Assembly (NCBI RefSeq): GCF_003382685.1
Contig: NZ_QLVG01000061.1
Location: 1 to 33,509, forward strand
Source: Halorussus litoreus
Lineage (GTDB): Archaea > Halobacteriota > Halobacteria > Halobacteriales > Haladaptataceae
Length of the DNA: 33,509 bases
Direction of reading: 5' to 3'
Part shown: positions 1-33,509 of the stretch, piece by piece
How positions within the stretch are numbered: the first letter of the stretch is position 1
Layout of the letters: each line of letters begins with the position of its first letter
The notes under the pieces: generated by a model
Database searches by the model: none
What the model saw: only the letters and a program-made list of their open reading frames with translations
What the model was told of the DNA's origin: nothing
Translations under genes and position numbers: made by a program

Positions 1-1026
1 CCCCACCGCCGGACCGCACCCGACCGCCGGACCGCACCCGGGTCCGCGACGGAGTCCGACTTCACGGCCGCCGTTCTGCGCGACCTGTCACTTCCGGAGT
101 CCGACCGACCGATTCGGCTCTACAGGGACGACCCGCCGGAACTCCTCGCCGCGGCGGGGAATCTCGACAAGGCGAGAGACGAGTTCCGTCGGGGGATCGC
201 GCTCTGTCGGCAGGTCGGCGAGGACCTCGGACTGGCTTATACGCCGGTACTCCGGACGACTCGCGGGTTCTACGACGCCAACGAGGCGTGGGTCGCGTCG
301 CTGGTCGCGGCCCTCGGCGAACCCGCACTGCTCGACCGCCGGCCCGAAGTCAGTGGCGAGTCCGACCGTGCTGGCGGGCGGTCCGGTCGGTCGGCCGGAC
401 CGCCCGCCAGCACGGCCTCGGTCGAGGTGGCGTTCGCACTGGCAGACGCGGACGGAGGAAGTCGTTCCGCGGAGATCGCGACGGTTCGGCTCGACGCGGA
501 AAGCGCTGGCCTGCTTGACGCAGAGAGCGGAGAAAGCGACCCGGGCAAGAATCATCGTCTGGTCAGCTGTTCGCCGGTGCCCAGCGTCGAGCGCGCGCTG
601 GCGGCCCTGTTGGCCCAGCGCAGCGCGAGCGACGCCCCGTTTCCGACGTGGCTCGCCCCGACGCAGATCCGGTTCGTCCCGGTCGGCGAACGGCACCTCG
701 ACTACTGCGACGAACTCGCGGCAGACCTCGAATCGGCGAGGCTCCGCGCGGACGTGGACGACCGCGACGCGACCGTGGGCGAGCGCGTCGCCCGCGCGGA
801 GCGCGACGGAGTGGCCTACCTCGCGGTGGTCGGCGACCGCGAGGTGGCGGGCGGAGACGGTGATGGCGACATCCTGACGGTCACCGACCGCACCGTGCCC
901 ACCGAACGAGAGGTGAGTCTCTCCGAGTTGGAGGCGACCGTCCGCGACGAGGTGGGTGACCGACCGCAGAAGCCGCAGTATCTACCACGTCGCATGAGCG
1001 AGCAGCCGGATTTCACCGACCGGTAG
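1..1026 (+). CDS. Threonyl-tRNA synthetase-like protein, C-terminal part (5' end outside window)
   Basis: The frame is open from base 1 to the TAG at 1024-1026, so the start lies upstream. The C-terminal ~110 residues match the class IIa anticodon-binding domain of ThrRS (FPTWLAPTQIRFVPV, then LDYCDELAADLESARLRADV and the RMSEQPDF-type tail). The part before it aligns with the end of a ThrRS catalytic core: YTPVLRTTRGFYDANEAWV, then a motif-3-like SCSPVPSVER. In canonical ThrRS this motif reads H-C/R-S/A-P-x-G-S-x-E-R, and its His is a zinc ligand; here that position is Ser and the TG is VP, while the ER is kept. I infer a degenerate paralogue that may not aminoacylate. Two low-complexity in-frame inserts are visible: an 18-bp tandem repeat (5-40) and a perfect 21-bp hairpin (366-415). 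It could still be a divergent genuine ThrRS; the N-terminus is needed to judge. Confidence 0.75.
   Translation, partial: PHRRTAPDRRTAPGSATESDFTAAVLRDLSLPESDRPIRLYRDDPPELLAAAGNLDKARDEFRRGIALCRQVGEDLGLAYTPVLRTTRGFYDANEAWVASLVAALGEPALLDRRPEVSGESDRAGGRSGRSAGPPASTASVEVAFALADADGGSRSAEIATVRLDAESAGLLDAESGESDPGKNHRLVSCSPVPSVERALAALLAQRSASDAPFPTWLAPTQIRFVPVGERHLDYCDELAADLESARLRADVDDRDATVGERVARAERDGVAYLAVVGDREVAGGDGDGDILTVTDRTVPTEREVSLSELEATVRDEVGDRPQKPQYLPRRMSEQPDFTDR
5..40 (+). repeat. 18-bp in-frame tandem repeat, two copies
   Basis: Two identical 18-bp units (accgccggaccgcacccg) lie at 5-22 and 23-40. They encode the repeated hexapeptide RRTAP(D/G) inside the ThrRS-like gene. The repeat may continue left of the window by further copies. 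Confidence 0.85.
366..415. repeat. Perfect 21-bp inverted repeat inside a coding region
   Basis: Bases 366-386 and 395-415 are exact reverse complements, separated by an 8-base loop (tcggtcgg). The stem is nearly all GC. It is in frame with the ThrRS-like gene and encodes a Gly/Ser/Arg/Pro-rich stretch with no counterpart in ThrRS, so it looks like an insertion rather than conserved protein. Confidence 0.9.
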
Positions 1027-1163
1027 ATTCTGTCCAATCAGTCGAGATTCCTCCGTCGGCCGAACTTGCCTATTCCCCCGTTCTTGATGCTATCGACCGC
1101 CGACAGCCGTGTCTAGCGATACCAGACACCAATTTGAATATTCCTTATAAGAATAAAATCGCT

Positions 1164-1175
1164 CTATTTTAATAC
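1164..1175 (+). promoter_or_regulatory. TATA box of the nhaC-type gene
   Basis: The AT-rich element tattttaata (1165-1174) is centred about 27 bp before the ATG at 1198, the spacing expected for a leaderless haloarchaeal transcript. Just upstream, cttataag (about 1144-1151) is an 8-bp palindrome flanked by AT-rich arms and could be an operator. Confidence 0.65.
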
Positions 1176-1197
1176 TCTCGTGCATTATTCGGGGTGT

Positions 1198-2649
1198 ATG
1201 CCTTCGCTGGACTTCGAACCGCTCACATACGGGGAACTGTCGCCCGAACGACGGCCCACGCTCGTACAGGCGCTCGTGCCCGTGCTCGGTGTCGTCCTCT
1301 TCCTCGGGGTAGGGTCGGGCTATCTCGGCCTCGCGCCCCACGCCCCGCTGCTCTGGAGCGTCGCGCTGACGGGACTCGTCGGCTACTACTGGATGGGACT
1401 GTCGTGGGACGACCTGTTCGACAGCATCGCCGACGGCCTGCTGATGGGTCTACAGGCCATCCTCATCCTGTTCACAATCTACGCGCTCATCGCCACGTGG
1501 GTCAGCGCGGGGACCATCCCGGGGCTGATGTACTACGGCCTCTCGGTGCTCACGCCCGAGGTGTTCCTCCCGGTGACGGCGGTGCTCGCCGCGGTCGTCG
1601 CCTTCGCCATCGGGTCGTCGTGGACCACCGCGGGGACGCTCGGGGTGGCGTTCGTCGGCATCGGCTCGGGGCTCGGCATCCCCGCGCCGATGACCGCGGG
1701 TGCCATCCTGTCGGGCGCGTACGCGGGTGACAAGCAGTCGCCGCTCTCGGACACGACCAATCTCGCCGCCGCGGTGACGAACACCGACCTGTTCGACCAC
1801 ATCCGAGCGATGCGAGCCGGCACCGCCCTCGCCTTCGGCGTGGCGCTCGTGCTCTACGCCGCGCTCGGCCTCCGCGCGGGCGGAACCATCCCCGCAGAGC
1901 AGGTCGCCGAGATCCAGGGCGCGCTCGCAGGGACCTACAACCTCTCGGCGCTCGTCTTCCTCCCGCTGGTTGTCACCTTCGGGCTCGCGCTGTACGGCTA
2001 CCCCGCGCTCCCGGCGCTCGTGGCGGGTGTTTTTGCGGGCGTGCTGACCACCGTCGCGGTACAGGGCGTGCCATTCACCGCCGGGTGGGACGTGTTCCTC
2101 GAGGGAACCCAACCCGAGACCGGTACCAAACTGGTGAACGTCCTGCTGGAGAGCGACGGGCTCGCGGGCTCGGCGTGGACCGTCTCGGTCGTGGTCGCCG
2201 CGCTCTCGCTCGGCGGCCTGCTCGAAGGGACTGGCGTGCTCGCGGTGCTGGCCCACCACCTCGCGCGCGGCGTCCGGAGTTCGTCCGGGCTGGTCGTGAG
2301 CACCGGCGCTTCGGCCATCCTCGTGAACCTGTTCAGCGCCCAGCAGTACATGGCTATCGTGATCCCGGGCATGACGCTCCGGAACCTCTACGACGAGTAC
2401 GGCCTCGACAGTTCGAACCTCTCGCGCGCGGTCGAGGCCGCGGGCACGCCCACGGGAGCACTCATTCCGTGGCACGCCGGCGGGGTGTACATGGCGAGCG
2501 TGTTCGGCGTGGCGACCCTGGAGTACGTCCCGTACTACTTCTTCGCGTTCCTCTCGCCGCTCGTCCTGTTCGCCATGGGACTGACCGGGTGGGGCATCAC
2601 CGAGCAAGACGCCAGCGGGTCGGCACCAGCGCCGTCGGCCGACGACTGA
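1198..2649 (+). CDS. nhaC: NhaC-family Na+/H+ antiporter
   Basis: Integral membrane antiporter expected to exchange sodium for protons across the cytoplasmic membrane. The 483-residue protein has many hydrophobic helices and the NhaC signatures: IGSSWTTAGTLGVAFVGIG near residue 140 and SGAYAGDKQSPLSDTTNLA near 173, plus a second inverted half with LVNLFSAQQYMAIVIPGM. The ATG at 1198 is preferred over the in-frame GTG at 1180 because the TATA box at 1165-1174 places transcription at or near 1198. It stands alone and converges on a DUF502 gene with only 7 bp between the two stop codons. The family also contains amino acid/H+ exchangers, so the exact substrate is not proven; the family call is firm. 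Confidence 0.88.
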   Translation: MPSLDFEPLTYGELSPERRPTLVQALVPVLGVVLFLGVGSGYLGLAPHAPLLWSVALTGLVGYYWMGLSWDDLFDSIADGLLMGLQAILILFTIYALIATWVSAGTIPGLMYYGLSVLTPEVFLPVTAVLAAVVAFAIGSSWTTAGTLGVAFVGIGSGLGIPAPMTAGAILSGAYAGDKQSPLSDTTNLAAAVTNTDLFDHIRAMRAGTALAFGVALVLYAALGLRAGGTIPAEQVAEIQGALAGTYNLSALVFLPLVVTFGLALYGYPALPALVAGVFAGVLTTVAVQGVPFTAGWDVFLEGTQPETGTKLVNVLLESDGLAGSAWTVSVVVAALSLGGLLEGTGVLAVLAHHLARGVRSSSGLVVSTGASAILVNLFSAQQYMAIVIPGMTLRNLYDEYGLDSSNLSRAVEAAGTPTGALIPWHAGGVYMASVFGVATLEYVPYYFFAFLSPLVLFAMGLTGWGITEQDASGSAPAPSADD

Positions 2650-2656
2650 TTCCGGG

Positions 2657-3472
2657 TCAGTCCGCCTTCGCAGGACTGTCGGGGTCGGACTCGACGCCCG
2701 GGAGGTCCCCGACCGCCGAGGAGTCGTCGTCCTCCCCGGCGGCGATGCCGCTGGTGATGATGGTCCGGATGCCCTCCTCGACGGTCATGTCCACGTCGTA
2801 CACCCTGTCTGCCGGGATGTGCGCGAGGTAGCCGCCCATCACCGGGTTGGGCGCGAACGGGAGGAACATCGCCACCAGGTCGTCCTCGCCGACCGCCTCG
2901 CCGATGGCCGGCGGGGACCGAGCCGTCTCGAAGCCGAGGATGTACGACCCGTCTCGGGGGTACTCCACGACCTTCACGTCCTCGAAGTCCTCGGCGTCGC
3001 TCTCGATCATTACGTCCTCCACCCGGCGGACGCTCCGGTAGACGGTGCCGACCCCGGGAACGTCGGCAATTGCGGCGTCGAGCGCGGAAACGACCCGGTT
3101 GCCGTACCGGACGTGCGCGAGGCTGCCGATGCCGACGATGCAGGCCACGAGGACGGCGACGGCGACCAGTTCCGGGACGTAGTCGAACACCGCGCTGTAG
3201 ATGCCGAAGCTGGCGAAGAACTGCGCAATCCACAGCGACCGGAGGAAGTCGACGATTCCGGACCACTCAAGTAACGCGACCAGCGGCGTGAACGCGCCGG
3301 CAACGAACTCGATGATGGTCGCCAGCACCCAGACCGTGACGACGAACGGCACGACGATGGCGAGTCCGGTGACCACCACGCGGAGCAGCCGGTCGGTCAC
3401 CGCCGTATCCGTTCCCCTGGTGGCCGTATCAGTCCCACTACCGGTTTCAGTCGGCGTATCCCCGTTCCCCAT
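2657..3472 (-). CDS. DUF502 family membrane protein
   Basis: A 271-residue protein with two clear transmembrane segments: residues ~30-60 (VVVTGLAIVVPFVVTVWVLA) and ~102-122 (LVAVAVLVACIVGIGSLAHV). The soluble domain after them has the DUF502 hallmarks PGVGTVYRSVRRVEDVM, FLPFAPNPVMGGYLAHIP and a VEEGIRTIITSG helix. The N-terminal ~25 residues are Thr/Gly-rich and the C-terminal ~25 are acidic, as often in haloarchaeal homologues. No function is established for the family. The start ATG at 3472 fits a TATA-like ccccttttgt about 28 bp upstream. Confidence 0.82.
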   Translation of the reverse strand: MGNGDTPTETGSGTDTATRGTDTAVTDRLLRVVVTGLAIVVPFVVTVWVLATIIEFVAGAFTPLVALLEWSGIVDFLRSLWIAQFFASFGIYSAVFDYVPELVAVAVLVACIVGIGSLAHVRYGNRVVSALDAAIADVPGVGTVYRSVRRVEDVMIESDAEDFEDVKVVEYPRDGSYILGFETARSPPAIGEAVGEDDLVAMFLPFAPNPVMGGYLAHIPADRVYDVDMTVEEGIRTIITSGIAAGEDDDSSAVGDLPGVESDPDSPAKAD

Positions 3473-3482
3473 CCGTACTACT

Positions 3483-3495
3483 ACAACTCAGTTGT
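3483..3495. promoter_or_regulatory. Short palindrome between promoter and start of the DUF502 gene
   Basis: The sequence acaactcagttgt is a perfect 6+1+6 inverted repeat lying between the TATA-like element (about 3498-3504) and the ATG at 3472. It sits close to the expected transcription start and could bind a repressor. No matching second site was seen nearby. Confidence 0.35.
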
Positions 3496-3562
3496 CGACA
3501 AAAGGGGTTGTGGCGGCGTCGGCAGTAAGGGTCTCTGTACCGGCCTGCGCTATCGAGAACCG

Positions 3563-4603
3563 TTACGTCGGTCGCACGCCGGTCCCCGGCCGGTCAAGCC
3601 CCGCGAGGTCGATGGTTCCACCGGCCATCGGAACCCCCTCGTACGGGTCGTCGTCGAGCAGCAGCGAGCCGTCGAGGTCGGCGTAGTCGAGCAGGGGTGC
3701 GAGGTGGGCGGCGGCCGCGATGGCGGCGTTCGACTCGACCATGCAGCCGAGCATGACCTCCAGCCCGTGAGCGCGCGCAGCGTGGATCATCCGCTCGGCC
3801 TCGCGCAGGCCGCCACACTTCATGAGCTTCAGGTTGGCGATGTCGGCCTTGTCCGCGATCTGTGGAATATCCGAGAGCGTGATGCAGGACTCGTCGGCCG
3901 CGATGGGCAGGGCGGAACGCTCACGGACGAATTTCAGTCCTTCGGGGTTCCCGGCCGGGACGGGCTGTTCGACGAATTCGAGGTCGTACGCCGCGAGCGC
4001 GTCGATCTTCCGGACCGCCTCGCGGGGTGACCACGCCTCGTTGGCGTCGACCCGGATGGTGGCGTCGGGCGCGGCGTCCCGGACCGTCGAGACGATCTCC
4101 TCGTCGCGGTCGGTGCCGACCTTCACCTTCAGTTTCGCGTGGCCGCGCTCGACCGCGGTCTCGGTCTTCTCGCGCATCGTCTCCGCGGAGTCGATGCCGA
4201 TGGTGTAGGTAGTCGGGACCGCCTCGTCGGGGTCGAGCCCCCAGTAGCGATACAGGGGAACGTCGAGGCGCTTGCAGACCAGATCGTGGAGCGCGATGGA
4301 GACCGCGCATCTGGCTGCGGGGTTGCGCTCGACCGTCTCGCGCAGCCGGCGCTCGATGCGGTCGAGCTGGTGGGGGTCGCCGACCTCCTCGACGACTGCG
4401 AGCAGGTCGGGCAGGACGGCTTCGACGGTGGCGGCGGTCTCGCCGTAGTGGCTGGACGGTGCGGCCGCGCCGATTCCTTCGGTGCCCTCGCCGTCGGCGA
4501 TTCGAACGACCACGTTCTCGGCAGTGTCCTCGGTCCCCCGCGAGATGGTGAACGGGTATTCGAGCGGGAGCGAGACGCGTTCGAACTCGGTAGTCAGGCT
4601 CAT
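3563..4603 (-). CDS. dgcA: DgcA-type N-acetyl-D-glutamate racemase (enolase superfamily, dipeptide-epimerase-like)
   Basis: Enolase-superfamily enzyme of the muconate-lactonizing/dipeptide epimerase subgroup, 346 residues. The full catalytic set is visible: K157/K159/K161 in KLKVKVG, metal ligands D186 (RVDANEAW), E212 (EQPV) and D237 (AADES), and the second base K262 (LKLMKCGG). The tail DGSLLLDDDP is typical of L-Ala-D/L-Glu epimerase relatives. Its ATG overlaps the stop of the upstream gene by ATGA (4600-4603), so the two are translationally coupled. That neighbour is a DUF1611 protein, and the pair matches DgcN-DgcA, published as a D-glutamate catabolic route in marine bacteria and Halobacteria. 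There DgcA racemises N-acetyl-D-Glu to N-acetyl-L-Glu. A general dipeptide epimerase is the alternative. Confidence 0.82.
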   Translation of the reverse strand: MSLTTEFERVSLPLEYPFTISRGTEDTAENVVVRIADGEGTEGIGAAAPSSHYGETAATVEAVLPDLLAVVEEVGDPHQLDRIERRLRETVERNPAARCAVSIALHDLVCKRLDVPLYRYWGLDPDEAVPTTYTIGIDSAETMREKTETAVERGHAKLKVKVGTDRDEEIVSTVRDAAPDATIRVDANEAWSPREAVRKIDALAAYDLEFVEQPVPAGNPEGLKFVRERSALPIAADESCITLSDIPQIADKADIANLKLMKCGGLREAERMIHAARAHGLEVMLGCMVESNAAIAAAAHLAPLLDYADLDGSLLLDDDPYEGVPMAGGTIDLAGLDRPGTGVRPT

Positions 4604-5637
4604 AGGATCGCCTCCAGCACGTCGTCGTAGCCGCTCTCGCCGTCCTCCTCACCGTCGAATCGGACCGGATCGGTCGCCGGCGCGTCGATGGCCTCGCCGA
4701 ACTCCGCGATTGCCTCGCGGGCCGCGGCGTCGTCGGCCACGTTCTTGGTGTTGAGCGCGCCCGCCACGACCTCGGTCTCGTGGACCGGCCGCGCGAGGTC
4801 CTCGTAGAGGTCGACGTACTCGGGGACCGGCGGCAGGTCGAAGTCCTCGTAGCCGTGGACGACCTCCCGACCGGCCTCGTGGCAGAGCACGAGCTTGTCG
4901 GCCATCGAGCCGTGGAGGATGCCGCAGGTCACCGCCGAGTAGGCGGGGTGGACGATGCTCCCCTGGCCCTCCACGAACAGGTAGTCGTAGTCGTCGCCAC
5001 GCTCGACGACCATCTCCTCGACCGAACCCGCGGTGAAGTCGCTCACCACGCGGTCGACGGGGTTGCCCCAGCCCTCGATCATGATGCCGGTCTGGCCAGT
5101 GGGAATGAACCCCACGTCAGCGCCGCGCTCCTCGGCGGCTTCGAGGAGTTCGACCGTGGCCGTCATCTTCCCGACCGAGCAGTCGGTGCCGACCGTCAGC
5201 ACCACCTCGGCGTCGACCTCGCCGGAGATTCCCTGCGCGACCCCGAGGTCGTCGTGGGGCTTGCGCACGTCCCAGATGTCGCAGTCGTTCTCGGCCGCGA
5301 GGTCGGCGAACTCCTCGTCGTCGGCCAGAAAGTAGTGCAGGCCAGAGACGAGGTCACAGCCCCGGTCCAGCGCGTTCCGCACGTCCGAACGCCACGATTC
5401 GTCGAACCCGCCCCCGATGGGTGCGATGCCGATGATCAGCGCGTCGACCTCCGGCGCGTCGGCCATCTCGGCGACGATGGGCGCGTCCTGAACGTCCGGC
5501 AAGAACTCGGACACCTGCTTGCCCGCGTTCTCGCGGTCGAGCACGGCCTCGATCTCGTAGTCGGAGTGGCGGAGCAGGCCGACTGCGGTCTTCGCGCGAT
5601 CGGGGAACTTTCCGTGGGCGAGTACGGCAACTCTCAT
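4600..5637 (-). CDS. dgcN: DgcN-type D-glutamate N-acetyltransferase (DUF1611 family)
   Basis: A 345-residue two-domain protein. The N-terminal half has a Rossmann-like start (VAVLAHGKF), and the DUF1611 C-terminal half begins near residue 145 with a P-loop-like GTDCSVGKMT (150-159). It also has FIPTGQTGIMIEG, FVEGQGSIVHPAYSAVTCGILHGSMADKLVLCH-type segments (quoted here only in part of the family pattern) and a C-terminal NTKN. It heads an operon with dgcA. By published characterisation of the pair, DgcN acetylates D-Glu to N-acetyl-D-Glu. The ATG at 5637 follows a TATA box 28 bp upstream, giving a leaderless transcript. No dgcR-like regulator is adjacent. The function is inferred from homology and pairing. 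Confidence 0.82.
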   Translation of the reverse strand: MRVAVLAHGKFPDRAKTAVGLLRHSDYEIEAVLDRENAGKQVSEFLPDVQDAPIVAEMADAPEVDALIIGIAPIGGGFDESWRSDVRNALDRGCDLVSGLHYFLADDEEFADLAAENDCDIWDVRKPHDDLGVAQGISGEVDAEVVLTVGTDCSVGKMTATVELLEAAEERGADVGFIPTGQTGIMIEGWGNPVDRVVSDFTAGSVEEMVVERGDDYDYLFVEGQGSIVHPAYSAVTCGILHGSMADKLVLCHEAGREVVHGYEDFDLPPVPEYVDLYEDLARPVHETEVVAGALNTKNVADDAAAREAIAEFGEAIDAPATDPVRFDGEEDGESGYDDVLEAIL

Positions 5638-5660
5638 GCGTAGAGGGTGGTCGGACCGGG

Positions 5661-5670
5661 GCTTAAAGGT
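5661..5670 (-). promoter_or_regulatory. TATA box of the dgcN-dgcA operon
   Basis: On the minus strand the element reads acctttaagc and is centred 28 bp before the dgcN ATG at 5637. A large palindromic repeat begins only a few bases upstream of it, so factors bound at or structures formed by that repeat would touch this promoter. Confidence 0.7.
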
Positions 5671-5674
5671 CGGT

Positions 5675-6200
5675 GTGGCGGTAACGATTCCGGTGTCGTC
5701 CCGACTCGGAGTTGCGGTTGGTGGTGTGGTGGCGGTCGCGGTGACGGGTGCGGTCGCAGTGGCGGTAGCGGATGCGGTCGCAGTGGCGGTAGCGGGTGCG
5801 GTCGCGGTCCCCGAGGTTCAAGCAGTAGTAGCCGTCGCAGTTGCGGTAGCGGGTGCGGTCGCGGTTACGGATGCGGTTCGCATAGGCTCAACGATACTGG
5901 CGGCCACGGTTGTTGCTGTTACAGTGCCGGAGCCGAACGCGATCGTGGTTCACTGCACCGGCGAAAATACACCATTCGTGACAGCGACCGCTTCTATCGT
6001 TGAGCAAAGGAGAACCCCGACCGCAACCGCCTTCGCTACAGCAACCGCGACCGCAGCCGCTTTCGCTCCAACAACCGCACCTGCAGCCGCCTCCGCTACA
6101 GCAACCGCTACTATTCTTGAGCATATGAGAACCGCACCCGCGACAGCGACGGCAACCGCGACGGCACCCGCATCTGCACCAGCAACCACCTCGACATTTC
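5675..6200. repeat. Giant nested palindromic repeat, locus 1 (GCGGTN / NACCGC hexamer arms)
   Basis: The left half (about 5712-5880) is made of GCGGTN-type hexamers such as gcggtcgcggtgacgggtgcgg. The right half (about 6010-6190) consists of their complements (accgcaaccgcc, acagcaaccgcgaccgc). Two short inverted repeats punctuate the arms symmetrically. The inner pair is gctcaacgata (5886-5896) with tatcgttgagc (5995-6005). The outer pair is ggttcaagcagtagtag (5815-5831) with ctactattcttgagc (6107-6121), one base shorter. The whole could fold into a hairpin of roughly 500 bases. It fills the gap between the stop of the PHP gene (6207) and the promoter of dgcN (5661-5670). The open frame through it would encode Val-Ala then Thr-Ala repeats and looks spurious. 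Confidence 0.85.
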
Positions 6201-6206
6201 GCTCGC

Positions 6207-6944
6207 TCACTCGGTCTCGCGCCGCGGCGGAACGCTCTCCTCCTCGCCGGGCGGGGTCCCCAGCCCCGGCGGCTCCAAGTCGGGGCGACTCAGCCAGCCC
6301 TTCTGGCTGTGGATCTGCTTGTACGCCCGGCGGAGCAGGCGCTGGCCCGGGCTTCGGTCCACGGAGGGAGCGACCCGACCGTCCCGGATTGCCTCGACCA
6401 CGCTCTCGGGCGTGAGTTCGTCGGCCTCGACCTCGGTGTACGCGCGGCCGACCTCGACCGGATAGTGGGCGTCGCTCCCGCCGACGAGGGGGAGGTTCCG
6501 ATTCCTCGCGAGCTGTTCGACCCACCGCGTCGGGTCGGTGCCTTTGCCGTTGACCTCGACCGCGTCGAAGTCGGCGTCGGCCTCCCGGACGGTGCTGTTG
6601 CGATACGGATGCGCGATGATCGCCGCGCAGCCCCTTTCGTGAGCGAGTTCGACCGTCTCGGCGGGCGTGAGTTCGCCCGGCACCGTCTCGCTCGGCGGGT
6701 CGGGACCGACCACGAGCGCGTGCCCGCGGGTGGTCGTCACCTCGATGCCCGGCAGGAGAGCGAACGAGTCGTTACTGAGATCGAAGTCCCGGTAGTAGTC
6801 GTGGTTGGTCGTGACCACGGCGTCGAGGCCCCGATACCGTGCCATCCCGGCCAGCATCCGCGCGCCGAGCGGGTCGAACGCCCGACCGAGATTCGGATGG
6901 CCGTGGAAGAATCGAGTGTGCGCGTGGAGATCGACCGCGAACAT
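6207..6944 (-). CDS. PHP-domain metal-dependent phosphoesterase
   Basis: A 245-residue PHP-superfamily protein with the metal-binding motifs in order: DLHAHT at residues 5-10, TTNHDYY near 44, GIEVTT near 67, IAHPYR near 112 and GSDAHYP near 155. These fit a trinuclear phosphoesterase such as YciV-like 3',5'-nucleotide or polymerase-associated PHP enzymes; the substrate is unknown. I chose the ATG at 6944 (MFAVDLHAHT), not the longer frame starting at 7184, for two reasons. The PHP fold begins directly at residue 1-5, and a catattcg TATA-like element lies about 28 bp upstream. The upstream extension encodes a fragment of an unrelated decayed gene. The C-terminal ~60 residues are basic/Pro-rich and outside the PHP core. 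Confidence 0.85.
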   Translation of the reverse strand: MFAVDLHAHTRFFHGHPNLGRAFDPLGARMLAGMARYRGLDAVVTTNHDYYRDFDLSNDSFALLPGIEVTTTRGHALVVGPDPPSETVPGELTPAETVELAHERGCAAIIAHPYRNSTVREADADFDAVEVNGKGTDPTRWVEQLARNRNLPLVGGSDAHYPVEVGRAYTEVEADELTPESVVEAIRDGRVAPSVDRSPGQRLLRRAYKQIHSQKGWLSRPDLEPPGLGTPPGEEESVPPRRETE

Positions 6945-7257
6945 ACAGTACACAGCGCCGGAAGCGGCATATTCGTTGGGGCCTCGGTCGAACGTGAATA
7001 GAGACGTAGCTGAACCTAGCGGGATGTCCCCGAAAGCCCTCGGCGTGCTAGACGACGAATAGACTGCAAACGTGTCCCGGAAAGCCCTCGGCGCGGTTAC
7101 GGTCGAATCGGTGACCGTGTCGTTCCCCTCGGCGGTGTTCTCGACCAGCGCTACGTCCTCGCTGAACGTGAAGCTGTAGTTCACATCGTCGTCGGCGCTC
7201 CGAATCTCGACCGTGTTCGGAAGGCCGCCGTCGGTGTCCGCCGACGGCGCATAGTGG
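6945..7257 (-). pseudogene. Remnant of a haloarchaeal secreted/beta-domain protein
   Basis: Read on the minus strand, about 7257-7090 encodes LPNTVEIRSADDD, then NYSFTFSEDVALVENTAEG and NDTVTDSTVT. This resembles the small beta-sandwich domain (TIxGTGxxxNYEFTVSGxVE..DxVSGSxVxG) common in haloarchaeal exported proteins. Only this fragment remains. It runs in frame into two copies of PRAF(R/G)D encoded by a short repeat and then into the PHP gene. The likely original ATG at 7252 is in a different frame and hits TGA after 24 codons. A TATA-like cctttaagt remains at 7270-7278. I infer a decayed gene; the family recognition is from memory and moderate. Confidence 0.5.
7026..7093. repeat. Duplicated CCGAAAGCCCTCGGCG-type motif
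   Basis: gtccccgaaagccctcggcg (7026-7045) recurs as gtcccggaaagccctcggcg (7074-7093), each preceded by a gaatag(a/c) word. The core ccgaaagccctc recurs at 9951-9962, between two other genes. It may be a dispersed repeat of this genome. Confidence 0.55.
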
Positions 7258-7399
7258 CGACGTTACGGAGGTGCCTTTAAGTAAACGCGGCTTTCAGCGA
7301 AGGAATCCCGGTGGCGTCGGGCTGTCAGCGCGCGTGGCCGAGCACGAAGTTGCGGAGCGCGAACAGCCGCCGCGACGAGACGTTGCTGGGGCTGGCCGG

Positions 7400-7420
7400 C
7401 GAATGATAGAAAACGAGAAC
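7400..7420 (-). terminator. T-rich terminator after secY
   Basis: On the minus strand, about 20-35 bases after the secY stop, the sequence reads gttctcgttttctatcatt. Short T-runs of this kind end many archaeal transcripts. No strong hairpin precedes it. Confidence 0.4.
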
Positions 7421-7437
7421 TGGAATACTCGGCGAAG

Positions 7438-8904
7438 CTATCCGAACATGTCGCGCATCATCGGGTGCATCTCCATCAGCTGCTCTTCGGCGATCTCCTC
7501 GTAGATCTTGTACGTGATGGAGACCGTCAGCAGCAGGCCGGTCCCGGTGACGCCCCCGATGGTGCCGAGCATGTTGGCCATCACGGCCAGCAGGCCGACC
7601 AGCGCGCCGCCGATGACGGTGACCTGCGGGATGTACCGCTCCATCACCTTCTCGATGACGCCGGTGTTCTGACGGAAGCCGGGGATCTGCATCCCGGAGT
7701 TCTGGATCTGCTTGGCGGTCGCCTCCGGGCCCATGTCGGTCGTCTCGACCCAGAAGATGGCGAATATCGCGCCGCCGATGACCATGAACGTCAGGTCGAC
7801 CGCCACGCGGATCATGATCTGCCACGGCTCCTGCCCGGTGGCCCCGAGCCACCACATCCACTGCTCGGGCGACTGGATGGGTGCCATGTAGTAGAACAGC
7901 CCGCCGGTGACCCTCGCTCCGTCGTAGGACCCGAGCCACGCCGGCATGCCGGTGCCGAGCTGGCTGTAGAGGATCTGGCCGAGGAACTGGATGTTCTGCT
8001 GGAGCGCCCGGACGAGGATCATCGGCAGCACGCTGGCGTAGATGAGCTTCACGGGGAACCGGCCGCGAGCGCCCTTCACGCGGGCGTGGCTCAGCGGAAT
8101 CTCGACGCGGACGCTCTCGGCGTACACGACGACGGCGAAGATCAGCACTGTCGTGACGAGCGCGAGGATGTTCCCCTCGCCGAGCACGAGATACTGGAGG
8201 CCGCCGCCCGACAGCAGCGAGGGCGCGTTCTCCGCGCTCCCGGTGATCAGCGCGAACCACGTCGGGAGCAGGCCGGTCGGGCCCTGGAGGGAGGGCCACG
8301 CGAACAGGCCGCCGATGAGCTTCTGGCTCACGCCCGCGATGATGAACAGCCCGATACCGCTCCCGACGCCCCACTTGCTCACGATCTCGTCCATGAACAG
8401 GACGAGGATTCCGCCGACCGCGATCTGGGCGAAGATGAGCCACTGGACCCCCGCCGTTCCGATTCCCAGGCTGTTGACGACCTGCGAGTCGACCGCGAGG
8501 AACCCACCGGCGAACACCATCGGCAGGCCGGTCAGACAGATCATCACGCCCACCAGCAGCTTCTGGAGGCCCTGATACAGGATCTGGTCGCGGGGGTCGT
8601 CGGTGTCGAGACCGAGCAGGTCCGCACCGCCGAGCAACTGGAGCACGATGCTCGCGGTGACGATCGGACCGATTCCGAGCTGGAGGATGGTCCCCTGGCC
8701 GCCAGCCAGGATCGAGCGGAACTGACCGAACGCGTCGTCACTGCCGACGTCGACGCCGTACAGGTAGATGTTCGTGAGGAAGAAATACAGAACCAGGATG
8801 CCCGCCGTCCACCCCAGCTTTCGCTTGAAGGGGACGTGGCCCTCGGGCCGCCGCACGGAGGGCATGCGGGTGAGTACCGGTTCCGCCGTCTCTTTCCAAC
8901 TCAT
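7438..8904 (-). CDS. secY: Preprotein translocase subunit SecY
   Basis: Central pore subunit of the SecYEG translocon in the cytoplasmic membrane, 488 residues with about ten transmembrane helices. Archaeal features are visible: the N-terminus KETAEPVLTRMPSV, plug/TM2 region FGQFRSILAGGQGTILQLGIGPIVTA-type segment, the RGQ-less archaeal loop FPVKLIYASVLPMILVRALQ, and a long TM6-7 loop. The ATG at 8904 begins exactly at the conserved MSWKE; longer in-frame starts up to 9078 add non-conserved sequence. In most archaea secY follows rpl15 as the last spc gene. Here it is about 1.9 kb away from rpl15 with two unrelated genes between, and therefore needs its own promoter (a weak acatacaag lies about 31 bp upstream). 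Confidence 0.97.
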   Translation of the reverse strand: MSWKETAEPVLTRMPSVRRPEGHVPFKRKLGWTAGILVLYFFLTNIYLYGVDVGSDDAFGQFRSILAGGQGTILQLGIGPIVTASIVLQLLGGADLLGLDTDDPRDQILYQGLQKLLVGVMICLTGLPMVFAGGFLAVDSQVVNSLGIGTAGVQWLIFAQIAVGGILVLFMDEIVSKWGVGSGIGLFIIAGVSQKLIGGLFAWPSLQGPTGLLPTWFALITGSAENAPSLLSGGGLQYLVLGEGNILALVTTVLIFAVVVYAESVRVEIPLSHARVKGARGRFPVKLIYASVLPMILVRALQQNIQFLGQILYSQLGTGMPAWLGSYDGARVTGGLFYYMAPIQSPEQWMWWLGATGQEPWQIMIRVAVDLTFMVIGGAIFAIFWVETTDMGPEATAKQIQNSGMQIPGFRQNTGVIEKVMERYIPQVTVIGGALVGLLAVMANMLGTIGGVTGTGLLLTVSITYKIYEEIAEEQLMEMHPMMRDMFG

Positions 8905-9083
8905 GTATCGGAATACATCAGACGGGGGCTTGTATGTGCTTCGCTTTGGGCCACAGTTGTACTCCGGTACCGGGGTCGAATTCCCCCTCGAAACGGACGC
9001 GACCGGTCGATACCGGAGCGCGAGCCACTGATCGAGAGGGACGATGCGAGCCCTTTTCCCGCCCGCCGGCCCTACCACCGTCT

Positions 9084-9890
9084 ATGACCGACGACCGGCC
9101 CGTGGAGGACGGCTGGCCTGCTGACGGCGGTGGGGGTTCGACGGACGGCTGGCCCACCGGCGACGACCGGACGACGACGGACGAGGACGACCCCGCGGAC
9201 GCCGGTGGTCGCCCGACAACGGACGACGGAAGTTCCACGGCAGACGGCGACCAGCCCGCAGAAGACGACGACCAGCGCACAGCGGACGACCGAACGCCGG
9301 ACGACGACCCGGGCTATCGAGTGCTCGGGATTCCGAAGCGCGGGCAGCTCCGACTGCTCGATCTCCGGAGCTTCGAGCCGGTCGTCACCGCAGCCGAGGG
9401 ACACGAGGCACCGGTCGGGGAGCTTCGCCCCGGCTATCTGATCGACGCGGAACTAGACTGGTCGTCGGCCGAGCCGACAGTCCATTCGGTGGCGGTGCGG
9501 CGCCCCACGCTGTACGCGTTCGCCGACGAGGCCGAGCCCATCTTCGAGGCCGCGCGCGAGACGTGGACGGACGCCCTCGCCGCTGACGAACCGATGAACA
9601 GCCGCGTGACGCGAAACACCGACAGCGAGGTCAACGGTGCGGTGTACGTGTTCGCCGAGAGCGGGCCGAACGCCACCTTCGAGGAGTTCCGCGACGGCAC
9701 GCGGCCGCTCGAACCGCTGGTCGACAGGGTGAACGACAGCGACGGCCCCGCTCCCCGCGAGGTGTTCGTGCTCCGACCGCCCGAGGAGGAGTTCGTCGTC
9801 GTCACCATCGCGCTCCGGAAGGGCGGTCAGTTCGCCGACGCGCTCCGGGAGACGTACGACCTGCCGCGGCCGCCGGAGCCGCTGGCATAG
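9084..9890 (+). CDS. Haloarchaeal conserved protein of unknown function (DUF6663-like)
   Basis: A 268-residue soluble protein. Residues 1-77 are a very acidic, Asp/Gly/Thr-rich disordered leader. The conserved part starts near PGYRVLGIPKRGQLRLLDLRS and continues through a domain with FEAARETWTDALA, MNSRVTRNTDSEVNGAVYVFA and EEFRDGTRPLEPLVDRVN, then ends with GGQFADALRETYDLPRPPEP. I associate this pattern with the haloarchaeal family DUF6663, but that name is from memory. No catalytic motif is obvious. It is divergent from secY (180 bp between starts). The ATG at 9084 is preferred over the upstream frame because a T-rich box (cccttttcc) lies about 29 bp before it. Confidence 0.72.
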   Translation: MTDDRPVEDGWPADGGGGSTDGWPTGDDRTTTDEDDPADAGGRPTTDDGSSTADGDQPAEDDDQRTADDRTPDDDPGYRVLGIPKRGQLRLLDLRSFEPVVTAAEGHEAPVGELRPGYLIDAELDWSSAEPTVHSVAVRRPTLYAFADEAEPIFEAARETWTDALAADEPMNSRVTRNTDSEVNGAVYVFAESGPNATFEEFRDGTRPLEPLVDRVNDSDGPAPREVFVLRPPEEEFVVVTIALRKGGQFADALRETYDLPRPPEPLA

Positions 9891-10014
9891 CGCAACAGTT
9901 GGCACTACGAGGGTAGCTTGCGCTCTGCGACGCAACAGCTTCCTGGTGGACCGAAAGCCCTCACGCCTGTCCGAGTTGCGTGCCGGAAATTGTCTTCTCG
10001 GGGATGTTCTCGGC
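9889..10014. other. Short spacer between two convergent genes
   Basis: This stretch contains an agcgcaa/ttgcgct inverted repeat (9889-9895 with 9918-9924), the word cgcaacag twice (9891-9898 and 9931-9938), and a third copy of the ccgaaagccctc motif (9951-9962). No gene is seen. The neighbours converge here, so it probably holds both terminators. Confidence 0.4.
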
Positions 10015-10674
10015 TTAGGCGCTACAGATGTCGTGGAGGTCGTCGAGCCCCTCGATCTCCCACGTGGGCCACACGTTGAGGTCCCAGTCGCGCCGGTGAG
10101 GCCGCCGGATGAACGCCGAGTCGATGCCGGCGTTGTGGGCCGCCCGCACGTCCGACTCGTTGTCGCCGACGAACAGCGCCGAGTCGGCGTCGAGGTCGGC
10201 CAGCGCCCGGTCGATGTAGTGGGAGTTGGGCTTGCGGCGGTCGAGGCTCTGCACCGTCGCCTCGCGGCCGTAGTACGTGTCAAACAGGTGCGAGACGTCG
10301 AAGTGGTCGACGAGGAAGTCGACCGTCTCGTGCTGGTTCGAACTCACGATGCCCATCGAGGCGTCGAGGTCGCCCAGCGTGTCGATGTCGTCGTACGGCG
10401 TCTTGCGTCCCTCGCGGGCCTCGATCTGCTGGGCCTGCGAGAGGTTGCTGTCGCGCGTGCGCCAGAACGTCTCCGGTTCGAGGCCGTACGTGCCACAGAC
10501 GGCCTCGACGCTATCGGGGGTCGCTCCGATCGTCATGTCCTCGACGTGGTCGGGGTCCGGGTCGGTCACGTCGAACTCCGTGAACGTCTCCCGGGTCGCG
10601 TCCCGGAGGACTTCGAAGTGCGTGCGACCGACGAGGACACCGTCGTTGTCGAAGACGACGGTATCGTAGGTCAT
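10015..10674 (-). CDS. HAD-superfamily (class IA) phosphatase
   Basis: A 219-residue HAD hydrolase with all four motifs. Motif I is VVFDNDGVL (nucleophile D9, acid D11), motif II is the Ser pair in MGIVSSNQ near 108-114, motif III is the Lys in RRKPNSHYI near 147, and motif IV is ALFVGDNESD near 170. A helical cap (residues ~18-85) indicates subclass I, as in phosphoglycolate phosphatases; the substrate is not known. A TATA box (cttaaaag, 10696-10703) lies about 26 bp before the ATG, so this is an independent leaderless transcript. The gene sits just past rpl15 on the same strand, in the place where secY would usually follow. Confidence 0.88.
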   Translation of the reverse strand: MTYDTVVFDNDGVLVGRTHFEVLRDATRETFTEFDVTDPDPDHVEDMTIGATPDSVEAVCGTYGLEPETFWRTRDSNLSQAQQIEAREGRKTPYDDIDTLGDLDASMGIVSSNQHETVDFLVDHFDVSHLFDTYYGREATVQSLDRRKPNSHYIDRALADLDADSALFVGDNESDVRAAHNAGIDSAFIRRPHRRDWDLNVWPTWEIEGLDDLHDICSA

Positions 10675-10694
10675 ACGTCGTCAATGAGCCCCGG

Positions 10695-10703
10695 GCTTAA
10701 AAG
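10695..10703 (-). promoter_or_regulatory. TATA box of the HAD phosphatase gene
   Basis: The minus-strand sequence acttttaagc is centred about 26 bp before the ATG at 10674. It matches the haloarchaeal TATA consensus and leaderless spacing. Confidence 0.7.
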
Positions 10704-10792
10704 TGTTACAGCCACCGGTCGCTCGGAGTGACCCAATCCGGCGACAGTGGCCCTTGGATGGCGTCGCCGTATCCGTAGATGCGGAGCTATCG

Positions 10793-10841
10793 AGCGAAAA
10801 CGCGGAAAAACGAAAACTCCCAGCGAAATCGAAACTCGCGA
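10793..10841 (-). terminator. T-rich terminator at the end of the ribosomal operon
   Basis: Immediately after the rpl15 stop the minus strand carries repeated T-runs (ttttcg, tttttcc, ttttcg) over about 45 bases. Successive T-stretches like this are the usual archaeal transcription terminator, so the 24-gene unit probably ends here rather than reading into the HAD gene and secY. Confidence 0.65.
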
Positions 10842-11324
10842 TTACTCCTCGTCGTCCGAGTCGGCCTCGTCGTCGGCCTCCTCCCCTCGCTCGCTGAGGA
10901 CGGCGTCGCCGCCCTCCTCCTCGATGAGTTCGACCGCACTCGCCGAGAACGCGTCGGCGGTGACTTCGAGCTGGCTGCGGACCTGACCGTCGCCGAGCAC
11001 CTTCACGGCGTCGACCTCCCAGCCGTCCTCGACGACGTCGCGGACGTCGACGCGGTAGCCGAACTCCGTCTCCTCGGCGACCCCGTCGGCGACCAGCAGC
11101 GCGGCGTCCTCGTCGAGCTTCTGGACCGTGACGGTCCGCACGTCGTCTTTGACCTTGTCCGGCCGGTCGAAGCCGTGCTTGCCGAGCGGTTCGTAGTTGT
11201 GGAACTCGTGTTTGTCGCGGCCCGCGCGTCCGCGGCCGCCCCGGTGACCGGCACCGCGCCGGTTCTTGTGCGTGCCGCCGCCGTGCGTGCGGGAGCCGCG
11301 CTGTCGTCGTTTCTTATCCGTCAT
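10842..11324 (-). CDS. rpl15: Large-subunit ribosomal protein uL15
   Basis: Large ribosomal subunit protein, 160 residues. The N-terminal RNA-binding segment (KKRRQRGSRTHGGGTHKNRR, then a GHRGGRGRAGRDKHEF stretch) is the archaeal uL15 signature. A compact domain follows (VTVQKLDEDAALLVADG, EVDAVKVLGDGQVRSQLEVTADAFS), and the C-terminal tail after SASAVELIEEEGGDAVL is acidic. The ATG at 11324 lies 2 bases past the rpl30 stop (11327-11329), on the same strand. It is the last gene of the compact unit here; T-runs follow it. Confidence 0.97.
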   Translation of the reverse strand: MTDKKRRQRGSRTHGGGTHKNRRGAGHRGGRGRAGRDKHEFHNYEPLGKHGFDRPDKVKDDVRTVTVQKLDEDAALLVADGVAEETEFGYRVDVRDVVEDGWEVDAVKVLGDGQVRSQLEVTADAFSASAVELIEEEGGDAVLSERGEEADDEADSDDEE

Positions 11325-11326
11325 GG

Positions 11327-11791
11327 TTATCGCATCGCCTCGAGTAGCGCGTCGATTTGCTCGGTGTCGTGCTTGCCGAGCTGACCGCCCTCCTTGGTGG
11401 GGTGCTTGATGCCGTCGTGGCCCCCTCGGGGCGGGTGGAGCCGGAGCACCGGCGAGAGGCCCTGCTCGCGCAGGGTGGTCTGCTCGTTCAGTAGCGCGCC
11501 CGTGAGGTCGCTCACGTCGTCGTACTCGGTGTTCTCCGCGACCCACTCGTCGTCGATGTCGGCGTCACCTTCGAGAGGTTCTGCGCGATGCTCGACGACC
11601 GTCTCGAGCACGTCCCGGCTCGGCTCGCCGTACGCGGTGTAGTCGTTGACCTTCGTGATCATCCCGCGGTAGGTGTCGGTGTCCGGGACGAGCGTGGCGT
11701 GGTTCACCCGGTGGAGGTTCAGCATCTCCAGGGTGTCCTGCGTCTCGCCGGTCATGTCGACCTCGCCGCGAATCTGGACGACTGCCTTCAT
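11327..11791 (-). CDS. rpl30: Large-subunit ribosomal protein uL30
   Basis: 154-residue archaeal-type uL30, longer than the ~60-residue bacterial form. It opens with [20 protein letters not shown] and LNLHRVNHATLVPDTDTYRGM, the conserved core. The archaeal C-terminal extension contains LRLHPPRGGHDGIKHPTKEG. The start codon shares its A with the rps5 TGA stop (11791), a one-base overlap that suggests coupled translation. Confidence 0.97.
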   Translation of the reverse strand: MKAVVQIRGEVDMTGETQDTLEMLNLHRVNHATLVPDTDTYRGMITKVNDYTAYGEPSRDVLETVVEHRAEPLEGDADIDDEWVAENTEYDDVSDLTGALLNEQTTLREQGLSPVLRLHPPRGGHDGIKHPTKEGGQLGKHDTEQIDALLEAMR

Positions 11792-12435
11792 CACTCGGCC
11801 ACCTCCTCGAAGTCGGAGGTCTGGCCTCGCGGCCGGCGCGACTCCGCGGCGTTCTCCAGCGCGTTGTACGTCCCCTTGGCGAGGTTGAGCGTGGTCCGTG
11901 TGTTGCCGTGGCTCTTGGTCCACGCGTTCTCGACGCCGCCGAGTTCGAGGATCTTTCGGACGGTGTCGGTCGCCGCCAGTCCCAGTCCGGTCGGGGCGGG
12001 GATGAGCTCGACCTCGACGCTGCCGGCCTTGCCTTTCGTCCGGCGGGCCAGCGAGTGGGGTCGCTCGCTCCGGTCCTCCCACGACCCCGCGCCGCGGTTG
12101 ACCTCGATGATGTTCAGCTTCGCGATGTCGATCGCCTTCTGGATGGCCCCGCCGACCTGGTCGTCGCGGCCCTCGGCGTACCCGACGTAGCCGTCGCGGT
12201 TGCCGATGGCGACCACGCACCGGAACTTCACCCGGCGACCGGAGTCGGTCATGCGCTGGACCATGTTGATGTCCAGCACTTCGTCCTCCAGTCCCGGCAG
12301 CAGCTGGTCGACCAGTTCCGGCTCCTTCAGCGGGAGGCCGGAGTTGAGGGCGTCCGCCATCGTGTCGATCTCGCCCTCGACGACTTTGCGGCCGAGACGG
12401 GTCTGGGGTTCCCAGCCGTCGTTGTGTGCACTCAT
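11791..12435 (-). CDS. rps5: Small-subunit ribosomal protein uS5
   Basis: 214 residues, archaeal/eukaryotic S2-type. The N-terminal double-stranded-RNA-binding fold contains [20 protein letters not shown], and the C-terminal S5 fold has [20 protein letters not shown] and [18 protein letters not shown]. It acts at the mRNA entry side of the small subunit and in decoding fidelity. It lies 3 bp after the rpl18 stop and overlaps rpl30 by one base. Confidence 0.97.
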
Positions 12436-12438
12436 GTG

Positions 12439-12990
12439 TTAGTCCTCCTGTAGTTCTGCGAGCACTTCGTCGAAGTGCTCGGGTAGTTCCGTGGCGTCGA
12501 AGTCCCCGCTGTACAGCGGCTCGTCGCGCTGGTCGGCGTAGTCGGCGATGTGCTCGCCGCGATTGCGCGACCAGTCGGCCAGCACGCTGTCGTTGTGGGG
12601 GATATCGAGCCCGGCGTCGATTGCGCCTTCCTGTACTGCGAACACCTTGCTTCCGGGCGTCGGCGAGTTGAGGCCGATGTCGAGCACCGCCTCGTCGAGG
12701 CCGGCGTCGAGCGCTCGCTTGCCGACGAGGTACCCCGTGAGGTACGCGCTCGGGAGGTTGCCCGTGGGGGCTTCCCAGCCGTACTCCTCGAGGTCGCCGG
12801 AGGTCGCGCTCGCTGCCGTCTCGTCGCCGTCCGGACCCATCGTGACCAGCTGCGCCCTGACGTGCCGGTTGCTCTTGCGAGCCACCAGCCGGGGCTTGCC
12901 CGATTTCAGCAGGCGCAACCTCTGATGGTAGTCGGTCCGGACCTCGCGCCGACGCCGCATCGGCACCGTGTATCGTGGTCCTGTTGCCAT
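12439..12990 (-). CDS. rpl18: Large-subunit ribosomal protein uL18
   Basis: 183-residue 5S-rRNA-binding protein. Typical segments are the basic N-terminus GPRYTVPMRRRREVRTDYHQ, KPRLVARKSNRHVRAQLV, and NLPSAYLTGYLVGKRAL. A conserved helix follows with AVLDIGLNSPTPGSKVFAV and GAIDAGLDIPHND. In the ribosome it anchors 5S rRNA with uL5. The start ATG at 12990 lies 2 bp after the eL19 stop. Confidence 0.97.
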   Translation of the reverse strand: MATGPRYTVPMRRRREVRTDYHQRLRLLKSGKPRLVARKSNRHVRAQLVTMGPDGDETAASATSGDLEEYGWEAPTGNLPSAYLTGYLVGKRALDAGLDEAVLDIGLNSPTPGSKVFAVQEGAIDAGLDIPHNDSVLADWSRNRGEHIADYADQRDEPLYSGDFDATELPEHFDEVLAELQED

Positions 12991-12992
12991 TG

Positions 12993-13433
12993 TTAGTAGT
13001 TGCTCTCGATGTAGTTCAGCAGGTACTGGACGCTACGGAACTCCCCGCCTTTCGCCTTGTCGTACAGGTCGCGGTACTGCGAGGTGGTGATCTCGCCCTC
13101 GGCGCGGAGTTCGCGGAGCTTCGTTCGCTGCGCGCGGATCGTTCCCTTCCACTGTTCTTTCTGCTGCTGGCGGCCGCCGGACTTGCCCTTCCGGGTGCCG
13201 GCACCGGTCCCGTGACCGTAGGCCCGCTTCGCGTCACGTTCGCGGGCGCGACCGCGCGAGTTGCCCTTCGCGTCTTCGGCTCGGACGGAGCCCTCGTCGA
13301 CGAGTTCGCGGATGTCCTCGCGGGTGATCGCCTCCGCGATGTCGCTCTGGGCGTCCGGGTCGAACCAGACGCGGCTCTCGCCGACGTCGAGCACGTCCGA
13401 TGCGAGTCGCTTCTGTGCGCTCAGATCAGTCAT
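12993..13433 (-). CDS. rpl19e: Large-subunit ribosomal protein eL19
   Basis: 146-residue archaeal/eukaryotic-specific protein. It starts with LSAQKRLASDVLDVGESRVW and VWFDPDAQSDIAEAITREDI. A basic middle follows (KGNSRGRARERDAKRAYGHG) and then the long helix LRAEGEITTSQYRDLYDKAKGG. Its ATG overlaps the stop of rpl32e by one base (TAATG at 13433). Confidence 0.97.
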   Translation of the reverse strand: MTDLSAQKRLASDVLDVGESRVWFDPDAQSDIAEAITREDIRELVDEGSVRAEDAKGNSRGRARERDAKRAYGHGTGAGTRKGKSGGRQQQKEQWKGTIRAQRTKLRELRAEGEITTSQYRDLYDKAKGGEFRSVQYLLNYIESNY

Positions 13434-14170
13434 TACTCTTCGACCTCCACTTCGACGTAGGTCGGGTTGAGGACGCGAATGCCCTCAGCTTCTGCCTGTT
13501 CCTCGATGCGTTCGCGCTTGCGCGCGCCGACCTTCGAGGCGATGCGGACCGCCTCGCGGTCGCCGTCCACGCCGTCGAGGTCGTCGACGTTGTGGACGCG
13601 CACTTCCTCGAAGCCGCTGGGGTGCTTGCCGCGCACCGCTTTCGGCGTCCGGAAGCCGGCTTGGACCGTGTCGCCCTTGCCCTTGATGCCGCGGCGCTGC
13701 TTGGACAGCAGGCCGCGCGGGCGACGCCACGAGGTCGGCGTGCGCTTCTTCTTGTGGTAGTCCTGCCGGTTGAACTGCGGCTTGCCGACGCGCTTGCGCT
13801 GTGCGAGGAGTTCCTCCTCGCGCTCGGTGAGGTCGGGGGTCTTGTCGACCAGCCCGCGCGGCTGGAGTTCGGTCTCGACCGCCTCCTCGTCCGCTTCGGC
13901 CTCGTCGGCTTCCTCGGACTCTTCCTCTTCGATCTCGGCCTCGGTCTCCTCCTCGACTTCGAGTCCGCCGACGTCGGCCTTGATGCGGGCCGCGAGGGCG
14001 TTCCCGATGCCGTCGACCTCGGCGAGATCGTCCTGGCTGGCGGCCTGCACGTCCGCGACCGACTCGTAGCCGGCCTCACGGAGCGCTTCCGCCTTGCTCG
14101 CGCCCACGCCGCTGATGTCGTCCAGCGACTCGGGCCCGTCCTGCTCGGGTTCGTCTGCTTCGTCTGCCAT
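13433..14170 (-). CDS. rpl32e: Large-subunit ribosomal protein eL32 with N-terminal helix-hairpin-helix extension
   Basis: 245 residues, about twice the length of a bare eL32. Residues ~15-68 form a helix-hairpin-helix pair ([39 protein letters not shown]). A ~40-residue Glu-rich linker ([20 protein letters not shown]) leads to the eL32 domain from [20 protein letters not shown] to the C-terminus, with [19 protein letters not shown] and [19 protein letters not shown]. An HhH extension on eL32 is a known haloarchaeal feature; its role is uncertain, perhaps nonspecific nucleic-acid contact. Confidence 0.96.
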
Positions 14171-14173
14171 TCG

Positions 14174-14710
14174 TTAGACACCTCCAGTCTGCGGTTTCTC
14201 GGTGATGTAGACGCCGTCCTGGAACACGCGGGTGTCCTTGTCCTGGACGCGGGTGAGCTGCTCGATGTCCGCGGCCGTCTGGCCGACGTCCTCGATGCTC
14301 GGCCCGCGCAGGTACACCGTCTCGTCGTCGACGTCGACCGTCGTGTCGCCGTGGACGTCGGTGCGTCGCTCCGCGCGCTCACCGAGGAAGTTCTCGATGA
14401 CGACCTCGTCGTTCTCGGCGCGGACCTGCATCGGGAAGTGGGAGTAGAACACCTCCATGGTGTACTCCCAGCCCTCGGTCACGCCGTGTAACATGTTGCG
14501 AACGTGGCTCTCGAAGGTGCCGACGGTCGCCGACGTCTTCGCGTCGTCGACGTCGCTCTCGATGACCACGCGTCCGTCGTCCACGTCGACCGACACGTCG
14601 GGGTACCAGAGGCGTCGCGTGACCGTGCCTTCGGGCCCCTCGACGGTGAGGTCGAGGTGGTCCTTCGTTGCGGTTGCGTCGTCCGGAATCTCCAGTTCTG
14701 TTCGTGCCAT
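14174..14710 (-). CDS. rpl6: Large-subunit ribosomal protein uL6
   Basis: 178 residues, two tandem L6 beta-alpha folds. The N-terminal domain has LDLTVEGPEGTVTRRLWYPD and SHVRNMLHGVTEGWEYTMEV. The second has the archaeal signature ENFLGERAERRTDVHGDTTV. It sits near the factor-binding site of the large subunit. I chose the ATG at 14710 (MARTELEIP), 2 bp after the rps8 stop; longer frames give unrelated N-terminal sequence. Confidence 0.97.
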   Translation of the reverse strand: MARTELEIPDDATATKDHLDLTVEGPEGTVTRRLWYPDVSVDVDDGRVVIESDVDDAKTSATVGTFESHVRNMLHGVTEGWEYTMEVFYSHFPMQVRAENDEVVIENFLGERAERRTDVHGDTTVDVDDETVYLRGPSIEDVGQTAADIEQLTRVQDKDTRVFQDGVYITEKPQTGGV

Positions 14711-14712
14711 CG

Positions 14713-15105
14713 TTAGTAGACGTACGCGATTATCTGGCCACCGACGCCGCGCTCGCGGGCCTCGTAGTGGCTCATGACGCCGCGGCTGGTCGTGACGACG
14801 AGGGCCCCGTAGTCGCGGGCCGGGAGGAATCGCTTCTCCCACTTCTCGAAGTCGTCGGCCCCGGCCGAGTACCGGGGTTTGACCGCGCCGCACTCGTTTA
14901 TCGCGCCCTTCAGTTCGACCTCGAACTCCCCGGCTTTACCGTCGTCGACGAACTCGAAGCCGTCGATGTACCCGCGGTCGTAGAAGACCTCAAGTACGCT
15001 GCCGATCTCGTTCGAGGCGGGCTGTACCGTGTGGTCGAGATGACCGACGCTCTCGGCGTTGTCGACGCCCGAGAGCGCGTTGGCCAGCGGATCGTTTCCT
15101 GCCAT
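14713..15105 (-). CDS. rps8: Small-subunit ribosomal protein uS8
   Basis: 130 residues, archaeal length. It starts [20 protein letters not shown], with the helix [20 protein letters not shown] and the conserved C-terminal [20 protein letters not shown], ending GGQIIAYVY. It binds the central domain of 16S rRNA early in assembly. The ATG at 15105 lies 2 bp after the S14 stop. Confidence 0.97.
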
Positions 15106-15107
15106 GA

Positions 15108-15296
15108 TTATCGATACTTCTTGAAGCCCATGCTCCGAGCGACCTCGCGGAAGCACTGTCGACACAGGAACACGTCGTACTTGCCGACGAGTCCCTGCTT
15201 GCGGCCACAGCGCTGGCACTCTTCGATCTGGCCAGTGCGCTTGGCGGCGTGCTCTCCGGTGGCCTCGGAGTCGCTTTCTGTTTCGGTTTCGCTCAT
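15108..15296 (-). CDS. rps14: Small-subunit ribosomal protein uS14 (zinc form)
   Basis: 62 residues. The C-terminal ~38 carry the four-cysteine zinc knuckle ECQRCGRK...LCRQCFRE and the invariant end [14 protein letters not shown]. The N-terminal ~20 residues ([19 protein letters not shown]) are an acidic haloarchaeal extension not present in most archaeal S14 proteins. The ATG overlaps the rpl5 stop by four bases (ATGA, 15293-15296). It contacts the 3' major domain of 16S rRNA. Confidence 0.95.
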
Positions 15297-15817
15297 CGTT
15301 CTATCTCCACGTCGAAGTTGGATTCGATGTACGCGACTGCGTCGTCGGCTGTAAGCTGGTGTCCGGACGGAATCGACCGGGTCACCTTGTCGCGCTTGCT
15401 GACGCGGTAGCCCGGCCGGACGAGGTTGACCGTCACGTCGAGGCCGTAGATGCCGACGTTCGGGTCGTACTCCTGGCTCGGGAACTCGGTGTGTTCCTCG
15501 ACGCCGAAGCTGAAGTTCCCGTTCTCGTCGAACTGCCGAGCGGCCACGTCGGCCAGCGGCAGCGATTTCGCGAGGAACTCGTCGGCGTCGTCGTCGCGCA
15601 GGGTGACCTTCGCGCCGATGGGGTCGCCCTGCCGGATGCCGAACTCGGGCTTGGTGGCCTTCGCGAGCGTCCGGACGGACGTCTGGCCGGTCACGCTCTC
15701 GAGGATCTCCTCGGCGTCCGCGAGTTCGCGACCGCCCTCGCCGACGCCCATGTGGACGACGACCTTCTCGACGGTCGGCTCCCGCATGTCGTGGAAGTCG
15801 GCCTCCGCTTCGCTCAT
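15293..15817 (-). CDS. rpl5: Large-subunit ribosomal protein uL5
   Basis: 174-residue 5S-rRNA-binding protein of the central protuberance. Characteristic segments are [57 protein letters not shown] and [20 protein letters not shown]. It overlaps rps4e upstream and rps14 downstream by four bases each, a chain typical of translational coupling. Confidence 0.97.
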
Positions 15818-16590
15818 TCGTCGTCACCTCCCTCGGCGTCAGCCTCGTCGGCTTCTGACTCGGTGTCCACAGAGTCGTCGTCTGCGTCCACTTTGTCGGT
15901 GAAGTTCTCGTCGATGACGACGACGTACTCCTCGACGGTCTCGAACGAGCCCTCGTCGCCGACCTGCTCGACGACGACGTTGTTCGAGCCGCTGCCCGGC
16001 GTGACCTGGATCTCGTCGATCTCGCCGATCTCCCCGGCGTGCGCGCCGCGAACGGCGGTCACGAGACTCCCCTGCTCGTAGGGGAAGTGGGCGATGATCT
16101 CGTCGCCGTCGTTGTCGACGACGATAGAGTCGCCGGAGGCGTACTCGTCGTCCTCGTCGACGAGGATGTTCTGCCCGTTGTGGAGGTTGAGCTGAGTCCG
16201 GCCGCCGGTGACCTTCGTCTTGTCCTCGATCTTGCCGAGCTTGCTGTCGGCCGCGTCGGCGTCGATGGAGGTCAGCGCGAGCCGACCGCCCTGTCCGGGG
16301 AACACACGGTAGTACTCGTCGCGCTCGGTGAACGCGAGGATGTCGAACATCCCGATGGGCCGGTCCTCGGCGACGCCCTCGTCGCCGTTGACCAGCACGG
16401 TGCCCTCTTCGAGGGCGTACCGGGCTTCCTTCCGGGAGGCGACGTAGCCCAGCACGTCCCGCAGCAGGACGAGCAGTGGGACGCCGTCCTCGCCGTGCGG
16501 GCCCGAATCGGCCTTCACGGTGAAGGTCTCGGTCTTGCGTTCGACCGGCCAGGACTTCGGAACGGAGAGTCGCTTCTGGTGTTTCGTCAT
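15814..16590 (-). CDS. rps4e: Small-subunit ribosomal protein eS4
   Basis: 258 residues, archaeal/eukaryotic-type S4. It begins [20 protein letters not shown]. It contains an S4-like RNA-binding segment ([19 protein letters not shown], then [11 protein letters not shown]) and a KOW motif around [18 protein letters not shown]. The last ~35 residues are an acidic haloarchaeal tail ([20 protein letters not shown]). Coupled to rpl24 and rpl5 by four-base overlaps. Confidence 0.97.
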
Positions 16591-16943
16591 TCGTTCTCAC
16601 CTCGCAGCCGCGCCTCGCGCACGTCGTCTTCGAGGTCGAGGTCGGTCACGCGGAGGTTGCTCGCGTCGAGCGGTCGGGGCACGTCCTCGCCGTCGGCCTT
16701 CTCGACGGTCACGTCCTCGACGTGGACGACCGCGTCGCGCAGGTCCACGTCGATGACTTCGCCCTCTTCGCCGGCGAAGTCCCCGCGCATCACCTCGACC
16801 GTGTCGCCGACGTTCACCCGGACGCTCCGGGTGTCGAACTCCTCGCAGAGGTCGTCGGCGAGCGTGGCCATGACCTGGTCGTGGCGCTCGTGGAGCGACG
16901 CGGCCTCGGTCTGGTTTCGCTGTTTGCGTGGTTGCCGTGTCAT
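16587..16943 (-). CDS. rpl24: Large-subunit ribosomal protein uL24
   Basis: 118 residues. The KOW domain lies around residues 40-75 ([40 protein letters not shown]), with the archaeal C-terminus [14 protein letters not shown]. It nucleates large-subunit assembly at the 5' end of 23S rRNA. It overlaps rpl14 upstream by four bases. Confidence 0.97.
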
Positions 16944-17338
16944 ACTATCATCGTAGCCGTACTCGCGATGCTTCCGAACCGCTCGGCGACCTCCCGCGCG
17001 ATGGGCCCCTTGATCTCGGTACCGCGGGGCTCCTCGACGTCGTCGATGATGACGGCGGCGTTGTCCTCGAACTTCACGCGGGTGCCGTCGGGACGCCGGA
17101 TGGGCTTGCGCTGGCGGACGACGACCGCCTCCAGCACCTGCCGTCGCATCTCTGGCGTGCCCTTGGTGACCGAGACGGTCACCTTGTCGCCGATGCCCGC
17201 CTTCGGGTGGCGGTTCTTGGTTCCGGAGTAGCCCGAAACGCTGATGACCTTGACCTCACGCGCGCCGGTGTTGTCGGCGCACGTCAGCAGCGAGCCCTTC
17301 GAGAGGCCCTGAGTTACGTCGGCCTTCAGCGCTTCCAT
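16940..17338 (-). CDS. rpl14: Large-subunit ribosomal protein uL14
   Basis: 132 residues. Core segments are [60 protein letters not shown] and [21 protein letters not shown]. It forms an intersubunit bridge and contributes to the factor-binding face. The ATG at 17338 shares a base with the rps17 stop. Confidence 0.98.
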
Positions 17339-17748
17339 CAGTCGTCACCTCCGGCGTCGAGGTCGCTTACCGACTCCTCCTCTTCCGTGGAGTCGCCGTG
17401 TTCGGTGCCGCCCGCCGCGAAGCTCCGCGTCGTCTCGAACTCCTCGACGACGACGTGGCTCTTCGTCTTCGACAGCGGTCGGGTCTCTGCGATGCGGACC
17501 GTATCGCCGACGCTCAGTTCCATACACTCCGGCGCGTGGGCCGGAACGCGCGACCGGCGCTTCATGTACCGGTCGTACTTCGGAACCGGAACGTCGTACT
17601 CGCGTTCGACGATAACGGTCTTGTCCATGTCTGTGGAGGCGACCTCCCCTTCGAGCGTCTGGCCGCGCACGGAAAGCGTTCCGTGGAACGGACAGTTCTC
17701 GTCGGAGCAGGTCCCCTCCGGTTCTGGTACGTTTAGTCCTATTGCCAT
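17338..17748 (-). CDS. rps17: Small-subunit ribosomal protein uS17
   Basis: 136 residues, longer than the ~110 usual for archaeal S17. It starts [20 protein letters not shown] with the archaeal CPFHG segment. The OB-fold core contains [20 protein letters not shown] and [18 protein letters not shown], then the [20 protein letters not shown] motif. The extra ~25 C-terminal residues are acidic ([17 protein letters not shown]). The start at 17748 overlaps the 3' end of rnp1 by 10 bp. Confidence 0.96.
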
Positions 17749-18212
17749 GTGGAGTCACCTGCCTTCTCGGTGCGTAGTTCGGGTCGTGAGAGCAGCCGCG
17801 CGCCATCCACCGTAACGTAGGCCACGCCCTCGCATTCGCGGGGGTTTCCCCCGGAGTCCGACGAGTGAAACTCGGCGGACGAGTCAGACTGACCGGAGCG
17901 TACTCCGGCAGTTTCCGACCCACGTTTGGACGCGGTCCCCGACTCCTTCGCGGCACCGTCGCGCGAGACGCGACGGGGTTCCGAGCGTGGCTCGGAACAG
18001 TCGGCGGGTTCATCTGTGAGCGCGAACTCGAACGTCGAGCCCTGCTTTTGCACCTGTCGCACCCGGTCGGCCGACGCGACGCTCAGCGTCCCCTGCGTCT
18101 CGGCGACGACCCGCCCCTCGATTCCGACGAGGTCGGGGTTCGTCGCGTCGACGACGCGGACGGGGAGTCCGTTGAGTTCGTGTCGTGTCAGCGTCTCGGG
18201 TGTCAGCGGCAT
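17739..18212 (-). CDS. rnp1: RNase P protein component 1 (Rpp29/Pop4 family) with a large in-frame insert
   Basis: Protein subunit of archaeal RNase P, which trims the 5' leaders of tRNA precursors. The 157-residue product begins with [20 protein letters not shown], followed by [20 protein letters not shown] and [15 protein letters not shown], the Sm-like Rpp29 barrel. The closing strands are [18 protein letters not shown]. Between residues ~69 and ~128 there is an insert rich in Ser, Arg, Glu and Gly, unlike the acidic bias of neighbouring proteins. Its DNA is a series of perfect short hairpins. The ATG at 18212 is chosen because the Rpp29 fold begins directly. Rnp1 lying between uL29 and uS17 is the normal archaeal order. 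Confidence 0.93.
17839..17998. repeat. Array of five short hairpins inside rnp1
   Basis: Consecutive inverted repeats: cggggg-ttt-cccccg (17839-17853), an interrupted 5+4-bp stem gtccg/cggac with cgag/ctcg (17856-17880), ccggag-cgta-ctccgg (17893-17908), an 8-bp stem ccgtcgcg/cgcgacgg (17956-17976), and an 8-bp stem gttccgag/ctcggaac (17978-17998). Together they span the insert in the RNase P protein gene and keep the reading frame open. Confidence 0.85.
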
Positions 18213-18219
18213 GGTTCGG

Positions 18220-18435
18220 TTATTCTGCTTCCTCGAGGTCGCCTTCCTCTCGCTGGATCGTCTTGATCCGCGCGATGGTCCGGCGGAGTTCTTGGAATCG
18301 GCCGGGGTCCTCGGGGGCACCACCGGCCGCCTTCACTGCCTTCGCGTTGAGGAGTTCCGTCTCGAGCTCGTCGAGTTCGGCCTCCCGCTCGGCCGGCGTC
18401 ATGTCGCGGATCTCCTCGGTGTGGAGGATGGCCAT
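18220..18435 (-). CDS. rpl29: Large-subunit ribosomal protein uL29
   Basis: 71-residue two-helix protein: [39 protein letters not shown], then [20 protein letters not shown]. It sits at the polypeptide exit tunnel with uL23. The ATG at 18435 shares a base with the rps3 TAA stop; rnp1 starts 7 bp after its stop. Confidence 0.97.
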
Positions 18436-19394
18436 TATTCGTCACCCTCCTCGCCGTCGTCGGACTCGCCGTCCTCGGACTCCATCTCGTCCATCAGTTC
18501 CTCGGCTTCCTGCTCGACGTCCTCGTCGAGGTCCTCCTCGACTGCGTCGCTCTCGTCGGCGGACCCCTCGTCGTCGTCCGCTTCGGTCTCCTCGGAGTCG
18601 TCGTCTGCGAGTTCCTCTTCGAGGACCTCCTCGACGACTTCCTCGTCGACCTCTTCTTCGCCTGGCTCGGCAGCCGCTCCGTCCTCGGCCGCCTCGTCCT
18701 CGGCGAGTTCGTCGAGTTCCTCGTCGGTCGGCTCCTCGAGGAGTTCCTCGACGCTCTCGTTGGCCTCGACGGCGTCCGGGACGACCTCCTCGGGACTCGC
18801 GTCCTCCGAGATCTCGAAGTCGTCGGGGAGCTTGGCGTTCGGCGGGATGATCTTCACGTCCACGCCGATGGTGCCGAGCTTGAGGACCGCGACGCCCTGC
18901 CCGTGGTCGACGATGTCCTCCGCCGGCTCGCCGTTGTGCTTGATGTAGCCGCGGTTGAACTTCTCCACGCGCGAGCGAGCGCCCGTGACCTTCCCGCTCA
19001 GGACGATCTCGGCACCGAGGGCACCGGCGTCCATGATGCGGTCGATGGTCGTGTGGCCCGCCTTCCGGAAGTACCAGCCGCGTTCGAGCGCGTTGGCAAG
19101 TCGGTCGGCGACGATTCGGGCGTTCAGGTCCGGCTCGTCGACCTCCTGAACGTCGATCTGGGGGTCGTCGAGGTCGAACTTCTCCTCGAGCTGGGTCGTG
19201 ATCTTCCGGATGTTCTTCCCGCCCTTGCCGATGACCATGCCGGGCTTCTCGGCCTTGAGCACGATCTGGGTGCCCATCGGGGTCTTGGCGACGTCCATGC
19301 CGCCGTAGCCCGCGCGGCCGAGTTCGTCGGCGAAGAACTCGTCGATCTGGCTGCGCTGGAGTCCGTCGTGGATGAACTGCTGTTCGTCAGCCAT
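18435..19394 (-). CDS. rps3: Small-subunit ribosomal protein uS3 with long acidic tail
   Basis: 319 residues. The N-terminal KH domain has the GxxG loop in [15 protein letters not shown] (GKGG about 56-59). The C-terminal S3 domain includes [40 protein letters not shown] and [19 protein letters not shown]. From about residue 210 on, roughly 110 residues are almost entirely Glu/Asp with Ala and Ser. Haloarchaeal S3 proteins have such tails; this one is long. uS3 forms part of the mRNA entry channel. Confidence 0.97.
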
Positions 19395-19855
19395 TATTCG
19401 TCACCCTCCTCGAGCACGAGTTCGACGTCGACCTCGGGCGTGTTCCACGCGGTCGCGCGACCCATCGCTCGGGGCTTGCGGCCCTCGGACTCGCCGACCT
19501 TGTGGGCGGCGACGTGCGCGATGGTCATCTCCTCGCCGTCGAACCCCTGCTGGTCGGCGTTGTTGAGGACGTTCTCGATCAGGTCGAGGAACGCCTTGCT
19601 GGCCTTCTCGGGGTAGCGGCCGGCGTCCCAGCCGTCGATGTCGTTCCGGTGGCCGACGCCGCTGTTGTGCTGCTTGAACGGCACCGACCGCTCGCCGTCG
19701 ATGACCTGCTGGAGGTACTCGCGCGCCTCCGCGGCGGTCTTGCCCTTGATCTCGCGGGCGATGGCCTTGCTGTGCTTGTTGCTCATGTGCCGCTCCCGGA
19801 GCATCCCCTTGGCGGTGGTGTCCGGGTCGGTCTCGACGCTGTAACTGATTCCCAT
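19394..19855 (-). CDS. rpl22: Large-subunit ribosomal protein uL22
   Basis: 153 residues. It starts MGISYSVETDPDTTAKGMLR; conserved parts are SNKHSKAIAREIKGKTAAEA, HNSGVGHRNDIDGWDAGRYP and the tunnel-facing hairpin HKVGESEGRKPRAMGRATAW. It lines the exit tunnel. The ATG at 19855 lies 3 bp after the rps19 stop. Confidence 0.97.
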   Translation of the reverse strand: MGISYSVETDPDTTAKGMLRERHMSNKHSKAIAREIKGKTAAEAREYLQQVIDGERSVPFKQHNSGVGHRNDIDGWDAGRYPEKASKAFLDLIENVLNNADQQGFDGEEMTIAHVAAHKVGESEGRKPRAMGRATAWNTPEVDVELVLEEGDE

Positions 19856-19858
19856 GGT

Positions 19859-20284
19859 TTACTTGAGTGGCACGAACTTCGAGGAGCGCGTCGCGCCGAT
19901 GCCGGCCTGTCCGTGCTCGACCGACGTTCGGGTCAGCTGGAACTCGCCGAGGTAGTGGCCGAGCATCTCGGGCTCGACGTACACGCGCTCGAAGCTCTGA
20001 CCGGTGTACACCTCGAACGTCTTGCCGACGAACGCCGGCAGGATCGGCATGTTCCGGAGGTGGGTTCGGATCGGGTCGTTGGCCGTCTCCTCTTGTCCGG
20101 CCTCGCGGGCCTCGTCCAGCAGCTTCTCCTGCTGGGCGGACAGGCCGCGCTCGATAGTTCGCCGCTGTCGCGCGGGAAGCAGTTCCGCGACCTCGTCGAC
20201 GTCCATCGCCTGCAACTCGTCGAGCGTGTGACCGCGGTAGGTGAACTCACCCTCGCGGCCGGTTCGGTATCCGCTGTCGCTCAT
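19859..20284 (-). CDS. rps19: Small-subunit ribosomal protein uS19
   Basis: 141 residues, archaeal type. The N-terminus is [19 protein letters not shown]. The C-terminal core has [40 protein letters not shown] and [20 protein letters not shown], ending KFVPLK. It lies in the head of the small subunit. One base separates its ATG from the rpl2 stop. Confidence 0.97.
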
Positions 20285-20285
20285 G

Positions 20286-21005
20286 TCAGTTCCCTCCCCG
20301 TCCCGTGCGCCGGGACGAGATGTCGCCGACCTTGCGTCCGGGCGGTGCGTTCCGCGAGACGGACTTGGGTCGACCCGGGTGCTGGCGGCCGCCGCCGCCG
20401 AACGGGTGGTCCACGGCGTTCATCGCGACGCCGCGCACGTTGGGCCACTTGGTACCACGCGATTTCATCTTGTGGTACTTGTTGCCCGCCTTCACCATCG
20501 GCTTCTCCGTGCGGCCGCCGCCGGCCACGACGCCGATGGTCGCCCGCGCGTCGGGCGAGAGCCGCTTGACCTCGCCGCTCGGGAGTTCCACGACCGCGGC
20601 GTTGCGGTCATGGGTGACGAGCGTCGCGTTCACGCCGGAGGCGCGGGCGAACTTGCCGCCGTCGCCCGCGCTGGACTCGACGTTGCAGACCGGGACCCCT
20701 TCGGGGATCTCGGCCAGCGGGAGCGTGTTGCCCGGCTTGATCTCGGCGCTGACGCCGACCTGGATCTGCTCGCCGACGCCCACGCCCTCGGGGGCGAGGA
20801 CGAGGCGCTGGTCGCCGTCCTCGAACTCGACCGCGGCGACCGGGGCGCTCCGGGCCGGGTCGTGCTCGATGTCGACGACCGTTCCGGAGATGGTGTCGAC
20901 GTCTTCGGGCTTTCTGTGCGTGAGGTCCGCCTTGTACTGGTGCGACGGGGCGCGGAACGTCGGCGTGCCGCGACCGCGTCGCTGTCCTTGGATTCGTCGT
21001 CCCAT
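20286..21005 (-). CDS. rpl2: Large-subunit ribosomal protein uL2
   Basis: 239 residues. It starts [20 protein letters not shown] and contains the conserved C-terminal loop [20 protein letters not shown], with the His residues near the peptidyl transferase centre. It ends [20 protein letters not shown]. It lies 3 bp after rpl23 in a tight chain. Confidence 0.98.
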
Positions 21006-21008
21006 GTG

Positions 21009-21263
21009 TCAGAACACCCCGATTCTGGAGGCGACTTCCTGCGCGTCGTCGTCCTCCGAGAGCGTGACGGTGGCCTTCTTGTCGCCGTTCATCGTCACCT
21101 GCGTGTTCACCTTCTCGATGGTGACGTCGTACTGCGCTTCGATCTCGTCGCGAATCTCCGGCTTGTCGGCGTCGAGGTCGACGACGAACTGGAGCTTGTT
21201 CTTGAAGTCCATCTCGTCCATCGCCTTCTCGGTGACCCACGGGTACTCGATGATCCCGCTCAT
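21009..21263 (-). CDS. rpl23: Large-subunit ribosomal protein uL23
   Basis: 84 residues, standard archaeal length: IIEYPWVTEKAMDEMDFKNK, LQFVVDLDADKPEIRDEIEA and VTIEKVNTQVTMNGDKKATV. It is the exit-tunnel docking site for SRP and the translocon. Four-base overlap with rpl4. Confidence 0.97.
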   Translation of the reverse strand: MSGIIEYPWVTEKAMDEMDFKNKLQFVVDLDADKPEIRDEIEAQYDVTIEKVNTQVTMNGDKKATVTLSEDDDAQEVASRIGVF

Positions 21264-22006
21264 CGCTGGGCCACCTCCTCGACCGCGCTCTCGGTCCAGA
21301 CGGTCAGCCGTCCCGGCTGTGCGCCGGGTGCGAGGTCTTCGGTGTTGACCTCGGCGGCCGTCGCCACGTCGGCACCCGCGAGGTTGCGGGCGGCCTTCGA
21401 GGGCTCGTCGCTGGTCACGAACAGCACGGACCGCGGCGTCTTGTACTTCCGGCCACGGGTGGTCCCCTGTCCGGCTCGGACCGTCTTGTTCTCCTCGGCG
21501 CGCTCGACGTCGGCGTCGAGACCCACCGATTCGAGGAACGCGACGACCTCCTTGGTCTTCACGAGGTCCTCGAACTCGTCGGAGACGACCAGCGGGAGTT
21601 CCGTGTCGTCGTCGAAGCGGTGGCCGCGCTCGGCCACGACTTCGGCGTCGGCCGTCGCCGCGACGGCGCTCCGGGTGGCCTTCTTTCGCTCCTTGTCGTT
21701 GATCGACAGCGTTCGGTCGGTCTCTTCTTTCGGCGGGTGGGCCTTGCGACCCCCGACCGCCTGGGGCACGCGCGCTGCCTGCCCGTTCGTACGGGGGACG
21801 TGGGCCATCCCGCGTCCGCTACCGGGCGACTCCGCCGAGGTCCGCATCCCGGCGTAGTCGTCGGCACCGTAGTCCTGCTTGCGGTTTGCCTGCGCGGCGA
21901 GCACGGCTCGCTTGACGAGGTCCTCCCGGACGGTCGTCTCGAACACGTCCGGCAGGTCCAGCGTCCCGTCGTCCTCGCCGTCGAGGTTTCGAATAGTTGC
22001 CTGCAT
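21260..22006 (-). CDS. rpl4: Large-subunit ribosomal protein uL4
   Basis: 248 residues. It starts MQATIRNLDGEDDGTLDLPD; the tunnel loop region contains GSGRGMAHVPRTNGQAARVP and VGGRKAHPPKEETDRTLS. The globular part has VAAFLESVG-like and VLFVTSDEPSKAARNLAGAD segments. It lines the peptide exit tunnel. It begins 3 bp after the rpl3 stop and overlaps rpl23 by four bases. Confidence 0.97.
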   Translation of the reverse strand: MQATIRNLDGEDDGTLDLPDVFETTVREDLVKRAVLAAQANRKQDYGADDYAGMRTSAESPGSGRGMAHVPRTNGQAARVPQAVGGRKAHPPKEETDRTLSINDKERKKATRSAVAATADAEVVAERGHRFDDDTELPLVVSDEFEDLVKTKEVVAFLESVGLDADVERAEENKTVRAGQGTTRGRKYKTPRSVLFVTSDEPSKAARNLAGADVATAAEVNTEDLAPGAQPGRLTVWTESAVEEVAQR

Positions 22007-22009
22007 GAG

Positions 22010-23026
22010 TTATCCCTGGTTCGATTCGGTGCTTACGTACCGCACCTCGGGGTCGAGGCGCGGCTGGTCGTTCGGTCGGATGGCAGGTCGGAAGCGCAGG
22101 AGGCGCTTGTCCGGGCCGGGCACCGAGCCCTTGACCAGCGCGTACGGGCCGTCGACCTCGCCGTAGTTGACGAAGCCGCCGTCGACGTTCACGTCGTCGT
22201 CCTCGCCGATGTCGAGGAGGCGCTTGTTGAGTTCGGTGCGCTGGTGGTAGCCGGTCTGGCCCTGCTGGGGCACCGTCGAACGCACGCGCGAGGGGTTCCA
22301 CGGACCGAGGTTGCCGATCCGTCGCTGCCAGCCCTGGCGCTTGTGCTTGCCCTTCCGCTTCTGGACGCCCCAGCGCTTGACGGGACCCTGCGTCCCCTTG
22401 CCCTTGGTGACGCCGCTCACGTCGGCGTACTCGCCGGCGCGGAACACGTCGTTCATGTCGTGTGCGCCGTCGTCGTCGACGAGGTCGAGCGCGAACTCGA
22501 CGCGGTCGTCGAGCGACCCGCCGCCGACGCGCGTCTCCATCACGTCCGGCTGTTTCTTCGGCACGCTCGGAAGCTCGCTCGGGACCGTGTGGGTGACGAC
22601 GCGGAGGTCCGCGACGTCGCCCCGGTCGACGGCCGTGCGGAGTTCGTCCGCCGCGGCGTCGAGGTTGGGGTCCTCTGGGAGGTCGAGCGTGCGGCTCAGT
22701 TCGTCGTGGAACTGTTCGCCCCACACTTCGGTCAACGGCTTTTTGCCGTACGGCGTATCTTCGTAGGCTCGCAGGGCGACTGCCCGCATCGGGGGCGTCT
22801 CCACGATGGTGACGGGGACGGTCTCCTCCATTCCCTCTCGGGGTGAGTCTGACTCGTCGTTGACCATCACCACGTGGGTCATGCCCGCTTTGTAGCCCGC
22901 GAAGCCCTGCAGAGACGGATTACCGTCTCCTTCGGGCCACGAGTTGAAGCGCGGAACCTCGCTGGTCGCGCGCTTGCGGGGGCCGAACCCGAGCGAACCT
23001 TTACGTGGTCTGCTTGTCTCTGGCAT
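22010..23026 (-). CDS. rpl3: Large-subunit ribosomal protein uL3
   Basis: 338 residues, archaeal length. It opens with PRKGSLGFGPRKRATSEVPR and LQGFAGYKAGMTHVVMVNDE, and has DVSGVTKGKGTQGPVKRWGV, the conserved GTQGxxKRW loop near the peptidyl transferase centre. It is the first ribosomal gene of the unit, starting 4 bp after the stop of the SPOUT methyltransferase gene. Confidence 0.98.
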   Translation of the reverse strand: MPETSRPRKGSLGFGPRKRATSEVPRFNSWPEGDGNPSLQGFAGYKAGMTHVVMVNDESDSPREGMEETVPVTIVETPPMRAVALRAYEDTPYGKKPLTEVWGEQFHDELSRTLDLPEDPNLDAAADELRTAVDRGDVADLRVVTHTVPSELPSVPKKQPDVMETRVGGGSLDDRVEFALDLVDDDGAHDMNDVFRAGEYADVSGVTKGKGTQGPVKRWGVQKRKGKHKRQGWQRRIGNLGPWNPSRVRSTVPQQGQTGYHQRTELNKRLLDIGEDDDVNVDGGFVNYGEVDGPYALVKGSVPGPDKRLLRFRPAIRPNDQPRLDPEVRYVSTESNQG

Positions 23027-23030
23027 CGTA

Positions 23031-23924
23031 TCACTTCTCTTTGAGGTTCAGGCACGCGAGTGCGGCGAACATCGCTTCTTCGGTTCGCACGACCTCGCTG
23101 CCTTGATTCGGAACCGCGTTCATCCAGAGGTCGAACCGGCTGGGTGCGCCGGATTCGACTCGGGACTCCGCGTCCGCCTCGTCCCTCGATTCGTCGTCGC
23201 TCGGCCACGCGCGGTCGAGCGAGTCGGTCGAGCGGTCGAGTATCTCCGGCAGCCCGCGACCCGGTGAACCGAACGCGACAGTCATGCCGTCGCGTTCGAT
23301 GCGGCCGACCGCGTCGGTCAGCCGCCGAGTCGTCAGCTCGACCCCGTGGCGGGACGTCGCGATTCGGACGCCCGCATCGTCGCGGTCGAGTGCCGCCGGG
23401 AGGTCCGCGCGCGTCACCGACAAGCCCGGAAGGGGCTCGTCTACGAGCTTCGCGCGGACCGGACTTCGCGAAGAGATCCTGACGGTAACGCGCTCCCCCT
23501 CGTCGACCGCCATTGCCGGCGGGGTGACGAGGGAGATCGGGTGTTGCAGTCCGCAATTGACCCGAACGCGCCCTTCAGGTCCGACCTCGGTCACGATTCC
23601 CTGTCTTATCGACCCCGAACCCTCGGATTCGGAGCCGGTCAGCGACGGGGCGCGGAGCGGCGGTAGGACGCCGACGTACTCCAGTTCGTCCCGCACGCCG
23701 AAGGCCTCCTTTCGGAGGTACGGCGGCGTCGCGGCGTATTCCAGCACTGTGCTGACGAACCCGCCACCCCACTTCCGCTCGCCGTCGGGGTCCGGAAAGA
23801 CCACGAGGCGGTCGGCCCGGAAGACGATCGCCGCGCGTGCGACGTAGCCGAGCTTGCGAGTCGCCTCGCGTTTGTCCTCGGCTTCCCGGACGAGGGATGA
23901 CGGAACGAGTACGCTGACAGTCAT
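23031..23924 (-). CDS. SPOUT-superfamily RNA methyltransferase (archaeal COG2106 / Methyltrn_RNA_3 type)
   Basis: 297 residues. The N-terminal VSVLVPSSLVREAEDKREAT and KLGYVARAAIVFRADRLVVF begin the SPOUT knot. An OB-like insertion lies around LPPLRAPSLTGSESEGSGSI and IRQGIVTEVGPEGRVRVNCG. The knot closes with TVAFGSPGRGLPEIL and a C-terminal FDLWMNAVPNQGSEVVRTEE AdoMet-binding segment. Eukaryotic relatives are SPOUT1/C9orf114; archaeal members are annotated as putative RNA uridine N3 methyltransferases, and the target base in this organism is unknown. It is the first gene after the promoter at 23981-23990 and commonly precedes rpl3 in archaea, so rRNA is a reasonable guess for the substrate. 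Confidence 0.85.
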   Translation of the reverse strand: MTVSVLVPSSLVREAEDKREATRKLGYVARAAIVFRADRLVVFPDPDGERKWGGGFVSTVLEYAATPPYLRKEAFGVRDELEYVGVLPPLRAPSLTGSESEGSGSIRQGIVTEVGPEGRVRVNCGLQHPISLVTPPAMAVDEGERVTVRISSRSPVRAKLVDEPLPGLSVTRADLPAALDRDDAGVRIATSRHGVELTTRRLTDAVGRIERDGMTVAFGSPGRGLPEILDRSTDSLDRAWPSDDESRDEADAESRVESGAPSRFDLWMNAVPNQGSEVVRTEEAMFAALACLNLKEK

Positions 23925-23980
23925 ACCGTGACGCTTCGACGCCCCGTCACTAGACTGTAGCGAATCGTACCGGCTTGGTT

Positions 23981-23990
23981 CTTAAAAGGG
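23981..23990 (-). promoter_or_regulatory. Promoter of the S10-spc operon
   Basis: The minus-strand element cccttttaag is a good TATA box about 60 bp before the ATG of the first gene (23924). It predicts a transcript starting near 23958 with a leader of about 35 bases, unlike the leaderless genes elsewhere in the window. No other convincing promoter was seen inside the unit. Confidence 0.6.
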
Positions 23991-24094
23991 TGCCGCTTCT
24001 GTTCCGGGGATGAGACGGCACCACAAAGCGCCTCGCGCCGGAAATCGGAGCTTGAACCGTGCCACCGTCTCCCGATTCCGCCCGCTTTCGGAAG

Positions 24095-24103
24095 CCTTAT
24101 TTA
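24095..24103 (+). promoter_or_regulatory. TATA box of the tRNA-Gly gene
   Basis: ccttattta is centred about 35 bp before the first base of the mature tRNA, which leaves a short leader to be removed by RNase P. Confidence 0.6.
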
Positions 24104-24134
24104 GTGACCGGGTGTTATCGTTGAATGCAGACGC

Positions 24135-24205
24135 GCGCCGGTAGTGTAGTGGTATCACGTGACCTTGCCATGGTCGCAACCCGAGTTCAAATCTCGGCCG
24201 GCGCA
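24135..24205 (+). tRNA. tRNA-Gly (anticodon GCC)
   Basis: The cloverleaf folds completely. Acceptor stem is gcgccgg with ccggcgc and discriminator A. The D arm is gtgt...cac, the anticodon stem tgacc/ggtcg closes the loop ttgccat, and the T stem is ccgag/ctcgg around ttcaaat. The anticodon is GCC, reading GGC/GGU. CCA is not encoded. A T-run (ttttt, 24206-24210) follows directly as terminator. No intron is present. Confidence 0.96.
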
Positions 24206-24210
24206 TTTTT
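24206..24210 (+). terminator. Oligo-T terminator of the tRNA gene
   Basis: Five T residues follow the discriminator base directly. Confidence 0.6.
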
Positions 24211-24337
24211 GGCGACGCAAACTGGCGAGCGGTGCTTGGGTCACTCGACCGTAGCGCATTGAGACTCGACTCGTTCAGTGACATCCGAATCTAAAGCGGC
24301 CTTGCCGCGTTTCCCCGTTTCCGGCCTGCGCTAGTCC

Positions 24338-24532
24338 ATGAAATCCGGGGCCTGAGACACGCTGCTCACCCTCGGAACCGCCGGGGCGTTGCTGATCGGG
24401 GTCGTCCTGATACTCGCCGCGGGCGCGATGCTGATGACGGTCGGCATCGTGCTGGTCGTGCTCAGCGCCATCGTGTTCGTCGTCGATGCGAAGGACCTGC
24501 TCGTCGAGACCGACCGCAACGCCAGCGAGTGA
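24338..24532 (+). pseudogene. Small membrane protein gene interrupted by an in-frame TGA
   Basis: From ATG 24338 the frame reads MKSGA, then TGA (24353-24355), then an uninterrupted DTLLTLGTAGALLIGVVLIL, AAGAMLMTVGIVLVVLSAIV and FVVDAKDLLVETDRNASE to the stop at 24530-24532. The post-stop part is a convincing two-helix membrane protein with high GC in third positions, of a type common in haloarchaea. A single G-to-A change (TGG Trp to TGA) would explain the stop. A sequencing error, or initiation at a later TTG/ATG codon such as 24407-region codons, are alternatives. No function is recognised. Confidence 0.5.
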
Positions 24533-24555
24533 GCTCGGGGGCTTCGAATCTCGGT

Positions 24556-25329
24556 TCAGTCTCGCCGCTGTTCCCAGATGCGGTAGCCGACGACCGCGTA
24601 GCCCGTGAGCGCGAGCAGCGCGCGCTCGCCGGTCATCGCCACCGGGAAGATGCGCTCGACGTTCTCTGGGGTCTCGCCCCGCGTGGGGTCGAACCCGGTC
24701 CGGTAGTGGGTGTTCTCCGTCGTTCGGACGGTGCCGTCGGCGCCGCCGCTCCCGCCTCCTGATCCACCGCTCCCGCCCGACCCCGCACCGGCTTCGCCTC
24801 CGCCGCCTCCGCCCTCTGGCACGACTGCGTCGACAAGCGCGTCGAGGTTCACGTTCACGATGGTCTGGACGAAGCCGTCGTGGGTCGAGTACAGCACCTC
24901 GCCGGAGAGTTCGTAGAACCGGTCGTGGAACGGGTAGAACAGGTTCGCGCCGTTGAAGAAGGCGTCCGGGCCGATGCCCGCGAGCGTTATCGTGGCCACG
25001 CCCACCCACGCGACGCGGACGCCTCGCGCGCCCCAGCGCGTGCGCACGAGCGAGCGCTCGCGAACTATTCGACCTAATGATGACTGCACTCGCGGACGAG
25101 TACGGCCGCGGAGGTCCCACCAGAGCGCAGTTCCCAAGATGGCGGGGAGGACCAGCGTGTGGAACGCCGCGCGGTGCGCGCCCGGAATCCAGAAGCCGAC
25201 GATCACGTCGAGGTCGAGGAACGCGGTCGCGGCCATCACCGCGAGGATCGCCTTCGCGTCGAAGCGGTCGGCCAGCAGGGCGGTCCCGACCAGTCCGGCC
25301 AGCGCGACGTGGACGACCGTCGATGGCAT
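24556..25329 (-). CDS. DUF457 / YdjM-like membrane-bound metal-dependent hydrolase
   Basis: 257 residues, several membrane segments. The N-terminal STVVHVALAGLVGTALLADR with FLDLDVIVGFWIPGAHRAAF and HTLVLPAILGTALWW carries the His/Asp pattern (H7, D-x-D, H-R-x-x-x-H-T) of the LexA-regulated YdjM/DUF457 hydrolase family, whose substrate is unknown. A second half has GPDAFFNGANLFYPFHDRFY. Between residues ~173 and ~197 is a long Gly/Ser run that resembles a flexible linker in an external loop. The gene is alone on the minus strand and divergent from the HTH regulator. Confidence 0.75.
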   Translation of the reverse strand: MPSTVVHVALAGLVGTALLADRFDAKAILAVMAATAFLDLDVIVGFWIPGAHRAAFHTLVLPAILGTALWWDLRGRTRPRVQSSLGRIVRERSLVRTRWGARGVRVAWVGVATITLAGIGPDAFFNGANLFYPFHDRFYELSGEVLYSTHDGFVQTIVNVNLDALVDAVVPEGGGGGGEAGAGSGGSGGSGGGSGGADGTVRTTENTHYRTGFDPTRGETPENVERIFPVAMTGERALLALTGYAVVGYRIWEQRRD

Positions 25330-25461
25330 CTATCGTGTTTGGGGGTCGATTGCACTATCAGTGTTCTGGTTAGTTAGGGAGGTTACACGTCCTCTCGGTT
25401 TCGACGTTCGCCGAACCCCGATTTCGATGCACTTTTGCCGCCGTCGCGCTCATTCGTCCCC

Positions 25462-26175
25462 ATGACCGACGCGACCGACCCCCGCGACGACCTCGCCGAG
25501 CGCATCGCGGGCGAGATAACCCTCAGCGACGACCCGGGCGCGACGCTCCGCAAGTGGCGGACCGACTTCGGCGTCACCCAGACCGAACTCGCCGACCACC
25601 TCGACGTGTCGTCGTCGGTCGTCAGTGACTACGAGTCGGGCCGTCGGGAGAGCCCCGGCATCGGCGTGGTGGCCCGAATCGTGAACGGCCTGCTCGACAT
25701 CGACCAGCGCCGCGGCGGCGACCGCATCCGTCAGTACGCCCGGGTGCTGTCGGCGGGCTTCGAGAGCGACATCGTCAACGACCTCAGGGAGTACCCCACC
25801 GCAGTCGGACTCGACCGGTTCTACGACGCAGTGGGCGCGACCGAACTCGCGAGTAGCGACCACGACCACGTCACCGGCCACACCGTCATCGACAGCATCC
25901 AGGCCATCACGCGCCTCTCCAGCGAGGAGTTCTACCGACTGTACGGCCAGAGCACGAGCAGGGCGCTGATGTTCACCAACGTCACCCGTGGGGAGTCGCC
26001 GCTCGTGGCGATGCGCGTGGTGAACCCCACGCCGAACGCGGTGGTGCTCCACGGGCTGGACGAGGCCAACCTCTGGGAGCACGCGCCGAAGATGGCCCAA
26101 CTGGACGGCTTCTCGCTCGCGATTACGGACGACCCGCTGGACGACGTGCTGGAGTCGCTTGGCGACCTGCCCTGA
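25462..26175 (+). CDS. Archaeal HTH (XRE-type) transcriptional regulator, COG1709-like
   Basis: 237 residues. The helix-turn-helix lies at about residues 33-85: LRKWRTDFGVTQTELADHLD, then VSSSVVSDYESGRRESPGIG. The C-terminal ~140 residues (FYDAVGATEL..., VIDSIQAITRLSSEEFYRLY, TSRALMFTNVTRGESPLVAM) form a domain seen in archaeal COG1709-type regulators that may bind a ligand. The target genes are unknown. The ATG at 25462 begins just before the conserved region; the longer frame from 25435 adds only nine residues. A large palindromic repeat starts about 8 bp after its stop. Confidence 0.8.
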   Translation: MTDATDPRDDLAERIAGEITLSDDPGATLRKWRTDFGVTQTELADHLDVSSSVVSDYESGRRESPGIGVVARIVNGLLDIDQRRGGDRIRQYARVLSAGFESDIVNDLREYPTAVGLDRFYDAVGATELASSDHDHVTGHTVIDSIQAITRLSSEEFYRLYGQSTSRALMFTNVTRGESPLVAMRVVNPTPNAVVLHGLDEANLWEHAPKMAQLDGFSLAITDDPLDDVLESLGDLP

Positions 26176-26179
26176 GGCG

Positions 26180-26562
26180 TGAGTGGTTCGCGGTGGCGGT
26201 CGCTGTTGCGGTGTGGTGGCGGTCGTGGTAGCGGTGGCGTGGCAGTCGCTGTTGCGGTGTGGTGGCGATCGCTGTTGCGGTGTGGTAGCGGTGGCGTGGC
26301 AGTCGCGGTGCGGTCAATCCTAGGCTCAAGCAGTAGCTAGGTCACGCGTTCGTTCTCTTCTGGTTCGAGAAGGTCCAATTCGAGAACGCTAGCTATCGCT
26401 TGAACCTAGGATTGACCGCAGCACCACAGCACAGCCACTGCACCGCAACCGCATAGCACCGCTACCGTCACTGCACCGCTACCGTCACTGCACCGCAACC
26501 GCATAGCACCGCTACCGCTACGGCACCGCTACCGCCACGCCACCGCTACCACACCACCGGTC
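26180..26562. repeat. Giant palindromic repeat, locus 2 (GCGGTN / NACCGC hexamer arms)
   Basis: The left arm (26184-26313) consists of gcggtggcggtcgctgttgc-type words with an internal period of about 57 bp (gtggtagcggtggcgtggca at 26225 and 26282). The right arm (26412-26560) is made of the complements (caccgctaccgtcactgcac) with a period of about 50 bp. The core is a 32-bp inverted repeat (26309-26340 with 26389-26420), identical at 29 of 32 positions. It encloses a loop that has its own 7-bp stem (cgttctc 26351-26357 / gagaacg 26382-26388). Both strands lack a plausible gene. It separates the stop of the HTH regulator from the promoter of the TrmB gene. Confidence 0.9.
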
Positions 26563-26599
26563 CAGACGACCCCCGGCGCCCTAAACAAACATACCGAGA

Positions 26600-26608
26600 G
26601 TTTATAGT
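26600..26608 (+). promoter_or_regulatory. TATA box of the TrmB-family gene
   Basis: gtttatagt is centred 27 bp before the ATG at 26631, indicating a leaderless transcript. The palindromic repeat ends about 40 bp upstream. Confidence 0.7.
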
Positions 26609-26630
26609 TCCCGAGCCGAATGCCCACAGT

Positions 26631-27443
26631 ATGGCTACTCTGCGAGACCTCGGGTTGTCGGAGTACGAGGCCCGAGCGTACCGTTCGCTGCTCGACGCGG
26701 GGCCGACCACGGCCAAGGAGCTGTCGCGGGCGAGCGACGTGCCGATGGGTCGGATCTACGACGTGCTGAGCAGTCTGGAGACCCACAGCCTCGCGCGCTC
26801 CCAGAGCGCGAGCCGTCCGAAGAAGTACGTCGCGGTCGAGCCCGACACCGCGCTGAATCGCCTGCTCGACGACAAACTGGCCGAACTGGAGGAGCAGGCC
26901 GAGCAGTACGAGGCCATCGTCGACGACCTCACCGAGGAGCTCGACGCGGCCGAGCCGGTCGAGGAGGGCTTCTGGACCGCCGCCGTGGGCCCCGAGGAGT
27001 CCGTCGACCTGCTGGTCGAGCGCCTCGACGCCGCCGACGACCGCATCGTGATGGTGGCCGGGGAGGCCAGCGCCCAGTTCGACATCGGCGACGTGGGCGA
27101 GCTCGTGGCCGAGCACCTCGAAGCCGCGCTCGATCGCGGGGTCGAGGTGTCGCTGCTGATGTCGCCCGAACTCGTCGACACCCTCCCGGCGAGCGTGGGC
27201 GAACGCTACACCGAGACGCTCGCCGACCACCCGTCCTTTGCGGTCCGGACCGCCAAGAGCCTCCAGGGGACGTTCAACCTCATCGACGACGTGGAAGTGT
27301 GCATCGAGGTTGCGAACCCGCTGAACCCCGGCGGCGCGTTCGCCATGATCGACATGAAGGACCCCGAGTTCGCGGCCGACGCGCTCGAGGAGTTCGCGCC
27401 CCGGTGGGAGACGGCCGAACCACTCGCCATCGGACGGCCGTGA
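26631..27443 (+). CDS. TrmB-family transcriptional regulator
   Basis: 270 residues. The N-terminal winged helix-turn-helix has the TrmB pattern LGLSEYEARAYRSLLDAGPT, TAKELSRASDVPMGRIYDVL and LETHSLARSQSASRPKKYVA. A coiled-coil helix (ALNRLLDDKLAELEEQAEQY) follows and leads to a C-terminal sensor domain (ESVDLLVERLDAADDRIVMV, VAEHLEAALDRGVEVSLLMS, FAMIDMKDPEFAADALEEFA). TrmB proteins often control sugar or central carbon metabolism, but no sugar gene is adjacent, so targets are unknown. It is followed on the same strand, 89 bp later, by trkA. Confidence 0.88.
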   Translation: MATLRDLGLSEYEARAYRSLLDAGPTTAKELSRASDVPMGRIYDVLSSLETHSLARSQSASRPKKYVAVEPDTALNRLLDDKLAELEEQAEQYEAIVDDLTEELDAAEPVEEGFWTAAVGPEESVDLLVERLDAADDRIVMVAGEASAQFDIGDVGELVAEHLEAALDRGVEVSLLMSPELVDTLPASVGERYTETLADHPSFAVRTAKSLQGTFNLIDDVEVCIEVANPLNPGGAFAMIDMKDPEFAADALEEFAPRWETAEPLAIGRP

Positions 27444-27532
27444 GAGAAGTGCGACGAGTGGGGCCCTATCGCGCCTTCGGTCACGGTCGAGAGCGGTAAC
27501 TTTTCGTCCCTACCCGATAAAGTCACGCGAAA

Positions 27533-28246
27533 ATGTACATCGTAATCGTTGGCGCGGGCAACATCGGAACGCCCCTCATCAAAATCGCTACTTCTGGCGG
27601 GAACGAGGTCGTCGTCATCGAGCGCGACGAACAAAAGGCCGAACGGGCTGCTTCGATGTACGACTGTCTCGTTCTCAAAGACGACGCCACGACGAAGGAT
27701 ACGCTTCTCGACGCTGGCATCGACCGTGCGGACGCACTGATCTCCACGACCGACCAGGACGCGACAAACATCATGGTCAGTCTGCTCGCCAGGGAACTCG
27801 ACGTTCCGAACGTCGTCTCCGTCGTCCACAACCCCGAGCACATGGATCTGTTCTCCCGCATCGGCGTGAACACCATGGAGAATCCCCAGCGACTCATCGC
27901 GGAGTATCTCTATCGGGCCGTCCAGCGACCCTCTATCGTGGACTACATGCGCATCGGTGAGAAGGCGGAGGTGTTCGAGATTCGCGTCGGGAAGGACGCG
28001 ACTATCGCCGGAAAGACCATCCAGCAGGCCGCCTCGGACGAGCTACTCGACGAAGACATGCTCATCGTGGCTATCGAACGCGACGGAGCCGACCGACCGA
28101 TCACGCCTCGCGGGAACACCGAAGTTCAGGTCGGCGATCTCGTGACGGTCTACTCCGGTGAGGGTGCGACGCCAGCGGTCACCGACGTTTTCGGTCACCA
28201 CGAGGACCACACTACCGCTACCGACGAAGCTTCGCATGAAAGTTAG
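27533..28246 (+). CDS. trkA: TrkA-type K+ uptake regulatory protein (RCK domains)
   Basis: 237 residues. The RCK_N Rossmann domain has the NAD(H)/nucleotide motif VIVGAGNIG at residues 4-12 with the acidic strand end VVVIERDEQKAE. The RCK_C domain occupies about 140-215 (VFEIRVGKDATIAGKTIQQA, RGNTEVQVGDLVTVYSGEG). It gates the TrkH channel on the cytoplasmic side in response to nucleotides. The ATG at 27533 gives the Rossmann fold at once. The 3' end overlaps trkH by 11 bp, so the two are translated together. Third codon positions look less GC-rich than in the ribosomal block. Confidence 0.93.
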   Translation: MYIVIVGAGNIGTPLIKIATSGGNEVVVIERDEQKAERAASMYDCLVLKDDATTKDTLLDAGIDRADALISTTDQDATNIMVSLLARELDVPNVVSVVHNPEHMDLFSRIGVNTMENPQRLIAEYLYRAVQRPSIVDYMRIGEKAEVFEIRVGKDATIAGKTIQQAASDELLDEDMLIVAIERDGADRPITPRGNTEVQVGDLVTVYSGEGATPAVTDVFGHHEDHTTATDEASHES

Positions 28247-29921
28247 TACGCTGGCGCGGCGGGTTCCCTCGGACCTCGCGATCATCAGTCGGGACGTCGG
28301 ATCGCTGATCGCCATGGAGTCGGGGCTGATGAGCGCCACTGTCATCGTCGCCGCGATCTTCACCGAGTGGTACGCCGCAGTGTCGTTTCTGGTGGCCGCG
28401 GGCATCACCGGCGTCGTCGGACTGGGTGCTCGCCGACTCTTCGCGGACGCGGCGGCACCACGGATGAAACACGGGATGATAATCGCGGCGGCAGGGTGGT
28501 TCTTCGTCGCCTGCTTCGGGGCGATTCCGTTCCTCCTGACGGCCCACTTCACTCCGTCGGCAGCGATGCAGTCGTACGTCGCGGCCGCACCGCAACCGGA
28601 CTCGTACGAAGCGGTGACCGTTCTCGGCCTGGAGTCACGGTCCAGCCTCGTCTACTTCCGCCATCCGCTCCACGCCTTCTTCGAGAGCATGAGCGGGTGG
28701 ACCGGGTCGGGGCTGACCATGGCAGTTCACGAACCCACGCTGCCGCGGACGATCCAGTGGTGGCGGTCGCTCATGCAGTGGGTCGGCGGTGTGGGTGTTA
28801 TCGTGCTGACGACCGCCATCCTCGCTCGCCCGGGCAGCGGAAGTTACGCGCTCTACCGGAGCGAGGCCAGAGAGGAACGGATCCACCCGAGCATCATCTC
28901 GACGGTTCGATCGGTCTGGAAGATTTTCGCATTCTACACCGCATTCTCCATCGTTGCGATGTTCCTCGCCATCTTGGCGTCCGATTACGGCTCCCAGCTA
29001 CCGACGTGGGAAGCGTTCTGGCAGGCGCTCAACCACGCGATGACGGGGCTGGCGACCGGCGGGTTCTCCGTCACGGACAACTCCATCGCTACCTACGACT
29101 CGCCGCTCATCGAGACGGTTCTGTTACCGATCATGACGCTCGGTGCTATCGCCTTCCCGATCCACTACGGAATTCTGAAAAACAAGGATATCGACCTGTT
29201 CTGGGAGGATCTACAGACGCGGTGGCTCTTCGTCCTACTCGGAGTAGGCGCGTTCGTTCTTTCGCTCCAGAACATCGTGGCAGTTACCGACGCGTTCGAC
29301 CCCACGGATTACGTCGGGCTACAGTCGGTCGGACTCTCCGCGATCCAGACGACCGCCGTCAGAGATTCGTTGTTCCAGTGGATAAGTGCCCTCTCGTGTA
29401 CCGGGTTCCAATCGTCGGACATCGGCGGGTGGAGTTCCGGAGGCAAATTCATCGTCTCGGCAGCGATGGTCGTCGGCGGCGCAGCCGGGTCGACGGTCGG
29501 TGGTATCAAACTCATCCGAGCGTACACTATCGGTAGAGGCATCATCTGGCAGTTTTCGAGGGTCTTCCTGCCCGCGAGCGCTGTGGTCACTGCGGACATA
29601 GACGGGCGACACCTGAACCGCGAGGAGATGGAGCGGGAGTTCAGTGAGGCCGCTATCGTCAGCCTGCTCTGGATCATCATCCTGTGCACCAGCACGCTCG
29701 TGCTGGTCAACGTCACTAGTCCCGCGTTCGATCTGGCGGACGCGTTGTTCGAGGTCGCGAGTGCGCAAGGGAACGTCGGCCTGTCGTCGGGGATCACCGG
29801 CCCGGAGATGCCCGCGGTGGCGGAGGCGATGTTCGTACTGAACATGTGGGTCGGACGGCTCGAAATAATCCCCATCTTCGTGTTCGGGCGGTCGCTCCTC
29901 TACGGGCTCAACCCCCGCTGA
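28236..29921 (+). CDS. trkH: TrkH-type potassium transporter/channel subunit
   Basis: 561 residues, membrane protein with four pore-loop repeats. The selectivity filter segments are visible: SMSGWTGSGLT near 151, HAMTGLATGGFS near 265, ALSCTGFQSSDIG near 388 and ASAQGNVGLSSG near 512. The helix pair between repeats 3 and 4 contains AGSTVGGIKLIRAYTIGRGI, typical of TrkH/KtrB. The start ATG at 28236 lies inside the trkA 3' end. Potassium uptake is central for salt-in haloarchaea. A ~35-residue segment before the first pore loop (TPSAAMQSYVAAAPQPDSYE...) seems longer than in standard TrkH. Confidence 0.94.
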   Translation: MKVSTLARRVPSDLAIISRDVGSLIAMESGLMSATVIVAAIFTEWYAAVSFLVAAGITGVVGLGARRLFADAAAPRMKHGMIIAAAGWFFVACFGAIPFLLTAHFTPSAAMQSYVAAAPQPDSYEAVTVLGLESRSSLVYFRHPLHAFFESMSGWTGSGLTMAVHEPTLPRTIQWWRSLMQWVGGVGVIVLTTAILARPGSGSYALYRSEAREERIHPSIISTVRSVWKIFAFYTAFSIVAMFLAILASDYGSQLPTWEAFWQALNHAMTGLATGGFSVTDNSIATYDSPLIETVLLPIMTLGAIAFPIHYGILKNKDIDLFWEDLQTRWLFVLLGVGAFVLSLQNIVAVTDAFDPTDYVGLQSVGLSAIQTTAVRDSLFQWISALSCTGFQSSDIGGWSSGGKFIVSAAMVVGGAAGSTVGGIKLIRAYTIGRGIIWQFSRVFLPASAVVTADIDGRHLNREEMEREFSEAAIVSLLWIIILCTSTLVLVNVTSPAFDLADALFEVASAQGNVGLSSGITGPEMPAVAEAMFVLNMWVGRLEIIPIFVFGRSLLYGLNPR

Positions 29922-30024
29922 GCGGAAGAGCTACGTTCACGGGGACCCCGAAAAGACAGTGCGAGCTTCGAGACCCACTGAAGAATCCGGTAAATTATTC
30001 CGTTTCGATATCGCATTCAGTCTC

Positions 30025-30180
30025 ATGAATATCGCCGGAACGCTTCGACAGTGGCTCTCGAAGCGATCCGGGCCACTCGTCATCCAGGAGTGTCGAAACT
30101 GCGGAACGACGCTCTCCGACGACGGGGTCGAATGCCCGAACTGTGGTTCGACCAGCGTCGCTCGGTACGAGGTTCCGTAG
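30025..30180 (+). CDS. Small zinc-ribbon protein
   Basis: 51 residues: MNIAGTLRQWLSKRSGPLVI, then CRNCGTTLSDDGVECPNCGS, then TSVARYEVP. The two CxxC pairs (C25/C28 and C38/C41) form a rubredoxin-like zinc knuckle. The N-terminal helix is basic/hydrophobic. Small zinc proteins of this kind are abundant in haloarchaea, and most have no known role. A TATA-like taaattat lies at 29991-29998, about 30 bp before the ATG. Confidence 0.72.
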   Translation: MNIAGTLRQWLSKRSGPLVIQECRNCGTTLSDDGVECPNCGSTSVARYEVP

Positions 30181-30200
30181 TACGAGTCTTCGAGTTCGGT

Positions 30201-30353
30201 TTACTCACGCGTGCGGACGGATTCCGACCGGTCGTCCGACGACACCCGGCCGAGAAAACGCCAGTGCAATCTCGGTTCCTCGTCGTCGGGGTGACTCTCC
30301 GCGCGCACTCGGTACAGATCCGGCCCGTGAGGAGAGTCGTCGCACCCCTCCAC
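30201..30353 (-). CDS. Possible small ORF of unknown function
   Basis: From GTG 30353 the minus strand encodes 50 residues (VEGCDDSPHGPDLYRVRAES, HPDDEEPRLHWRFLGRVSSD, DRSESVRTRE). The composition is acidic and GC-rich at third positions, which favours real coding. The frame stays open upstream, through HDSYTTVLKEQSC, past the stop of the next small ORF but with no ATG/GTG/TTG there. It may therefore be a genuine short gene, or the shifted 3' part of the ORF at 30398-30598. No family is recognised. Confidence 0.35.
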   Translation of the reverse strand: MEGCDDSPHGPDLYRVRAESHPDDEEPRLHWRFLGRVSSDDRSESVRTRE

Positions 30354-30397
30354 GCACGACTGCTCTTTGAGTACGGTGGTGTACGAGTCGTGGGGAG

Positions 30398-30598
30398 TTA
30401 CGCCGATAATATTTCGCGGGGTTGTTCCTCGAATAGTTCTGCTGACGCTGGCTTCGTCCGACGCAGAATCTTCGCGTACGTGATCGCCGCCTTGAGTTCG
30501 GCCACGTCTACCGACACCAGCATCCTCGCGTGATCGTCTCCCAGAACAGGAGGTGGCGTAGAAGATGACTCGGACTCGTCGACCGGTTCCTCGGGCAT
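30398..30598 (-). CDS. Small protein of unknown function
   Basis: 66 residues from ATG 30598. A Glu/Ser/Pro-rich leader (MPEEPVDESESSSTPPPVLG) is followed by a likely helical segment (MLVSVDVAELKAAITYAKIL, RRTKPASAELFEEQPREILS). Codon use fits the genome until near the stop TAA at 30398-30400, where AT-rich codons appear. It is the only plausible gene on this stretch; no homologue is recognised. Confidence 0.45.
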   Translation of the reverse strand: MPEEPVDESESSSTPPPVLGDDHARMLVSVDVAELKAAITYAKILRRTKPASAELFEEQPREILSA

Positions 30599-30743
30599 TG
30601 GTAGATACTCGCAGAGATGTCGCTTAGTGCCACGGTCGAGTGGACTCGTCCCGGTAAACTGCAGTGATTGTCGGCGATTCTGGGACACGCGGCGAACACG
30701 ACGCGACCACCGCAAAGCGGTGACGCGACCACAGACGGACCAA

Positions 30744-30752
30744 CACCTAAAC
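30744..30752 (+). promoter_or_regulatory. Putative TATA box of the secreted Gly-rich protein gene
   Basis: cacctaaac is centred about 20-27 bp before the two possible starts (ATG 30770 and ATG 30776). The spacing slightly favours 30776. Confidence 0.4.
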
Positions 30753-30769
30753 CGCCGCAGGTCGTGTCG

Positions 30770-31747
30770 ATGAGCATGGATCGGGAGCGACGCGCGGTGC
30801 TTCGGACAGTCGCCGCCGCGGCGGGGGTCGCGGTCGGGAGCGGAACGGGGGTCGCAGCCGAGAGCGGAACGAGGGTTACTGCCGAGAGCAGAACCGGGGG
30901 CGCGGCTGAAGCGAGGGCCGGAGTCGGAACGGGAACGGAACGCCGAGGCCTCGGCCAACAGGTCGATGCCGAACTCCAGCCGGGAGTCACGCTGTTCGAC
31001 CTCGACGGCGACGGCGAGTACGTGATGACGGTCGAACGCGCCGGAGAGGTGATGCGCGACGACGACCATCCGCGACCCATCCACGTCACCTCGGGTGGGC
31101 AATCGACGGTCGACTACGCAGTCTCGACGGTCGAAGCGCCGTCGGGGACCACGCTCGGCGGCCTCGACAGCCTGTCGTACGACTACTACGCCGGTGGGGA
31201 GGCCGAAACTGGGGAATCAACCACCGGAGCCGCGCCCGGCGAGACGTTCCTCGTGGTCGAGAACGACGACGGCCGCCACGGGGCGTCGCTGGCCGTCGAC
31301 CGAGGCGAGGGCGGCAAGGCCGGCGGGGGCGGCGGGAGAGGCGAGGACAGTGAGGATGGCGGAGGCGGCGGGAGAGGCGAGGACAGTGAGAATGGCGGGG
31401 GCGGCGGTGGAGACGAGGACGGCGAGGCCGGCGGCTCCGGGCAGTGGCGGACGTTCGACGTGCTGGCGCGGATGGGCCGCGAGGGCGACGGAACCGGTGG
31501 CGGCGAAACCGTCGACGACGGAACGGGCGGCCGCTGGTTCGAGTACACCGCGGTCGAGGACGGCTACGACGGCGAATCGTTCGAAGACCCGGTCGAACGA
31601 TTCGGCGCGGACGCGCGACTCGTCCGAGTGGGCGTCGGGGTCGGCGACCCGGTGACGCCGGTCGCTGTGGACGCTTACTTCGACAACCTCGCTGTCGACG
31701 GGGAGCCGCGGCGGTTTCCCGCGTCGGTGGTGAATCGGGTTTCGTGA
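30770..31747 (+). CDS. Probable exported protein with Gly-rich repeat region, function unknown
   Basis: 325 residues from ATG 30770 (an in-frame ATG at 30776 is equally possible). The N-terminus DRERRAVLRTVAAAAGVAVG resembles a Tat-type signal (double Arg, then a hydrophobic stretch). A low-complexity Gly/Thr/Glu segment follows, then a conserved-looking domain (QQVDAELQPGVTLFDLDGDG, YVMTVERAGEVMRDDDHPRP, VDYAVSTVEAPSGTTLGGLD). Residues ~180-225 are Gly-rich repeats (GGRGEDSEDGGGGG, GRGEDSENGGGGGG). The C-terminal part (TFDVLARMGREGDGTGGGET, YFDNLAVDGEPRRFP) looks like a beta-sandwich. I do not recognise the family. Confidence 0.65.
   Translation: MSMDRERRAVLRTVAAAAGVAVGSGTGVAAESGTRVTAESRTGGAAEARAGVGTGTERRGLGQQVDAELQPGVTLFDLDGDGEYVMTVERAGEVMRDDDHPRPIHVTSGGQSTVDYAVSTVEAPSGTTLGGLDSLSYDYYAGGEAETGESTTGAAPGETFLVVENDDGRHGASLAVDRGEGGKAGGGGGRGEDSEDGGGGGRGEDSENGGGGGGDEDGEAGGSGQWRTFDVLARMGREGDGTGGGETVDDGTGGRWFEYTAVEDGYDGESFEDPVERFGADARLVRVGVGVGDPVTPVAVDAYFDNLAVDGEPRRFPASVVNRVS
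31327..31440 (+). repeat. In-frame Gly-coding tandem repeat
   Basis: Units of the form ggcgggagaggcgaggacag followed by tgagga/ga-atggcgg(a/g)ggcgg recur about every 33 bp. They encode GGRGEDSE(D/N)GGGG in the exported protein. Confidence 0.7.
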
Positions 31748-31806
31748 CGGCGAACCGTGCTTCCGGGAGCGATGGAACAAAGACGCCCGGCATCCAAGCC
31801 CGGCGT

Positions 31807-32082
31807 ATGCAGTGGAAGCTGTTCGCCGACCTCGCCGAGGTCGCCGAAGGCAAGGAGGTCGCGGTCGACGCCGACCCGGGCGACACGGTCGGAGCGGCGC
31901 TGGACGCGCTGGTCGACGACCACCCCGAGCTGGCCGACCGGGTCTACGACGAGGATGGCGACCTGCGCGAGCACATCAACGTCCTGCGGAACGGAGCGAA
32001 CGTCGCCACGCAGGACGGCCTCGACACCGAACTGGCGACGGGCGACGAACTCGCGCTGTTCCCGCCGGTCAGCGGCGGGTAA
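31807..32082 (+). CDS. samp1: Ubiquitin-like small archaeal modifier protein SAMP1 (MoaD fold)
   Basis: 91 residues, beta-grasp fold, ending in the diglycine tail LFPPVSGG needed for adenylation by UbaA and conjugation or sulfur transfer. The sequence (MQWKLFADLAEVAEGKEVAV, ALDALVDDHPELADRVYDED, REHINVLRNGANVATQDGLD) closely resembles Haloferax volcanii SAMP1, which is attached to protein lysines and also supports molybdopterin synthesis. Start ATG 31807 is chosen because the fold begins there. The gene lies alone, 59 bp after the exported protein gene. Confidence 0.9.
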   Translation: MQWKLFADLAEVAEGKEVAVDADPGDTVGAALDALVDDHPELADRVYDEDGDLREHINVLRNGANVATQDGLDTELATGDELALFPPVSGG

Positions 32083-32187
32083 TCGGACCCGAAGCGGGCG
32101 TTCGGAGTGTCAGACTGCCTGCGATTCTCGAACCTCGTCCGTTCAGCCAGAAGCGCTTACCGTCTCGCTCCGGTATCTACCGTGGGA

Positions 32188-33462
32188 ATGGGGCCGGAGG
32201 ACATCGAAGACGACGTCGAGGACCTGCTCTCGGACCGGCGGTCCCTCGACACGTTACTGCCCGGCGGTCGAGGCGAAACGTCGTCGCTGCACGAGCGGGT
32301 GGCTCACTGGTTCCTGCTGCACGGCGAGCGGATGCACGCGACAGCGGTCCTGCTGGTCATCGTCCTCGTCGTCCTGCTGTCGCTGTCGGTCGTCCGACCG
32401 GTGGACGTGTACGCGCTCCTCAACGACACGAACACGATACAGACGCTGTTCAACACGCTGCTCAGCGGGATGATCCTGCTGGTCTCCGTCGTCGTCTCGA
32501 TCAACTCCATCGTGCTCTCGGAGGAGATCACCGACATCGAGCACCAGCGCGAGCGCATCGACGCCTCCATCGACTACCGCGGCCAGATCGAGGAGTTCAT
32601 CGAGGGCGACGTGAGTCCGGCGCGCCCGGCCGAGTTCCTCCGGATCATCCTCAAGATAATCGACCAGCAGTCGGCCGCGCTGGCGGACATCGCGGCTGAG
32701 AGCGACGATCCGGACTTCCGCAAGCAGGCCGAGGCGTTCTCCGAGGAGATCACCGAGGAGGCCGAGCGCGCGGGCGAGACGCTGACCGACACCCGCTTCG
32801 GCACGTTCAAGGTCCTGCTCGCGGGGCTGAACTACGACTACTCGTGGCAGCTCCACGTCGCTCGACACTTCAAACGCAAGTACGGCGAAAGACTGAGCGA
32901 CGACGAAGAGGCCGCGATAGACCACCTCGTCGAGACGCTGAAGGTGTTCGCCACCGGTCGGGAGTACTTCAAGTCGCTGTACTACAAGCGGGAGTTCGCG
33001 AAGCTGTCGAGAAACCTCCTGTACGTCTCGCTCCCGTCCATCATTCTCACCTCGTACGTCCTGCTCGCGCTCGACTCCAACCTCTTCCCCGAAGTGTCGT
33101 TTCTCACTCTCACGCCCCTGATGGTGTTCGTCAGCGTCGCCTACACCGTCGCGCTCACGCCCTACCTCACCCTCACCTCCTACGTCCTCCGAGCGATGAC
33201 GGTGACCCTGCGGACGCTTGCTGCCGGGCCGTTCATCCTCGAATCCGGGAGCGGGTTCGAGAAGTTCGATTGGGAGGACAACGACATCGAGGTCTCGGAC
33301 CCGAACGTCCCAACAGAAGACGACGACCGCGAGCAGGACCAGCGCGTGAGCGACGAGGAACGCGGGGAAGAGGCGGACGACCGGGGCGACGAGACGGCCG
33401 GCGAGCAGACCGAAAACCAGCACACGGAAGAGCAGGGTGACGAACAACGCGCGGAAGATTAG
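32188..33462 (+). CDS. Haloarchaeal membrane protein with four transmembrane segments, function unknown
   Basis: 424 residues from ATG 32188 (GTG at 32182 is in frame and possible). Two N-terminal helices lie at about residues 52-72 (ATAVLLVIVLVVLLSLSVVR) and 90-110 (LLSGMILLVSVVVSINSIVL). A ~180-residue soluble helical region follows (EEITDIEHQRERIDASIDYR, VETLKVFATGREYFKSLYYK), then two further helices (LLYVSLPSIILTSYVLLALD, LMVFVSVAYTVALTPYLTLT). The C-terminal ~50 residues are Glu/Asp/Gln-rich. The ...REYFKSLYYKREFAKLSR segment looks like the conserved core. No named family is recognised with certainty. Confidence 0.75.
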   Translation: MGPEDIEDDVEDLLSDRRSLDTLLPGGRGETSSLHERVAHWFLLHGERMHATAVLLVIVLVVLLSLSVVRPVDVYALLNDTNTIQTLFNTLLSGMILLVSVVVSINSIVLSEEITDIEHQRERIDASIDYRGQIEEFIEGDVSPARPAEFLRIILKIIDQQSAALADIAAESDDPDFRKQAEAFSEEITEEAERAGETLTDTRFGTFKVLLAGLNYDYSWQLHVARHFKRKYGERLSDDEEAAIDHLVETLKVFATGREYFKSLYYKREFAKLSRNLLYVSLPSIILTSYVLLALDSNLFPEVSFLTLTPLMVFVSVAYTVALTPYLTLTSYVLRAMTVTLRTLAAGPFILESGSGFEKFDWEDNDIEVSDPNVPTEDDDREQDQRVSDEERGEEADDRGDETAGEQTENQHTEEQGDEQRAED

Positions 33463-33474
33463 GCCATCTGGGCT

Positions 33475-33509
33475 GGCGACGCCGGAGCGCGGCGCGCTCC
33501 GGCGTCGCC
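33475..33509. terminator. Perfect 16-bp hairpin at the window edge
   Basis: ggcgacgccggagcgc (33475-33490) and gcgctccggcgtcgcc (33494-33509) are exact complements with loop ggc, 12 bp after the stop of the membrane protein. It may be a terminator or part of a longer palindrome beyond the window; no T-run is visible. Confidence 0.6.

Follow-up and report, generated by a model that had tools for sequence, protein, structure and literature searches.

Between positions 5675 and 6190 of the window (the whole 33,509-nt stretch of Halorussus litoreus DNA analysed here) there is a nested imperfect palindrome, termed locus 1, which is not unique in its genome. Its start lies about 38 bp upstream of where a DUF1611 gene begins, and its end just past the 3' end of a PHP-type gene. 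The two half-blocks noted in a preliminary description are clearly seen in the sequence, with GCGGTN-type hexamers at about 5675–5880 and hexamers of the complementary NACCGC type at about 6013–6190, and so is the mirror order arm, IR1, arm, IR2, core, IR2', arm, IR1', arm. An inverted-repeat search gave arms of 57–81 nt with a complementarity of 70%–73%. The same description held that the block could fold into one very long hairpin. On folding of both strands, the predicted RNA of the plus strand reached −282 kcal/mol against −240.6 ± 6.8 kcal/mol for shuffles (z = −6.1), and that of the minus strand gave a z of −5.8. The palindrome thus exceeds a composition effect.

A second copy, locus 2, was found at 26190–26556, flanked by an HTH gene on one side and a TrmB-like regulator on the other. 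It has the same plan as locus 1 and is better preserved. With a box profile from whose training set the window was left out, its two boxes score 36.6 and 32.2 bits, far above the simulated maximum of 9.7. The features of both loci are listed in Table 1.

Table 1. Features of locus 1 and locus 2, in positions of the window
Feature	Position	Strand	Evidence
Locus 1, outer left arm, GCGGTN hexamers, outer copy	5675..5809	+	sequence, inverted-repeat search
Locus 1, IR1 left, putative decayed A box CCGAGGTTCAAGCAGTAG-TAGC, outer copy	5810..5832	+	score 32 vs 22 best elsewhere
Locus 1, arm joining the two left boxes; probably outer arm of inner copy (assignment inferred)	5833..5880	+	
Locus 1, IR2 left, putative decayed box CATAGGCTCAA-CGATA-CTGGC, inner copy	5881..5902	+	score 30 vs 22 best elsewhere
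Locus 1, innermost core; weak extra arm-like sequence	5903..5993	.	read by eye
Locus 1, IR2 right, putative decayed box, inner copy	5994..6012	-	score 22 = best background; strengthened by its pairing to IR2 left
Locus 1, arm joining the two right boxes, with NACCGC hexamers and 30-bp tandem units	6013..6107	-	
Locus 1, IR1 right, putative decayed B box (TTCTCATATGCTCAAGAATAGTAGC), outer copy	6108..6131	-	score 30 with the A2 form, 26 with the B form; best elsewhere 22
Locus 1, outer right arm, outer copy	6132..6190	-	sequence, inverted-repeat search
Locus 2, left arm	26190..26313	+	
Locus 2, left A box TCAATCCTAGGCTCAAGCAGTAGCTAGG	26314..26341	+	36.6 bits vs simulated maximum 9.7
Locus 2, core (variable, 46 nt)	26342..26387	.	
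Locus 2, right A box	26388..26415	-	32.2 bits
Locus 2, right arm	26416..26556	-	

Two other features of the window were recorded. GAAAGCCCTCGGCG occurs twice at 7024–7105, the copies being about 50 bp apart. They belong to a separate dispersed repeat, which is abundant in this genome and occurs closely spaced in genome G001 and whose GGGCTTTC motif is similar to the interior tail that half units carry in other families. On the minus strand, positions 23479–23578 match the L4-Archaeoglobi ribosomal leader of Rfam (79 bits), a haloarchaeal case of a family named for Archaeoglobi.

First searches of the genome with GCGGTN triplets and with the inverted-repeat motif returned tens of loci apiece. 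The 27-nt box common to these loci is either of form A (CACGCCTAGGCTCAAGCAGTAGCTAGC) or of form B (TTCTCATATGCCTCGGCAGTAGCTAGC). When up to two mismatches were allowed, the A-box pattern matched 125 sites in the 3.84-Mb draft of this genome (G000), compared with 1 for the reversed pattern, so the other copies sought after the preliminary description are plentiful. Most of the 86 stretches around the loci show one plan, namely GGAGGCTGGGGAGGNNNGAGG, arms of GCGGT/GCTGTGCGGT, a box with GCAGTAGCTAGC as its last letters, then a core and a mirrored second half. Intact copies are about 330–450 bp long and run from a GGCGCG end with hairpins through GGCTGGGGAGGNNNGAGGC, GCGGT arms, the box and a variable core of about 38 nt into their mirror image. 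The half unit comprises the GGCGCG end with hairpin P1a, GCGAGGGA, hairpin P2, GGYTGGGGAGGNNNGAGGC, the GCGGT arms and the box; it is found singly, or as two facing halves with a rapidly changing core of about 38 nt between them. The hexamer arms are one layer of this larger modular unit and do not define the family.

Simple box pairs face each other in 43 of 44 cases and point outward in one. Among 51 candidate full copies, the cores measure 28–46 nt, most commonly 38. Box pair types in the collected copies run A-B over A-A (33/14/4), an excess that we do not claim because the loci were gathered through the A pattern. The unit ends recur in two types, and the GGCGCG ends are inverted relative to each other. 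Judged by eye, no consistent target-site duplication adjoins the ends of the collected copies, and no ORF lies within the element. Cores at unlinked loci are related in several cases, with a best score of 66 against a shuffle maximum of 24. Alignments of such related copies span from the GGCGCG end to the CGCGCC end and then stop, the outer flanks being unrelated; whole units are thus duplicated at unlinked sites. Inside related copies, hairpin modules are swapped wholesale. The constant length of about 38 nt and a TTC edge had raised the idea that the cores are CRISPR-like acquired spacers, which was rejected as the core families diverge gradually between loci.

Several loci carry additional tandem repeats. 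Six tandem 16-bp copies of GGCTGGGGAGGTTTGA lie at the outer motif of one element (L037 1618–1711; G000:C3:123163–123263). Long near-perfect repeat runs in the arms of two others (L043 1606–1790 and L112 1571–1800) suggest active slippage there. At L104 1540–1610, L111 1590–1660 and L235 1180–1420, tandem repeats of about 28 bp (in Halorussus) or about 52 bp (in genus g7 of another family) stand by unit ends and grow more degenerate with distance from the unit.

A gapless box profile detects one weak box at locus 1, and gapped alignment to the genome-wide box detects all four inverted repeats, with best scores of 32 (IR1 left), 30 (IR2 left), 30 (IR1 right) and 22 (IR2 right). The controls reached at most 22 in 7220 other windows of the contig and at most 24 in 200 simulated blocks; three of the four repeats therefore score above every control, and the fourth, IR2', ties the contig background. 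By this alignment, the four short inverted repeats are recognizable as decayed copies of the 27-nt box, in the orientation > > < <. The order box, box, core, box', box' is what insertion of one copy into an older copy's core would give, and locus 1 looks like a worn, doubly nested element of this kind. The arm-like sequence in its innermost core may represent a third level of nesting. One other cluster has an irregular box order (>< <), and clear nesting was seen at locus 1 alone. Within each pair of inverted repeats at locus 1, the same base is missing from both arms relative to the consensus. The idea drawn from these shared indels, that the two arms of a palindrome undergo concerted correction, found no support genome-wide: among all full copies, with the poor match C3:103887 excluded, the boxes of the two halves of a copy agree at 11.06 of 14 positions, compared with 11.21 of 14 for halves of different copies. 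Concerted correction is therefore not the rule.

Beyond this genome, the A box (at most two mismatches) has 0–45 copies in 17 congeners, 3 in one sister genus of the family and 0 in the other, and was absent from 31 genomes of other families of the order. Named matches fall in Halorussus species, Halomicrococcus gelatinilyticus and a halobacterial MAG; a single bacterial match is taken as chance. Solitary half units, the box turned towards a gene, are frequent in other Halorussus species. The GGYTGGGGAGGNNNGAGGC motif is present in 25 of 117 genomes of the order (reversed control, 0 or 1 per genome). G000 has 96 copies, a congener that lacks A boxes has 38, and genomes of genus g7 have as many as 55. 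The outer half module extends to several other haloarchaeal families, where it is joined to other interiors such as GGGTGGGACTCAAAGGGGCAG...CTGGGGCTTTGG. Similar stretches occur on plasmid records of Halorussus, Halobaculum, Halorubrum, Haloarcula and Natrinema, and no annotated gene lies beneath the best plasmid matches where annotation exists. Phage records gave no match, and the 24 pattern matches in IMG/VR are about the chance level by estimate, so viral carriage is not claimed. A literature search, with subscription journals mostly outside it, found no paper on the repeat.

Comparison of orthologous junctions revealed presence and absence of the repeat by whole units. In G126, a block of about 630 bp separates two convergent genes, whereas the aligned genes of G068, with flanks 94%–96% identical, are only 17 bp apart; the same junction measures 8, 32 and 34 bp in G157, G170 and G154, respectively, and two relatives hold a diverged copy there. 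The empty junction differs in sequence, which places the insertion to the junction rather than to the exact point. At the promoter adjoining locus 2, 14 of 15 congeners are without any unit and one has a variant half; the upstream gene is different in all of them, so neither a clean empty counterpart nor a precise junction was obtained.

Structural analysis of 17 simple-type half units yielded a consensus of 22 base pairs, 12 of them with compensatory changes. In these half units, which were picked for a simple P2 and from which the structure itself was derived, so that the slid control is biased in its favour, 94.0% of the cells are paired, compared with 22%–46% for slid structures and with 80.2 ± 1.2% for shuffles, a control that ignores relatedness. 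Cells with double changes number 47, against 14.0 ± 2.9 when shuffled. The half module in other haloarchaeal families keeps the covarying two-hairpin structure, and P1, P1a and P2 covary around invariant GAGGGA and GGYTGGGGAGG in half units of several families. The excess of pairing is still large; therefore the fold is under selection or is copied as a fold, in a manner that fits RNA and DNA alike.

This conserved pairing bears on the possibility of a structured non-coding RNA family, in which the half unit is transcribed, its hairpins and purine-rich linkers form an RNA fold and the copies are dispersed genes. The covariation around the two invariant motifs favours such a family, as do the TTATAAA-like boxes that precede the GGCGCG end of several copies in G126. 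However, DNA hairpins would covary likewise, the copy number runs from 0 to about 125 among congeners, units are present or absent at orthologous junctions, and no Rfam family was matched: in 77 kb searched against Rfam 15, no repeat match rose above the gathering score, the only hits being an L4 leader and one tRNA. We thus consider an RNA family doubtful as the primary nature of the repeat. In genus g7, TTATAAA-like boxes stand at a similar distance upstream of the GGCGCG end at L223, L235, L239, L247 and L251 and are possible promoters.

The repeat is located in the gaps between genes. In an 810-kb sample chosen regardless of the motif (five contigs and the window), real elements occupy 5 convergent, 8 divergent and 12 tandem gaps, compared with 90, 107 and 236 among all gaps of at least 60 bp, and four more matches within genes are lone outer motifs without a box. 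Over all the G000 loci examined, 9 of 84 clusters fall inside ORFs from a crude gene finder, most of which are probably false gene calls. In two places genes lie between facing half units, a cytidine deaminase at L042 1842–2774 and Lsm plus ribosomal protein L37e at L056 1826–2587; that these are cassettes inside a palindrome was rejected, since they are household genes and two independent half units are likelier.

The preliminary description also suggested a large terminator or insulator, to which a chromosome-architecture site of BIME type may be added. The hairpins are indeed very stable, and 6 of 8 loci examined in G126 sit between convergent genes. In G000, however, all loci examined divide into 21 convergent, 16 divergent and 38 tandem gaps, against 90, 107 and 236 among all gaps of at least 60 bp; such a role is unsupported there because copies fill the three types about as all gaps do. 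That nearly all congeners lack a unit at the promoter adjoining locus 2 also argues against it, and we regard this explanation as improbable. Among half units taken from other genomes, convergent gaps have a larger share than in G000 (18 of 43), and a 3'-end role in some lineages is therefore possible.

Among known systems, the repeat is best read as closest in kind to the small mobile repeats (SMRs) of Haloquadratum. SMR-A and SMR-B of Haloquadratum walsbyi have inverted ends unrelated to known transposons, are too short to encode a transposase and exist in many copies; they make no target duplication, their mobiliser is unknown, and they strongly tend to enter palindromes (PMC3119063). SMR-A inserts into the palindromes of other elements (PMC3119063), from which nested palindromes would result. 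Compared by description, the two share a haloarchaeal host, inverted terminal repeats, high copy number and the lack of a transposase gene. SMRs are about 80–110 bp long; SMR-A measure about 110 bp and are commonly more than 95% alike within a type (PMC3119063). In contrast, the present repeat is 330–630 bp long, highly divergent and modular, has a hypervariable core and stand-alone halves, and spans several families; it is neither short nor above 95% identity as an SMR would be.

The preliminary description had further named a MITE-like or PATE-like element, and the first part comes close. PATEs derive from IS605-type elements, share near-terminal palindromes with them and lack inverted terminal repeats (PMC3119063). 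Movement by a Y1 HUH transposase, either of a PATE or of a REP/RAYT-type repeat, would agree with palindromic, intergenic units without an ORF in a haloarchaeal host, where PATEs are known (PMC3119063). The inverted ends of our repeat are nevertheless foreign to PATEs. PF01797 was unmatched in G000, which has the most copies, and in G001, G002 and G010, and was matched in 5 of 14 control genomes. Such a transposase is unlikely because G000 has no PF01797, and we give this explanation very little weight. REPs measure 20–40 bp and carry GTAG/CGTC tags, and REPINs are linked to RAYT transposases. Like REP, REPIN and BIME sequences, the repeat sets two inverted units about a short spacer, is intergenic and varies in copy number between relatives (PMC3116915, PMC3733652). 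It differs from REPs and REPINs in being longer and in having neither GTAG/CGTC tags nor a RAYT (Y1) gene. The bacterial ERIC/IRU sequences are intergenic imperfect palindromes and BOX elements consist of modular units, their mobilisation being unknown or in trans. The repeat resembles ERIC/IRU in the former respect and BOX in the latter, but hosts and sequences differ, and we know of no self-nesting of the locus 1 kind for either. Finally, a hexamer microsatellite grown by slippage and palindromic by chance or inverted duplication, the outcome foreseen for a block of drifting hexamers with no conserved inverted-repeat order and no other copies, is already refuted for the element as a whole and keeps almost no probability, since, tandem-like and length-variable as the GCGGTN arms are, ordered non-hexamer boxes and outer modules recur at tens of loci and the halves of one copy show no extra similarity; slippage probably alters arm length.

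Taken together, locus 1 is most likely a degenerate double copy, the second in the core of the first, and locus 2 a single copy, of a non-autonomous mobile palindromic repeat, which apparently spreads although it carries no gene. A non-systematic look for a parent transposon found no mobilising enzyme or autonomous relative. In a putative model for this mobile repeat, the unit would move as a folded DNA strand, and an enzyme supplied in trans would act on the folded unit. Favoured targets would be the centres of palindromes or hairpins, the core of the unit itself included, and such a preference would lead to onion-like nesting. More tentatively, and with low confidence, the repeat might represent a new haloarchaeal class of mobile structured element, in which the half unit is a conserved fold (P1, P1a, GAGGGA, P2 and GGYTGGGGAGGNNNGAGGC) with interchangeable interiors, recognised by an enzyme as folded RNA or single-stranded DNA and growing inwards by targeting its own loop.

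In summary, this analysis describes a repeat with up to about 100 copies per genome, whose structure is kept across several haloarchaeal families without an Rfam model or a gene annotation under its plasmid matches. Mobilisation of the Haloquadratum small mobile repeats was termed enigmatic in 2011, and the question of the enzyme has been open since. The natural presence/absence sites provide a handle for finding the enzyme that moves transposase-free palindromes. Moreover, the repeat offers a case of large nested palindromes, normally thought unstable, that persist and evolve in archaea.

Follow-up and report, generated by a model that had tools for sequence, protein, structure and literature searches.

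A dispersed family of inverted 33-nucleotide arm pairs between genes of Halorussus

A palindrome between two regulator genes

The window analyzed here, a 33,509-nucleotide stretch of Halorussus litoreus DNA, carries a large palindrome at 26180-26562, in the intergenic space between an HTH regulator gene that ends at 26175 and a TrmB-like gene that starts at 26631 (both names are our reading of the genes). Between 26190 and 26546, the sequence is 69% identical to its own reverse complement. At its center, the left core at 26309-26340 (TGCGGTCAATCCTAGGCTCAAGCAGTAGCTAG) and the reverse complement of the right core at 26389-26420 (TGCGGTCAATCCTAGGTTCAAGCGATAGCTAG) are identical at 29 of 32 positions, and ungapped self-complementarity across the 112-bp core reaches 68%, as compared with a mean of 45% and a maximum of 58% among 200 shuffles. 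A sequence-only reading of the window had described a 32-bp core with three ungapped mismatches and an inner 7-bp stem, and both are present, the stem being formed by CGTTCTC (26351-26357) and GAGAACG (26382-26388).

The core is enclosed by GC-rich hexamer arms, which, as that reading had stated, are tandem repeats. The left arm (26183-26308, + strand) begins directly after the stop codon of the upstream HTH gene (26173-26175), where GAGGCGTGAG (26175-26184) looks like an outer-block remnant, and ends with TGC immediately before the core; the right arm (26421-26562, - strand) is inverted relative to the left. The 50-57-bp period attributed to both arms is clear in the right one, which repeats with a period of 50 over 26434-26550, but not in the left one, which repeats with a period of 23 over 26192-26292 and for which TRF returns periods of 23 and 28.

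Aligned with the repeat family to which it belongs, the core resolves into two 33-nt arms of one motif (family consensus GGTCACKCCTAGGCTCAAGCAGTAGCTAGCTTC), the left at 26312-26344 (+; position-weight matrix (PWM) score 43.6) and the right, inverted, at 26385-26417 (-; PWM score 38.2). They are separated by a variable center of 40 nt (26345-26384; family mode 32) that holds the 7-bp stem, which is private to this copy and whose last bases extend into the right arm. With a total length of 106 bp, the window copy is atypical, as it is devoid of the outer hairpin blocks that are present at most other copies and are missing around 26421-26562. A second palindromic region of the window, locus 1 (5700-6190), is a degenerate relative: within hexamer repeats at 5804-6134, a weak arm at 5804-5836 (>) faces another at 6102-6134 (<), and their scores of 0.4 and -3.6 are the window's second-best arm match on each strand. 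Elsewhere in the window, Rfam identifies an L4-Archaeoglobi ribosomal-protein leader (23479-23578, - strand, 79 bits) and a tRNA (24135-24205, + strand).

The HTH and TrmB-like genes that flank the palindrome are apart in all 17 congeners compared, lying ~110-315 kb or more from one another (for example, ~282 kb in genome G003, 280 kb in G014, and 314 kb in G016) or on different contigs; because they are adjacent in none of these relatives, there is no empty site with which the window locus can be compared. In the fetched stretches of the 17 congeners, no paired copy lies beside the orthologues of the flanking genes; near them we found a weak arm in G010 and, upstream of the HTH gene, a single arm in G001, a genome inferred to be Halorussus halobius HD8-83. 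In the H. litoreus genome (G000), a solitary arm lies beside the gene that in G001 comes next after the HTH gene, which is suggestive. The palindrome could be a rearrangement scar or an assembly chimera, that is, the junction of two distant segments joined by recombination between two copies or by the assembler, and the separation of the flanking genes, the displaced neighbor, and the division of the G000 assembly into 75 contigs all favor such an origin. We nevertheless consider it unlikely, as it leaves the 78 other paired copies of the genome unexplained and as several gene boundaries between 24200 and 33500 show breaks of synteny with congeners, most of them free of any repeat, which makes the break at the palindrome unremarkable and is also why we do not emphasize a rearrangement hotspot.

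Anatomy and distribution of the repeat family

The earlier reading had taken the core for a repeat with further copies and had named their absence as part of what would refute it; the H. litoreus genome contains many. A search with the core returned 48 matches at E≤0.001, a family model built from 34 aligned copies gave 148 two-strand hits, and a position-weight scan of fetched stretches located 79 paired cores. Single arms, counted genome-wide with a 19-position arm pattern allowing up to three mismatches, number 226, whereas the reversed control gives 5. G001, the closest relative that is rich in copies, holds ~65 of them and the partial genome G011 gives 25 two-strand matches, while the remaining congeners give 0-13 each, counts that are too low wherever the arm consensus differs between species (as in G016), since the model was made mainly from G000. 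The model found no match in 10 genomes from two other genera of the same family, and among 292 genomes from the class, a strict inner motif occurs in just two, each a Halorussus, so the core is nearly confined to this genus. The exact core pattern was not found in IMG/VR, and its three matches to bacterial MAGs in a search of genome contigs were taken as chance. The pattern of the outer blocks occurs in 16 copies in G035, from another family of the order, and almost nowhere in other families. The repeat family is real and apparently undescribed, as we found no description of a Halorussus inverted-pair family in the open-access literature; it is of practical use for marking Halorussus strains and may contribute to the broken state of Halorussus assemblies.

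The modal paired unit is 98 bp long and consists of a 33-nt arm, a center of ~32 nt, and an inverted 33-nt arm. Information content is 1-2 bits in most columns of the arms, as compared with 0.1-0.4 bit for most columns of the center. Arm positions 4-18 take few forms per species and AGTAGCTAGCTTC is nearly fixed; the arm consensus itself varies between species, as G016 exemplifies. The arm includes a GTAG (AGTAGCTAGC), the tetranucleotide that in REPs marks the foot of a short hairpin. Hexamer arms of the kind seen in the window (GCGGTNGC, GCTGTGCGG) surround many other copies, and most other copies have hexamer runs outside the 33-nt arms followed by GAGGGACGAG..GGCTGGGGAGG blocks with small hairpins. 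A coding function was rejected, given that our reading of the consensus arm meets a stop in every frame, and CRISPR-like acquisition of the centers as spacers was likewise rejected, given that the centers form mutating lineages.

Where two arms are neighbors, they usually point toward each other (90 of 103 cases). The great majority of these inward pairs (82) are spaced 22-64 bp apart, and the other 8 are spaced 478-995 bp apart, most of them enclosing a gene. At loci L176, L183, L205, and L038, a single gene lies between inward-facing arms 600-1000 bp apart; inspection of the genes enclosed by the 8 distant pairs, such as those at L176 and L183, revealed no obvious transposase. Solitary arms, which lack a partner, are common and include arms with full outer blocks. 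At L214, the outer side of a solitary arm at 2991 consists of a G run followed by a C run and looks like an assembly artefact.

Copies almost always lie between genes (120 of the 121 examined in two genomes, with G000 represented by its fetched stretches), in tandem (57), convergent (37, 31%), or divergent (24, 20%) contexts. They are also rich in CTAG, a motif that carries m4C methylation in haloarchaea (PMC5867850): the cores of G000 contain 166 CTAGs in 7.65 kb, as compared with 98 in 263 kb outside them, a ~58-fold higher density, and 4 of the 11 CTAGs in the window fall inside the core of the 26180-26562 palindrome.

Copying, shared junctions and possible folding

Several groups of copies located at unrelated sites, among differing genes, have centers that match one another at 80-91%. 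Homology between such copies runs through the outer blocks and then stops; in the clearest near-identical pair it ends near CGGCGCG/CGCGCCG. As judged from these sequences, near-identical centers at unrelated sites show real copying events by which the sequence spreads. Among 36 recent-copy pairs, mean divergence is 0.18 in the arms and 0.23 in the centers, while random copy pairs differ by 0.29 in the arms and 0.51 in the centers. The arms thus drift much like the center after copying, but off-consensus arms are lost in the long term, a pattern that fits selection during multiplication. The arms may therefore limit which copies multiply rather than enjoy strong protection after insertion, though slow purifying selection may also act.

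A different picture emerges at shared positions. A strict script identified nine gene junctions that are occupied by a copy in both G000 and G001, and visual inspection added more; the intergenic DNA at these junctions no longer aligns. The arms of these copies score nearly normally (78 vs 82), which suggests maintenance or overwriting in place, and orthologous copies are no more alike than random ones, either in the arms (0.67 vs 0.67) or in the centers (0.44 vs 0.44). Old shared sites that carry renewed sequence suggest that existing copies may be overwritten by ectopic gene conversion or may be targets of re-insertion.

These junctions bear directly on the main rival to a mobile repeat, namely that the arms, with their near-palindromic GWAGCTAGCTWC, are putative binding sites for a host protein that are kept by selection, whether for chromosome organization, insulation of neighboring genes, or control linked to CTAG methylation. 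Occupation of the same junctions in two species despite the loss of alignment around them fits a host-used site, and the intact state of solitary arms and the CTAG enrichment of the cores, given the m4C motif in haloarchaea (PMC5867850), point the same way. The sites are, however, nearly absent from most congeners, have no fixed gene context, and diverge in their arms about as fast as in their centers after copying, and orthologous copies show no special resemblance. On balance, we regard a host-site role as possible but doubtful.

Arm-arm pairing occurs in 74.4% of cells within copies and in 74.7% with shuffled partners (34 copies), and, as the arms do not covary, there is no sign of selection for arm pairing within a copy. 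The suggestion that the two halves are alike through arm-to-arm copying consequently fails as a general cause, because both arms fit the family-wide 33-nt consensus and show no covariation in the 34 copies; part of it survives for the window copy, where some local exchange is possible, since both arms share a rare A at position 6 that is found in ~3% of family arms. The lack of arm covariation also led us to reject an RNA hairpin, and assignment to an Rfam family was rejected as the element has no match. A structured RNA, or a transcription terminator that works in both directions by means of an RNA hairpin, would suit inverted repeats that lie between genes and in 31% of cases between convergent ones, but arm-arm covariation and an Rfam match are both lacking and a fifth of the copies lie between divergent genes, which leaves this the least probable of the explanations considered, and a very improbable one.

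The outer blocks behave otherwise. In 57 blocks of one type, the two triplets that flank the small hairpin are complementary at their outer positions, the first and the third, in 108 of 114 cells; the expected number is 36.7, and none of 2000 shuffles exceeded 57, though this control ignores relatedness among blocks. The covarying triplets include TAG/CAA, CAT/AAG, GAC/GAC, and GAG/CAC, with a middle A-A mismatch that is mostly fixed. The hairpins, of which those at L176 (642-700), L011, and L016 are examples, often have C-GNA-G loops, and GNA loops occur in 17 of the 29 blocks with a clear triloop stem. Loops of this type form very stable DNA mini-hairpins such as GCGAAGC. The triplet complementarity and the GNA loops together hint that the outer blocks fold as DNA.

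A candidate mechanism and comparison with known elements

Taken as a whole, the evidence leads us to favor, with modest confidence, a dispersed DNA repeat of Halorussus that is non-autonomous and most likely mobile. Its replicating or recognized part would be the inverted pair of 33-nt arms (GGTNNCNCNTNNGCNNNNGC followed by AGTAGCTAGCTTC, the latter a near-dyad GWAGCTAGCTWC), placed face to face around a spacer whose length is nearly fixed and whose sequence is free, within nested GC-rich inverted blocks. An enzyme acting in trans would copy the unit, recognizing its arms probably as a pair or else in extruded or single-stranded form; alternatively, ectopic gene conversion may keep overwriting old sites. 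By either route, the spacer would drift between lineages and the arms would be kept at the family consensus. Against mobility stand the nine or more junctions shared by two species, more than would be expected of free jumping, and the solitary arms, whose conservation equals that of paired arms (mean identity 0.754 vs 0.715), though the solitary set was chosen partly for few mismatches and its value is biased upward. No candidate for the mobilizing enzyme was found. RAYT/IS200-type mobilization was rejected for the present genome, as PF01797 is absent from it while the Haloferax volcanii control was positive; the domain is also absent from G001 and G016, and its past loss is possible. A more speculative variant, to which we give somewhat less weight than to host binding sites, is that more than 200 directional half-sites, each composed of outer hairpins, hexamers, and a 33-nt GCTAGC arm, are read singly or as inward pairs by a host or DNA-processing protein in archaea that lack a RAYT, which would represent either a new form of miniature-repeat transposition or a CTAG-marked chromosome-organizing system.

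The closest anatomical match to the Halorussus repeat is found in bacterial REPINs, inverted REP doublets that RAYT Y1 transposases mobilize. They are defined by inverted ends around a less conserved spacer that keeps its length, by extragenic locations, and by accompanying singlets (PMC3116915, PMC8049555); REP doublets of ~71-110 bp have been modelled (PMC3116915). The Halorussus family shares with REPINs and BIMEs its inverted conserved ends, kept spacer length (98-bp mode), short size, extragenic location, tens to hundreds of copies, and singlets. It differs in the absence of PF01797, in arms of 33 nt without a demonstrated self-hairpin, in its nested outer hairpin blocks, and in its archaeal host. 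In contrast to REPINs, moreover, its singlets are not more diverged than its doublets, with the upward bias noted above, and its arms lack compensatory changes. The family is thus REPIN-like in form but falls short of being one, and we do not give it that name because Y1/RAYT is missing from G000, G001, and G016, its solitary arms are not decayed, and its arms show no compensatory changes. E. coli strains that have no RAYT nevertheless retain REPINs (PMC8049555). Populations of REPIN-like repeats are familiar from bacteria that possess a domesticated transposase dedicated to them; if an archaeal population does multiply without a RAYT, the inverted-pair design would have arisen again, and another enzyme would be implied.

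Among haloarchaeal elements, the nearest kind is the SMRs of Haloquadratum walsbyi, which are short and transposase-free, make no target duplication, have inverted ends unrelated to known transposons, and are mobilized in a manner that is unknown (PMC3119063). The Halorussus repeat is likewise short, in fact too short to code, but, as compared by description, SMRs are highly conserved in sequence between copies, whereas the center of the Halorussus repeat is free. With MITEs the family shares a non-coding nature, inverted ends, and dispersal, and it differs from them in that the inside is not conserved and in that inspection of the arm pairs that hold a gene revealed no partner transposon with matching ends. 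Foldback elements possess long inverted arms made of short tandem repeats. The tandem hexamer arms of the Halorussus repeat are not its constant part, which instead comprises the 33-nt arms near the center.
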